49,648 nt of DNA from NCBI GenBank assembly GCA_020719945.1, contig DYPL01000006.1:21597-71244 (forward strand), read 5' to 3'. This document shows positions 1 through 49,648 of this stretch, piece by piece. Every line of letters starts with the position of its first letter. Position 1 is the first letter of the stretch. This DNA is from Turneriella parva. GTDB taxonomy: Bacteria > Spirochaetota > Leptospiria > Turneriellales > Turneriellaceae. A model generated the notes under the pieces. The model had not been told where the DNA came from and made no database searches. It saw only the letters and a program-made list of their open reading frames with translations. Made by a program: the position numbers and the translations under genes.

Positions 1-612
1 ACGGTTGGGCTCAAGTATATTGAGGCAACGCGCTCTGCTTTCATTACAGCCATCTCTGTCGTTCTGGTTCCATTGCTCGTTCATCTTTTCTCAAAAACCA
101 AACTGCATTGGGGAGAGGTGGGAGTAGGGTTGCTTGCATTGGCGGGAGTCTGGTTTATAACGGGACATGGCGGTTACAACCACTGGCGTGGAGACATATC
201 TACGCTCGCCGGTGCATTTGGTTTTGCCCTGTACGTTGTACTCGTCGGAAAATATACAGGGGGCAGCGATTCCATAGCCTTAACGATTGTTCAGATATTC
301 CTTGTAGCTCTGGTTTCGCTGTCGAGTGCTGTCGTCCAAGGTTCAGGCTTAATGATTCGATCTGCTGAATTCTGGCAGGCCGTTTTATTTACGGCTTTGT
401 TTGCTACGGCCTATATGTATGCCGTGCAGGTACATTTTCAAAAATATATTCCCGAAATCAGGGTGGCCATTATTTTTACACTTGAACCCGTGTTTGCCGG
501 GCTTGCAGCTTTGTTGATTGTGGGAGAGTATTTGTCTCTTCATTTTTACATGGGCGCACTGTTCATTTTTGTCGCCATGCTTACGGCGGAGCTGTCTTTC
601 AAAAAGAAATGA
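1..612 (+). CDS. EamA/DMT-family inner-membrane transporter, 3' part
   Basis: The reading frame is open from base 1, so the gene starts upstream of the window and only its C-terminal 203 residues are seen. The visible part has about six hydrophobic helices; the opening stretch (TRSAFITAISVVLVPLL) and the closing EPVFAGLAALLIVGEYL segment are typical of the second EamA repeat in drug/metabolite transporters (RhaT/YdcZ-like permeases). The substrate cannot be told from sequence. It converges on purT with only nine bases between the two stop codons, and I see no clear terminator in that gap. An internal ATG at 73 exists, but residues before it are plainly part of the same domain, so it is not the start. 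Confidence 0.85.
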   Translation, partial: TVGLKYIEATRSAFITAISVVLVPLLVHLFSKTKLHWGEVGVGLLALAGVWFITGHGGYNHWRGDISTLAGAFGFALYVVLVGKYTGGSDSIALTIVQIFLVALVSLSSAVVQGSGLMIRSAEFWQAVLFTALFATAYMYAVQVHFQKYIPEIRVAIIFTLEPVFAGLAALLIVGEYLSLHFYMGALFIFVAMLTAELSFKKK

Positions 613-621
613 CGCAGCGGA

Positions 622-1818
622 CTAGCCCTCCACCGGCTTGACTCTCGCTGCGGCTTCCTTAGCGGTAATGCGGGCAGAATCGATCGTGCCTGCTGCGGCA
701 AGGGCAACACCCATGCGGCGCCGCTCAAACGATTCGGGCTTGCCAAACAACCGCACCTCCGTGTTGGGCAAAGAAAGAGCCTGGTCCAGTCCCTCGTATG
801 CAATTCCTTTGGCTTCCAGTTTGCCGTAAATAACGGCAGAGGCTCCGGGGGTTGTAAGCACGGGCGAAACGGGAAGGCCAAGAATTGCGCGGGCATGCAG
901 TTCAAACTCGCTCTGGTTTTGTGTTATCATGGTGACCATGCCGGTATCGTGCGGGCGCGGACTCACTTCGCTGAAATATACTTTGTCGCCTTTAACAAAT
1001 AATTCAACGCCAAAAATACCCCGACCGCCCAAGTTGGCCGTTACAGTCTCTGCAATTCTTTTAGCTTCGGCAAAAGCGTTTGCTGACATCTTCTGTGGTT
1101 GCCAGCTCTCCACATAATCGCCCTGCATCTGTATATGGCCAACCGGTTCGCAAAACGATGTGGCAATGTTGCCCGATGCCTCGCGCGCGCGAACCGTGAG
1201 CAGAGTAATTTCAAAATCGAATTCTATCACTTCTTCTACGATCACGCGAGTGTGATTTACGCGACCAGCCTTAAGGGCATATTCCCAGGCAGACTCAATT
1301 TGTTCTGGATTTTTCACAAAAGACTGCCCTTTGCCAGATGATGACATTACCGGTTTCACAATGACAGGATAACTGATTTCTGTCGCTGCGGCCTGTAGTT
1401 CTTCGAGAGTAGAAGCGAACCTGTAGGCAGACGTGGGAAGGCCAAGCTCTTCTGCTGCGAGTCTTCGAATTCCTTCACGGTTCATGGTGAGATTGACAGC
1501 GCGCGCGGTTGGAATTATCTCCGCAATTCCCTCGTGTTCTATTTTCAGAAGTTCCGCAGTTGCTATGGCTTCAATTTCCGGGACAATAAGATTTGGCTTT
1601 TCTGTTAGGATGAGGCTGCGCAATTCTTCCGGGTTTGCCATATTGATCACGTGGGATCGGTGGGCAACCTGCATGCCGGGTGCATTCTCATACCGGTCTA
1701 CTGCGATAACCTCTGCGCCGTATCGCTGGAGGGCAATAATGACTTCTTTTCCGAGCTCACCGGCTCCAAGGAAGAGTATTTTTGTCGCTGAACGAGTTAA
1801 GGGGGTGCCAATTTTCAT
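622..1818 (-). CDS. purT: Formate-dependent phosphoribosylglycinamide formyltransferase PurT
   Basis: PurT makes formyl-GAR from GAR, formate and ATP, the third step of purine synthesis, independently of folate (the PurN route). The 398 residues match the usual length of about 390. The N-terminus ([14 protein letters not shown]) is the preATP-grasp nucleotide fold; the glycine-rich ATP-grasp loop [14 protein letters not shown] lies near residues 155-168, and the metal-binding segment [13 protein letters not shown] near 285-297. The start is an ATG whose [12 protein letters not shown] opening is typical of the family, but no convincing Shine-Dalgarno site precedes it. It stands alone, downstream of the rpsA terminator in the same direction, and ends nine bases from the convergent transporter gene. 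Confidence 0.97.
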
Positions 1819-1880
1819 GCAAGAGAGTTATCACTGCCATTCATGTCGTCAAGCGAATCGGATAGCTCCCCGTGAAGGGA

Positions 1881-1926
1881 CAATGCAGCGGTAGCCGTTT
1901 TGGCGAACCAATAATTTTTTTCGGCG
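1881..1926 (+). repeat. Dispersed intergenic repeat, copy 1
   Basis: This copy matches the other family members through AGCGGTAGCCG and TTTTGGCGAACCAATAA, ending in a T-run and GGCG. It lies between the purT start and the rpsA terminator. The family has copies near 7.7, 14.7, 21.4, 22.1, 37.4 and 40.8 kb. Confidence 0.55.
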
Positions 1927-1969
1927 TTAAACTACGTTATCCCTGATGCACAGTGATTTTTCGAGGTTA

Positions 1970-1992
1970 CAAAAAAGCCTCCCGAAGGAGGA
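1970..1992 (-). terminator. Rho-independent terminator of the rpsA operon
   Basis: On the minus strand a CCTCC-TTCG-GGAGG stem-loop is followed directly by CTTTTTT. It lies about 30 bases past the rpsA stop codon and closes the M23-tyrA-aroA/cmk-rpsA run. The UUCG tetraloop makes it especially stable. Confidence 0.9.
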
Positions 1993-2022
1993 CTGGAGAA
2001 AGATTTCTTTTTAGTGAGAATC

Positions 2023-3732
2023 TTACTTTTTCGCTTTAAGGTTTTTCAGTGAGGCAAAAGGAGAGTGGCCGGTATCTGCAACTACTCTGTCTTTATCCAT
2101 ATACTGCTGCATTTCCATTCTTTCCATAGCGTAACCTACATCGCGCGTGGAGAGAGAAATGCGGCGGGTTTCTGGCTCAATGCTTTTTACCACAACCTGG
2201 ATTTCGTCGCCTTTGTTAAAGTGCTTTTTATGTCCTGCGGATTCTTCCTTAGACATGGCGGACAGGTGAACGAGACCTTCGTACTTGTCATCAAAGCGCA
2301 CAAAAATTCCAAAATCTACGATGCTTGTAATAACGCCCCTGAGTATAGTGCCTCTGGGATATTTGTCGCGAAGAGCCTTGTATGGATTTGGCAAAAGATG
2401 TCTTGTGCTGCATCCAATTTTCTGGTCTTCCAGATTAATTTCTGTGATTTTGCAATCTACTTCTTCGCCGGCTTTGAATACCTTGCGCGGATCCGGAGAT
2501 GGTTCGTCCCAGTTAATATCTTCTTTGCGGATGAGTCCGTCAATGTCGTCAAAAATAGTGACAAAGGCTCCAAAATTGGTAACATCTTTAATTTTGCCTT
2601 TAATGACCATTCCAACCTGGAGGTCTTCGCGCACTTTATCCCATGGGTTTACCAGCAACTGGCGAAGGCCCAGAGAAATGCGTTTATCTGCCACATTAAT
2701 GCCTAGGATCTTGGTTTCAATTTCCTGTTCTACTTTGACAACTTCCTGAGCATGGTTGATTTTACGAGTCCAGCTCATTTCGGATGCGTGCAGAAGACCT
2801 TCGAGGCCATTGCCCAAATCCACGAACGCGCCATAGTTGGCGACAAAAGATACGCGGCCTTTGACGACATCTCCCACGTTATATTTTTGAAGAACAGTTT
2901 CCCATGGGTCTTCCAGGAGCTGCTTAAGACCAAGTGAAAGTCTGTGATTATCTGGATCAATTTCGAGAATGCGCACCTGAATTTCAGAATCGAGTGGAAG
3001 CTTATCTTTGAAATCGTCGTTTTTACGATCCCAGCTGATGTTGCTTTTATGAAGGAATCCTTCTATGCCGTGAACGAGAACCGCAGCGCCTGTTTTGGTA
3101 TGTTTGGTAACCTTACCCGTAACAATGTCCCCAATGCGAATGATCTTCTGGAGCTCTTCCCACTGCTGGTTGTTCTGGATATCCTGAAATTCTTTGCGGG
3201 AAATAACTCCGCCTCTGCGACGGTGGTTGAGTTCAAGAATTTTGAATGTAAACGTTTGACCCAGAATGTCGCCTGGACGTTTGCCTTTGCGCATGGAATT
3301 GAGGTTGCCTACCTGAGAATGAGGAAGGAACATCATTAGACCCTCTACATTAACGTCGTAACCTTTTTCGCGCGCATTGCGAACTACTCCACTAACTGGA
3401 ACCTGTTTTTCGAATGCTTCTTTAACGATTTCCCAACCGCGCTTACTTTCGAGTTCGCGCTTGGAAAGAAAAACCACGCCTTCATTGTCAACATGTCGAA
3501 CAATGGCTTCCACGTCGCTTTGGATTTCTGGTTTTTCGTCGAATTCGGAAATTTCGATGCGACCTTCGCTTTTACTGCCAAGGTCTATGATAACGCTGTC
3601 GCCCTGTATGGAAACGACCTTACCGGAGACAATGGCTCCTTTCTTTATTTCTGCAACGGAGTAATCGCCTTTGCCAAAGACTTCCTCCATTGAAACATTG
3701 GTATCCTGAAAAGAAACTGATGAAACTGCCAT
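2023..3732 (-). CDS. rpsA: 30S ribosomal protein S1
   Basis: S1 binds mRNA on the small subunit and helps initiate translation. Six S1 (OB-fold) repeats are visible, opening at KGAIVSGKVVSIQGD, PVSGVVRNAREKGYDV, GDIVTGKVTKHTKTGAAV, GDVVKGRVSFVANYGAFV, GMVIKGKIKDVTNFGAFV and GTILRGVITSIVDFGIFV, the full six-domain plan of proteobacterial S1. I chose the ATG at 3732 (569 residues, MAVSSVSFQ) because GGGGAG sits a few bases upstream; an in-frame start 11 codons earlier lacks this. It follows the aroA-cmk fusion by 132 bases, the same order (cmk then rpsA) as in many bacteria, and ends at a strong terminator. Confidence 0.97.
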   Translation of the reverse strand: MAVSSVSFQDTNVSMEEVFGKGDYSVAEIKKGAIVSGKVVSIQGDSVIIDLGSKSEGRIEISEFDEKPEIQSDVEAIVRHVDNEGVVFLSKRELESKRGWEIVKEAFEKQVPVSGVVRNAREKGYDVNVEGLMMFLPHSQVGNLNSMRKGKRPGDILGQTFTFKILELNHRRRGGVISRKEFQDIQNNQQWEELQKIIRIGDIVTGKVTKHTKTGAAVLVHGIEGFLHKSNISWDRKNDDFKDKLPLDSEIQVRILEIDPDNHRLSLGLKQLLEDPWETVLQKYNVGDVVKGRVSFVANYGAFVDLGNGLEGLLHASEMSWTRKINHAQEVVKVEQEIETKILGINVADKRISLGLRQLLVNPWDKVREDLQVGMVIKGKIKDVTNFGAFVTIFDDIDGLIRKEDINWDEPSPDPRKVFKAGEEVDCKITEINLEDQKIGCSTRHLLPNPYKALRDKYPRGTILRGVITSIVDFGIFVRFDDKYEGLVHLSAMSKEESAGHKKHFNKGDEIQVVVKSIEPETRRISLSTRDVGYAMERMEMQQYMDKDRVVADTGHSPFASLKNLKAKK

Positions 3733-3864
3733 AGACTCCCCAAATGAGCTCTTTATTAAGAGCATTGTAATATTTCTGATCGCTTGCAGCTTCTTAAATA
3801 ATCTTTTGCCTGTTCAGAAAACGCCTTGCGAGGTTTTTCTGCGGAAACAGAGTGTTTAAAGTCA

Positions 3865-5871
3865 TTATTCAAGGAATGGCTGCAAATAGCTTTCGATGAT
3901 TTCTGACACAGCTTTTTGATTGTGCGTTGTGGTGTCAATCAAAATGGCATCTCTTGCTGATTTTAATGCTCCAAATTTTCGCGATTCATCATCTTTATCG
4001 CGGGATTCTATTTCCTGGCGGATTGTTTCTATAGACATGTCTGCAGCTTTGTCGCCAAGCTGCTCTATTCTTCTGCGGGCTCTCTCGTCGATTGAAGCTG
4101 TAATAAAGAATTTTCGGTCCGCGTTGGGAAAAACAACCGTGCCCATATCTCTGCCATCGGCAACAATCGAGATGGATCCAGAAGCATTGCGGATGATTTC
4201 ATTCACCCGGTTTCGGATTTCCGGGCTGTCTGCAATCTTTTTTATATGGGCAGTGATTTCGCGGCTGCGGATATCGGCATCCAGAATATTTCCATTATGC
4301 AAAATCCGCTGTTTCTGGTTTTCGAAAAGAATGGCAAAACTGTTTTTCTGGAGAATTTCCATTGTCTCTGGTCTTTTATCCCAGTCCTGCTGCTGTAAAA
4401 ATGCGGGGCCTACGGAAGAAGTAAACAGCCATGTATAGGCGCGGTACAGGGCACCGGAATCGATTTGGTAGAGAGAGTGCCTGCGGGCAATTTCTTTTGC
4501 CAGAGTCGATTTTCCGGAACCGGCGGGCCCGTCAAAAGTGATCGTTATTTTTTTTTTGCCACCCGGCGCGGGTTGTTGAAGAATAGAATCGAGTTTAGAA
4601 TAAAAATCGGGGAAGGAAGTGCCAATCCACTCTTTGCCATGTATCCGCAGCAGAGGCGAATTGGATTTGTATTCTTCTGGCGTTTTGCCGGAATTTGCGA
4701 GGGATTTTATGTGGGCAATTTCAAAGGACATGGCAATCCTGTGATCCATGTGGCTTTCTACATCTCCTCGGAAAATGGCCGCAGGATTTCCTTTTATGCT
4801 CAATCCGTCTTCGTATTCCGTTACATCCATACCAAGATTCTTAAGGTTGTCCGCCATGGCACTGATTCTATCGCTTTCTTTTACGCGCAGTTCTTTGGCG
4901 GAACGGTAGCTGAATTCTCCCTCTGCAAAGGCGCCTGCAATCGTCAGAATGGGCAGCTCGTCTATGACGCCGGGAATCCATTCATCGGGAATGCGTATTC
5001 CGCTAAGGCGGGACGGATACACGACAATGTCTCCGCCTTTTTCGCCAACCTGGTTTTTTTGCGGAAGCACTTCTATGCGCCCGCCCATTTTTTTGAGTAC
5101 GTCTATGTAGCGGTCGCGATAGGGATTGAGGAGAACATTGCGTATGACGAGTGAACCAGAATCTGCAAGCAGAGCAGCGACAATGAAAAAAGCAGCAGAA
5201 GAAATATCTCCCCAAATATGATATTCTGTCGGCTTAAAATTGTACGGTGGTTTAAGAGAAATGGTGTTGCCCTCTCGACGAATATCGATCCCGGTAAAAA
5301 CCAGCATGTTTTCCGTGTGGTCCCGGGATGGGATGGGTTCTTCTATTTCGCAGGCCACTCCCGAAGAGAGCGCTGCAAGAATCATGGCCGATTTAACCTG
5401 CGCCGATCCCAGTTTTTCTGTGAACGAAATGGGTTGCAGTTGTTGTCCGGTTACCTCAATGGGCAGGGTCTCGCTGTCAGAGAAAACAGCTCCGACGCTG
5501 CGCAGCGGAACGGTGACTCTTTTCATGGGGCGTTTGCGAAGCGATTCATCTCCATCGATTGTAGCCGTTATTCCAGAAAGGCCCGATAACAGGCCTAACA
5601 GGAGGCGGGAGCCCGTTCCGGAGTTGCCCATGTCGAGCACCCGGTCTGGCATTCTCCAGTTTGTAATTCCGGCAGATTGCACTTCTATGGTGCTTCCGTT
5701 GTCTGTAACCGTTGCGCCGAGCTGTTCCATGGCGCGCAGGGTATTCATGGTGTCCTCGCCGCGCAGAAAGTTATGGATCACAGATTTGTTGGCAGCCATG
5801 GCTGCAAAGATGGCCGCCCTGTGCGAGAGAGATTTGTCGCCCTGGAATGTAAGTTCACCCTGAATGTTCAT
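3865..5871 (-). CDS. aroA-cmk: Fused EPSP synthase / cytidylate kinase (AroA-Cmk)
   Basis: One 668-residue chain holds two enzymes usually encoded separately. Residues 1-430 are 3-phosphoshikimate 1-carboxyvinyltransferase (chorismate pathway): GDKSLSHR at the N-terminus, NSGTGSRLL, the SAQVK and RDHTE motifs that mark class II EPSP synthases, KESDR and DHRIAMSF. After a short PAPGGKKK linker, residues from about 443 are CMP kinase, with the P-loop GPAGSGKST, IDSGALYRAYTW and a C-terminal SRDKDDESR segment that fits the kinase LID region. The ATG overlaps the tyrA stop codon as TAATG, suggesting translational coupling. The join looks genuine: no stop codon or frame change separates the halves, and the rpsA neighbour is expected for cmk. 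Confidence 0.96.
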   Translation of the reverse strand: MNIQGELTFQGDKSLSHRAAIFAAMAANKSVIHNFLRGEDTMNTLRAMEQLGATVTDNGSTIEVQSAGITNWRMPDRVLDMGNSGTGSRLLLGLLSGLSGITATIDGDESLRKRPMKRVTVPLRSVGAVFSDSETLPIEVTGQQLQPISFTEKLGSAQVKSAMILAALSSGVACEIEEPIPSRDHTENMLVFTGIDIRREGNTISLKPPYNFKPTEYHIWGDISSAAFFIVAALLADSGSLVIRNVLLNPYRDRYIDVLKKMGGRIEVLPQKNQVGEKGGDIVVYPSRLSGIRIPDEWIPGVIDELPILTIAGAFAEGEFSYRSAKELRVKESDRISAMADNLKNLGMDVTEYEDGLSIKGNPAAIFRGDVESHMDHRIAMSFEIAHIKSLANSGKTPEEYKSNSPLLRIHGKEWIGTSFPDFYSKLDSILQQPAPGGKKKITITFDGPAGSGKSTLAKEIARRHSLYQIDSGALYRAYTWLFTSSVGPAFLQQQDWDKRPETMEILQKNSFAILFENQKQRILHNGNILDADIRSREITAHIKKIADSPEIRNRVNEIIRNASGSISIVADGRDMGTVVFPNADRKFFITASIDERARRRIEQLGDKAADMSIETIRQEIESRDKDDESRKFGALKSARDAILIDTTTHNQKAVSEIIESYLQPFLE

Positions 5872-6749
5872 TATACTTGTTTCTCCACAATTTTTTTTCG
5901 GATTTCTGATGCTTCCGTAAAGGTTTGCTCAATATTAAAAGTATCGTTTTGCATTTGTTCGCGCCAGTCTTTTACCATTGTTTCTAAAGACAAAAGATAC
6001 TGGACTACTTCTTCGCGGTTGGATCGTATAATTCCGTCCCATAAAACGGGGTTGGATCCAGCGACGCGCGTAATGTCGCGAAAGCTGCCTGCCGCCGGTT
6101 TAACGGGAAGCTCAAAGACTTCGGGAATATCTTTCAGGAGATGGGCCACCATGCAGGATACTAGGTGCAGTCCGTGGGATAAATAGGCTGCCCAGGTATC
6201 GTGCACTGTATGTGAAATTTCTGTGGGTTGTGCTCCAAGCTGTTTCCAGAATGCCATAACCGCAGTAAGGGCAGTCTGGTAGGCCGGGTATACAGAAGCG
6301 TACTCGCTGTACGGCGTTACGTAAATGGTTGCATTTTCAAAAAGAGTATCGCGCGCGTGATCCGGGCCGCTTAAATCCGAACCCGCCATGGGATGAGAAC
6401 CGATAAATGGATAGCCGGGGAGTTCTGTTGCAATAGCTTCAACGAGAGCGCTTTTGGTAGAAGCCATATCGGTAAGCCAAAAGCCTGGATTTGGAAACTT
6501 AGATGCTATCTCGCGGGTAAGGGGTAAAATCGAATCTACGGGAGTGGCAAACACGACGCCATCGACTCCGTTCAACATTTCAGAAAGAGAAGAACTTTCA
6601 GGATTATAAATCTCGGTAAATCCCATTCCCTGGAGTACCGTTCTATAATCAGAGTTTATTTCGCAACCAGCCGTTTTTATGCCACGCCCGCGCAAAGCGA
6701 GCGCAAGGGATGTGCCAAGAAGGCCCATCCCGCAAATAAAGATCTTCAC
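5871..6749 (-). CDS. tyrA: Prephenate dehydrogenase
   Basis: TyrA oxidatively decarboxylates prephenate to 4-hydroxyphenylpyruvate for tyrosine synthesis, using NAD(P). The N-terminus has a Rossmann dinucleotide loop (ICGMGLLGTSLALAL), and later VVFATPVD, DMASTKSALVEAI and SHPMAGSDLSGPDHA form the family's substrate-binding region around residues 75-130. At 292 residues it is a single-function dehydrogenase without a chorismate mutase or ACT domain that I can see. The start is GTG, with AGGAG about ten bases upstream inside the end of the M23 gene. It is one base from the M23 stop codon and overlaps aroA-cmk by one base, giving a tyrA-aroA-cmk-rpsA order also familiar from proteobacteria. Confidence 0.95.
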   Translation of the reverse strand: MKIFICGMGLLGTSLALALRGRGIKTAGCEINSDYRTVLQGMGFTEIYNPESSSLSEMLNGVDGVVFATPVDSILPLTREIASKFPNPGFWLTDMASTKSALVEAIATELPGYPFIGSHPMAGSDLSGPDHARDTLFENATIYVTPYSEYASVYPAYQTALTAVMAFWKQLGAQPTEISHTVHDTWAAYLSHGLHLVSCMVAHLLKDIPEVFELPVKPAAGSFRDITRVAGSNPVLWDGIIRSNREEVVQYLLSLETMVKDWREQMQNDTFNIEQTFTEASEIRKKIVEKQV

Positions 6750-6750
6750 C

Positions 6751-7641
6751 TTATAGACTCTCCTTCACAAAGGGCCAGGGGTTAAGGGTAAGCTGGAGAT
6801 ACTGAAACGGGTCTCTGTTGATGAGTCGTATTTCGTAGTGAACGTGCGGCCCGGTTGCTGAACCCGTCATTCCCAGAAAACCAATTACGTCGCCCCGTTT
6901 AACGGTGGAGTCCAGGGGAACATTGGTGTGAGTCATGTGGGCATACAGAGTCTGGAATCCGTGGGCGTGATCTATAATGACGTGATTTCCGTAGCCGCCG
7001 CCGGGCCCACTGTGTACGACATAACCATCTGCCGTGGCCAGAACCGGTGTCCCCGTGGGAGCCGCAAAATCTATTCCCGTGTGAAAATTGATTTCAAAGC
7101 CGAACGGAGAAATTCGCTTTCCGTAGACGCTGGTAATAAAGGCGTTTTCAAGAGGCATTCCCGTCGGCATGGCCTGCAATACTTTTTCACGCTCCGCGAG
7201 GAACACGACAACCTGCTGGAGCTCTGTCGTTCTTCTTTTGTATAAGTCGGAGAAGTTTTTTCCCTGATGCAGAGACAGATCCGAATTAAAGCCCCAGAGT
7301 GTTTCGTGGAGTTTGGAACCCTCTTTCTGGAATGCGCGCAGAGATTGAATTATTTCGCGCTCTTTCTGGAGTGCCAGGGATACCTGCGATGCATATACGC
7401 TTTGCAGTTCTGTTTTTTCGGTTATGGCATGCTGGCTGACCAGGCGCCACACCAGGGAAGCCACCGTAAAAGCCAGCAGGGAAATCAAAATGGAGAAAAC
7501 AAAAATAATAAGGCGCGTATTAATTATTACATAGCGGGGTTTACTTGCGCCATGAGGAAGAATGGCAAGCGTGATGGAATCGCCGGGATTGAGCTTCTTG
7601 GGTCTGGAACGGATTGCCCCTGTCATTGCATCGAAATCCAC
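6751..7641 (-). CDS. Membrane-anchored M23 (LytM/NlpD-like) peptidoglycan endopeptidase
   Basis: The 296-residue protein has a basic cytoplasmic stretch, one transmembrane helix at about residues 38-64, a coiled-coil-like linker (residues 75-160) and a C-terminal M23 domain. The zinc ligands are present: HTGIDFAAP (H and D, near 186-190) and HVHYEIR near 266. With a full set of ligands it is probably an active cell-wall hydrolase rather than an EnvC/NlpD-type activator. It heads the tyrA-aroA/cmk-rpsA run, which is an unusual partner. The start is GTG at 7641; an in-frame ATG at 7626 is an alternative, and neither has a strong Shine-Dalgarno site. Confidence 0.88.
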   Translation of the reverse strand: MDFDAMTGAIRSRPKKLNPGDSITLAILPHGASKPRYVIINTRLIIFVFSILISLLAFTVASLVWRLVSQHAITEKTELQSVYASQVSLALQKEREIIQSLRAFQKEGSKLHETLWGFNSDLSLHQGKNFSDLYKRRTTELQQVVVFLAEREKVLQAMPTGMPLENAFITSVYGKRISPFGFEINFHTGIDFAAPTGTPVLATADGYVVHSGPGGGYGNHVIIDHAHGFQTLYAHMTHTNVPLDSTVKRGDVIGFLGMTGSATGPHVHYEIRLINRDPFQYLQLTLNPWPFVKESL

Positions 7642-7994
7642 TTTTTGCGGTGCGGTGACAAGGAGTTTTTCATGGAGAGGGCGCTACCCGCGCAGGGTTT
7701 TATCATAAGAATTATTCTGCCGCCAAACGAGCGTTCGCTCTATTCTTCGTTGCACTGAAGTGGGCGCATACTTGATGTCAACGAACCGAGCGATGCCATG
7801 ATGGATGATATAGAGTTTTATTTTATTGAACTGAGCAAGTTGCACGCATACAATACGATCGCAGAAAATCAGCGATATTTTTTTACGAAAAAAATTTGGA
7901 AAAAAAGTTTTTTGAGGGTATGGAACAGGGAGAGTTACAAGCGAAGCTTGAGACCGCACGGAATATGCTTTCTCGCAACATGGAACTCCCCGCA
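7642..7994. other. Intergenic region upstream of the M23 operon
   Basis: About 350 bases between the fmt stop and the M23 start without a convincing gene. Open frames here have no family features. The part nearest M23 holds one copy of the dispersed repeat (7701-7745); the rest is AT-rich and probably carries the operon promoter, but I could not fix the hexamers. Confidence 0.5.
7701..7745 (-). repeat. Dispersed intergenic repeat, copy 2
   Basis: Read on the minus strand it gives AATAGAGCGAACGCTCG then TTTGGCGGCAGAATAATTC, closely matching the copy at 22117 (AATAGAGCG, TTTGGC, AGAATAA and CTTATG at near-identical spacing). It contains an internal GAGCG-AA-CGCTC palindrome. Confidence 0.6.
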
Positions 7995-8975
7995 CTACGT
8001 CTCCAAACGATCGGCAGGGGTGGGGCGGTAGCCATTCAAAAAATCGGGGATCGCCATGCGCTTTTTGCCCTCAAACTGGATGCCAGAAAAAGGCAACAGG
8101 CCATCCCGACAGGCTATGTAAAGGAGGGAATCGCGAATATGCAGGGAACCGGGCGCGGCATTTTCCAGAACCAAAGGCGCGTTAAAATCGGCAAAGAGTT
8201 TTATCTTTTTGCCGCGAAAAGAAGAATAGATGCCGGGCCGCTCCGAAAGAGCGCGCACCTTGTTCCACTGCACGAGGCCAGTTTCCTGCGAATTCCATTG
8301 GCCCATTTCGGTTGAAATTTTAGAGCAAAAAGTGGCTTTAGAAAAATCCTGCGGGATGGCAGTGAGCTTTCCATTAGAATAGTCTAACAAAATGGCCGGA
8401 GCATTTTCGAGAAGATTGTCTGTTAGTTTCTGGTACAGAGTACTTCTGTCGTCAACGGGTTCTATGGGAACCGTCGTCGATGCAAGTACATCGCCCGCGT
8501 CGAGCTCTTCGGTGATTTTTTGGAGCGACCAGCCTGTTTCGGAGAAACCGTGCAGAAGAGCAAATTCTATGGGCGCAGCCCCCCGGAGCAATGGAAGCTT
8601 AGATGCGTGAAAATTTACTCCCCCTAGTTCCGGTGTGGCAAAAAAATCGCGTGGTATAATTTTGCCATACGCCAGAATGATATGAAAAAGAACATGGAAA
8701 TCTTTCATCTGGCGAAGAAGCTCAGCCACCTCTTCTTTGTTTCTTTTTTTAAGACGAAGAGTTTCTGGTTCAAAAACGGGGATTCCTGCTTCCATGGCTA
8801 TTTTTTTAACGGGAGAAGGAAGAACTCCGCGCCCTCTTGCTGAGCGGGCCTTGTCTGGTTGCGTGACGATAAACCGGACCGAAAAGCGGGAGTCGGAGAG
8901 CAGGGTTTGGAGCAGGGTAGCCGAGATTTCTGGCGTTCCCCAAAACGAAATAGGGACGGGATTATTCGTTGTCAT
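7995..8975 (-). CDS. fmt: Methionyl-tRNA formyltransferase
   Basis: Fmt formylates the methionine on initiator tRNA. The 326 residues open with PISFWGTPEISATLL, the usual N-terminal Rossmann strand. The catalytic N-H-D set is present as VNFHASKLP and LDAGDVLA, around the RGAAPIEFALLHG loop, and the C-terminal OB-like tRNA-binding domain is complete (WNKVRALSERPGIYSSF onwards). I placed the start at the ATG at 8975 (MTTNNPVPISFWG) because that matches the family; the frame stays open 15 codons further up. This start overlaps the stop of the upstream 135-residue gene by 14 bases, so the two are likely translationally coupled. No def gene is adjacent. Confidence 0.96.
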   Translation of the reverse strand: MTTNNPVPISFWGTPEISATLLQTLLSDSRFSVRFIVTQPDKARSARGRGVLPSPVKKIAMEAGIPVFEPETLRLKKRNKEEVAELLRQMKDFHVLFHIILAYGKIIPRDFFATPELGGVNFHASKLPLLRGAAPIEFALLHGFSETGWSLQKITEELDAGDVLASTTVPIEPVDDRSTLYQKLTDNLLENAPAILLDYSNGKLTAIPQDFSKATFCSKISTEMGQWNSQETGLVQWNKVRALSERPGIYSSFRGKKIKLFADFNAPLVLENAAPGSLHIRDSLLYIACRDGLLPFSGIQFEGKKRMAIPDFLNGYRPTPADRLET

Positions 8976-9369
8976 TGCTGGTAAGTTCTTCTTCGAGCTC
9001 GTCTGCCTTTGCGGCAACATAGGAGAGGCTTTTGAGGAATCGCTCCGGATCCAAGTTGTTGAGGAGATTAGTCTGCTTTAAGATAAGGTTTTTTCCATTA
9101 ATGGCAATGGCGCCATAGGTGAGCCGCGTGTTGGTAACGAGAGCTGCAAAGAAGAGATCGCCATTGTCTTTTTCTATTGGGCAGATTCGCGAGAAGTATT
9201 CAATGATGGGATCGCCTGCGTCGTCCTTGCCGAGATAAATGTGCACGGTTTGTTTTCTTCCGCCTTCAAATTCAAGGGTGGTCTGGTATTTTCCAGCGGC
9301 TTCCGGCTGAAATTTAATTTTTGTTTCTGCGGAGACAGCGGCTATGAATGCATCGAATTTAGTTAACAT
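8962..9369 (-). CDS. Conserved hypothetical protein, 135 aa, coupled to fmt
   Basis: I do not recognise this gene with certainty. It is a soluble acidic protein without a signal peptide. The alternating helix-strand pattern (FDAFIAAVSAE, then TTLEFEGGRKQTVHIYLG, RICPIEKDN, LFFAALVTNTRLTYGAIAI, then a helical EELEEELTSNDNE tail) resembles the small YbjN / type III chaperone-like (CesT) fold, which would suggest a protein-binding role. That assignment is weak and rests on pattern only. It overlaps fmt by 14 bases and probably shares its transcript. Confidence 0.6.
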   Translation of the reverse strand: MLTKFDAFIAAVSAETKIKFQPEAAGKYQTTLEFEGGRKQTVHIYLGKDDAGDPIIEYFSRICPIEKDNGDLFFAALVTNTRLTYGAIAINGKNLILKQTNLLNNLDPERFLKSLSYVAAKADELEEELTSNDNE

Positions 9370-9646
9370 TGTTTAATTTTCCTGTATCAGACTGTTCTGT
9401 CCTTGCGGGCTCTTCTTTTTTGTGCAAGAGGAATGCGGGGTCAAGTATTAATCGGTTGACCGAGCTACCTCATGCGATAACTGTTTCGCAACCTTTCAAG
9501 AATTCATTCTGTTTCTCAGAGCATGCTTCCCGAAAAAGAAAAACAGAAAAGGAAGTATAAGAGGCGGAAGCAGCGAGTGTAAAAGAATTTTTTTGGGGAC
9601 TGTGTTTGGATGGCGCATGGCCATTGAAACTATTTTGCGGTGATTT

Positions 9647-10774
9647 TTATGGACGCCAAATGTCCAACGAATACGGTGGCAGACCCGTATCAAGGGGATT
9701 GCTCGTGATCTCTGCAAAAGTAGTAACAGAGAAAATGCGGATCCCTGGTTGGTTGTTAGAGCGGTCTGCCACAAAAATTTTATCTGAACCATCCCAGGCG
9801 AAGTCGGCAAAATAACCTCCATCAGAAGAGGTGAGTACGGCCAGAGTATGCAGAACAGTTCCGGATTCGGGATCAAAAGCAATCAGGTAAGATTGAAAAA
9901 TTTGATCCGAAGCAATGGCAAAGGCAAGCGTTTTAGATACAAAAATTGAATTCAAAATTTCTAAACCGGCAGCAGCTTCAGGAAGGGGGCTCGCCCCGAA
10001 GGTAGAGGTACTTACGTTAAAAAGGACTACACCGCCATCGAGACTATAATTTACGCCAAAATTTGCCGGGGCCGAAACATACAACGAGTTGTCTACAGGA
10101 TGTTTCCTGAGAGAAGAAACCGGGTTTTCAAAAGGAAGAATGTAATCTGCCATAATGCTCTTGTTGGATGCGTCGAAAGCAAGTAAGCGGCTATCTCCCG
10201 AAGGTTGCCAGACTCCGCCACTATTACGATTCAGTCTTTGCAAAGTGACATATAAAATTGTCCCATCTGTAAACAGAGCAGAAGGTTCCGGGTATCCATC
10301 CGAATCTGACCAGGCCGAAACAGAAAGCGTGCCAACAGTTTTTCCGTTGCGAGGATCTATGGCAGATAAATAGTCGCGGTTATGCAGGCTCACATAAGCG
10401 AGACTTGGCGAAACAAGCGCAATATTTTGCGGGTTGCTTTTATTTCCCAGAGAAACTTCGTACACGGGCCGAAAGTTTTCCCAGGGCGAAACCTTTACAA
10501 GGTTGTCTGCTCCGTACCGGTTCAGAACAAAAATTTCGCCGCCGGTCGATTTTACAACTGCATCCGAGTGGACGGGAAAAATATCTTTGTAAACTTTTAG
10601 ATCTGTGAGAGAAATGGCAGAAAAAAATCCCGTTGTAAAATCAGATGTCGTCATGACCAGCATGGCTTCGGCTTTAACGACAGGTGCGGTCGGTTCCGGA
10701 ATGTCTGTGCAGGCTCCCGCAATTAGGAGAATAAAAAAAATCAAAACTATTTGATTAGATTGATACATTTTCAT
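9647..10774 (-). CDS. BtuG-like beta-propeller surface lipoprotein
   Basis: A 375-residue lipoprotein (lipobox LLIAGAC, Cys near residue 22) followed by repeated propeller-like segments such as NPQNIALVSPSLAYVSLHN, YLSAIDPRNGKTVGTLSV, PSALFTDGTILYVTLQRL and FADFAWDGSDKIFVADRS. This YncE-like pattern is the architecture of BtuG, the surface lipoprotein that caps BtuB and captures cobalamin in Bacteroides. The assignment rests on architecture plus context: it is the last gene of an operon led by a cobalamin riboswitch and overlaps the TonB receptor by four bases (ATGA). A general propeller lipoprotein for another ligand is the alternative. No terminator is obvious after it. Confidence 0.8.
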   Translation of the reverse strand: MKMYQSNQIVLIFFILLIAGACTDIPEPTAPVVKAEAMLVMTTSDFTTGFFSAISLTDLKVYKDIFPVHSDAVVKSTGGEIFVLNRYGADNLVKVSPWENFRPVYEVSLGNKSNPQNIALVSPSLAYVSLHNRDYLSAIDPRNGKTVGTLSVSAWSDSDGYPEPSALFTDGTILYVTLQRLNRNSGGVWQPSGDSRLLAFDASNKSIMADYILPFENPVSSLRKHPVDNSLYVSAPANFGVNYSLDGGVVLFNVSTSTFGASPLPEAAAGLEILNSIFVSKTLAFAIASDQIFQSYLIAFDPESGTVLHTLAVLTSSDGGYFADFAWDGSDKIFVADRSNNQPGIRIFSVTTFAEITSNPLDTGLPPYSLDIWRP

Positions 10775-12696
10775 TTCCAGACTCCCTTGTATTGCAGTTC
10801 GTACACGCGACCAGGCAATGGATAGCCCATCATGTCCTCGCGAAGTTCATCGAGAATATTGCGCACATAAAAAGAGACAGATGAATTGTCCCATAAAAAT
10901 CGAGTTCCGACAGTCACATCGTAACGCGCCGGGGAATAATAATACCAGGAATTGTAGCGGTCCCGGTAGGTGGCCCCTTCGTATTCAAAGGCAGCTAAAA
11001 AACGCAGATGGCGCGCGCCAGATTCTGCAAACAGAGAAACCGTGTGCATGGGGCGGTAGGGCAAAAACTTTCCTGCATAGGCGGCAACACTGCCGGTATC
11101 CCTTGCATCCATAAAGCTGTAACGTGCGGTAATGCTGCTGTAAGAATATCTGGCTGTAATCTCGTTTTCGAAGCCGCGCAGTACAGCTGCATCAATGTTC
11201 CGGGCCACCATGGTCTGCTGGGAATTGGCGGTATATAAAATAAGATGCGACGCATCTGTTAAAAATACGCGTGAAGATAAAGAGACAAATAAATACGAGA
11301 TGTTTAATCCTGTCTCTGCCGTACGTAGTATTTCGTGGCGAAGGGAATCAGACGGGAGAAGCAGAGCTCCATCGCCAAAAAATTCCATGATGGCAGGATA
11401 TCGCTCGCTGTAATTGACCGCCCCAAAAAACGAAACAGATTTTTGGCCAGAAAAAAAACTCGGGGAATATTCCAGACCTGTCCGAAAAGATTTCACGGCT
11501 CCGCTTCCAGAGCGAGGTTCAGAAAAAATAGTTTCACTCTGTAAAGATTGGTCGTGCAGAAAAACAGATTTGGCCTCTGCAAATAAAACAGTATCGCGGA
11601 TGGTTAATTCTCCGGAAAATGCAGTGTCTGCTTCGTTACGATCGTGTAGAATACTTTCTGTAGTAAAACGAACAAAGCGATATTCCAGAGGAAAAGATAA
11701 AACCAGATTTTCCAGAGGAAACCACAGTGGCAAAATATTTGCGCCGAGACTCATCGTCTGCTGCTGTGTTTCCATAAAACCCGACTCCAGTTCATACTTG
11801 GGATCGCACAGGCGGCTATCGCGAAGATTGGCAAATATTCCGCCAGAAAGAACAGCAGAATCAGTAGTCCACAATTCACCGGAGCCGCGAAGCAAATAAC
11901 GACGCGATGCATAGCGAACATGCGATGTCTCCTGCTGCACACTTCCAGGCAACCCCTGTTTTCTGTCTATTACTCCAAAAAGCAGACGAGAATTTCCAGG
12001 CGTGCGCAACAGGCTGAACCAGGAAAGTGAGCGGTAGTCCTCGTTTTCGCGAGTGGCCATGGTGTCATCGGATTCGTTAAACCAGGGCGTGCCGTTATCG
12101 TCATGGTATTCATAGCGATTGAGACTGCCCTGCACTTCGGCAAAGTGTGCCGACATAGAATCGCTGTAACCTGCGGATACGCTTCCACCTGCGAGGGAGT
12201 TTGCCATGGACTGCAGTTTCCATTGTTTAGAATCTTCTAACAAAGGAGAAACAAGATTCACAGCGCCGCCACCATGAAAGGAGCTGAGTCTGGCTGGCGA
12301 AAAAGATCGGTATATTTCTATCTGCTCAAAAAACAACAAAGGTATTTCGGATAAATTATCCATTTCTCCCGTGCCAGAGGAAACAGGAATTGAGTCTATG
12401 TAAATTCCAGTGTGAACAGGATTTGTGCCGCGAATGGAAATATGCGAAAAACTTCCCGGGGCTCCGTACCTCCGCAAAAAAAAGCCGGGTTGCATATCCA
12501 GAATTTCGCCGAGATTCCCTGCAGTGAGATTTGCGCCGCTGTCCGGAGAAACAATATCCATGCCGGGTGCTTTGTCTTTTTCTGCTACAACTTCAATTTC
12601 TGTGGTTTTCGGGTGGAGGCTGAAAAAAACGCCAGCGGCGGACAGCATTACAATTGCGCCGCAAAAGCGACCAGCCAGACAAGCCACAGCCCTCAA
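10771..12696 (-). CDS. TonB-dependent outer-membrane receptor, BtuB-like
   Basis: A 641-residue receptor with a signal peptide, a TonB-box-like TEIEVVAE segment near residue 32, a plug domain (LGEILDMQPGFFLRRYGAPG, ISIRGTNPVHTGIYIDSIPV, FHGGGAVNLVSP) and a long strand-rich barrel. It is similar in length to E. coli BtuB (about 600). Cobalamin is the likely substrate because the operon begins with a B12 riboswitch. The start is TTG, overlapping the stop of the upstream lipoprotein as TTGA, with an AAGG stretch about ten bases upstream; the next gene overlaps by ATGA. No tonB, exbBD or btuCDF genes lie in the window. Confidence 0.9.
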   Translation of the reverse strand: MRAVACLAGRFCGAIVMLSAAGVFFSLHPKTTEIEVVAEKDKAPGMDIVSPDSGANLTAGNLGEILDMQPGFFLRRYGAPGSFSHISIRGTNPVHTGIYIDSIPVSSGTGEMDNLSEIPLLFFEQIEIYRSFSPARLSSFHGGGAVNLVSPLLEDSKQWKLQSMANSLAGGSVSAGYSDSMSAHFAEVQGSLNRYEYHDDNGTPWFNESDDTMATRENEDYRSLSWFSLLRTPGNSRLLFGVIDRKQGLPGSVQQETSHVRYASRRYLLRGSGELWTTDSAVLSGGIFANLRDSRLCDPKYELESGFMETQQQTMSLGANILPLWFPLENLVLSFPLEYRFVRFTTESILHDRNEADTAFSGELTIRDTVLFAEAKSVFLHDQSLQSETIFSEPRSGSGAVKSFRTGLEYSPSFFSGQKSVSFFGAVNYSERYPAIMEFFGDGALLLPSDSLRHEILRTAETGLNISYLFVSLSSRVFLTDASHLILYTANSQQTMVARNIDAAVLRGFENEITARYSYSSITARYSFMDARDTGSVAAYAGKFLPYRPMHTVSLFAESGARHLRFLAAFEYEGATYRDRYNSWYYYSPARYDVTVGTRFLWDNSSVSFYVRNILDELREDMMGYPLPGRVYELQYKGVWK

Positions 12697-13610
12697 TGGA
12701 TGGCCTTGAGATAACGGGCATACACGGCATCTATGTCGGCTCCACTCTGGTCTGTGGAATTTGCCACAGAGGGATACGCTGTACTGGTGTCCGGGTTCGT
12801 TACTTTGTTGGCGCGGGTTAGTTTGATGTAGCGAAATCCATTTGTCTTAATTGCTGTGCCGTCGGTTGTGTCGGGAAGAGAGTTCAGATCAAAGCCGTCC
12901 CCCCCAGACGCTAAAAGATTTGTCACTAAATTTACGGCACCTGGACTTAGTCGGTCCCCCTGAAAAAAGGGATCGGCACCATGCAGTAGATAGGAATGAG
13001 TTGCTTCGTTGTAGAGAGTCGGGAATATTCCGGCAAAACCGTTCCAGTCTTTCCAAGAGGAGGACCCTGGATCCGTGGTTTCGTCATCGCTAATGCCGTC
13101 ATTATCGGAATCGATTCCCTTGTAATCGACCGGAAATGGTACCCAGGTAGATCCATCCAGAGAAACCTCTACGGCTGCCGGCTCAATAAAACTTTCGCCC
13201 TCTGAGTTTGAGATAAAAAATCCATTTTCAAAAAGAGTAAAGTCTACTCCTTCGCCATTGCAGACGGCATGGCTGCTCCAACGCAAAATAAGAACTCCGC
13301 TCGTATCGGAATCGTGGTTGCGCAGACTGTACACGTCCATGGTGCCATTTGCTCCATTTGTGGCCATGGCAGGGTTGCCGTAATTGCCGAGATCAGAAAC
13401 TGGCTGTAGGGCCTGATCGGCATGGTAGGCAACAGCGCTCTCCGGATTTTCGTTGTAGTGCTGGTAAAAAGATTCGCAGCCATCGGGAGCAGCCGGGTAG
13501 GGTGGTTGATAGCGCGCAACGCTTGGCTCATTATTCTGAGGGTTTTGTTCGGTGGCACAGCCAGCCAGAAAAAGTAGCCCTGCCACAAGGGCCCCATGGA
13601 ATGGTTTCAT
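12693..13610 (-). CDS. LIC13355-like lipoprotein of the cobalamin operon
   Basis: A 305-residue lipoprotein (lipobox LLFLAGC, Cys near residue 18). It is rich in Asp, Asn and Gly, with a conserved-looking core VDFTLFENGFFISN, EPAAVEVSLDGSTWVPFPVD and GFDLNSLPDT, the arrangement I associate with the Leptospira LIC13355 family and with surface proteins next to TonB receptors in Bacteroidetes. A calcium-loop-like DSDNDGISDDE lies near residue 165. It is the first gene after the riboswitch, with GGAG seven bases before the ATG, so its ribosome-binding site may be the direct target of the switch. A cobalamin-binding role, comparable to Bacteroides BtuH, is an inference from position. Confidence 0.8.
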   Translation of the reverse strand: MKPFHGALVAGLLFLAGCATEQNPQNNEPSVARYQPPYPAAPDGCESFYQHYNENPESAVAYHADQALQPVSDLGNYGNPAMATNGANGTMDVYSLRNHDSDTSGVLILRWSSHAVCNGEGVDFTLFENGFFISNSEGESFIEPAAVEVSLDGSTWVPFPVDYKGIDSDNDGISDDETTDPGSSSWKDWNGFAGIFPTLYNEATHSYLLHGADPFFQGDRLSPGAVNLVTNLLASGGDGFDLNSLPDTTDGTAIKTNGFRYIKLTRANKVTNPDTSTAYPSVANSTDQSGADIDAVYARYLKAIH

Positions 13611-13654
13611 TGTTTCTCCACGGCATTTACTCCCGAAGGCCGCTAAAATTTTTT

Positions 13655-13852
13655 ATGGCAGGTCTCCTGGCTTCCCGGTTGCAGTTAGAAAATAATTTTG
13701 TTTTATCAAATTAACTTCAGTCTGTTGGAAAACCTTCCCGCTTGCGCAGTGGTTTTCCGTATTCCGGGATTTCCCGGCGGGTATACAGTTGCGGGTACAG
13801 CTCCCGATTGTCGCGGGATTCCCTTTTCACCCCTGTTAAGCGGGCACCATGG
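13655..13852 (-). promoter_or_regulatory. Cobalamin (AdoCbl) riboswitch
   Basis: On the minus strand the conserved elements occur in order: GGTGCCC, GGGGTGAAAAGGGAA, GGGAGCTG, CCCGCAACTGTA, CCACTG, GCGGGAAGG and the B12 box AGCCAGGAGACCTGCC. After the box a short CGGC...GCCG hairpin lies before the GGAG site of the lipoprotein gene, which suggests control of translation initiation; a classical terminator is not evident. It controls the three-gene uptake operon. Confidence 0.97.
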
Positions 13853-13879
13853 GGAAGACTGTGCGCCAAGAATAGGTGG

Positions 13880-14230
13880 TCAAGGAAAAACTCGGATCAT
13901 CTCTGTCGTAAGCTGGGACCAGAATCCGGCTGTGGGATTTTCTGTTAATCGGAAAAATTCTTCGGGTGTATATACGAGGAGGTCTAAAGCTGGAACCAAA
14001 TCAAATAAATCATCGTATTCTCTCGCGCGCTCGACAAATGGTTTTGACGTTTGTGCAACAACAATCAAATCGATATCGCTGTGTCTCGTGAGTTTTCCCC
14101 TTGCAAGTGATCCAAAGATCCATGCTTCCTCTGCACGCCCCTGGAGTTTGTTTTTTAACGCTTTTATAAATGTCTCGCGTGTAAAATTACCAAGTGGATT
14201 GCGCTGTATTTTTACGAGAATATTATTCAT
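13880..14230 (-). CDS. MNT-type nucleotidyltransferase of a HEPN/MNT pair
   Basis: A 116-residue minimal nucleotidyltransferase. The signature GSLARGKLTRHSDIDLIVVA holds the two metal-binding aspartates, and a third acidic residue is in ALDLLVYTPEE. In characterised pairs (MntA/HepT) such enzymes are antitoxins that AMPylate the HEPN ribonuclease. I chose the ATG at 14230, which overlaps the HEPN stop by eight bases and opens with MNNILVKIQRNP; the longer open frame runs antisense through the HEPN gene and is not real. It ends about 30 bases before the cobalamin riboswitch, so the B12 operon promoter must lie at its 3' end. Confidence 0.88.
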   Translation of the reverse strand: MNNILVKIQRNPLGNFTRETFIKALKNKLQGRAEEAWIFGSLARGKLTRHSDIDLIVVAQTSKPFVERAREYDDLFDLVPALDLLVYTPEEFFRLTENPTAGFWSQLTTEMIRVFP

Positions 14231-14612
14231 GTTGAATTTCTTTTCGTGCAATTTCCAGGAACAGGTCAGCAAATTCGAGAGCTTCCACTGCATGGACCCT
14301 TGTGTAGAATTGAAATGGAGCTCCGCCGTCATAGGCGTCCGGATATCTCGTGGGGATATAATATTGATCGAGTCGCAGGGCCGCCTCGCGCAATGGGCCA
14401 TTTATTCCCAGTGCATCTGCAATTTCTCGGATGGAATGTGAACGAATGGAATCAAAATCGCGCGCTAATGCTATGGCTTTTAGAGCTTTTTCTGCAACCT
14501 GCTGCGAGATAAAACAAGCCTGTGCAAAGTGTTCGGATTCTGCGGAATCTTGTCCCCATAGAAAATCATTTTCTGCCTGGGCAAGCCAGTCTGCTGCTCT
14601 TGATTTTCGCAT
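14223..14612 (-). CDS. HEPN-domain protein of a HEPN/MNT pair
   Basis: A 129-residue all-helical protein. The opening ADWLAQAENDFLWGQ, the QVAEKALKAIAL helix, a SHSIREIADAL segment and YIPTRYPDAYDG match the HEPN domain (PF05168). The R-x4-H arrangement of ribonuclease HEPN toxins is not in its usual internal place; the only one is RKEIQH at the extreme C-terminus, so ribonuclease activity is uncertain. It is translated first and overlaps the nucleotidyltransferase gene by eight bases. TTGACA lies 29 bases upstream with no Shine-Dalgarno site, which may mean a very short leader. It may be a toxin-antitoxin module or a general stress module. Confidence 0.85.
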   Translation of the reverse strand: MRKSRAADWLAQAENDFLWGQDSAESEHFAQACFISQQVAEKALKAIALARDFDSIRSHSIREIADALGINGPLREAALRLDQYYIPTRYPDAYDGGAPFQFYTRVHAVEALEFADLFLEIARKEIQHE

Positions 14613-14725
14613 GGTATTTTGTGCAGGAAGATTTATACTTTGTCAATATTTAAAAAAGGGAAATTTGGCGAAAGAATTAGATAGGGATGATCATGAGAGC
14701 GGGAAAGGAAACCTGACTACAAAAT

Positions 14726-14772
14726 CCATAGAATCTGTAGCCGGTTTGGCAAAAAAATAATCTGTTTAGGCG
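14726..14772 (+). repeat. Dispersed intergenic repeat, copy 3
   Basis: Contains GAATCTGTAGCCGG, TTTGGCAAAAAAATAA, TCTG and TTTAGGCG in family order, running straight into the hairpin at 14773-14796. Confidence 0.6.
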
Positions 14773-14796
14773 ATACGCTAAGCTTCCTTAGCGTAT
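14773..14796 (-). terminator. Ten-bp hairpin at the metallophosphoesterase stop codon
   Basis: A perfect inverted repeat ATACGCTAAG-CTTC-CTTAGCGTAT touches the stop codon of the metallophosphoesterase gene. On the minus strand a T-run follows only after about 15 bases, inside the repeat copy, so it may act as an mRNA 3'-end stabiliser or a weak terminator. Confidence 0.5.
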
Positions 14797-16142
14797 TACT
14801 TCAAATCAATGACTAACTCGTTGTCGACAGGGGCAAGGTCTTCCCACCACGAATCAATCAGAGGCTTGCGGTTGTCTAATACCATTCCGCCCATAAAGCC
14901 AAGTTTCTTTTTGTCGATGAGAGGTTTTTTGGAAGTGTCTTCGTCGCCGCCAAGGTGGGCCACATAGGCAACAGCAACCAGCGGTGCCATATAATCCTGA
15001 TCTTTCGCAGACACATTGTAACCGGCCATAATATCCTTTGCCATTACTTCGGTTCCGTCAAGAACGAACTGGTTGGCAAATTTTTGAAAGTCTTTTTGAG
15101 AGGGAATTGACTGAACGCGGTGGCTTGTTACGCGAAGAGTATTGTCTTTGATTTCGTACATTCTATAGGGAGATGGATATGTGACCGGCGAACCAACTTC
15201 TATATCGTACAGGACCGGATTGTGAGCAATGTGATCAAATTTGCGCAGAGTAATATCCTGAGCATGGTAGTGGCCCGTGAATACAACGCGCACGCCATAT
15301 TTAGCGAAAACCTCTGCAACGGCATCGTTATTATCCACGAGATATTCTCCATAATATTTTTTGTTAGCTGTGTAATGGTCGATAATTCCGTGGTGCATCA
15401 TGGCAACTACCGGCTTACCGTTGCGGCGCGCCTGGATGAGCTGCTCTTCAATCCATGCCATTGTCTCTTTTGTAAAATGACCGTAAGTGATAGGGTGTTT
15501 TTTGAGATCATTTTGTTGGGCTTTTGTGGAATCCAGTGCGAAGAGCAACAAACCTGGAGTTGGCTCTGCGATATAGCTTAAAGAATTTGGATCGCGCGCA
15601 AGAGCTGTGGAGTATCCAAAGTCGTTGTAAATTTCTGCAAATTCGGAAAGCTCAACGGATGGAATTCGCTCCTTGCCGGTCTGCGTGTATTTGAAGGCAT
15701 CACCGCTGCGCAGATCATGGTTGCCGGGAATCACATAGACGGGGGTTCCTGCTGCTTCTACCTTTTTGAGCATGGCAACAAGAAACTCGTGGTTGTGCCG
15801 CTCGCCATCTTTTGTGAGGTCACCAGACAAAATAAGAAAATTCACTTTCTGCTTTTGGATACCTGAGAACATGGCCTGGATAATTTCTTCGGATTCTCTG
15901 AGCATTTTGCGGTCGTGGCGTAGATATTCTTGAAAATCGGGAGTGTCAAAACCAAGAGTTTTGTCGAACACGTGGAGGTCGGACATGTGTGCAAACTTCA
16001 CGGATGGATAGGCTGGAGCGCTTCCTTGGAACAGCTCCTGAACGGATGGTTCTTTGTTGTATCTCGTTTCAATTTTTTTGGATGACGAGCATGCACCGAG
16101 CAGTGCCGCTATGGACATCGCGATTAAGAATTGCTTTTTCAT
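14796..16142 (-). CDS. Calcineurin-like metallophosphoesterase lipoprotein
   Basis: A 448-residue lipoprotein (lipobox LLGAC, Cys near residue 17) with every metal motif of the calcineurin-like family: HMSDLHVFD, SGDLTKDGERHNHE, PGNHDLRSG, MMHHGIIDH and FTGHYHAQD. It should be an exported hydrolase of phosphomono- or phosphodiesters; the substrate is unknown. I chose the ATG at 16142 because it gives a clean lipoprotein signal; the frame stays open 65 codons upstream without signal-like sequence. It is transcribed away from the barrel gene at 16338. The C-terminal 80 residues past the catalytic core do not resemble a domain I know. Confidence 0.92.
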   Translation of the reverse strand: MKKQFLIAMSIAALLGACSSSKKIETRYNKEPSVQELFQGSAPAYPSVKFAHMSDLHVFDKTLGFDTPDFQEYLRHDRKMLRESEEIIQAMFSGIQKQKVNFLILSGDLTKDGERHNHEFLVAMLKKVEAAGTPVYVIPGNHDLRSGDAFKYTQTGKERIPSVELSEFAEIYNDFGYSTALARDPNSLSYIAEPTPGLLLFALDSTKAQQNDLKKHPITYGHFTKETMAWIEEQLIQARRNGKPVVAMMHHGIIDHYTANKKYYGEYLVDNNDAVAEVFAKYGVRVVFTGHYHAQDITLRKFDHIAHNPVLYDIEVGSPVTYPSPYRMYEIKDNTLRVTSHRVQSIPSQKDFQKFANQFVLDGTEVMAKDIMAGYNVSAKDQDYMAPLVAVAYVAHLGGDEDTSKKPLIDKKKLGFMGGMVLDNRKPLIDSWWEDLAPVDNELVIDLK

Positions 16143-16337
16143 AGTGGTCAACTGTAAAACTTCGGTAACTGCCGAAAAGACTTTTTTGCGAGATGAGCCC
16201 TGCTGCTTTTGCTTGGGAACAGATTTGCCGCTGGTGCACTGGACGCATAGCTGTGCAATGCGGTGTTCGGGATAAACCTGGTAGCGCAAAACGTTTATAT
16301 TAGTGGACGATTTCTCAATATTTTGTAATATTAACAA

Positions 16338-16991
16338 ATGAAGGAGCGATTTTTGTTGGCAGGCGGAATTTTTTTCGTTTCAATTTTTTTTGCTCCTGTC
16401 CACGCCCAAGCTCTTTTTGAAGATACAGAGCTGTATCGTCCCCAATCTGGTTTTCGTGAAGAGTACCGCCCCACCGTCCACGCCCACATTGCTCCTTCTT
16501 TGCCGGTTGGTTATCTCGCTGATATTTTTCCTTTTGGTGCTGGTGCCAATCTTGCATTTACCTTGCGCCTTCCGTGGAAGTTTTTACAGTTTTCTGAGTA
16601 TCTTGACTGGAGTGCTGGTGCCACTGCTGGGTATTATTTTTTTATGAGCGAGGTAGACGATTCGTCTCTCCTTTTGCAGTTGATTCCTTTTACTGCCGAT
16701 GTTCGCCTTGTGTTTCGGATTCCACCATTGGCGGTTAAGAATTTTTTCCCTTATATAAGTACGGGAACGGGTGCTTCTTATACTGTGGGTAGTCGCGAGG
16801 AGCATTTAACCGGGATTACTTTGACAGGCACCTCTATTGATTATACCTATTTGATTGGCGGTGGTTTTTCTTATGATATTCCCGAGATTCCCGCTATGGA
16901 GTATGTTTTTAATTTGCAGTATTTGCTTGCAGCCGAGCGAGAATTGGGTCATTTTTTGAATATTTCGTTGGGGGTTGCTTATGAGCTTTAG
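16338..16991 (+). CDS. Small outer-membrane beta-barrel protein, hypothetical
   Basis: A 217-residue protein with a signal peptide (cleavage likely after APVHAQA) and alternating amphipathic strands: LAFTLRLPWKFLQF, SAGATAGYYFFMS, DVRLVFRIPPL, SYTVGSREEHLTG, YTYLIGGGFSYDI and the terminal LNISLGVAYEL. The pattern fits an eight-stranded barrel ending in a hydrophobic residue. No specific family is recognised. It overlaps the possible upstream starts of the giant lipoprotein gene (ATG at 16981), so the two are probably one operon, and the barrel could be the outer-membrane partner of that lipoprotein. Confidence 0.75.
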   Translation: MKERFLLAGGIFFVSIFFAPVHAQALFEDTELYRPQSGFREEYRPTVHAHIAPSLPVGYLADIFPFGAGANLAFTLRLPWKFLQFSEYLDWSAGATAGYYFFMSEVDDSSLLLQLIPFTADVRLVFRIPPLAVKNFFPYISTGTGASYTVGSREEHLTGITLTGTSIDYTYLIGGGFSYDIPEIPAMEYVFNLQYLLAAERELGHFLNISLGVAYEL

Positions 16992-17046
16992 GGGAATTTT
17001 ATCGAAGTTGGGGGGCAACCCCCCCATGGCCCCCTTGGGTTCGCGC

Positions 17047-20000
17047 ATGCGCTTTTTGGATTTTTTTCGGAAGTTGCGGCGGGTACCTTGCAGATCCCTT
17101 ATCGGGGTTGCATTTGTGCTTTTGTCTTTGGGGCGATGCAGTGGCGATGTTTTTTCTACTCTGCACCAGGGCACGGGGATAGAGTTTACGACGGATCTCA
17201 AGCGAACAAATACCCAGATCGAATATACCTGTCTTTCACCTGTGGAATATACGGTGGAGTTTGGCCAAGATGTTGATACATCTACCTTTACTGCCTCGGA
17301 CATTGTACAGGAGGGTACGCTTAGCGACACCGTACTCGACTGGAATATTATTGATAGCGGCAACCATAAAAAGTTCACTGTTCACGCTGTTTCCGTTGGC
17401 ACGGGAGAAGGAACAATACTTCCCTCCATACCCGCCAATTCCGTTCAAAATAATGTAGGGACTTCCTTTATGGCCTCGCGCGGTACTGAACTCGAGGTAA
17501 ATTTTGATAACGGGCCACCCGACCCTGTTTCTGCAACTGTTTTCGATTCCGACCATAACGGAAAAATTGACCACTTTATTATCGTCTTTGATCACGAAGT
17601 AGATGACTCGACATTTCCCGGTTATTCAGAAAATTCACAGGGAACTCCGACACCAGACTGGCTTATTGCCAGTTACAGTAATGTGCGTTTGGCTCATGGT
17701 ACGGCGGCCCCTTCCGGTTATACGGATGTCGTTGACGATAGTACTTTGTATTTGCGCTTTGACGAAAATACAAATACCTGCTCGTCTGCAGATTTGACGG
17801 GCTGCGATACGGGATCCAAGCCAGACCTCACTACTACGACCACTCCTATTCTCCGGGACGTTGTACCGCCTGCGGGCAATGTGGTGCCCCAGGTAAACAC
17901 GGCAACCATTACTGAAACGGATGGGGCGGTGCCAATAGTCGTTGCTGCAAGCGCGCCCTCCAGTGTACAACTGCAAATCAAATTTTCCGAAGATGTCCAA
18001 TCTGCCACAACGGATTGTTCTAACGCGCCGGCATGCTCTGCCATCTATACCATTTCCCCAGGAATAGCGGTAAACGCCGCCTCGCTCGGAGCAGATCTGC
18101 AAACCGTTACGCTTACAACAGCAGACCAGACGTATTCAACGGCCTATACGGTTACCGTCGCGGTGGGCACGGTAAAAGCACTCAACAATGCAGATCTGAT
18201 TACAGGATACAACGCAGCAAATTTTACCGGTGGGCCGGTAGAGACAAAACTGATGACAGCCACGGCACCCAACTCTACCTCAGTAGAACTCACCTTTAAC
18301 CAGACGGTGGAAAGTACCACAGCGGAATGCAGCAGCGCAGGAACCTGCTCCGCCATATACAGCCTACCGGGCCTGACAATTTCTTCTGCGGCCACGTATC
18401 CCGCTCCAGCAACAGATTCCTCGGTTGTGCGCCTTACCACGAATACCCACAAAAGCGATACGCCAAACGGCTATACGGTAACCATCGCCACGGGAACCGT
18501 TGCCGCTACGGCAGCACTCGGAAGCCTCACCTGCGAAACTCCCTACAATACGGCCAGCTTTACGGGGAATGTGCCGCCCCGCGTGACAGGCGTAGCCTCT
18601 TACGATGCAACTCATGTGGACGTGGTTTTCAGTGAAGCCATGCAGTGGGATGCACTAACCAATGGGGCTTTAAATACTGCGAATTATTCCATTTCTGGAC
18701 TTACCGTCTCTGCCGCTGTGCCTGTTACGACGGGAACGCGCGTGCGGCTTACCACAACGCCGCAAACCAGTGGTACTCTGTACACACTTATCGCGAGCAA
18801 TGTAATGGATTTTGGGGGAAGTCTTATTGGCGCGTACAATACCGGCACGTTTACGGGACAGGAAGGCTTTAAGATTATGTCTGCCAACAACGTGGAAGAC
18901 AGCAGCGGCAGCTTTTCTGTGTTTGAAGTGCATTTCTCCAAACCGTTCGAAATCAGTACAACGGCAAACAGCGTGACCAATCTTTTGAACTGGGATTTTT
19001 CCACGGGGCTGGGAGCTGTCTCGTTATGCTATTCAGGTGACGATATTGTTTGCCCCATCAACTACACCGAAGGAACCGACGCGGTCTTCTTTTTTAAGGC
19101 ATCGCCAGAACCCGCTCAGGGAGCCTATACCGCCGTGGGAGCAACGGCGGTGGGAACGCCCGCAGGGGCAGCGGGCTGTTTGCTGCCCGATGGAGGAACT
19201 GCCCCGGCAGACTGTCTGCTCATAACGGGAGATCGCGCCAGCTTTGATTTTGGCATTCCCGATATTCTCCAGGAAGGCCCGGTCTACGAGGATCCCTTTG
19301 TGGACAATACACCCTCTGGCCAGATTGTAGTGTATAACGATAAACTGCTGATTGGCCCCAACGACAGCAACTCGGCTTTGTTCCAGACCGAGTACAATTT
19401 AACGGGAGCTGTCAATATAACTTTGGATGCCGATTCCATAACGAGCGGCTACCAGGCCTTTCAGGGAATTTATGAAAGTTGCAGCAGCGGCACGTGGCCC
19501 AATTGTACAGCCGGGAATATTCTTGCCGGAATTGACAACATGTACGCGGCCTGCTACCACGATACCAACGCCATAGACAGCACGCTGACGGGAGCGGCCT
19601 GCTCCGCCGTGGGAACGGAGTATGTCTTTGTAGTGGGTTACCTTACCTCTGCCCCGGAAGGCTACCAGACGAACTGGTACACTACAAACAAGATTTCTCC
19701 TTATGTATTTACACGGACGGAAGGCGTGTCGCATGCGGGAGATTTGACTTACAGAGCCATGAGCGTCGCCACATTTAAGGCTTGGGTTTACCAAGCACAA
19801 CAGCATCAAGAAGGCAGCGCCGCCGTGCGCTGGAGCCGGTTTCAACCGGGTGGCACTATGGTTAATCTGGAAGGAAGATGGCTGCCAAGAATTGGGGAAC
19901 AAAACTCAGGGGGAGCAGGTACGAATCTTCAGAATGGCCAGGGAGACGCCGCAACCGGCCTCATCTCTATTGACGTGATGTACGAGCACGACAACGACGG

Positions 20001-20922
20001 GACCGGTGGCAATGAATCGCAGTTGTATATTGCCAATGGCGGATCCTGCGATAACGACTGCCTTACCAACGCCACCCCCTACCGCAGCAATGCAACCGAT
20101 TACGATGGCGGCGTTTTGCGCACCCAACTGGCATACTCCTCTGCAGGGAACCCTCCTCCATCATGCAGTTCCCTTGCTCTCTGCCAGGGATACTGGGAAG
20201 ACGTTACGCCAAACTCCATAAACTGGCTCAAATATATGTCTAAACCGCTTCCACAGGATGCCGTAGGGAATGGGGTTTGTGGGACAATAGGCTCGGGAAC
20301 AACGGAAGACTGGGATTGCCTGGTGCCGACCAATACCATTACGCCCGCCATTAAAGGCATTCCCAAAATGGTTACATTCAATGGCGATCTTTACATGATT
20401 CGCAATGCCTGTTCTACCAATTCGGTGGAAACGATTACCACAACGCACAAATCTACGTGCAGTGCAGGAACAGAAACGCCGCAACTCTGGAGATTGCCCG
20501 CCAATAGTGCGACTCCCCAGAGTGCCTGGACATTGATTGGCGCCTTGGGCAAAACCACCATGGCCGGCGCAGACTGGCTGGGTGGAACAAATCAGTCCAC
20601 CAATACCGCCAACAACACAGAGGTGACTCTGCTTGCCGTAGTGGGAGACAGGCTGTATATAGGGTTTGACAACGAGACCAATGGGGCTAACGTTTGGAGA
20701 ACCAAATCGGGCGTTACCACAGTTTCTGCGGAAAGCGATTTTGAGGCAATCTGCCAGACGGGAAACCAGTGTTCTACCGCCAGCTATCAGTTTGGGTTTA
20801 ACGAAAGTGCCACCATGCTCTTTGATGCCGTGTCAGCTGAAGACGCGGGAACGCCGTATTGTATTTTTACAGCCGGGACAGGAACCGGGGGCGTAAAAAT
20901 ATTCCGGACAAATAATTACTAA
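17047..20922 (+). CDS. Giant surface lipoprotein with tandem Ig-like (SbsA/Big_5-type) repeats
   Basis: About 1291 residues from the ATG at 17047, which gives an ideal lipoprotein signal (basic FRKLRRVPCR, then FVLLSLGRC, Cys near 31). Earlier in-frame starts (ATG 16981, ATG 17026) cannot be excluded. Residues 295-395, 396-508 and 509-604 are tandem Ig-like repeats sharing the plan VQLQIKFSEDV, CSAIYTISPG, VTLTTADQ, YTVTVAVGTV and GYNAANFTG; a more divergent unit spans 605-730. The remaining 560 residues are Cys-, Thr- and Asn-rich with propeller-like pieces (LYIANGGSC, GDLYMIRNAC, RLYIGFDNETNGANVWRT). This looks like a stalk carrying a binding domain. The SOR-fold lipoprotein follows one base later. 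Confidence 0.88.
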   Translation: MRFLDFFRKLRRVPCRSLIGVAFVLLSLGRCSGDVFSTLHQGTGIEFTTDLKRTNTQIEYTCLSPVEYTVEFGQDVDTSTFTASDIVQEGTLSDTVLDWNIIDSGNHKKFTVHAVSVGTGEGTILPSIPANSVQNNVGTSFMASRGTELEVNFDNGPPDPVSATVFDSDHNGKIDHFIIVFDHEVDDSTFPGYSENSQGTPTPDWLIASYSNVRLAHGTAAPSGYTDVVDDSTLYLRFDENTNTCSSADLTGCDTGSKPDLTTTTTPILRDVVPPAGNVVPQVNTATITETDGAVPIVVAASAPSSVQLQIKFSEDVQSATTDCSNAPACSAIYTISPGIAVNAASLGADLQTVTLTTADQTYSTAYTVTVAVGTVKALNNADLITGYNAANFTGGPVETKLMTATAPNSTSVELTFNQTVESTTAECSSAGTCSAIYSLPGLTISSAATYPAPATDSSVVRLTTNTHKSDTPNGYTVTIATGTVAATAALGSLTCETPYNTASFTGNVPPRVTGVASYDATHVDVVFSEAMQWDALTNGALNTANYSISGLTVSAAVPVTTGTRVRLTTTPQTSGTLYTLIASNVMDFGGSLIGAYNTGTFTGQEGFKIMSANNVEDSSGSFSVFEVHFSKPFEISTTANSVTNLLNWDFSTGLGAVSLCYSGDDIVCPINYTEGTDAVFFFKASPEPAQGAYTAVGATAVGTPAGAAGCLLPDGGTAPADCLLITGDRASFDFGIPDILQEGPVYEDPFVDNTPSGQIVVYNDKLLIGPNDSNSALFQTEYNLTGAVNITLDADSITSGYQAFQGIYESCSSGTWPNCTAGNILAGIDNMYAACYHDTNAIDSTLTGAACSAVGTEYVFVVGYLTSAPEGYQTNWYTTNKISPYVFTRTEGVSHAGDLTYRAMSVATFKAWVYQAQQHQEGSAAVRWSRFQPGGTMVNLEGRWLPRIGEQNSGGAGTNLQNGQGDAATGLISIDVMYEHDNDGTGGNESQLYIANGGSCDNDCLTNATPYRSNATDYDGGVLRTQLAYSSAGNPPPSCSSLALCQGYWEDVTPNSINWLKYMSKPLPQDAVGNGVCGTIGSGTTEDWDCLVPTNTITPAIKGIPKMVTFNGDLYMIRNACSTNSVETITTTHKSTCSAGTETPQLWRLPANSATPQSAWTLIGALGKTTMAGADWLGGTNQSTNTANNTEVTLLAVVGDRLYIGFDNETNGANVWRTKSGVTTVSAESDFEAICQTGNQCSTASYQFGFNESATMLFDAVSAEDAGTPYCIFTAGTGTGGVKIFRTNNY

Positions 20923-20923
20923 A

Positions 20924-21334
20924 ATGAAGAGATTTTCTACCATTTTTTTGCTGCTGTTTGCTGGGTGCCATTCGGACCGCAGCAGCCAGACGAGTGAAAT
21001 TATTATGCCACAGACTGTTTATACAAAGGCGGAGCCGGGCAACTGGGAAGGCCTGGAAGACGAACATCTTCCTGAAATTATCGTGGCACACAATAACAAG
21101 CCAAATATATTTGTAATAGCCCGATTAAAAGATCCGTCGCCATCGCACTACATAGAAAAGATTATTATTACCGACAAAGATGGCAACGAAATTGCGGTTA
21201 AAACTTTTCCGCGCACCGCCCGTATTTTTGAGGCACAGTTTGATATACGCCCCGTGCCCGATACATCTCATTTTGTTCTCGTGAAATGCAATACTCATGA
21301 TTTGTGGAAGGCTCCGTTTATTCCTTCGCGGTGA
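20924..21334 (+). CDS. Superoxide-reductase-fold lipoprotein with an altered iron site
   Basis: A 136-residue lipoprotein (lipobox LFAGC, Cys15). Residues 38-131 match the superoxide reductase / neelaredoxin fold: PGNWEGLEDEHLPEI, PSPSHYIEKIII and CNTHDLWKAP. In the enzyme, four His and one Cys bind iron. Here His48, His75, Cys122 and His125 are kept, but the first His of the HPxxxxH pair is Lys69, and the catalytic Glu-Lys before the first ligand reads Asp46-Glu47. So it may bind a different metal or be a non-enzymatic surface protein. It starts one base after the giant lipoprotein stop and the operon ends at the terminator 84 bases on. Confidence 0.75.
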   Translation: MKRFSTIFLLLFAGCHSDRSSQTSEIIMPQTVYTKAEPGNWEGLEDEHLPEIIVAHNNKPNIFVIARLKDPSPSHYIEKIIITDKDGNEIAVKTFPRTARIFEAQFDIRPVPDTSHFVLVKCNTHDLWKAPFIPSR

Positions 21335-21387
21335 TGCTTTTATTTTTTGCCAGTTTACATCGAGTAGGCCAGCGGGCGTATCGAGAT

Positions 21388-21430
21388 GGCACGAGTTACT
21401 TTTTTTCCAAAGTGTCTACAGATCTATTGA
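21388..21430 (-). repeat. Dispersed intergenic repeat, copy 4
   Basis: On the minus strand: CAATAGATCTGTAGAC, ACTTTGGAAAAAAAGTAACT, then CGTGCC. It contains the 11-mer CTACAGATCTA (plus strand) that recurs at 37.4 and 40.8 kb, and that end also builds the stem of the terminator at 21418. Confidence 0.55.
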
Positions 21431-21439
21431 TCTGTTTTT
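21418..21439 (+). terminator. Rho-independent terminator of the 16.3-21.3 kb operon
   Basis: ACAGATC-TATT-GATCTGT forms a perfect seven-bp stem followed by TTTTT. It lies 84 bases past the stop of the SOR-fold lipoprotein gene. A second hairpin, GAGACAA...TTGTCTC at 21440-21459, lies just beyond it, without a T-run. Confidence 0.8.
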
Positions 21440-21514
21440 GAGACAATAAGCTTTGTCTCCAGAATGCCTGGCGCACAGCGCCTGTGGAACGGTCACCAGG
21501 AAATTTTAATTCGC

Positions 21515-22033
21515 TCACAAAAAATCTTTGTACATGAGCGATGGCTGAATCCCCGCGTTGTTCTGGTACTTAGAACTGCCGTACTCTTCGTAATCCCCGT
21601 GAACGGTGTGGTAAAAAATCTGGCAGATTTCCACACCGGGATAAATGCGAATGGGCTGAATCGCACAGATTTCCAGTGTCCAGTAGCCGCGAAAGCCAAT
21701 GTCGCCAAAGCCCGCCGTAATGTGGACGAACAATCCAAGGCGGCCCACGGAAGAGCGACCCTCTAGCATGGGGACCAGATTTCTGGTTTCTGTTAGCTCT
21801 ACGGTTCTGCCCAGATACAGACGGTTGGGTTCTAACACGAGGCCTTCGCTCGGGATGGCGATGGTCCTGGTTTTTTGAGGTTTTTTCATGTCAAGAATTT
21901 CGTCTTCGTACACGAGGAGTTCATTGTGTAGCGTGAGGTTGTAAGAATTGGGGTTGAGCCTGTTTTCGCTGTAGGGTTCTATGACTATGTCTTTTCCCAG
22001 TCTTTGTTTTATTTCGAGACCCGATAAAATCAT
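21515..22033 (-). CDS. dcd: dCTP deaminase
   Basis: Dcd converts dCTP to dUTP, supplying the dUTP that dUTPase turns into dUMP for thymidylate synthesis. The family hallmark EGRSSVGRLGLFVHITAGFGD is present around residues 92-112 (arginine, serines and glycine of the active site), preceded by NPNSYNLTLHNEL, and followed by a C-terminal lid rich in Gly, Ser, Tyr and Asn (GSSKYQNNAGIQPS). 172 residues is slightly shorter than the E. coli enzyme (193). A bifunctional dCTP deaminase/dUTPase cannot be excluded. It is a single gene, convergent with the SOR operon and divergent from the barrel gene at 22239. Confidence 0.95.
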   Translation of the reverse strand: MILSGLEIKQRLGKDIVIEPYSENRLNPNSYNLTLHNELLVYEDEILDMKKPQKTRTIAIPSEGLVLEPNRLYLGRTVELTETRNLVPMLEGRSSVGRLGLFVHITAGFGDIGFRGYWTLEICAIQPIRIYPGVEICQIFYHTVHGDYEEYGSSKYQNNAGIQPSLMYKDFL

Positions 22034-22116
22034 GGGTCAGTGTTGTGAAGTTGCTTAACTGGAAAATTCTATTTTGCGGTACCATGAGAACAATTTGCTT
22101 AACAAACCGGTGGGAG

Positions 22117-22162
22117 CAATAGAGCGGTTGCCGCTTTGGCAAAAGAATAACTGCTTATGGCG
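22117..22162 (+). repeat. Dispersed intergenic repeat, copy 5
   Basis: Contains AATAGAGCGGTTGCCGC, TTTGGCAAAAGAATAACTG and CTTATGGCGG. It lies upstream of the barrel gene at 22239 and is followed by a GCGCGAAGCGC mini-hairpin at 22172-22182. Confidence 0.6.
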
Positions 22163-22238
22163 GAAATATCCCAGCGCGAAGCGCCACCCCCTTGAAAAAT
22201 TTCTTTACACTATTGCGTTTTTGCCGTCAATACAGAGT

Positions 22239-23252
22239 ATGAACAGGAAGGTTCTTCTTCTCTCCGCCATGCTTTCGGTTCCGCCCGCTTTTGCTGCCGA
22301 CATAGATTTTACTTTTGCAGATGCTAACATGTACACTGCCGTGAATGAGTATCTCGACATTTACGGCTCTTTTGCCGAATCTTTTTCTGAAAATTACGGC
22401 GAGGCCACGGCCTTTACCAACCATCTCACTTATCCCTTGGGCAAGGACACCATGAAGCGTTTTCCCTCTGTCTATATGGGTTTTGGCATGGGGACTGCTT
22501 TTGCGAATACACAGGCCATCAAGAACGATGCCGACCCGGAGGTCACCTCTGATGTATTGCCGTCCATTTTGCCCACGCTTGCTTTTTCTTTTAACGCCGG
22601 CATGGGGCTCACCAAAAAATGGGATCTGCGCCTGAGTGCGGTTCCCATGGTAGATCTGGCCATGCCCGATATTCCCGGGAGCACGATAGATACGAGTCTG
22701 CGTTATGGTCTGTTTAAGCTTAAGGCCACCTACCATGCCATTCCTGGCGGGCTTTTGCTGCCCGGATTATCGATTGGTCCTTATCTCTCGTATTCTGGCG
22801 GAAAAATCCAAATTCGCCAGACTGGTCTAACGTCAACTGGCCATGCCTTTAGTGAAGGTGCCGTAACGGGAACCGTGGACTACAGTTACGACGTGTACGC
22901 CAATGCGAGCTGGAATATTACCGGGGTTGGTGCCGAAGTTCGCGTGTGGTACGATCTCATGTTTATTGCTCCTTACCTGTCCTGGAGCCCGGGATTTCAG
23001 GGAGGCAGTTTTTCCACCGAAGTTGGAATGAAGGGAACCATGAACGTGAATTTGACAGCTCCTGTCGCAGCGACAGAGACTGACACGGGTTCTGCTTCTA
23101 TAACCAAAAAGGCTGTCGTGAATCCCTTTATCCAGCGCATTGGCGTTGGCTTTGAGCTGGATCTGTTTCTCGTCAAGGCTGGCGTAGAAATGCAGGTGGA
23201 GACGGTTTCCAAGCTGGCCGGTCTCTCGTTTGGTTTTGGAATACAGTTCTAA
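22239..23252 (+). CDS. Outer-membrane beta-barrel protein, Lsa36-like (tentative)
   Basis: 337 residues from the ATG at 22239, which gives a clear signal peptide (MNRKVLLLSAMLSVPPAFAA). The mature part has long amphipathic strands ending in LAGLSFGFGIQF, as expected for a barrel with a terminal aromatic residue. Gly-rich and amphipathic turns recur (GFGMGTAFANTQ, SFNAGMGLTKKWDLRLSAVP, LSIGPYLSYSGGK, PFIQRIGVGFELDL). The overall plan recalls Leptospira Lsa36-type surface proteins, but I am not certain of the family. The frame is open 55 codons further upstream through the repeat copy; that part is not protein-like. Confidence 0.75.
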   Translation: MNRKVLLLSAMLSVPPAFAADIDFTFADANMYTAVNEYLDIYGSFAESFSENYGEATAFTNHLTYPLGKDTMKRFPSVYMGFGMGTAFANTQAIKNDADPEVTSDVLPSILPTLAFSFNAGMGLTKKWDLRLSAVPMVDLAMPDIPGSTIDTSLRYGLFKLKATYHAIPGGLLLPGLSIGPYLSYSGGKIQIRQTGLTSTGHAFSEGAVTGTVDYSYDVYANASWNITGVGAEVRVWYDLMFIAPYLSWSPGFQGGSFSTEVGMKGTMNVNLTAPVAATETDTGSASITKKAVVNPFIQRIGVGFELDLFLVKAGVEMQVETVSKLAGLSFGFGIQF

Positions 23253-23276
23253 CTCTCAGCGCGTGATCGCCGGTTG

Positions 23277-23897
23277 TTACGCCGAGAATACTTTTGCGCG
23301 AATGTAGAACACGTTATTGTAATCTGTTTTGCTTTCTACTACCTTATAACCGGTAAGCTCTAACCACTGCGATAATATCATGTGCGTGAGTCGGTGTTCG
23401 GGAGCAAACAGTTTCTCTATTGTTTTGTCTTTAGCATTGTGCTGCCAGTCTATTATATGCACCTCTCCACTTTCCGAAAGAATCTTTTTGACCGATATTA
23501 AAACCGCATAAGCGTCTTCTACCGCAGAAAGCGAAAACGAAAAAATGAGATGATCCATGGCGGGCAGCCATTTGGGAAACGCGAAAAGACTCCGGTCCGG
23601 ATTAAAAAACGGCGTAACATTATTGAGACCCAGACTCACTTTTTTTTTCCAGAAATCGTCGAGAAGGTCTTCCTGGTAGTCGCAGGCATAGATATGAAAG
23701 TCTGTCCTATAGCGGTTCTGTTCTGCCAGCAGAAGCGATACATAACCCCGCCCGCAGCCAAACTCCATAATGTTGTGTGTTCCGAAAATATGCTCTGGAA
23801 ATAAATTAAGATAGAGAGAATCGGGAACCAGAGAGCTGCGGGTCTGTGAGGTTAAAAAGGTCTGATAGTCAGGGTTCTCATGCGGCTTGACAATCAC
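23277..23897 (-). CDS. Class I SAM-dependent methyltransferase
   Basis: A 206-residue soluble protein with the SAM-binding motif I IMEFGCGRGYVSLLLAE (about residues 43-59), an acidic motif II in FHIYACDYQEDLL and a motif IV-like region MDHLIFSFSLSAVED. The LSESGEVHIIDWQHN strand and TGYKVVESKTDYNNVFYI ending match UbiE/Methyltransf_25-type small-molecule methyltransferases. The substrate is unknown. The start is GTG, five bases after the gatC stop codon, so it is co-transcribed with dnaE and gatC; the gene converges on the barrel gene with 24 bases between the stops. Confidence 0.85.
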   Translation of the reverse strand: MIVKPHENPDYQTFLTSQTRSSLVPDSLYLNLFPEHIFGTHNIMEFGCGRGYVSLLLAEQNRYRTDFHIYACDYQEDLLDDFWKKKVSLGLNNVTPFFNPDRSLFAFPKWLPAMDHLIFSFSLSAVEDAYAVLISVKKILSESGEVHIIDWQHNAKDKTIEKLFAPEHRLTHMILSQWLELTGYKVVESKTDYNNVFYIRAKVFSA

Positions 23898-23902
23898 CGG
23901 TT

Positions 23903-24199
23903 TTACTCATCGGTTTCAATAACCTGTGGAACGACAATGTATCCTGCCTCAAAGCGCGGCGCGATAGAGCGAATGTCTTCGTGTGTGAGTTCTGCTGCGG
24001 TGTCGTCTTCGCGGCGAACGTTTTCAAGACCGAGTGCGTGTTCAAAAGCAGGCACACCTTCCACATTTACCTCGCGGATTTGGGCTACAAATCCGAGGAT
24101 CTGGTTGAAATCTTCCGTAAGTTTCTCGAGTTCGGAACCATCGAGATTGAGCTTGGAAAGATGGGCAATGCGTTGCACTTCGGCAGCAGAAACTGACAT
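23903..24199 (-). CDS. gatC: Asp/Glu-tRNA amidotransferase subunit C
   Basis: GatC stabilises the GatA-GatB heterodimer that turns misacylated Glu-tRNA(Gln) or Asp-tRNA(Asn) into the amide form. The 98 residues match the family length and pattern: VQRIAHLSKLNLDGSE, LEKLTEDFNQILGFVAQI, VNVEGVPAFEHAL and the typical end APRFEAGYIVVPQVIE. It lies 30 bases after dnaE and five before the methyltransferase; gatA and gatB are not in the window. Its presence implies that the organism makes at least one of Gln-tRNA or Asn-tRNA indirectly. Confidence 0.95.
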   Translation of the reverse strand: MSVSAAEVQRIAHLSKLNLDGSELEKLTEDFNQILGFVAQIREVNVEGVPAFEHALGLENVRREDDTAAELTHEDIRSIAPRFEAGYIVVPQVIETDE

Positions 24200-24229
24200 G
24201 GGAACCTTTTCAAAGATTTGTCAATGCTG

Positions 24230-27200
24230 TCAATTCTTTTGAAGAGCCACGCGCGTGCTTCCGTTGTCCATGGTTCCGCCGCGCCTCCAGAAAAACTGCT
24301 GCCCTGGAATAGCTGCGTTCAGTGTTTGCAGCAGCTCCTCCGTATCTTCTACAAAATACGTGGGGTGAACTTTCATTACCTGGATTGGTTTTGCCTGCGA
24401 TTTGTAATGCAGATACACGGGGTTGGGCCCTGAAAATTTTGAAATAATATTCTTGAGCGAAGCAATGCGGCTTTGCATTTCTGTCACCGGCAAATTTTCT
24501 ATCAGCAGATGGAACGATTTAGAAACCTTTTGCTGTAGTGATCTGGCCTCGGATATATTCATGATGTTAGAAAATATTTTAATAGTACCATCCTCCCGGA
24601 AAATGCTGGAACGCAGATCTATCAGCACGACAGAATTTGGCTGAAACAGGCTTTGAAATTTTTCATACATGTTTTTGTTCACGCGCAGTTCTACCTTGCC
24701 AGAGTGATCCGAAACATCTACCAGCATCAGTGGCGTTCCAGATTTGCGGTTTTGCGTGCGCATTCCTTCAATGACGACAAACACGGTCACTTTTCTGTCG
24801 CGGCTAACACCATCGTCTATATCTTCGAGTCGTGTAATATTGGCATAGGGAATGCTGTCCGCATAAGAATCTATTGGGTGCGCCGTAAGGTAGAGTCCCA
24901 GAATATCTTTCTCAAGGCGAAGCTTTTCGTCAAATTCGTATTCCTGCTTGAGCGACAACTCCAGAGTGGGTGGCGGCGCATCTTCCAGTGAAAACAGCGA
25001 AACCTGGTCACTGTTTGCATCTTCCCGCATGCGCGAAGCAAAGCGCAGCAGCTCGTCTATATTGTCAATGACGGTTGCGCGCGAAACGCCAAGGCTGTCA
25101 AAGGCGCCTGCAAAGGCGAGAGATTCCAGCAGTTTTCTGGTCAGGATTTTTTTTTCTGTGCGAACGGCAAAATCGCTGATATCTCTGTACGGCCCGTTTT
25201 CCTTTTTCTCGTGCATAATCATATCGGCTGCGTTTGCGCCAATTCCTTTAAGACCAAGTAAGCCGTATCTCAGGGTGGTATCATTGATAATCGTGAAATA
25301 AGAATTGGATTCGTTTATATCGGGAGGCAGAACCTGGATGCCCATGTCCCGCGTTGCTTTAATAAACCCAATCAGCTTATCGGTTGTTTCTATATCTGCA
25401 TCGAGAGACGCCTTCATAAATTCTACAGGATAATTTGCCTTGAGCCAGGCTGTCTGGTATGTAATGAGTCCATACGCCGCAGAGTGAGATTTGTTGAATC
25501 CGTACTTGGCAAATTCTGCCATGTTATCAAAGAGATCGCTGGCCCACTTAGTATCATGCCCTTTCTGAACCGCTCCCGTGACAAACTTCTCTTTCATTTT
25601 GTCCATTACTTCGGCATTCTTTTTGCCCATGGCTTTGCGCAAGGTATCGGCTTCTGCCATGTTGAACCCTCCCGCAATCTGCGAGATGAGCATAATCTGT
25701 TCTTGGTATACAAATGTGCCGAATGTATCTTCGAGTACGGGTTTTAAATCGGGATGCGGATACACAACCGGCGTCTTTCCATTCTTTCGCTCAATATAAG
25801 ATGCTGTCATTCCCGATTCGAGTGGACCGGGTCGATAGAGAGCAATACAGGCCACAATATCTTCAAACACGCGCGGTTTAGCCTGAATAAGCAGCTTGGT
25901 GATTCCCGCACTTTCTACCTGAAAGATTCCCTTTGTCTGGCCCGTTTGCAGCAGCTCGTAGGCTTTTTCATCGTCCAGAGGAAGATGCTCCAGATCCACA
26001 AGTTTCTGGTGTCGGCGTTCAATTTCGCGAAGAGCATAATCTATTACGGTGAGGTTTTTTAGTCCTAAAAAGTCTATTTTCACGAGACCGACTTTTTCAA
26101 GCGGACCTTTCTCGAACTGTGTGATAATAGAGCCGGAAGAAGTATCTTTGGCCAGAGGCACAATCGTGTTGAGCGGGCGCGGAGCAATCACGACGCCGGC
26201 AGCATGCTTTCCGGAGTTGCGCGGAATCCCTTCCAGCTTTTTAGAAACTTCGTAGAGAGTTTTTCCTACAGGCGTAGAATCGAGAAATTCTTTTGCCTCC
26301 GGACTTTCTGCGAGGGCATCGTCCAGTTTAATTCCGGGAGTATCGGGAAGAATCTTGGTAAGAGAATTAATAGTCTGGTAGTTAATGTCAAGAACGCGCG
26401 CAACATCCTTGATGACAGCTTTGGCAGAAAGTGTTCCAAAGGTAATGATCTGAGAAACATGGTCTTCGCCATATTTATCCACCACGTATTTGATTACTTC
26501 TTCGCGGCGGTCGCGGCAGAAATCTATATCGATATCCGGCATTTCGTTACGCGATGGATTCAGGAATCGTTCAAACAGAAGGTTGTATTTGAGAGGATCG
26601 AGATTTGTGATACCCAAAGACCACGCGACGAGAGAACCGGCAGCGGAACCACGCCCCGGGCCTACCGGAATTTTCTGGTTGCGGGCATAGGCAATAAAAT
26701 CCGCCACGATCAGAAAGTATCCGTCAAACTTCATGTTGTGGATTACAGAAAGCTCGTACTCTAGGCGTTCCCTGTATTCTGCCGGGGCCTCTCCATGAAA
26801 TAGTCGCTTGAGTCCCGTGCGGGAAAGTTCATCGAGATATTCGCCCAGTGACAAACCTCGCGGTGTTTGAAAATCTGGCAGAAGAGGTACGCCAAAATTA
26901 AAATTGAGGTCTACCATGTCTGCAACCAGCATGGTGTTGTTGGCGGCCTCGGGAAGTTCCGGAAAAATGGAACGCATTTCCGCAGGTGACTTCACATAGA
27001 ACTCGTCGTTAAAGGCAAAGTTTAAAGGATCATTTATTTTTTTATTGGTCTGGATGCGCAGCATAATTTCCTGCGCTTTCTGGTCTTCGCGGCGAAGAAA
27101 ATGGGCATCGTTGGTGAGCAGCAGAGGCAGATTCATTTTTTTTGCAAGATCTGCTGCTCCTTTAGCGACCACTGTTTCTTCTTTTAGGCCATGGTGCATA

Positions 27201-27760
27201 ATTTCCAGAAAGAAATTTCCTCTTCCCATAATGTCGCTCAGTTTACCGGCAAGGGCCTGTGCCTTTTCTGTCTCTCCTTGGTACAGCCTGCGGTTGACTT
27301 CTCCAGCAAGGCAGGCGGTAGAGGCAATAAGACCCTCGCTGTGCTCAGCAAGCAGATCATAGTCTATTCGGGGCTTGTAGTAATAACCCTCGGTGTATCC
27401 CTTGGAAGATAATTGAATCAGGTTTTTATATCCCGTTTCGTTTTTTGCCAGCAGAATGAGATGGTAGGCCCTGCCGTCTGCCAGATTTTCCATTTCGCGC
27501 TGCTCGGTGCGGGAACCAGGCGCTACATACATTTCGGAACCAATAATTGGCTTTATTCCGTTCTTTTTAGCGCTCTCGTAAAAATCAATGGTGCCAAACA
27601 TATTGCCGTGGTCTGTCATGGCTACGGCACGCATGCCGGATGCGCTCACATGCTTCATGAGATCTTCAATGCGGATGGCTCCATCTAACAGCGAGTAAAC
27701 CGTGTGAAGATGTAAATGGGTAAAATTCTCGGAGTCGGGTAAAACTAAGCCCTGCGACAT
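24230..27760 (-). CDS. dnaE: DNA polymerase III subunit alpha
   Basis: The replicative polymerase catalytic subunit, 1176 residues (E. coli 1160). From the N-terminus: a PHP domain beginning HLHLHTVYSLLDGA at residue 15, the polymerase core with the catalytic PDIDIDF segment near 408, the GPGRGSAAGSLVAW loop, a helix-hairpin-helix region (LKGIGANAADMI) and an OB domain (KVTVFVVIEGMRTQNRKSGTPLMLVDV) near residue 1000. I chose the ATG at 27760 because MSQGLVLPDSENFTHLHLH is the normal start; the frame stays open 56 codons upstream without family likeness. It leads the dnaE-gatC-methyltransferase run. Confidence 0.97.
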   Translation of the reverse strand: MSQGLVLPDSENFTHLHLHTVYSLLDGAIRIEDLMKHVSASGMRAVAMTDHGNMFGTIDFYESAKKNGIKPIIGSEMYVAPGSRTEQREMENLADGRAYHLILLAKNETGYKNLIQLSSKGYTEGYYYKPRIDYDLLAEHSEGLIASTACLAGEVNRRLYQGETEKAQALAGKLSDIMGRGNFFLEIMHHGLKEETVVAKGAADLAKKMNLPLLLTNDAHFLRREDQKAQEIMLRIQTNKKINDPLNFAFNDEFYVKSPAEMRSIFPELPEAANNTMLVADMVDLNFNFGVPLLPDFQTPRGLSLGEYLDELSRTGLKRLFHGEAPAEYRERLEYELSVIHNMKFDGYFLIVADFIAYARNQKIPVGPGRGSAAGSLVAWSLGITNLDPLKYNLLFERFLNPSRNEMPDIDIDFCRDRREEVIKYVVDKYGEDHVSQIITFGTLSAKAVIKDVARVLDINYQTINSLTKILPDTPGIKLDDALAESPEAKEFLDSTPVGKTLYEVSKKLEGIPRNSGKHAAGVVIAPRPLNTIVPLAKDTSSGSIITQFEKGPLEKVGLVKIDFLGLKNLTVIDYALREIERRHQKLVDLEHLPLDDEKAYELLQTGQTKGIFQVESAGITKLLIQAKPRVFEDIVACIALYRPGPLESGMTASYIERKNGKTPVVYPHPDLKPVLEDTFGTFVYQEQIMLISQIAGGFNMAEADTLRKAMGKKNAEVMDKMKEKFVTGAVQKGHDTKWASDLFDNMAEFAKYGFNKSHSAAYGLITYQTAWLKANYPVEFMKASLDADIETTDKLIGFIKATRDMGIQVLPPDINESNSYFTIINDTTLRYGLLGLKGIGANAADMIMHEKKENGPYRDISDFAVRTEKKILTRKLLESLAFAGAFDSLGVSRATVIDNIDELLRFASRMREDANSDQVSLFSLEDAPPPTLELSLKQEYEFDEKLRLEKDILGLYLTAHPIDSYADSIPYANITRLEDIDDGVSRDRKVTVFVVIEGMRTQNRKSGTPLMLVDVSDHSGKVELRVNKNMYEKFQSLFQPNSVVLIDLRSSIFREDGTIKIFSNIMNISEARSLQQKVSKSFHLLIENLPVTEMQSRIASLKNIISKFSGPNPVYLHYKSQAKPIQVMKVHPTYFVEDTEELLQTLNAAIPGQQFFWRRGGTMDNGSTRVALQKN

Positions 27761-28021
27761 AACGCAAATTTGCAGAGCCGGTACGGGCGTCAAGTGATTG
27801 AAGTGGCGGCCAATTCTGACTTTACGATGGCGAGAATCCGCCGCTGCTTCCATGTCCACGCAATCTATTGGATATGTCTCCAGAATAGTTTGCAGACGGT
27901 TGATTTTTGGAATTCCCGGTTTCGTCAAAAGCAGAATATATTTGACTCCAGAAAATATTCCGGTATAGCAGGTAAGTTTCCCGCAGCGTTTAGGCGGGAT
28001 CTGCGAATAATGCAGAGGGCT

Positions 28022-28693
28022 TCATCGAGAAGGGCTGCTAAAATGAGTACCAAGCGCGCCCCTTATTTCTTCGATAATTTTTTCTCCAAGTCTTTGTTTG
28101 GTGTCTTTCCAGATTTCAGAGCTGCCATCTTTGCGCAGAACCACGAGTTCGTTAAAGTCCGAGCCAAAGCCAGATCCAGGAGCCAGTACATTGTTTAGAA
28201 AAATGGCATTCAGTTTTTTGACCGATAGTTTTATCAGAGCGTTTTCCAACTGGCTGTGCGTCTCTGCGGCAAATCCGTACAGCAGCATATCCCACCGGCG
28301 GCTTGCAAGATCTTCCCCCACCGTTTTTAGAATGTCCGGATTGGGAACCATGTCCCACTGGATGGATTCACTTTTTTTCGCTTTTTCGGAAAGCCGGGTG
28401 GCCGGGCGAAAGTCCGATGGAGCAGCGGCCATCACGAGAATGGCTCCGGGGGCAAGTTCTGACTGCACGGCGGCGAGCATATCGAGAGTCGAAACAACCG
28501 AAATATTTTTTGCTCCGTTTACGGTCGTGGATTTTTTTTCCACCGGGCCGCAGATATAGACTACATCCAATTGTGCTTTAACAGCGGCTTGCGCAATGGC
28601 ATGGCCCATTTTACCCGTAGAGGGATTGGACAAAAACCGCACTGGATCAAAGAACTCGCGGGTTGGTCCAGATGTTACAATTATTTTTGTCAT
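28022..28693 (-). CDS. coaB: Stand-alone phosphopantothenate-cysteine ligase CoaB
   Basis: CoaB joins 4'-phosphopantothenate to cysteine, using CTP in bacteria, in coenzyme A synthesis. The 223 residues contain only the DFP C-terminal ligase domain: [21 protein letters not shown] at the N-terminus, [12 protein letters not shown] and [11 protein letters not shown], and [27 protein letters not shown]. The CoaC decarboxylase half that is fused to it in most bacteria is absent, so a separate coaC should exist elsewhere in the genome. The ATG overlaps the stop of the clc gene by four bases (ATGA), so the two genes are translationally coupled, which is an odd partnership. Confidence 0.93.
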
Positions 28694-30807
28694 TCTTCGT
28701 CATCCATCCATGGCGTTCCAAAAAATCTGCGGAACATGTTGTTGGCTTCGCTGATTTTTTTGCTGAGGTTTTCAATGTCTTCCGGTTTGCCTACAATCGT
28801 CAACTGATCATTAGGCTGCAGCGCGTAATTGGGGCCCGGAATGATATTGCTGACCTGGTCCTGCTGCCGCAATCCTATTACAGTCAAATTATATGTCGCG
28901 CGCAGATCTATTTCCCGCAGCGTTTTGCTCACCCATTCGCGGGGAGCCGTAACCGTCTCAATGTGAAACTCGTTGCCAAGGTGGAGATAATTGGACCGCT
29001 CTGTGCCAGCCTGTTCAATTAGCACATTCTGGGTTCCTCTTTTGACCACTTCGCGATTATAGACAGAGACAATTTCTTTTCTTGTGACATAAGCAACAGG
29101 TTTCATGGTTTCGGCATTTTCGAGCACGGGCAAAAATACTGAATCCACCTGGTCCATTATTTCGAGAGCAGCGGCAAGAGACTGTTCGGGAAAAAGATAG
29201 TACTCATGGTCCTGCGCTATTTCTTCTGCTATCACAAAATGGTATAGCTGGGTAGAGTGAATGTATTCGCGTATTTTTTCGAGAGAAATTGTTCCAATAA
29301 ATCTACCATGAGGTGAAATAACAAATCCATTGGAAAACGGCGAATGCAGAAATCCCTCAATGACATTTCCAAAGCTTGCACTTGCCTTGATTAAATTAAT
29401 TCGGCGGTGCATTACTTCGGATACGGTAAAGTTTTCCATGACCGAAAGCTCCATCCCCTGGTGCAGTTGTATTCCTTCCTTTTTAAGTGAACGTGAGTAC
29501 AGGGAGCCGCGCAGAAAATGGCGAGAGGTGAGCATGGACGTAGCGACGACTATGAGAACCGGAAGCAGGCTCTCGTAATTGCGGCTGAGTTCAAAAAAAA
29601 GTGTGATGGTAAAAAGTGGAGCCTGGGTGAGCCCGGCCATTACAGACGCCATACCCGCTAAGGCCCATGTTCCAGCAGAGACGCTTACAGACGGTGCGGC
29701 CAGATTCAGAAGAGAAGAGAACAGCGCACCCGTTCCCGCTCCGAGGAACAGAGCCGGAATCAGCGTCCCGCCCGACCCACCGCTTCCAAGCGATAAGGAT
29801 GTTGCAATAATTTTGAGCAGCAGCACGGTAAGCAGAACGAGAGGTGCCGCCATATAGGCAGAATGAATTGTTTCGGCAGTCTTGCCCTGCAGCAGATTGT
29901 TAATTAAAGAGTAGCCCTCACCGAGCACAAACGGAAACAGAAGAGCAATGAGCCCCAGCAGCAGGCCACCAAGGGCGGGCCGGGTATATAAGGGCAGTCG
30001 CGTTTTAGAAAACAGATTGCCGGATACTTCGAGACTGCGAACAAACAAAACGTTTACGAGTCCACCAAGAACACCGAGCAGCCCAAAGTACAGGAGTTCG
30101 CCGGGTCCTCCAAAAGAATATTCCGGCGAATACAGGGGGTGGGCAAATTCCCCAAAACTCTGCGCAAAAGCAGTGGCTGCAACGGCAGCGACCACAATCA
30201 TGGAGAACGTATTGAGAGTAAAATCTGCCAGTAGAATTTCGAGGGCAAAGAAGGATCCTGCTATGGGTGCATGGAAGGCGGCAGCTATGCCCGCAGCGGA
30301 TCCCGCTCCTATCAGAGTTCTGCGGAAGGTTTCCGGAAAGTGAAACAGTTTGCCAAAGAAGCCGCCGAGTCCACCACCTATGTGAACCACGGGTCCCTCT
30401 TTGCCGGCAGACCCGCCCGTGCCGAGTGTAATTGCAGACGCCAAAAAGCGGGAAAATACGTCGCGCAGCCGCGAGTACGATTTATCTACGCGGAGCATGC
30501 GAATGGTTGCCTCTACCCCACCCGTTCCCTTACGTTTACCCTGGACATGGTACTGGATGAGTCCTGCCGCAAGACCGCCCGCTGCAGGAAACAAAAATAT
30601 CCAGAAACCGGCATGTGGATTTTGAAAGGTGAGATGGGCGAGAACTTCTATGAAAAGTTTGAGCAAAAGAGCCGCTGCCGCTACGGCAATTCCCGTAAAA
30701 ACGGCAGCGACCAGCAGAATTACCTTTTTATTGATACCCAGTTTATCGCGGGCAAAACGGAGAATTTTTTCGCGTAGTACCCGTGTCGGGAAAAAAAGCC
30801 TTTTCAT
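28690..30807 (-). CDS. ClC-family chloride channel/antiporter with CBS pair and TrkA-C domain
   Basis: 705 residues in three parts. Residues 30-440 are the ClC membrane domain with about ten or more helices, including [20 protein letters not shown], where the gating glutamate of the GKEGP loop is kept, and [21 protein letters not shown]. The Ser of the usual GSGIP anion-site loop is not seen: the corresponding place appears to read KGTGGVEA. Residues about 460-600 form a CBS pair ([24 protein letters not shown]), a likely nucleotide-sensing regulator. Residues about 620-700 are a TrkA-C domain ([37 protein letters not shown]). The combination suggests ligand-gated Cl- or H+/Cl- transport; the ion preference is uncertain. 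It overlaps coaB by four bases. Confidence 0.9.
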
Positions 30808-30858
30808 TTCTCTCCTGACAAGAACCCCTGTGCAGTACCAGAAAGGGCGGGTTTCATA

Positions 30859-31215
30859 TTAGATGATTTTTTTGACTTCCTCAGGAGGCCTGCCCAGGAC
30901 AGCGCGCTGACCGCGAATCACGATTGGGCGCTCTATGAGAATAGGATACTGGTGGAGATAATCGATGAGATCCGCGTCGCTCAGATCTTTGTTTTTGAGG
31001 CCAAGGTCTTTATAGAGAGGTTCCGATTTGCGGAATATATCGCGAGGCTTTTTGCCCATTTTGCGCAGTACTTCGGAAAGTTCTGCCGGAGTGGGTGGTT
31101 CAGCGAGATAATCTCTTACCTCTGGTTCAATGCCTTTGTCCCGGATAATTTGTAGAGCTTCCCGGCTTTTGCGGCAGCGGGCATTGTAGTAGATAACAAC
31201 TTTTGAGAGAATCAT
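30859..31215 (-). CDS. ArsC-family arsenate reductase (glutaredoxin type)
   Basis: A 118-residue thioredoxin-fold protein with the family's N-terminal YYNARCRKSREAL (catalytic Cys14), then EVRDYLAEPPTPAELSEVL and a C-terminal YPILIERPIVIRGQRAVLGRPPEEV in which the arginine that positions the anion is kept. It matches E. coli ArsC/YfgD in plan. No arsR, arsB or acr3 gene is adjacent, so it may be a general disulfide reductase of the YffB/YfgD kind rather than part of an ars operon. A single gene, located between the clc-coaB operon and the tRNA. Confidence 0.9.
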   Translation of the reverse strand: MILSKVVIYYNARCRKSREALQIIRDKGIEPEVRDYLAEPPTPAELSEVLRKMGKKPRDIFRKSEPLYKDLGLKNKDLSDADLIDYLHQYPILIERPIVIRGQRAVLGRPPEEVKKII

Positions 31216-31350
31216 GGCGGTTTTCTGAGGAGCGACGACATAGCCATTAATCAGAAAGGAAACAAACAGTCAAGCTTTTTCACACTGAGCCGATATAGTC
31301 GGGAGGTTGTGCTTGACAAATTGTTTCATGAATTTGCTCTTTGAGCTGTC

Positions 31351-31423
31351 GTTCCCATAGCTCAGATGGATAGAGCAGTGCCCTCCTAAGGCGAAGACCC
31401 AGGTTCGACTCCTGGTGGGGACA
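31351..31423 (+). tRNA. tRNA-Arg (anticodon CCT)
   Basis: A 73-base cloverleaf: acceptor GTTCCCA/TGGGGAC, D-arm GCTC...GAGC, anticodon loop CTCCTAA with CCT at its centre, T-arm CCAGG-TTCGACT-CCTGG and discriminator A. The CCA end is not encoded. The anticodon stem ends with a G-A mismatch at its outer pair. TTGACA at 31313-31318 may be its -35 element; no good -10 is visible. The NlpC/P60 gene begins 25 bases after it without a terminator. Confidence 0.95.
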
Positions 31424-31448
31424 CACATAAAAACGGAGAATACAAAGA

Positions 31449-32504
31449 ATGAAAAAAATACTACTCACTGCCATTGTTATGGTTTCGGCGTTGAGCGCAG
31501 CAGAAACCGAAACTGCCCCCAAATTTTTACAAAACGAACTGCAAAAGCAGTGCGGTACCGAGAGAATGGCAGCCTATTACAACGCCATGCTTCCCGTTGC
31601 AAACCAGATGCAAAACACACCAGAGTATCAATCTACCATTGTGGAGGTTGTGCCTGTTGCCTGTGAACTGGAATTTGATCCCTGGCGCATGAGACTTGCT
31701 TTTCAGTTAGGTCACTACGGATCCGGTAATGGTCTTACCGGTGCCACAATTGCGTTTATGACCAAGTTGATACAGGACAGGTCCATGGGCAAAGAAACCT
31801 ATGTGCACCTTGGCAAACAAAGAGAGGGCCTTGCTCAAAGCCTTGGAGAGGATGAAGCAGACTCTGCCGTGACCTCGGCACTAAACGCCAATTTAAGGCA
31901 AATCCAGATGGACACGCTTTTGCGCTTGTACGAAGGTTTGCGGAAAAAAGGATTGTCCCAGGAGGAAGCAACGGGAAAACTGCAGGCCAGCCTCCCCGAA
32001 CTGCGCAAAAGAATCACTCTCCAGGATCTGCGCAAACTGGAAGAAGAACTTCTTACATTGCAGCCTCAGCAGGAATCTTTTCCTGCCCCCTCGCCATCCG
32101 GCGATGCAAAGGCATGGGACGAAAAAAAACTTCATGCGTTTGTAGAAGAATGGCTTGGCGCTCCCTATAGATGGGGTGGCGTTACTAAAATGGGAGTAGA
32201 TTGTTCCGGGTTTGTCGTACTCGCAGCTTCGTCACAATTTCCAGATCTGGCATTGCCTCGTTCGGCTCGCCAGCTGGCAAAAACGGGCAGTGAAATTACA
32301 CGTCGCTCTGATTTGCGGCCCGGCGATTTTATCTTTTTCTCTGCCGATAAAAATAAGAGTTCTATTACACATGTGGGCGTGTATCTCGGTTCCGAAGAGT
32401 TTGCCCATGCATCATCTAAAAGAGGCGTGACCGTATCTTCGCTTCGCAGCTCGTATTACCTTGAACGCTATGTTTCAGCCACACGGATTTACCCGATTCA
32501 TTGA
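31449..32504 (+). CDS. Secreted NlpC/P60 cell-wall endopeptidase
   Basis: 351 residues with a signal peptide (MKKILLTAIVMVSALSAAE), a helical N-terminal half of no known family and a C-terminal NlpC/P60 domain from about residue 225. The catalytic triad is present: Cys in GVDCSGFVVLA (near 252), His in ITHVGVYLG (near 308) and a third polar/His residue in FAHASSKRGV (near 321). LGAPYRWGGVTKMG precedes the Cys as in D,L-endopeptidases of this family. GGAG lies 12 bases upstream of the ATG. The downstream gene begins within its last 40 bases, so they share a transcript, possibly with the tRNA. Confidence 0.92.
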   Translation: MKKILLTAIVMVSALSAAETETAPKFLQNELQKQCGTERMAAYYNAMLPVANQMQNTPEYQSTIVEVVPVACELEFDPWRMRLAFQLGHYGSGNGLTGATIAFMTKLIQDRSMGKETYVHLGKQREGLAQSLGEDEADSAVTSALNANLRQIQMDTLLRLYEGLRKKGLSQEEATGKLQASLPELRKRITLQDLRKLEEELLTLQPQQESFPAPSPSGDAKAWDEKKLHAFVEEWLGAPYRWGGVTKMGVDCSGFVVLAASSQFPDLALPRSARQLAKTGSEITRRSDLRPGDFIFFSADKNKSSITHVGVYLGSEEFAHASSKRGVTVSSLRSSYYLERYVSATRIYPIH

Positions 32505-33084
32505 ACTTCCCCGCAATTATCTTTTTTTTAAAAGACTGCCATCCATATTTTCCATGAAAGTGATTTCTGTGGGGAATCCAACACCCTCCGGAATCTGGCA
32601 TTTTGTACGAATTAACGGACAGGAACTCAATGTTCTTTCTGAAAAGCCGCTTGTGCCGGGCAACCTGTACCAGATCAAGAAAACGTTCTTTAACAAGCTC
32701 GCCATCGTATCGGAGCAGGGGCCGGCAGAAAAAGCAGCTACAGGTGAGACAACAGTTGTCCCGGATCCCGGGTATTCCATTTTTGCAGAGAGTGGGTTTC
32801 ATCAGATCTTTCAGATTATTCTGGAGCAGGAAAAAGACGCACAGTTCAACCGCGTGAGTGGGGGATATTCCTTCTCGCTGCCTGTTTTGGGCATTGGCAA
32901 ACTGGAGGGATTTTTTCGGGAAAGCCAGATGGACTATACGCTGCTGCTTTCTTTGCCGGGAGTGGTCGATTCAGAGGATAACCGGGATAGAGTACAGGCC
33001 GTGGCAGCCATGTTTCCCGGAATTCATTCTATTCGCTTTGTAACGACTTTGCCTGTTGGCCCCAGTATCGATATGTTTACTTAA
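32470..33084 (+). CDS. Hypothetical protein, 204 aa
   Basis: I do not recognise the family. The protein is soluble, without signal or membrane segment. The N-terminal half has beta-rich GIWHFVRINGQELNVLSEKPLVPGNLYQI, and the C-terminal half (YSFSLPVLGIGKLEGFFRESQMDYTLLLSLP onwards) faintly resembles the C-terminal domain of flagellar hook-length control proteins (FliK), with a beta strand pair followed by LLLSLPG and a helical end. This resemblance is weak. The start is ATG at 32470 (TTG at 32461 and ATG at 32554 are alternatives) and overlaps the NlpC/P60 gene by 35 bases. Its stop overlaps the stop of the convergent gene by eight bases. Confidence 0.6.
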   Translation: MFQPHGFTRFIELPRNYLFFKRLPSIFSMKVISVGNPTPSGIWHFVRINGQELNVLSEKPLVPGNLYQIKKTFFNKLAIVSEQGPAEKAATGETTVVPDPGYSIFAESGFHQIFQIILEQEKDAQFNRVSGGYSFSLPVLGIGKLEGFFRESQMDYTLLLSLPGVVDSEDNRDRVQAVAAMFPGIHSIRFVTTLPVGPSIDMFT

Positions 33085-33532
33085 CTGCCATGCTGTTGGC
33101 TTTTTTGTAAACCTGGATGAGGTCCGAGGGTGACAAGGTTTCGTCGGCGCGGGAAGAAGGAGTGAAAAGGCCAAGTTTGCGGGCATCTTCAAAATAATAC
33201 ACGGGCTGGCGGGTAATATTAGTGAGCCAGCTCGTTTTAAAATCATAACGTTCCATGATTAACTTGGCAAATTCTTTTTTGAGAATGGGTCTGTCTGTGC
33301 GGGGGAGCTCCATTCCCTGTCCGGCCAGAAACTGGTCAACAGCCTTCTCCGAAGGATGTTCTGTTTGCCCTGAACCGGGCTTTTCGCTGTAAAAAAATGA
33401 ATAATAGATGAGCTGGCGCGCGTGATCGATCGTAGCCATAGAGCCCTGCATAATATCGCCAAGGAAATCCTGGCTCCACGCTTGGGTCGTTAAGCCGAGA
33501 GATAAAATGGTGCTTGCGATTAGTTTTTTCAT
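33077..33532 (-). CDS. Exported hypothetical protein, SLH-like region
   Basis: 151 residues with a clear signal peptide (MKKLIASTILSLGLTTQAWSQ) and no lipobox. The body contains RPILKKEFAKLIMERYDF followed by YYFEDARKLGLFTPSSRADETLSPSDLIQVYKKA, which follows the helix-turn plan of a single SLH-like repeat as seen in some spirochaetal exported proteins; I would not claim function. It ends eight bases inside the convergent hypothetical gene. A pair of overlapping palindromes lies 20-40 bases before its start (see 33552), so it may be under a dedicated repressor. Confidence 0.7.
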   Translation of the reverse strand: MKKLIASTILSLGLTTQAWSQDFLGDIMQGSMATIDHARQLIYYSFFYSEKPGSGQTEHPSEKAVDQFLAGQGMELPRTDRPILKKEFAKLIMERYDFKTSWLTNITRQPVYYFEDARKLGLFTPSSRADETLSPSDLIQVYKKANSMAVK

Positions 33533-33551
33533 ATGTATACTCTAAGAGACG

Positions 33552-33572
33552 TACCCTACAGGGTAATATTAC
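33552..33572. promoter_or_regulatory. Overlapping palindromes, candidate operator
   Basis: TACCCTACAGGGTA is a TACCCT-AC-AGGGTA inverted repeat and is immediately overlapped by GTAATATTAC, a perfect ten-bp palindrome. They lie 20-40 bases upstream of the exported protein gene at 33532. The first resembles operators of CsoR-type copper repressors; no such regulator is in the window. Confidence 0.35.
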
Positions 33573-33749
33573 AAAAATATCGGCAATCGTACAGCTTTTT
33601 TTTAGGTAACCTCAGAAAAGTCTTCCGGGAAAATACGAATATCTTTTCAGAATGTAAAGTAAATGTAAAAAAAATGTAGACAAGATGTTTGCCAATGCCA
33701 TATTGAATGGCGCAATGCGCAGACTTTCAAAATACTTTAGGAGAAAACA

Positions 33750-34091
33750 ATGAAATTAGCCAAAACAGTAATGAGTTTAACTCTGGGCCTCGCCCTTTCC
33801 GCTTCCGTTTATGCAGACGGTGCAGCAAAATTCGCTCAGGGTGGTTGCACAGCCTGCCACCAGCCAGCTGTAGACACAGCGGGACCATCTCTCAAAGCAA
33901 TCTCTGCAGCCTATAAAGGGAATGAAGCTGCTCTTATCTCTTTCTTAGCTGGCAAAGGCGCACCCAAATTAGCAACAGGTCGCTTCGCTGGTCAGTTCGA
34001 GACCCTCATGAAGCCACAGGTAGCAAACGGATCCGCTAAGTGGACAGCTGCTGAGCGCATCGATGTTGCCAAGCACATCATGAAAAAATAA
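33750..34091 (+). CDS. Monoheme class I c-type cytochrome
   Basis: 113 residues with a signal peptide (cleavage likely near YADG, residue 21-24), the heme site CTACH at Cys33, Cys36 and His37, GPSLKAISAAYKG as the usual following helix, and a probable axial Met87 in ETLMKPQ. This is the compact cytochrome c551/c552 type, a soluble periplasmic electron carrier. AGGAG lies six bases from the ATG. A multiheme cytochrome gene follows after 136 bases that hold a nested hairpin, so the pair probably forms one electron-transfer unit, with expression separately tuned by the RNA structure. Confidence 0.93.
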   Translation: MKLAKTVMSLTLGLALSASVYADGAAKFAQGGCTACHQPAVDTAGPSLKAISAAYKGNEAALISFLAGKGAPKLATGRFAGQFETLMKPQVANGSAKWTAAERIDVAKHIMKK

Positions 34092-34111
34092 GTTTGTCGT
34101 AAAAGCAGGAT

Positions 34112-34171
34112 TTGCCATTTAGGCCTTGTCATTCTTTGCGGTTTAAGCCGCAAAAATACGGCCAGTGGCAA
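34112..34171 (+). other. Nested intercistronic hairpin between two cytochrome genes
   Basis: Three coaxial inverted repeats: outer TTGCCA (34112-34117) with TGGCAA (34166-34171), middle GGCC (34122-34125) with GGCC (34160-34163), inner TTTGCGG (34135-34141) with CCGCAAA (34148-34154). No T-run follows, so it is not a simple terminator; an mRNA-stabilising or processing element is likely. Confidence 0.6.
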
Positions 34172-34227
34172 TTTCTCCTTCTATAGATATAAAGCCGTTC
34201 AGAGCGGCAATTCTACCGGAGATTTTT

Positions 34228-34959
34228 ATGAACGTGAAACTGTATGTACTCGCGGCTTCTGTAGCCGCATTGATTGGCGGAGTAGGGTATGCCACAGGTC
34301 CCCACCAGGATCTCGATTGTCTCGGCTGCCACGATCCCCACTATGCAAAAGCAGAAAAGCTGTTTAAAGTAAGAAACGACGTGCTCATTAACCCGAGAAC
34401 GGGAACCAAAATTGATCACACATCGGCTCTTTGTCTTGGTTGCCACAATATTCACCAGTTTGGCGGGGGAGACGTAAAACCAATCCATCTGCACATGACA
34501 CACCCGGTGAACATTGTACCCAATCCAAAGATTGCAAAAGTGCCGGATCAGCTTTTGCGCGACGGAATGCTCCAGTGCGTAAGCTGCCACGATCCACACC
34601 CATCTAATCCTAACTGGAAGTATCTCCGCGTAGATTCTACCGGTGGAGCCAAAGTTGGGCAGTTTTGTTTGGCATGTCACCCTGCTAAAGCAGACACTTC
34701 CTTCTATGGAATTGCTCAGGCAGATATCGACTTTTTCTCTTCCATGAACGAGGACAAGGGTCCAAGCAACTTTAAGTCGTCAGAGCTATCTATCGTGAGC
34801 CCTACCTCCAACTATGTTCATCCCTTTGGGAAATATGACAACAGCATCCAGCCTGCTTATAAAACAGCGGCTATGCAACCTTGGATTTGGGCACCCGAAC
34901 CAGACATGTTACCCGAAGATCTGAAAAAGCTGATGCAGGAAAACCAGCCTGCAGAATAA
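34228..34959 (+). CDS. Four-heme c-type cytochrome (paired-CXXCH type)
   Basis: 243 residues with a signal peptide (MNVKLYVLAASVAALIGGVGYATG) and four heme-binding motifs: CLGCH at Cys31, CLGCH at Cys69, CVSCH at Cys117 and CLACH at Cys147. Several extra histidines (DPHY, NIH, HLHMTH, DPHPS) can serve as axial ligands, and the CxxCHDPH arrangement is that of the doubled-CXXCH cytochromes found in periplasmic respiratory chains. The C-terminal 90 residues have no heme. The start at 34228 has GGAG upstream; the frame opens 21 codons earlier without need. It ends at a strong terminator. The electron acceptor is unknown. Confidence 0.93.
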   Translation: MNVKLYVLAASVAALIGGVGYATGPHQDLDCLGCHDPHYAKAEKLFKVRNDVLINPRTGTKIDHTSALCLGCHNIHQFGGGDVKPIHLHMTHPVNIVPNPKIAKVPDQLLRDGMLQCVSCHDPHPSNPNWKYLRVDSTGGAKVGQFCLACHPAKADTSFYGIAQADIDFFSSMNEDKGPSNFKSSELSIVSPTSNYVHPFGKYDNSIQPAYKTAAMQPWIWAPEPDMLPEDLKKLMQENQPAE

Positions 34960-34964
34960 CCCGG

Positions 34965-34987
34965 GCCCGCTTCGGCGGGCTTTTTTT
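34965..34987 (+). terminator. Rho-independent terminator after the multiheme cytochrome
   Basis: GCCCGC-TTCG-GCGGGC followed by seven T residues: a very stable UUCG-capped stem. It ends the two-cytochrome transcript just before the convergent cyclophilin gene; on the opposite strand no T-run follows the stem. Confidence 0.95.
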
Positions 34988-35003
34988 ATTTAGGTTCCAA
35001 CGC

Positions 35004-35774
35004 TTACTGTTGCCTTACCGTAACAGTAAGTATTTTGCTCTTGCCGTTGCCAGCCGCGATTATGGCGTCCACTACTTCCATTCCCTCTGTTACTTCTCCA
35101 AAAACGGTGTGCAACCCATTGAGGTGCAGCAAGTCCCGCTGAGCGATAAAAAACTGAGATCCATTGCTGTCTGGCCCGGAGTTCGCCATGGCCACTTTCC
35201 CACGCGTCATTTTAGCGGATACAATATCCTTTGAATAGCGGTAGCCATAGGCTGTCAGCAGATCCTTTACCGTGAGTTCCAGCAGACGATTATAGATGGC
35301 CGGGTATGCTGCGTCTATTTCGGCCTTGCGCGCGGTCCAGTCTTCTTCACTTTCTATTTTTAGTTTTCTGGCTGTAATCGCAGAGGCAAGTTTTTCAATA
35401 TAGGGTTGGTAACCAGGCGACTCTTTTACGCGCAGTTCGTGCAGGCCAAGCGAGTCTGCGTTGATCTCGTCATTAAAGAGATAACCGGGATTCCCCGTGC
35501 CGGTTCCGGTGGGGTCGCCTGTCTGCGCCACAAAATCCTCAATTACGCGATGGAACAGATTTCCGTCGTAATGTTTTTTTTGAGTAAGATTGATAAAATT
35601 GGCCACAGTAGCCGGCGCGTTTTCGCCATAGAGTTTAATCGTGATTTTTCCTTTGTCTGTTTCTATGTCAGTATAGATTTCGCTCTCTTGTTTTATCTCG
35701 GTTTCTGGAGTCATTCCGGGATATGCAGAAAGCGCCAAGGTTAATAGAAATACCAGACTGAATTTGTTAATCAT
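35004..35774 (-). CDS. Exported cyclophilin-type prolyl isomerase with a helical insertion
   Basis: 256 residues with a signal peptide (MINKFSLVFLLTLALSAYPG). The cyclophilin signature is complete: FHRVIEDFVAQTGDPTGTG with the catalytic Arg, then GSQFFIAQ, and HTVFGEVTEGMEVVDAI. Between YLFNDEI (near residue 104) and KVAMANSGPDSNGSQFF (near 194) lies about 80 extra, mostly helical residues (LRVKESPGYQPYIEKLASAITARK... through ELTVKDLLTAYG), where ordinary bacterial cyclophilins have only a short loop. The active site thus seems intact with an added chaperone-like or partner-binding module. Located in the periplasm or membrane; a single gene, divergent from the TlpA-like gene. Confidence 0.92.
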   Translation of the reverse strand: MINKFSLVFLLTLALSAYPGMTPETEIKQESEIYTDIETDKGKITIKLYGENAPATVANFINLTQKKHYDGNLFHRVIEDFVAQTGDPTGTGTGNPGYLFNDEINADSLGLHELRVKESPGYQPYIEKLASAITARKLKIESEEDWTARKAEIDAAYPAIYNRLLELTVKDLLTAYGYRYSKDIVSAKMTRGKVAMANSGPDSNGSQFFIAQRDLLHLNGLHTVFGEVTEGMEVVDAIIAAGNGKSKILTVTVRQQ

Positions 35775-35851
35775 GGAAAACCCATTTGTCGTCCGCAGAA
35801 AGCTGTCAAGAGAAATACGAAAGATAGTTTATGCAACCCGGAGAAATTTTT

Positions 35852-36430
35852 GTGATTTACTTTCCCGGAATGCTTTGCGGCATTCCCCTTATGATTAAAT
35901 TGCGAGTTTTAGTTTTTGTTCTGCTTTTTGCCCTGCTGGTTTCCTGCCAGGGAAAACCGCAGGTACCATTCATTCAACGCAATACAAATTTTCCCCCCTT
36001 ATCTAATGGCGATGTCTTTAATCTGTCCAAATTAAATCTGGCAGAAAAAGACACTCTCTATCTCAATTTTTTTGCCCCGGATTGCAAGCTCTGTGTACAA
36101 GAACTTCCCGATATCATTGAGTTTCATAAAATTGCGCAGGAACTTTATCCTAATGTGGAGTTTCTGGGAATGGCCGCCATGCTTGCGACATCAAGTGATT
36201 TTTTAACCACGGAAGAAATTAGTCCCGAAATTGAAACGTTTGCAAAGCTGCATAGGCTGGAGTATAAAATCTATCTTTCCGATGCCGAAAGTCTGGAACG
36301 CTTTAATGTAACGGGTTTTCCAGAAACATTTGTCTTTCAGAAAAACAGCAAAGGAGAATGGATCCTCAAAAGAAAGTATATCAGCATTGTATCGCTTGCT
36401 GATCTTGAAAAATACGCTCGGAGAGAGTAA
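35852..36430 (+). CDS. TlpA-like thioredoxin-fold lipoprotein
   Basis: 192 residues from the GTG at 35852, chosen because GGAG lies eight bases upstream; ATG at 35891 (MIKLRVLVFVLLFALLVSC) would also give a good lipoprotein signal, and ATG at 35831 is possible. The lipobox is LLVSC. The mature part is a thioredoxin-like fold with LYLNFFAPDCKLCVQELPDI, so the redox pair is C-K-L-C (Cys78 and Cys81 in this numbering), and FNVTGFPETFVF with the conserved cis-proline position. It probably handles disulfides or cytochrome maturation in the periplasm, which would suit the nearby c-type cytochromes. The stop overlaps the yggS start (TAATG). Confidence 0.85.
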   Translation: MIYFPGMLCGIPLMIKLRVLVFVLLFALLVSCQGKPQVPFIQRNTNFPPLSNGDVFNLSKLNLAEKDTLYLNFFAPDCKLCVQELPDIIEFHKIAQELYPNVEFLGMAAMLATSSDFLTTEEISPEIETFAKLHRLEYKIYLSDAESLERFNVTGFPETFVFQKNSKGEWILKRKYISIVSLADLEKYARRE

Positions 36431-37146
36431 TGTACTCTGAGCAGCTCATTCGCGAAAACCTTGCAATGGTGCGTACGCACCTGCCGCCTCATGTGCGTCT
36501 GGTAGCGGTTACCAAGCAGCATCTCCCGGAAGTCTTTGCTGTTTTGCGAAAACTGGGCATAGAGCATATTGGCGAAAACCGGGGCCAGGAACTGCGCGAT
36601 AAGCTTACGGCACAACCGGATCTGTCGAAAAATTTTAAGCTGCATTTTATTGCCCCTCTCCAGTTAAATAAAATCAAATATATTGCTGGCAGAATCCATT
36701 CTTTTGATGGGTTAGATTCTATGGAGCTTGCGGACGCCCTCGAAGAAAAATATTATCGAGAGAACTATCCTCCCATGGAAATTCTTCTTCAAATTAATTC
36801 CAGCGGGGAGCCGCAAAAATCCGGCTTTCCCGCAGAAGATCGCGATTCCATTCTTGGCGTTGCAGAAAAGTTAGGTCGGTATAAGTATCTTCAATGGCAG
36901 GGTCTCATGACGATGGGTGCCACTCCTAGGGATGGGTACGATATAGACAATCCCCTGTATGTGAACGATTTGCGTCGATCCTTTTCCGCCACGCGGGAGC
37001 TTCTGGAGTTTTTGCGCCTGCGTACCGGCTTGGCATTGCCTCGCCTTTCCATGGGCATGTCCGATGATTATCCCCTTGCCATCGAGGAGGGTGCCACCGA
37101 GGTTCGCTTGGGCAGTGTGCTCTTTGGCCCTCGGGATAATGCTTAA
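36430..37146 (+). CDS. YggS-family pyridoxal-phosphate homeostasis protein
   Basis: 238 residues, a complete YggS/PLPBP barrel. The PLP-binding lysine is Lys29 in RLVAVTKQ. Other family blocks are IGENRGQELRDKL, LHFIAPLQLNKIKYI (usually LHFIGxLQxNK), LLQINSSGEPQKSGF, LQWQGLMTMGA and the C-terminal LSMGMSDDYPLAIEEGATEVRLGSVLFG. Proteins of this family bind PLP without known catalysis and balance vitamin B6 and amino-acid pools. It overlaps the TlpA-like gene by one base, so the two are translationally coupled. An otherwise empty 409-base gap follows. Confidence 0.95.
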   Translation: MYSEQLIRENLAMVRTHLPPHVRLVAVTKQHLPEVFAVLRKLGIEHIGENRGQELRDKLTAQPDLSKNFKLHFIAPLQLNKIKYIAGRIHSFDGLDSMELADALEEKYYRENYPPMEILLQINSSGEPQKSGFPAEDRDSILGVAEKLGRYKYLQWQGLMTMGATPRDGYDIDNPLYVNDLRRSFSATRELLEFLRLRTGLALPRLSMGMSDDYPLAIEEGATEVRLGSVLFGPRDNA

Positions 37147-37406
37147 CGCAGACCAATTACCCGGGGGGAAGAAGGTATGAACGCTTCAATGATATCATTT
37201 GTCTTGCTATCACATCACGGAAAACTTTTCCCATTCAATTGAAGTAACCAATAGCGACGTTGAAGCAGGCACTCTCCGAGCCTTGGATTTTTCAGGTTCA
37301 GGCTAAACTTTGCTCAAGGCAAATTAAGCAAGTATGTCCAGTTTGTTTCAGGACAGGTGGAATGGCCCAAACTATTACGATAAAACTATTCTCCCCAAAA
37401 AAAACA

Positions 37407-37450
37407 GTAGATCTGTAGCCATCTCTGGCTACCAGATAACCTCTGCCGGC
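37407..37450 (+). repeat. Dispersed intergenic repeat, copy 6
   Basis: Carries AGTAGATCTGTAGCC, TGGC, CAGATAAC and CTCTGCCGGC in family order. The first half includes the reverse complement of the shared 11-mer CTACAGATCTA. Here TAGCC and GGCTA make a stem. Confidence 0.5.
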
Positions 37451-37519
37451 AACAATGCAAAGTTTCCTCCTGATTCCGCACAGCAACCATAAAAGTGTGC
37501 TTGCATATACATATATTTT

Positions 37520-37549
37520 TTGGCCGCTCTTGCGGGATTGCAGTATACT
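37520..37549 (+). promoter_or_regulatory. Candidate sigma70-type promoter giving a leaderless RND mRNA
   Basis: TTGGCC, an 18-base spacer and TATACT. The -10 ends six bases before the ATG at 37556, so transcription would begin at or next to the start codon. No Shine-Dalgarno site is present. Confidence 0.45.
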
Positions 37550-37555
37550 CTCAGT

Positions 37556-40500
37556 ATGGAACGTTTAATTAACTGGTTAGCTAAAAACAGAATGTTTCTC
37601 GATGTAAGTTTACTCGTTTTACTTGCAGTGGGGATTTTGTCTGCGATGAATGCAAGAAAAGAAGGGTTTCCGGAAATTTCTCTCAACAAATACGTGATAC
37701 AGACCCGGTATCCGGGTGCTTCTCCTTCGGACGTGGCTTCTAATGTGACAGAGGTGATTGAAGACGAGATTGCTGCGGTAGAGGGCATCAAGGAGATTCT
37801 CTCTTATTCTGAGGACAGTGTTTCACGCATTGAAGTTCAGGGCTTTGAGGAATTGAATCCCGCACAAAGGGAGATTTTATACAATGATCTCGAAAATGCG
37901 CTCGCTCAGGTTGACGACCTGCCTGCCGGAATTAAAGGTCGGCCTGTTCTCACCGAAATTAAAACCAGCGATGCGCCCGTTCTTGAGATTGCCTACGAGG
38001 GCGAATATTCTGTTTTGAAGCCATATCTCGACAGCCTTTCTGACAAGGTTAAGAATGTGCGTGGCGTTAAGGATGTTATTCTTGTTGGTGTTCCGGATGA
38101 AGAGCTTCATATTCTCATAGATTCCACGAAGGCCCTTCGGTATGGTCTTGACATTCGCGATATTGCACGTCGCGTAGCGGGCCGCAATCTGGACGGTTCT
38201 GGCGGGCTGCTTGTAACCGTTAACGGCGAAAAGAAAATTGTCATGTCAGAAAAAGTACAACGAGCGGAAGAAATTCTCGATACAGAGCTTCGCTCCAATG
38301 ATATGGGCTATCTGTTAAAACTGCGCGATATTGCAACCGTGCAGCGCGTACCGGAAGATGTAAAATTGATCGTTCGCAATAATGGTAAACAAGGTGCTGT
38401 GATGGTAATCCAGAAAACAGGATCGGGTGATTTACTGCAGACTGTCCAGGAGGTGTTTAAGGTTATTAACTCTGAGCAGCTTCCCGAATCTATTCACAGC
38501 AAAGTTTTGTTTGATCAATCTACATTAACACGCGACCGCATTAATTTATTGATCAGTAATTCCATTATGGGATTTATTCTTGTCTTTCTGGTTTTATTTG
38601 TGTTTTTAAATCTTCAGAGTGCTGTCCTTACTTCACTTGCTATCCCCGTTACCCTGCTGGCTCTTCTGGTATTTTTAAAGTTCGCAGACATCTCTCTAAA
38701 TTTAATTTCTCTCGGTGGATTCATTATTATCATTGGGATGCTGGTAGATGGAGCGGTGGTCGTTGCGGAGGAATTCAGCATGAACCGCCACAAGGGGCTT
38801 GATCCTGTCAATGCTGCCGTTAAAGCAACTACGCGCATGTGGGCTCCTATACTGGCCTCTACTGTGACTACTGTGATCGCCTTTGCCCCTCTATTTATTG
38901 TCGAGGGTTATCCAGGAGCTTTTATCAAGACCATTCCTCTCATGGTGATTATTGGTCTTGGCTTTGCCTTCTTTATTACGGTTGTCGTGATGCCGGTGTA
39001 CTTGATTACCGGTGGAGAGACAAAACTGCGCGAGAGCAAATGGATTATTACACTCGAAAAATGGTATCGCAATACACTTTTGTTTTCGCTTAAACATACT
39101 TATTTAGTTTTAGGATTGTTTACACTGCTTGTTTTTGTTTCCATGGCCCTTATGGCCTTTAAGGTCAAGAAAGATCCATTTCCCCAAGACGCAGCAGAGA
39201 GTTTTTATATTAAGCTTACGTTTCCCAAAGGTTATACGTCCAGCCAGACTACAAACGCATTAACGAACGTAGAGGCGCTTCTGAACAATCTGCCGACTGA
39301 GGAGCTGCTTGGGTATAGTTCCCGGGTGGGAACCCATAGTCCTTTGAGTTATACGGGCAGAGGGAATCAGAATAATCTTGTAACCCTGTTTGTGTATTTA
39401 TCGGGCTACCAGAATCGCGAGAGAACCGCGAATGAAATTATTGCTCATCTGAGAAAAGAATTGTCTCCGCTTAAACAAACGACAGGATTAGACTTTTCCA
39501 TAAACCTGAATCGACTCGGTCCTCCCATGGGAAGAGATCTGGAAGTAAGAATTATTTCTGACGATGAGGAAAAGCGGCTCGCAGCTTTAGAAGATACTCG
39601 TTCGTATATTTCCGGTTTGCCGGGAGTTCTCGAAACGGAATCGGATTTAAAAAACGCACCGGATGAAATTGTTGTGAAGCTGAACCATCGCCTTCTCAAC
39701 TTATCTGGCCTGTCCGTAGAAGACGTATTATCGGCCATGAAAATTTCCATAGATGGAAAGCTTGTTAGCGATATCAGCAATGGCAAAGACAGACTTGAAT
39801 TTCGAGTAAAACTGCAGGAGAAAAAACTTACGAAAAATCTATCGTACAAAGAGAAAATTCTGGCGCAGGATAAAGGCGGTATTCCCATTTTGAATAATTT
39901 TGGGAACAGCATTCAATTAAGTCAGTTTGTAAATTTTGAAGAACGGAAAGCGGATAGCTCCGTGAACACGATTGACGGAACCCGTTCCAATACGATATTT
40001 GCAAACCTCGATACATCGCTTGTTTCCCCCGTCGATATTATGAACAATGTCAAGGCCAAGTATCCCGGTGACGAAACTCTGCGCGTTGATTTTTCGGGAC
40101 AGCCGGTAGAAACCCAGATTATTTTTTCTGGCCTTGGCCTGGCTGGGCTGCTCGCAGTGATTGGAATTTATCTGACCATTGCATTGATCTTTAATTCATA
40201 CAGTCGGCCGATTGTAATTATGCTGTCGCTCCCGTACCTGGTGATAGGAATTGTCGGAGTCCTTGTGACGCACAATATTCCCGGTTCCATGATGGTTGGC
40301 ATAGCGATTGTGGGCCTGCTCGGAGTCGTGGTGAATACGTCGATTATACTTGTCGATTCTGTCTCTTTGTACAACGAAAGCGGAAAAGTAGACAGCACGG
40401 CAATTATTGAGGGGTCTGTATCGCGCCTGCGCCCTGTATTGATGACGGTAATCACGACTGTTCTGGGCGTTCTCCCAACAGGTTATGGAATAGGTGGAAG

Positions 40501-40624
40501 TGACCCGTTTTTATCTCATATGTCACTCGTTTTGGCTTACGGATTATTCTTCGCGACATTTGTTATTCTTATCGTCATTCCGCTTATGCTCAAAATTCAA
40601 TATAAGTTAAAGATGAATAATTAA
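37556..40624 (+). CDS. RND-superfamily efflux permease (AcrB/HAE-like)
   Basis: 1022 residues with the full double-repeat plan: one N-terminal helix (INWLAKNRMFLDVSLLVLLAVGIL), a large periplasmic domain, helices 2-6 from about residue 330, a second periplasmic domain from about 540 and the last helices near 860-1020. In helix 4 the proton-relay segment reads GMLVDGAVVVAEE: one of the two AcrB aspartates is kept, the other is Gly. The cytoplasmic VKATTRMWAPILASTVTTVIAFAPLF block is typical. No membrane-fusion protein or TolC-like gene is adjacent, so partners must be encoded elsewhere or it acts alone. The start at 37556 follows the TATACT box by six bases. Confidence 0.93.
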   Translation: MERLINWLAKNRMFLDVSLLVLLAVGILSAMNARKEGFPEISLNKYVIQTRYPGASPSDVASNVTEVIEDEIAAVEGIKEILSYSEDSVSRIEVQGFEELNPAQREILYNDLENALAQVDDLPAGIKGRPVLTEIKTSDAPVLEIAYEGEYSVLKPYLDSLSDKVKNVRGVKDVILVGVPDEELHILIDSTKALRYGLDIRDIARRVAGRNLDGSGGLLVTVNGEKKIVMSEKVQRAEEILDTELRSNDMGYLLKLRDIATVQRVPEDVKLIVRNNGKQGAVMVIQKTGSGDLLQTVQEVFKVINSEQLPESIHSKVLFDQSTLTRDRINLLISNSIMGFILVFLVLFVFLNLQSAVLTSLAIPVTLLALLVFLKFADISLNLISLGGFIIIIGMLVDGAVVVAEEFSMNRHKGLDPVNAAVKATTRMWAPILASTVTTVIAFAPLFIVEGYPGAFIKTIPLMVIIGLGFAFFITVVVMPVYLITGGETKLRESKWIITLEKWYRNTLLFSLKHTYLVLGLFTLLVFVSMALMAFKVKKDPFPQDAAESFYIKLTFPKGYTSSQTTNALTNVEALLNNLPTEELLGYSSRVGTHSPLSYTGRGNQNNLVTLFVYLSGYQNRERTANEIIAHLRKELSPLKQTTGLDFSINLNRLGPPMGRDLEVRIISDDEEKRLAALEDTRSYISGLPGVLETESDLKNAPDEIVVKLNHRLLNLSGLSVEDVLSAMKISIDGKLVSDISNGKDRLEFRVKLQEKKLTKNLSYKEKILAQDKGGIPILNNFGNSIQLSQFVNFEERKADSSVNTIDGTRSNTIFANLDTSLVSPVDIMNNVKAKYPGDETLRVDFSGQPVETQIIFSGLGLAGLLAVIGIYLTIALIFNSYSRPIVIMLSLPYLVIGIVGVLVTHNIPGSMMVGIAIVGLLGVVVNTSIILVDSVSLYNESGKVDSTAIIEGSVSRLRPVLMTVITTVLGVLPTGYGIGGSDPFLSHMSLVLAYGLFFATFVILIVIPLMLKIQYKLKMNN

Positions 40625-40657
40625 TAATAGCAAAAAGGCTGATTCAAAAGAAAAATT

Positions 40658-40676
40658 TCGCGCGCTTCGCGCGCGA
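40658..40676 (-). terminator. GC-rich hairpin between RND and DUF423 genes
   Basis: TCGCGCGC-TTC-GCGCGCGA is a perfect eight-bp stem. On the minus strand it is followed by AAATTTTTC, so it may terminate the DUF423 transcript; a role for the RND transcript is less clear because only a weak T-rich stretch follows on the plus strand. Confidence 0.55.
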
Positions 40677-40744
40677 GGTTTGGCATTTCTCCTTGAATAA
40701 AGTATTCTTTGCCGGAGTGGCTCCTGACTCTATTGAGCTCATTC

Positions 40745-40785
40745 GTCGGGTTGAGCGATGCGCCAAAGCGACTACAGATCTATTT
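40745..40785 (-). repeat. Dispersed intergenic repeat, copy 7
   Basis: On the minus strand: AAATAGATCTGTAGTCG, CTTTGGCGCATCGC. Its plus strand carries the shared 11-mer CTACAGATCTA. It abuts the stop codon of the DUF423 gene. Confidence 0.55.
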
Positions 40786-40786
40786 G

Positions 40787-41164
40787 TCAGCCGATAGTTT
40801 TATTATTTCCCGCTCTCCAGAATCCAATAGCGAGCAGTGCCCACCCAATCATAAACGCCATGCCACCAAGCGGTGTGCTCATAGGGAACAAGCGAAATTT
40901 GAAAATAGCGAGAACATAGAGCGAACCCGAAAACAGAAAAATTCCTGCCAAAAGAAACAGCGCGCCCATCTGGATAAGTCGCGACGAAAAATGCTGAGCG
41001 AAAAATCCGGCTGCGATGACTGCAAGTGCGTGGATGTAAATGTAGTGGCTGGCGAGATCAAACCAGCTTTTTTCGATTGGATTGAGTCCAAAGGCATGCG
41101 TTCCGGCAGCAGAAAGAGCAACGTTGAACATGGCCAGCACAGCCCCAATGGCAGAAATTTTCAT
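40787..41164 (-). CDS. DUF423 (YgdD-like) membrane protein
   Basis: A 125-residue inner-membrane protein with four hydrophobic helices. The family blocks are present: NVALSAAGTHAFGL near the N-terminus, HYIYIHALAVIAAG, FLLAGIFLFSGSLYVLAIF and STPLGGMAFMIGWALLAIGF. The biochemical role of DUF423 is unknown. It lies 37 bases downstream of the 12-helix membrane protein gene and probably belongs to the TetR-led transcript; the end of the gene touches a dispersed repeat copy and a GC-rich hairpin lies beyond. Confidence 0.92.
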   Translation of the reverse strand: MKISAIGAVLAMFNVALSAAGTHAFGLNPIEKSWFDLASHYIYIHALAVIAAGFFAQHFSSRLIQMGALFLLAGIFLFSGSLYVLAIFKFRLFPMSTPLGGMAFMIGWALLAIGFWRAGNNKTIG

Positions 41165-41201
41165 TGTTGATAATTCCAGTGCAGGTTAGCCTGTCAAAGC
41201 C

Positions 41202-42323
41202 TTATCTTTCTTTCATAGAACTTCTGTAGCTTTCCCAAATAAGCAATGCGCCTGCCAGTGCAAAAACAAACGCGGAGGGAAGCAATGGTAACGGTCCTAA
41301 AAAAGTATAAAACGGGGAGAGCGGAACAAACGAGAGCAGCACGAGAAATGCACCCGCAACGACCATGTAGATATTCTTTTTGCGCGAAAAGTTTTTTAAT
41401 TCTGCAAAAAAAATCGGCAAGAAGATCCCCAGAAAAAAAGCGTGCAGGTAAAGAAAGCGCGCACCTCCTGCAGACAAAGACCACACAGCCGGGAAGATAG
41501 CGGCAAGCAGTTCTGCCGTTGCTTTTACAAATAGAAAAATCACCGGGAGCAGCCAGGCAAAGTTATAGGGAGTTACAGAGGAGCGAACTGCGCGCACAGC
41601 CACCGCAAGCTGCAAAGACGAATGGATCACAATGCCCAAAACCGACACAAAAAGTATTGGCTCGGAGAGAGTGTTGCGGTTCCACGCAAAGGCAGTCAGA
41701 AACAGTGAACTGCTTCCGAGTAAAATTATTTCTGCTTTGCTGACCGACAAATTAAATCGCGTAATGAGAATGGCAAGCACGCTCAAAAATAGAAACCCTT
41801 CCTCCAGGGCGGTAAGGAATAAGTGTGCGTAAAATTGTTTGCCTGGAAAAATGTCTGTATTTAAAATAACCGAAAGCGGCAAAAGCCAGACGGCAATAGT
41901 CCCGATCCATAATAGTCCGCCAGCATAATTTCGCAATAGACAATTGGATCTTTTTTTGCTGATAAAATACATGGCAAAATACCACGCGATTACATTGCCA
42001 GAGGAGACTACAGCCGCAAGTGGCAGGCTGGCAGAACCAATTTGGGTGAGGTCATAACCGTGATATAAAAAAGCGACAAAACTTAAAAATGCAAACAGTT
42101 GCATGGCAAACAGAGATCGCGAAATAGTGACTTCACTGCGGCTGGCCCACCACGAAAACGCAAGCGGTACGGCGAATCCAAAAAACATGAGGTGCGAATG
42201 CGCATGGCGCACGTATTCTGCATTTAATGGAAGGCCACAAACAAAAGCGCACCGGTAGTACAATGCTGAAAGAATGGCGACTGTAAAGGAGAGCAGCGGC
42301 CAGAAAAAGAAACTTCTGTTCAT
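41202..42323 (-). CDS. Polytopic membrane protein of unknown function
   Basis: 373 residues forming about 11-12 membrane helices with almost no soluble domains. The clearest motif is YVRHAHSHLMFFGFAVPLAFSWW near residue 38, where a histidine cluster lies at a membrane edge; similar HAHSH segments occur in uncharacterised membrane proteins of Bacteroidetes. Further polar residues lie in ARFLYLHAFFLGIFLPIFFAEL. A heme- or metal-handling role like that of NnrS-type proteins is conceivable but not shown. Its ATG overlaps the stop of the TetR regulator gene by four bases, so that regulator very likely controls this gene. Confidence 0.75.
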   Translation of the reverse strand: MNRSFFFWPLLSFTVAILSALYYRCAFVCGLPLNAEYVRHAHSHLMFFGFAVPLAFSWWASRSEVTISRSLFAMQLFAFLSFVAFLYHGYDLTQIGSASLPLAAVVSSGNVIAWYFAMYFISKKRSNCLLRNYAGGLLWIGTIAVWLLPLSVILNTDIFPGKQFYAHLFLTALEEGFLFLSVLAILITRFNLSVSKAEIILLGSSSLFLTAFAWNRNTLSEPILFVSVLGIVIHSSLQLAVAVRAVRSSVTPYNFAWLLPVIFLFVKATAELLAAIFPAVWSLSAGGARFLYLHAFFLGIFLPIFFAELKNFSRKKNIYMVVAGAFLVLLSFVPLSPFYTFLGPLPLLPSAFVFALAGALLIWESYRSSMKER

Positions 42324-42925
42324 GCCCGTATTAGTTCCATCAGACCGGCAAGAGCGGCATCTCCGTCTTCAATGAGGTTGCGCTGATGTCGGCTCAAGTG
42401 CCAACGCAAAATGGTCGTTCGCAGCGTTCCTAAAAAGACCAGAGAGAGGGATTCTACTGGAATGCCGGATCGGATGACCTGCTGTTTTTGTCCGCTGGAA
42501 ACTACATCGCCAATTCTATTGAGCATTTGCTCTATAATCTGAGTTAAAAGGATTTCTCTATCTCCGAGCAAAAAAATCTCATGTGCAAACAGCAGGGAAG
42601 TGAGCCACGGGCATTCGTTAAAAGTGCTAAAATAGGTTTGTGTAAACTCGGTGAGAGTTGCAACGGGAGGAAGATTTTTGGCAATGAGCGTTTCTACAAT
42701 GCCGTGCATTTTGGCTTGGAAGATAGTGAGAATGGTTTGAATAATATCTGCCTTGGATTTAAAATGGCGATACAGTGCCATTTCTGTGAGGCCCATTGCC
42801 TGCGAAATATTTTTTATGGTGAGAGAGTCGATTCCCTTGTCTGAAATCAATTTGATAGATTCAACGGTGATTTCTTTTTGTCGCTGGCTCATAGATTCAA
42901 ATTCATTTAGATCGGAAAACTGCAT
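42320..42925 (-). CDS. TetR-family transcriptional regulator
   Basis: 201 residues from the ATG at 42925 (frame continues to a TTG at 42961; ATG 42892 is the other option). The N-terminal helix-turn-helix is canonical: EITVESIKLISDKGIDSLTIKNISQAMGLTEMALYRHFKSKADII, residues about 18-62. The C-terminal ligand domain is helical and of unknown specificity. It overlaps the polytopic membrane protein gene by four bases and is divergent from the porin operon, so it could regulate either. No clear palindrome that would be its operator was found in the 350 bases upstream apart from the RNA hairpins. Confidence 0.9.
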   Translation of the reverse strand: MQFSDLNEFESMSQRQKEITVESIKLISDKGIDSLTIKNISQAMGLTEMALYRHFKSKADIIQTILTIFQAKMHGIVETLIAKNLPPVATLTEFTQTYFSTFNECPWLTSLLFAHEIFLLGDREILLTQIIEQMLNRIGDVVSSGQKQQVIRSGIPVESLSLVFLGTLRTTILRWHLSRHQRNLIEDGDAALAGLMELIRA

Positions 42926-43157
42926 GAATAGTTTCTTCTGCAAGTGTGTACATGCAGACAAGCAAATTAAAAATAGGACTTTTCGCCGCTGCCTGGTATG
43001 TCTCCGGGTTTTACACGCCGTTTCCCGATGGGTAAAACTACCATCAACGCTTTGCCCAAAAAATATATCTGCACGCGTAGATTTGGCTGACCGCGTCCCC
43101 TTTTAGGAAAACAATTTTATATTTCGTCAATCAACGGAATAATACTTTACGGGAATT

Positions 43158-43187
43158 TTGACTGTTTCATATTGTCCACAGTGTAAT
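43158..43187 (+). promoter_or_regulatory. Sigma70-type promoter of the porin-PLD operon
   Basis: TTGACT, 18-base spacer, TGTAAT: five of six consensus matches in each hexamer. Transcription would start about six or seven bases later, at 43192-43195, exactly at the foot of the first hairpin of the leader. The stretch 42926-43157 upstream has no gene that I can support. Confidence 0.75.
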
Positions 43188-43191
43188 TCTC

Positions 43192-43289
43192 GGTACATGG
43201 ATGGCCCTTCGCGGCACCGTGCCATCCGTGGCAAATGTACCCGCAAAACGCGAGGAAAACGTATGTTTTCGCAGCGCTAAGGTTTTGCG
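43192..43289 (+). ncRNA. Structured 5' leader with two abutting hairpins, candidate riboregulator
   Basis: Hairpin 1: GGTACAT (43192-43198) with ATGTACC (43235-43241), stacked on GGATGGC (43199-43205) with GCCATCC (43221-43227), one seven-base bulge. Hairpin 2 begins on the next base: CGCAAAAC (43242-43249) with GTTTTGCG (43282-43289) around GAAAAC-GTAT-GTTTTC (43255-43270). The two A-rich arms can also swap their U-rich partners, allowing alternative folds. AAGGAG at 43301 serves the ATG at 43313. It does not match a riboswitch class I know. Confidence 0.6.
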
Positions 43290-43312
43290 ATGTTACTACA
43301 AAGGAGCAATGC

Positions 43313-45199
43313 ATGAAAAAAATTTGGTTTTCTCTAATTCTCACCATTCCGCTGTTTGCGCAGCAAAGCCTCGGCACAGAAGAAGATGTCGTGGTAACTG
43401 CCGACCGCGATGCCCAGTCTTTGCAGGAGCTCAAAAAAGAAGTTGAGCTCATAAAAAAAGTGTACAGCCAGCGCGAAGCTGCCATGCAAAAAGATATCGA
43501 TTCTCTGCGCTCCAAAGTAGAGGGCGACAAGAAAGTAGCCGTCAAAAAGAAAAGCGACGAGACTCCCGAAAATCTTTACGACTCTGTCAAAGAAGAACAG
43601 ACAACCCTGTACGATTTTGATCAGCGCTTTTCTGTTAAATCCGAAAAATCTCCCTTTGAATTCGACTGGTCTTACAACATGCTCCAGGAATTCCACTGGT
43701 GGAACAACACGGACCTCCGCACTCTTAACACAGAATCCGATACAGAAATTGCCTATACGGACGACCAGATGGCGCTTGCTCTCACGCGTGCCAAAATAGA
43801 CGCAGAAGTCACCTTTCCAGAAGAGCGCATAGGACTGGAGCTATCATGGGGCTTTGACGGCGTTTGGGGCCACGACCAGTTGCAGGGCTATGCCAACCCC
43901 GGAACGCGCATTGGCCGCGCCAACGTGTTTTGGAATTATCTGGCTGGGTCTGTCGTCAATTCTACTCTCACGATTGGGCGGCAGTATTTTTCTATTGGTG
44001 GTATTTCCAACGACTACATGCTCAAAGACGTTCTCGATGCCGTTGTCATAGACGCAAAATGGAACAAGTTTCTCGAGGCTCGCTTTCTCGTGTTAGATGT
44101 ATACTCCGGTGCCAACAACTACGGCAGCGACGATGGAGAAGTCTGGAACGACGAATTCCAGTATTTTACCCGCGACGACGGCGAACAGATGGGTGGCCTC
44201 AATGGCGATGTATCCACCTACCGCACGGGTCTCGTCGTATCCCTTAAAGAGCTCGTGGGAATGCCATCTGGCATGGAACTGGATCCCCGCCTGTACGGCT
44301 TTTTTGCCAATGTGCGCGGTAACGGTGGCGGTGCAGACCGATCCGAAAACGGCCAAATCGGAAACTTCTCCGACAACGACTGGTCTGCAATGGGTGGTGG
44401 TCGCGCTTCCTTCTCTATGTCTACACTTCCTCTCACAAAATCCCTCATGGTATATGCCGATGCAGCCGTTTCTGCCGGAACAGATCTTAAGCGCGATGGC
44501 GAGCCCACCGTGAGCAATCTTGGTTTTGGCGGTGGAATGGGTGCACAGGCAACCCTTGCCGAAATGATGGGCCTGGTTCCGTTTGTAGAAATCGACACAT
44601 TTTATGCGACTGGCCCGGAATACGATCAAAAGGGAAATCTCATCAGCCATGGATTTGTCTCCTTTAAGGGCGACGAGATTGGCGGGCTTCTGTTTCGCCG
44701 CTACTGGGGCGTTCACCCGTCTTCTTATGTAGACGACGACGGCATAGACAATTCTCCTTTTTCTGCCAATCGCAAGAGCGGCACGTTCATGGCCCATGCC
44801 GGTGCCGGTTCCGAGATTGCCAAAAAGCATACGGTGCGCCTGGACTACTGGTTCAGCATGGATACCGGAACGGCTTATCTCGCGGAGTACGGAGATTTTA
44901 CCTACGGGAGCAGTGGAACATACATAGACCATGTAGCCAGCGAAAATCCCTATATGTCCAAGGCAGAGCTCGAGGCGCAAAAACGCATGGGTAAAATCCT
45001 GGGCCACGAGATCAATCTGGGATATATTTTTGAGCCCAACAAGCTGCTCAGCTACTCCATTACCGGTGCCGTGTTTATGCCGGGCGACTTCTTTGAAAAG
45101 CCCATTGAAGACGCCGCCGCCACCAATGGCGTGCCCAAGGGTGGTGCTTCCGATGCCTTCTTTTACGGGATGGCGTTTGGAACAGAACTCCATTTTTAA
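43313..45199 (+). CDS. Porin-like outer-membrane protein with N-terminal coiled coil
   Basis: 628 residues from the ATG at 43313, which follows AAGGAG and gives the signal peptide MKKIWFSLILTIPLFAQQ. Residues about 30-75 (LQELKKEVELIKKVYSQREAAMQKDIDSLRSKV) form a short coiled coil, as in trimeric or peptidoglycan-linked porins. The rest is a large strand-rich barrel with aromatic girdles (LELSWGFDGVWGHDQL, NVFWNYLAGSVVNSTLTIGRQYF, SFSMSTLPLTKSLMVYADAAV) ending KNAFFYGMAFGTELHF-like at YGMAFGTELHF, terminal Phe. The family is not certain; alginate-export and OprB-type porins have similar plans. It leads the operon with the three lipoprotein genes. Confidence 0.82.
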   Translation: MKKIWFSLILTIPLFAQQSLGTEEDVVVTADRDAQSLQELKKEVELIKKVYSQREAAMQKDIDSLRSKVEGDKKVAVKKKSDETPENLYDSVKEEQTTLYDFDQRFSVKSEKSPFEFDWSYNMLQEFHWWNNTDLRTLNTESDTEIAYTDDQMALALTRAKIDAEVTFPEERIGLELSWGFDGVWGHDQLQGYANPGTRIGRANVFWNYLAGSVVNSTLTIGRQYFSIGGISNDYMLKDVLDAVVIDAKWNKFLEARFLVLDVYSGANNYGSDDGEVWNDEFQYFTRDDGEQMGGLNGDVSTYRTGLVVSLKELVGMPSGMELDPRLYGFFANVRGNGGGADRSENGQIGNFSDNDWSAMGGGRASFSMSTLPLTKSLMVYADAAVSAGTDLKRDGEPTVSNLGFGGGMGAQATLAEMMGLVPFVEIDTFYATGPEYDQKGNLISHGFVSFKGDEIGGLLFRRYWGVHPSSYVDDDGIDNSPFSANRKSGTFMAHAGAGSEIAKKHTVRLDYWFSMDTGTAYLAEYGDFTYGSSGTYIDHVASENPYMSKAELEAQKRMGKILGHEINLGYIFEPNKLLSYSITGAVFMPGDFFEKPIEDAAATNGVPKGGASDAFFYGMAFGTELHF

Positions 45200-45208
45200 G
45201 GAACCAAC

Positions 45209-45985
45209 ATGACAGCCATGCGCACCACAACGCTTCTATTGCTGCTTTCTCTGGGGCTGCTCTCCTGTGTTACAGAAGTTACGCAGCCAGAGGAGACAGC
45301 GATAGATAAAGACCGCAAGCGCGGCTGCCTTGTCGTTACGGAAGTCAACTGGGCCGGCTCCATGACCAACGGTGGAACATACGATCCCGACGACGATTTT
45401 ATTGAAGTCAACAACCGCGACTGCAACAAGCCGGTCGATTTAACGGGCTGGGAATTTGTGATGGATGGAGATGTCGTGCGAACTTTTGTGGTTCCCGAGG
45501 CACCGTCTGGCAAGAGCAATATTATTCAGCCTGCGGAACTGCGCGTGCTCATTGCCAAAGAAAACGGAGCATTCCGGGCAAACAGCACCAATGGCTATGA
45601 TCCCATTGTGATGAGCGACCTCATGCTCCCGGAAGAAAACTGGACGATTGAGACCTTTACCGCCGAGCACTTTCTGATTGAAAACGCCTTTAACAATGCC
45701 GAGGGCAAACCCCTGGCAGGCAGCATGGATGGCTATACCGTGCGCTCCATGGAGAGAACCGACGACAACTTTGACGAAGAGGGAACCTCCGTTACGTCTT
45801 GGCATTCGTTTTCTCCGTGCAATGAGGCCTCCCCCGATGGCACCGTTCGACTGATGGGTACGCAGTGCGGAACCACGGGAACAGTTAATTTGGATATTGG
45901 AGAAACGGGGATCAACGTGAACAGCAACTACGCCAACCGCACGTTTGCTTCTCCCGGCACGGCCAACACACCGCAATATAAATAG
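45209..45985 (+). CDS. Lamin-tail-domain lipoprotein
   Basis: 258 residues with a lipoprotein signal (LLLLLSLGLLSC, Cys near residue 20). The mature protein is a single lamin-tail domain: LVVTEVNWAGSMTNGG, FIEVNNRDCNKPVDLTGWEFVMDG and the typical close NRTFASPGTANTPQY. The same VTEVNWAGS block recurs in the large PLD protein three genes on (MSELNWAGS). Secreted bacterial lamin-tail domains are often attached to exported nucleases and phosphatases, where they are thought to bind DNA or a surface. The start at 45209 lies nine bases after the porin stop codon; ATG 45218 is an alternative. Cysteines in the body may form disulfides. Confidence 0.88.
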   Translation: MTAMRTTTLLLLLSLGLLSCVTEVTQPEETAIDKDRKRGCLVVTEVNWAGSMTNGGTYDPDDDFIEVNNRDCNKPVDLTGWEFVMDGDVVRTFVVPEAPSGKSNIIQPAELRVLIAKENGAFRANSTNGYDPIVMSDLMLPEENWTIETFTAEHFLIENAFNNAEGKPLAGSMDGYTVRSMERTDDNFDEEGTSVTSWHSFSPCNEASPDGTVRLMGTQCGTTGTVNLDIGETGINVNSNYANRTFASPGTANTPQYK

Positions 45986-45991
45986 GATGTC

Positions 45992-47347
45992 ATGATGCAT
46001 AAAATCGGAAAAGCTGTAATCCTCCCCGCGATGCTCGCCCTGGCCACATTTTCCTTTGGCCCGTGCAGCACAGATCCCAAGGATCCAGAGCAAAGCCTGG
46101 AATCTTTTGAGTGGTATCGCGGTGGCCCAACCTCTCCTGCGGCCAACGCCAAAACCGCTCTGTTAGATGTGATTGGCGCGGCTGATAAAGAGCTCATTGT
46201 CGTGTTTTCTTCTTTAACAGACACCGATGTAACAAACGCTATTGTGGCGGCCAAAAACCGTGGAGTGAATGTGTACGCTGCGATGGATAAAACGGCAGCG
46301 GATGGAACTTCTGCGACCAGTAAGTCTTCTCTGGAAAATGCCAGTATCACCGTGTTTACCAACAAGCGCGTGATTTCTCCGCAGTACGACGCAACCAACG
46401 ACGATGGCAAAGTAGAGAGCAATTTCGTTGTGGCCGATTCTTTTCACTGCTTTAACTCTACGCACGGAGCAGACACGAATGTGTACACCGGTGCCAGCGT
46501 GTATTCCCTATCCATGAAATTTAAGTCGCGCAATATCTGCTCGGACTTTCAGCGCGAAGGCGTGCAGCTTACCCTGGGTGGATTGTTTTCCGATGAGGGG
46601 CTTGCCTCTTTTGGCGACATGCAGTATAACAAAAAGGTTTCTGATCCAAACACCGTGTTTACGCTGGGGCCCTACCGTTTCTATATTTATTTTGGTGCGC
46701 AGGAGCGGCCCATTAACCCCATCATTACCAACCTCATGAACAGCAAAAAGAGCATTCGCTTTGCTGCCCAAAGCCTTACGCAGGATATGATCATAAACGC
46801 GACGAATAATACAAAGAACCGCTCGCATATTTTAGATACGTTTCGCTATAAAATGCGGGCCAACGATTTATTTGGCGCAAAGTTTACCATTAGTGGGGTG
46901 ATTGGGCGGGATTCTAATCTTACCGAGGGAACCATCGATTCTACATCCTACTACTTTTCTGATGGCGCGAAAACTACTTTGGCGCAAACTCTCGATACAT
47001 CGCTGCACGACTTGATTGTGGCGGATAACGCATTGGATCCTGTGTCATTAAAAAAATATAACGGTGCGTCCAATGAGGGACTTGGCTTTAACCTGTTTTT
47101 GATAGACGAAAGCCGGGATAATCCCATGGCTATTATTGCCTCGGACGATTTGCGTCGCCGCTATAAAAACGACGAAGGCAACGATCTCTACTTTAACCGC
47201 GTCTATGCAGATTATTACAACATTAGCGACAGCGTGGTGATTATGGTAGAAAAAACCGGTACCGAAAGTGGCGAGGAATTTTTTGCCGACATGGCGGAAT
47301 TTATTACGGCCATACAAAACGATACGAACGGAGTGACACTGCAATGA
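45992..47347 (+). CDS. Phospholipase-D-fold lipoprotein with both HKD motifs degenerate
   Basis: 451 residues with a signal peptide and a weak lipobox (FSFGPC). The arrangement of two PLD half-domains can be traced by comparison with the following gene. At the first HKD site, HNKWMVVD of the active protein corresponds to E142-SNFVVAD149: His to Glu, Lys to Asn, Asp kept. At the second, HSKVILVD corresponds to G365-FNLFLID372: His to Gly, Lys to Asn, Asp kept. It is therefore predicted to be catalytically dead and may bind the substrate or the partner enzyme. It starts six bases after the lamin-tail gene (AGGA upstream) and overlaps the next gene by four bases. Confidence 0.8.
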   Translation: MMHKIGKAVILPAMLALATFSFGPCSTDPKDPEQSLESFEWYRGGPTSPAANAKTALLDVIGAADKELIVVFSSLTDTDVTNAIVAAKNRGVNVYAAMDKTAADGTSATSKSSLENASITVFTNKRVISPQYDATNDDGKVESNFVVADSFHCFNSTHGADTNVYTGASVYSLSMKFKSRNICSDFQREGVQLTLGGLFSDEGLASFGDMQYNKKVSDPNTVFTLGPYRFYIYFGAQERPINPIITNLMNSKKSIRFAAQSLTQDMIINATNNTKNRSHILDTFRYKMRANDLFGAKFTISGVIGRDSNLTEGTIDSTSYYFSDGAKTTLAQTLDTSLHDLIVADNALDPVSLKKYNGASNEGLGFNLFLIDESRDNPMAIIASDDLRRRYKNDEGNDLYFNRVYADYYNISDSVVIMVEKTGTESGEEFFADMAEFITAIQNDTNGVTLQ

Positions 47348-49647
47348 AAATCTTAACACCCGCATTTTATCTGCTTCTCGTTCTGGCACTGGGTTCGTGC
47401 ACCACCAAAGTACCCACGGATTATAATCCTGACGACGAGCCCCTTATAGACGTGTATTTTAACGATCCCGGCGTAAATAACCAGACAGACGAAAACCCCG
47501 ACATTGACAACAAGGTGGCTCGCATTGTCGACAATGCGCAAAAGACTGTCTATTTTGCCTTTTACGGCTTTTCGCGCGACGAAATAAAAGATGCCATTTT
47601 GCGTGCCGTAAAGCGCGGTCTGGATGTTCGCTTTGCCGGAGATTACGCTCACTATTCCACCTTTGACGAGGGCTATATGGAATACGAGGAGCTCATGAAA
47701 ACTCATTCCAATGCCAAAATGAGCGTGGGAAATTCCCAGTCCATTATGCACAATAAATGGATGGTGGTAGATGGATTGTACGTGTTTACAGGTACGGGGA
47801 ATATCACCAATTCCGAGATGGACCAGAACAATAATGCTTGGCTTATTATCCGCAACAAGGAGCTTGCGGCAGATTTTGAGCGCGAGCACGAGCAAATGAT
47901 GAAGGGTCGCTTTGGCCATGCCAAAACGCGCACTGACTATAAAAATATTTTTGAAATTGGCGGTGTAAAAGTGGAGAACTATTTTTCTCCGCAAGAGGAA
48001 GCCATGAGCCGTTTCCAGCAGGCCGTGGCAGAGGCAAAGACGAATGTTCAGTTCATGATTTTTGCCTTTACGCACGACAATCTTGGCCGCACCATTCTGG
48101 CCAAAAACCGCGAGTTTGTTAAAAAATATGGAAAGGAATTTGGCGGTACTAAAATTCCTGTTGGCCAAACATACACGGTAGAGGAAAACTCTATCGACGA
48201 GAATGGCACTCCCTATGGGGTGCGTGGAATTATGGACCGCTCCCAACTTACGCACGCTCAGTATATTGAGGTGTACCGTTTCGCTTCGCATTGTGCAGAC
48301 GATGAGCTGTACATGACCACCTTTTCAGAAGGCGGAGGCACAAACACAAACCTGGGAGATCCTCTCCAGACCGGTTGTAAATATCCCATGGATTTTCGCA
48401 GAGACGGCAACGAGAACACGAGCTTTCCCGGCGACTGGCAGGCCGGGGGCGGAAGGCTCCACTCCAAAGTGATTTTAGTAGATGTGGGCACGCCCGATGC
48501 AAAAGTCCTTATGGGATCGTTTAACTGGTCTCCCAATGCCAACGAGAATAACGACGAAAACCTTATAGTGATCCACAGCCGTGAACTGGCCGACAAGTTT
48601 TTGAATAAGTTCAACAGCATTTATTCCGAGGCAAAGGTATTGCCCGGCAAGCGCGCCGACTACAAAGAGATTGTGATGTCCGAGCTAAACTGGGCTGGCA
48701 GCCGCGTTAAAATTGACGGAAAATATTACGATTACGACGGCAATGAATTTATTGAGCTGTATAACCCCAACGAATATCCGGTAGATATTTCTTTTTGGAC
48801 ATTCTATTTCCCGATTATGGACACCTACTTTGATCCCGGCATCTATGTTTCTGGTTTTCCCAATTACGAATCCGTTCAGAAAAAAGCGGTGTTTGGCTTT
48901 CCCGAGGGAACCATTATTCCCGCGAAGGGATTTTTTCTGGTGCTAGAACCAGATTTGCGCAACGAGAACAAAAACGGCTACGTGGTAAACCCGGATGAAT
49001 TGTATCTTCCGGAAAACAGCTCCACGCATGGCAACAAGGTGAGCGTATACAACCCCTATAACGGAATGAGCAATTTTATTTCTCTGTATGACAGGCGTTC
49101 TTCCAAGACATATCGGGAAACTGGGGGTACCCCGTTCACAATCACCTACAATGAATGGGCCACAAAATGTTCTCCCGCGTGGAGTTACAACACCGATCGC
49201 TTTAGCGGCGCGCAAAGCTGGGATACCAAAACGATCAATAGTGAGCCTTCATTCCCCTTTAAAGTTGGCCTTGAGGTGCAGCTTCGCGATTCTGGCGGAA
49301 ACCTGATCGACATTGCGGGTACGGGCAGGGTAGATAATTATCCACAGCGCGGTGGATATTTCGACACGACACCACCACCCGATACAGCAACCCTCAATAG
49401 TAGTACGTATCTGAACTACGAAACAGCCGGTTGCGGAAAGTCTGATCCCACTATGTACATGATTTCCATGGAGCGCAAACAGGCCTTTGCTGATGGCAAT
49501 GCTTGGAATTCATGGGAAAATGCAACCAGTACCCCAACCACGCTTACCACACAGGGTTTGTACAATTACATTGATACTGCTTTTAGCGAAACGACTATCG
49601 CCACACCGGGCAAGCCCAACAGCCGCTGGACCACGGCAACACCATAA
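47344..49647 (+). CDS. Active-type phospholipase D/nuclease lipoprotein with C-terminal lamin-tail domain
   Basis: 767 residues; lipobox LALGSC with Cys19. Two complete HKD motifs: HNKWMVVDG (His136, Lys138, Asp143) followed by TGTGNITNSE, and HSKVILVD (His373, Lys375, Asp380) followed by MGSFNWSPNANEN, so an active two-lobed PLD-superfamily enzyme is expected. Residues about 440-560 are a lamin-tail domain (IVMSELNWAGSRVKIDG, NEFIELYNPNEYPVDIS), and the C-terminal 190 residues form a further extracellular module ending ATPGKPNSRW. Bacterial PLD-superfamily members cut phospholipids or DNA; the lamin-tail domain favours a nuclease. The stop codon lies one base from the window end. ATGA overlap with the preceding gene. 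Confidence 0.9.
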   Translation: MKILTPAFYLLLVLALGSCTTKVPTDYNPDDEPLIDVYFNDPGVNNQTDENPDIDNKVARIVDNAQKTVYFAFYGFSRDEIKDAILRAVKRGLDVRFAGDYAHYSTFDEGYMEYEELMKTHSNAKMSVGNSQSIMHNKWMVVDGLYVFTGTGNITNSEMDQNNNAWLIIRNKELAADFEREHEQMMKGRFGHAKTRTDYKNIFEIGGVKVENYFSPQEEAMSRFQQAVAEAKTNVQFMIFAFTHDNLGRTILAKNREFVKKYGKEFGGTKIPVGQTYTVEENSIDENGTPYGVRGIMDRSQLTHAQYIEVYRFASHCADDELYMTTFSEGGGTNTNLGDPLQTGCKYPMDFRRDGNENTSFPGDWQAGGGRLHSKVILVDVGTPDAKVLMGSFNWSPNANENNDENLIVIHSRELADKFLNKFNSIYSEAKVLPGKRADYKEIVMSELNWAGSRVKIDGKYYDYDGNEFIELYNPNEYPVDISFWTFYFPIMDTYFDPGIYVSGFPNYESVQKKAVFGFPEGTIIPAKGFFLVLEPDLRNENKNGYVVNPDELYLPENSSTHGNKVSVYNPYNGMSNFISLYDRRSSKTYRETGGTPFTITYNEWATKCSPAWSYNTDRFSGAQSWDTKTINSEPSFPFKVGLEVQLRDSGGNLIDIAGTGRVDNYPQRGGYFDTTPPPDTATLNSSTYLNYETAGCGKSDPTMYMISMERKQAFADGNAWNSWENATSTPTTLTTQGLYNYIDTAFSETTIATPGKPNSRWTTATP

Positions 49648-49648
49648 G

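Follow-up and report, generated by a model that had tools for sequence, protein, structure and literature searches.

The closest described systems are the BtuB-BtuG pedal-bin transporters of Bacteroides together with BtuH, for which the published reports (PMC10404256, PMC8941943, PMC6143338) give a riboswitch-controlled TonB receptor, a propeller and a BtuH-fold lipoprotein, the set of components also predicted here. There, BtuG is said to occur in Bacteroidetes only (PMC6143338), as is the lipoprotein export signal of that phylum, and the BtuH domain to be without known structural homologs (PMC8941943). In Leptospira, the available portions of published work place cobalamin riboswitches at btuB and the cob operon, three of them in one study, and tie none to LIC_13355. 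In the report on this lipoprotein (PMC11891782), recombinant LIC_13355 was insoluble on expression and, once refolded, bound both laminin and plasminogen; searching the paper by term turned up no mention of B12.

Within the window (the whole 49,648-nucleotide stretch of DNA that was analysed), we found an operon of three genes behind a cobalamin riboswitch (Table 1). Read 5' to 3', the genes are P0001, P0002 and P0003, and adjacent genes share 4 nt (TTGA and ATGA), just as the original prediction had described a riboswitch ahead of overlapping genes for a LIC_13355-like lipoprotein, a TonB receptor and a propeller lipoprotein. The RF00174 match covers the full model (1-189) at a score well over the gathering score of 31.5, identifying the element as a member of this family, and the aptamer extends 14 nt past position 13852, where it had earlier been ended. 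The 5' leader is conserved in a genome of the same genus (G001) and with locus L002. A pattern scan of the minus strand between 13640 and 13610 found no terminator-like site; because no such hairpin separates the aptamer from the start codon, control would probably act on translation.

Table 1. Features of the proposed cobalamin uptake locus in the window
Feature	Position	Strand	Description
Three-gene operon with upstream cobalamin riboswitch	9647-13866	-	Turneriellaceae spirochaete, relative of Leptospira
P0003, beta-propeller lipoprotein	9647..10774	-	375 aa, Cys22; BtuG-like lid / B12 binder (proposed)
P0002, TonB-dependent outer-membrane receptor	10771..12696	-	641 aa, TTG start; BtuB-like
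P0001, LIC_13355-like lipoprotein	12693..13610	-	305 aa, lipobox LAGC, Cys18; BtuH-domain-like; proposed surface B12 binder
Leader, aptamer to start codon	13611..13639	-	GGAG Shine-Dalgarno-like site beside small GC-rich hairpin; putative expression platform
Cobalamin riboswitch aptamer RF00174	13640..13866	-	cmscan 80.8 bits, E 2e-18; MFE fold

The P0002 protein carries both the plug and the barrel of a TonB receptor (PF07715, 47.5 bits; PF00593, 49.2 bits; each over its cut-off). Its scores against the BtuB families TIGR01779 (62.8 bits, cut-off 599.7) and NF007926 (44 bits, cut-off 836) are far below the thresholds, so we call it BtuB-like. In NCBIfam, a myxochelin receptor came first (E 1.5e-17), with TonB-B12 on a par (2.3e-17), and phmmer matches in the PDB included 9gbc and BtuB itself (3rgm, E 8.8e-6).

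Searches of P0003 against Pfam and NCBIfam gave no family at E<=1, and its propeller nature is therefore deduced from the AF2 model (pLDDT 91.0, pTM 0.86) and the fold search. BtuG-type structures filled the top 12 Foldseek rows (E 2.6e-14 to 4.7e-12), followed by the siderophore binder XusB (9hqk) at rank 13 (2.1e-11), with YncE at rank 25 (1.1e-9). By VIA, BtuG chains took ranks 1-11, with Z 30.0-31.6 and an rmsd of 2.8-3.4 over 303-318 aligned residues; the non-BtuG propeller 1l0q scored Z 29.3, as propeller folds score high mutually. In the profile search, BtuG chains appeared at E 3.5e-4 to 0.07, and the top match was not BtuG but the archaeal YVTN protein 1l0q. PF16819 (DUF5074) had no match in P0003 at E<=1, for which reason the protein is termed BtuG-like; the family was matched by 2 of the 13 rows of the propeller alignment A3 (best 2.4e-6). 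Cys occupies the Cys22 column in 10/13 rows, and the gene adjoins that of the TonB receptor under a cobalamin riboswitch, the context of BtuG. The predicted structure thus has a BtuG-type propeller fold, a likeness that by itself is not decisive.

P0001 matched the lipoprotein family NF033170 (lipo_LIC13355) with E 8.1e-32 and 110.5 bits, short of the curated cut-off of 120, and is hence called LIC_13355-like. The family exceeds that cut-off in 33 of the 48 genomes searched of the class, a sample in which none is identified as genus Leptospira and to which the locus of LIC_13355 itself does not belong. For the AF2 model (pLDDT 80.9, pTM 0.81), the two best VIA matches were BtuG1's BtuH domain (8blw_B, residues 388-660; Z 11.4, with an rmsd of 3.7 over 173 aligned residues) and the domain of BtuH2 that binds B12 (7biz_B, 315-593; Z 11.2, with an rmsd of 3.8 over 165), while rank 3 reached only Z 8.8, leaving the BtuH domains clearly above discoidin domains. 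Foldseek also placed 8blw_B at rank 1 of 272, but with an E-value of just 2e-3. The structural comparison that had been proposed, with BtuG and BtuH as references, thus came out as expected for both lipoproteins, and the P0001 model resembles the C-terminal domain of BtuH2.

Direct sequence searches with P0001 alone, profile A1 or profile A2 did not reach BtuH, and weak unrelated matches such as 3b9n were set aside. With the bridge profile A4, made from distant LIC-like proteins, 8blw_B was found at E 2.8e-5 and 7biz_A (BtuH2) at 0.031, weak by itself; among 177,635 sequences, none ranked above these two. Two B12 contacts of BtuH2, Asn399 and Phe401, aligned onto an E-N-x-F motif of LIC-like proteins (E128-N129-x-F131 in P0001), in which Asn is present in 58/58 and 21/21 rows (79/79 in all) and Phe in 57/58 and 20/21 (77/79 in all). 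GGDxFDL and DID residues are likewise invariant. The BtuH2 residue offset of 100 was deduced from the construct (103-593), the chain length of 501 and the NAF motif, and the comparison covered these two of the BtuH2 contacts, the others being Gln333, His476, Tyr510, Trp511 and Trp577. These results suggest that P0001 is a putative B12 binder of the BtuH type.

To show how far the arrangement recurs, we counted it at several levels. Among the 13 genomes of the host family, the LIC match was present in 11, the propeller in 13 and the riboswitch in 12, and the LIC-like and propeller genes were colinear in 10. Since most family genomes have the riboswitch and the genes for the LIC-like protein and the propeller in colinear order, and the 5' leader is kept within the genus, the arrangement is not due to chance. 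A search of 41 genomes gave a LIC match in 32 and a riboswitch in 31, and a riboswitch lay within 2.5 kb upstream of the LIC-like gene in 19 of the 32 LIC-bearing genomes. Of 331 confirmed stretches, the 80 best were taken; among these, 51 LIC-like loci had a riboswitch within 5 kb upstream, as did 34 of the 55 from outside Leptospirae, which represent several phyla; the other 29 had none within that distance, some being contig ends. L111 and L113 are one assembly. This count takes only riboswitches placed by nhmmer on the locus itself, where some contig-coordinate placements, for example those of L090, L112 and L134, were not confirmed. Of the 13 riboswitches used to train the nhmmer profile, one was that of the window and 12 came from among the 80 loci, so that 39 of the 51 positives are non-training loci; RF00174 matched at the same coordinates in 49 of the 51 (39 over the gathering score), and L076 and L132 were found by nhmmer alone. 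A regular-expression search for the B12 box proved too noisy and was replaced by these RF00174 and nhmmer searches. Propeller-LIC fusions occur in L129, L133 and L134, with the domain order of BtuG1.

Together, the nearest solved structures, the sequence link from LIC proteins to BtuH and the riboswitch linkage across phyla support, at the level of fold and homology, the predicted BtuG- and BtuH-like surface capture outside Bacteroidetes. The origins offered for it fared less well. Convergence is disfavoured, the link between LIC and BtuH resembling homology. As for transfer, a quick tree (SH-aLRT only; rows of <=140 bits, L113 and L127 left out) put the Leptospirae LIC sequences to one side of a single branch of weak support. 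The window copy has a very long branch (1.55) without a settled position and is nearest by path to L002 and then to two Myxococcota rows; horizontal transfer from Myxococcota is accordingly not claimed.

The host genome encodes MetH (1202 bits, over cut-off). Its only TP_methylase is the 16S rRNA enzyme, and neither corrin-ring methylases nor a FecCD (BtuC-type) permease was found in it. Because of this combination, the host probably scavenges B12. We therefore read the operon, with a probability of roughly 80%, as a B12-repressed outer-membrane B12 uptake system of a spirochaete apparently unable to make the vitamin. At low intracellular B12, the riboswitch would permit translation of the mRNA. 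The LIC_13355-like lipoprotein may act as a BtuH-type single-domain catcher that holds the cobamide at the cell surface and passes it to the lid and the channel, the latter being the BtuB-like receptor and the former the BtuG-like propeller, which would cap the channel and bind the ligand. Import would be driven by TonB, and passage across the inner membrane would proceed without BtuCD, perhaps via DUF6580.

It is unlikely, in our view, that the receptor and propeller import B12 while the LIC_13355-like protein is a structural or adhesive lipoprotein that does not bind it. The laminin and plasminogen binding reported (PMC11891782) for the recombinant Leptospira protein would fit such a role, as would a fold class common to discoidin/CBM32 domains, which bind sugars and proteins. 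Against this stand the riboswitch linkage recurring in several phyla, the margin by which BtuH domains outscore discoidin domains, the conserved Asn and Phe, and the fusion of the LIC-like domain to a BtuG-like propeller. That fusion, with its shared domain order, and the shared N-x-F also bear on whether the likeness to BtuH is convergence on a common jelly-roll rather than descent. Jelly-roll and discoidin folds are indeed common, and three of the sequence searches failed to reach BtuH, but the bridge profile ranked BtuG1's BtuH domain and BtuH2 above all other sequences; we regard convergence as improbable and favour common ancestry of the LIC family and BtuH.

That some other metal chelate is taken up (haem, a siderophore or a cobinamide-like degradation product), with the riboswitch a mere regulatory relic, seems very improbable. 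The match of XusB to the propeller and the resemblance of P0002 to TonB receptors of many substrates, the myxochelin receptor among them, are what such a substrate would predict, but 12 BtuG rows rank above XusB, the riboswitch is intact, kept in the genus and recurrent with this gene set, and MetH requires B12 in a host whose ring synthesis is apparently absent. B12 uptake thus remains the preferred reading of the operon.

More tentatively, and with somewhat less than even odds, BtuG/BtuH-style capture may be a widespread modular kit of Leptospirae, Myxococcota, Thermodesulfobacteriota, Planctomycetota and others, which would include LIC_13355 of pathogenic Leptospira scavenging B12, with an 'SRFDW' lipoprotein family as a third catcher and DUF6580 carrying B12 across the inner membrane in Leptospirae that lack BtuC. 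If the reading of the operon is right, BtuG and the BtuH domain are members of a far broader group of B12-capture proteins. For the LIC_13355 family, which in Leptospira is known as no more than a possible adhesin, there are hints of a role in gathering vitamin B12; a lipoprotein family of pathogenic Leptospira studied as an adhesin would then have a different function, one that can be tested directly. That no FecCD permease was found raises a second testable question, namely by what route B12 passes the inner membrane of these bacteria.

Compared with known systems, P0001 shares domain, lipobox and bacterial class with the Leptospira LIC_13355 lipoproteins, from which its score below the family cut-off sets it apart. 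The BtuJ/DUF4465 proteins (PMC13398666) are jelly-roll B12 binders in TonB/propeller neighbourhoods of several phyla, including Spirochaetota and Myxococcota. DUF4465 had no Pfam match in P0001 at E<=1 and none at E<=0.1 in the rows tested (20 of A1, 21 of A4), on which ground BtuJ was rejected as the identity of P0001. Unlike the Bacteroides system, the present one belongs to a spirochaete whose genome has no BtuC-type permease that we could find, its lipoproteins have about 12-16% identity to BtuG and BtuH chains in fold alignments, and the LIC-like protein has just one domain and lacks the PKD repeats seen in BtuH2. Both lipoprotein folds nevertheless match those of Bacteroides, and fusions of propeller and BtuH-type domains are found on both sides.

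The original prediction had placed a B12 riboswitch before three overlapping genes, and both elements were recovered: the RF00174 match scored 80.8 bits (E 2e-18), was full-length and lay 5' of all three genes, and each adjacent gene pair overlapped by 4 nt. P0001, the LIC_13355-like ("LIC") lipoprotein, scored 110.5 bits against NF033170, below the cut-off of 120, and the propeller P0003 had no match among the curated families of Pfam and NCBIfam. A pattern scan found no minus-strand terminator-like site between the aptamer and the start codon, and the riboswitch 5' leader is kept within the same genus, which makes translation the likelier level of control.

Features of the operon, its surroundings and related loci (plain numbers, window positions; L handles, loci, L182 being the window's own genome)
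Feature	Position	Strand	Basis or remark
Cobalamin riboswitch and three-gene operon	9647-13866	-	RF00174 match and gene calls
P0001, LIC_13355-like lipoprotein	13610-12693	-	NF033170 match
P0002, TonB-dependent receptor	12696-10771	-	TTG start; both plug and barrel domains detected
P0003, propeller lipoprotein	10774-9647	-	Model and fold comparison
Likely MNT-HEPN toxin-antitoxin module	13880-14612	-	Nucleotidyltransferase and HEPN gene pair, directly upstream of riboswitch
Calcineurin-like phosphoesterase	14796-16337	-	Lipobox-like stretch
Small protein	8962-9369	-	Weak, sub-threshold CesT_Tir_1 chaperone match; adjoined by methionyl-tRNA formyltransferase-like gene
1315-aa open frame	16975-20922	+	TTG start; looks like secreted protein with repeated segments
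SRFDW family members	L102:8997-9500; L091:6458-7723; L092:9194-9853; others		
Tandem SRFDW-family proteins (Turneriellaceae)	L052:421-1716; L064:1304-2782		After cobalamin riboswitch, in place of LIC gene
DUF6580 gene	L182:1465-1977		Small probable membrane protein, away from operon
DUF4430 and DUF6580 genes	L092:10900-11978; L130		Downstream of LIC gene, as in several Leptospirae

Likeness to the BtuG and BtuH proteins had been proposed for the two lipoproteins, and predicted structures agreed with this. The two best VIA matches of the P0001 AlphaFold model (pLDDT 80.9) were BtuG1 residues 388-660 (Z 11.4) and BtuH2 residues 315-593 (Z 11.2), apart from the remaining matches (PAPP-A and CBM32/discoidin domains, Z 8.8 or less); in Foldseek the BtuG1 chain 8blw_B took the top rank, though with an E-value no better than 2e-3. 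According to published work, BtuG1 naturally combines BtuG and BtuH in one protein (PMC10404256), and the matched BtuH2 domain is the B12-binding one (PMC8941943). We also searched 177,635 PDB sequences with a profile built from 21 distantly related LIC sequences; the two best matches were 8blw_B (E 2.8e-5, chain positions 413-498) and the BtuH2 chain 7biz_A (E 0.031). In this alignment, NAF of BtuH2 falls on E-N-x-F of the LIC family. With a numbering offset of 100, deduced from the construct (103-593) and the chain length (501), the aligned residues are therefore Asn399 and Phe401, both named among the B12 contacts in PMC8941943. The Asn is present in 79/79 aligned rows (58/58 and 21/21) and the Phe in 77/79 (57/58 and 20/21). 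Of the two residues, BtuG1 retains only the Asn.

For the P0003 model (pLDDT 91.0), Foldseek rows 1-12 and VIA rows 1-11 (Z 30.0-31.6) were all BtuG-type structures. Other propellers followed at Z 29.3 and 27.6, so the fold alone is suggestive. In the search with the P0003 profile, an archaeal YVTN protein scored best (E 6.5e-6), and BtuG chains came after it (E 3.5e-4 to 0.07).

The window's genome (2.4 Mb, estimated completeness 100%) belongs to the same family as the relative G007, whose locus encodes the same protein as L103. Among the 13 genomes of this family, 11 had a LIC match, 13 the propeller and 12 a cobalamin riboswitch; LIC and propeller were colinear at receptor distance in 10, and in 10 the LIC gene had the riboswitch no more than 2.5 kb upstream. 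Across the 41 relatives searched, LIC was matched in 32, with a same-strand riboswitch within 2.5 kb upstream in 19 of these, and the propeller in 36, with a riboswitch within 6 kb upstream in 14. In three genomes (G017, G029, G033) the propeller follows a riboswitch that has no LIC gene downstream, and in two others (G028, G032) LIC and propeller each have their own riboswitch; the two are therefore independently tied to B12 control.

When 84,980 species genomes were scanned for the pattern of the LIC alignment, 331 stretches were confirmed, the best 80 of which are counted here. By assembly title, they came from Myxococcota, other 'Deltaproteobacteria', Leptospirae, Thermodesulfobacteriota, Planctomycetota, Omnitrophota, Verrucomicrobia and others. 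Two MAG contigs (L091, L095) titled Klebsiella pneumoniae are evidently mislabelled bins; the LIC-like proteins they encode cluster with rows titled as Myxococcota and Proteobacteria. A same-strand cobalamin riboswitch lay within 5 kb upstream in 51/80 loci (34/55 outside Leptospirae, 17/25 within) and within 2 kb in 44/80. Chance proximity is negligible, because such riboswitches are sparse (104 places across 79 genomes of 1.5-12.7 Mb). With profiles built in this analysis, a TonB receptor was found within 6 kb in 26/80 loci and a propeller in 23/80, some of the latter matches being weak; in L129, L133 and L134 a single reading frame encodes the propeller and then the LIC domain.

A further unnamed lipoprotein family (motif SRFDWT..YYCQ..GCGGFSWT) is encoded after the cobalamin riboswitch and ahead of the LIC gene. 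It occurred near LIC in 32 of the best 80 loci, 26 of these with a riboswitch; none of five members searched had a Pfam match, and the single member compared with NCBIfam matched nothing there. We regard this family as a candidate further B12 binder.

The window's genome encodes MetH (TIGR02082, 1202 bits; cut-off 1010.85), its only tetrapyrrole methylase is the 16S rRNA enzyme, and a search for a FecCD permease found none; the host therefore probably needs B12, with neither corrin-ring synthesis nor use of BtuC. DUF6580 adjoins LIC in 9 of the 25 Leptospirae loci among the best 80, often accompanied by DUF4430 (8/25), which was looked for in the window's genome and was absent. We speculate that DUF6580 could be an inner-membrane B12 carrier and that DUF4430, which we take to be a transcobalamin-related domain, may be tied to B12.

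LIC_13355 was published as a laminin and plasminogen binder (PMC11891782), and a term search of the available text of that paper found no mention of B12, cobalamin or TonB. Searches of one open-access library found no paper linking BtuG or BtuH with Leptospira, and for BtuH with Spirochaet or BtuG with Myxococc nothing beyond a 2026 paper on DUF4465 (PMC13398666). Earlier work described BtuG as confined to Bacteroidetes (PMC6143338), and BtuH as occurring chiefly in gut Bacteroidetes, plus three Firmicutes species (PMC8941943). The DUF4465 paper describes PF16819 propellers near DUF4465 genes and finds the domain itself in eight clades, Spirochaetota among them; the existence of BtuG-like propellers beyond Bacteroidetes is therefore at least implied in the literature. 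Our results support the interpretation of the operon as a BtuB/BtuG/BtuH kind of system outside Bacteroidetes, in which the two lipoproteins are putative B12 binders.
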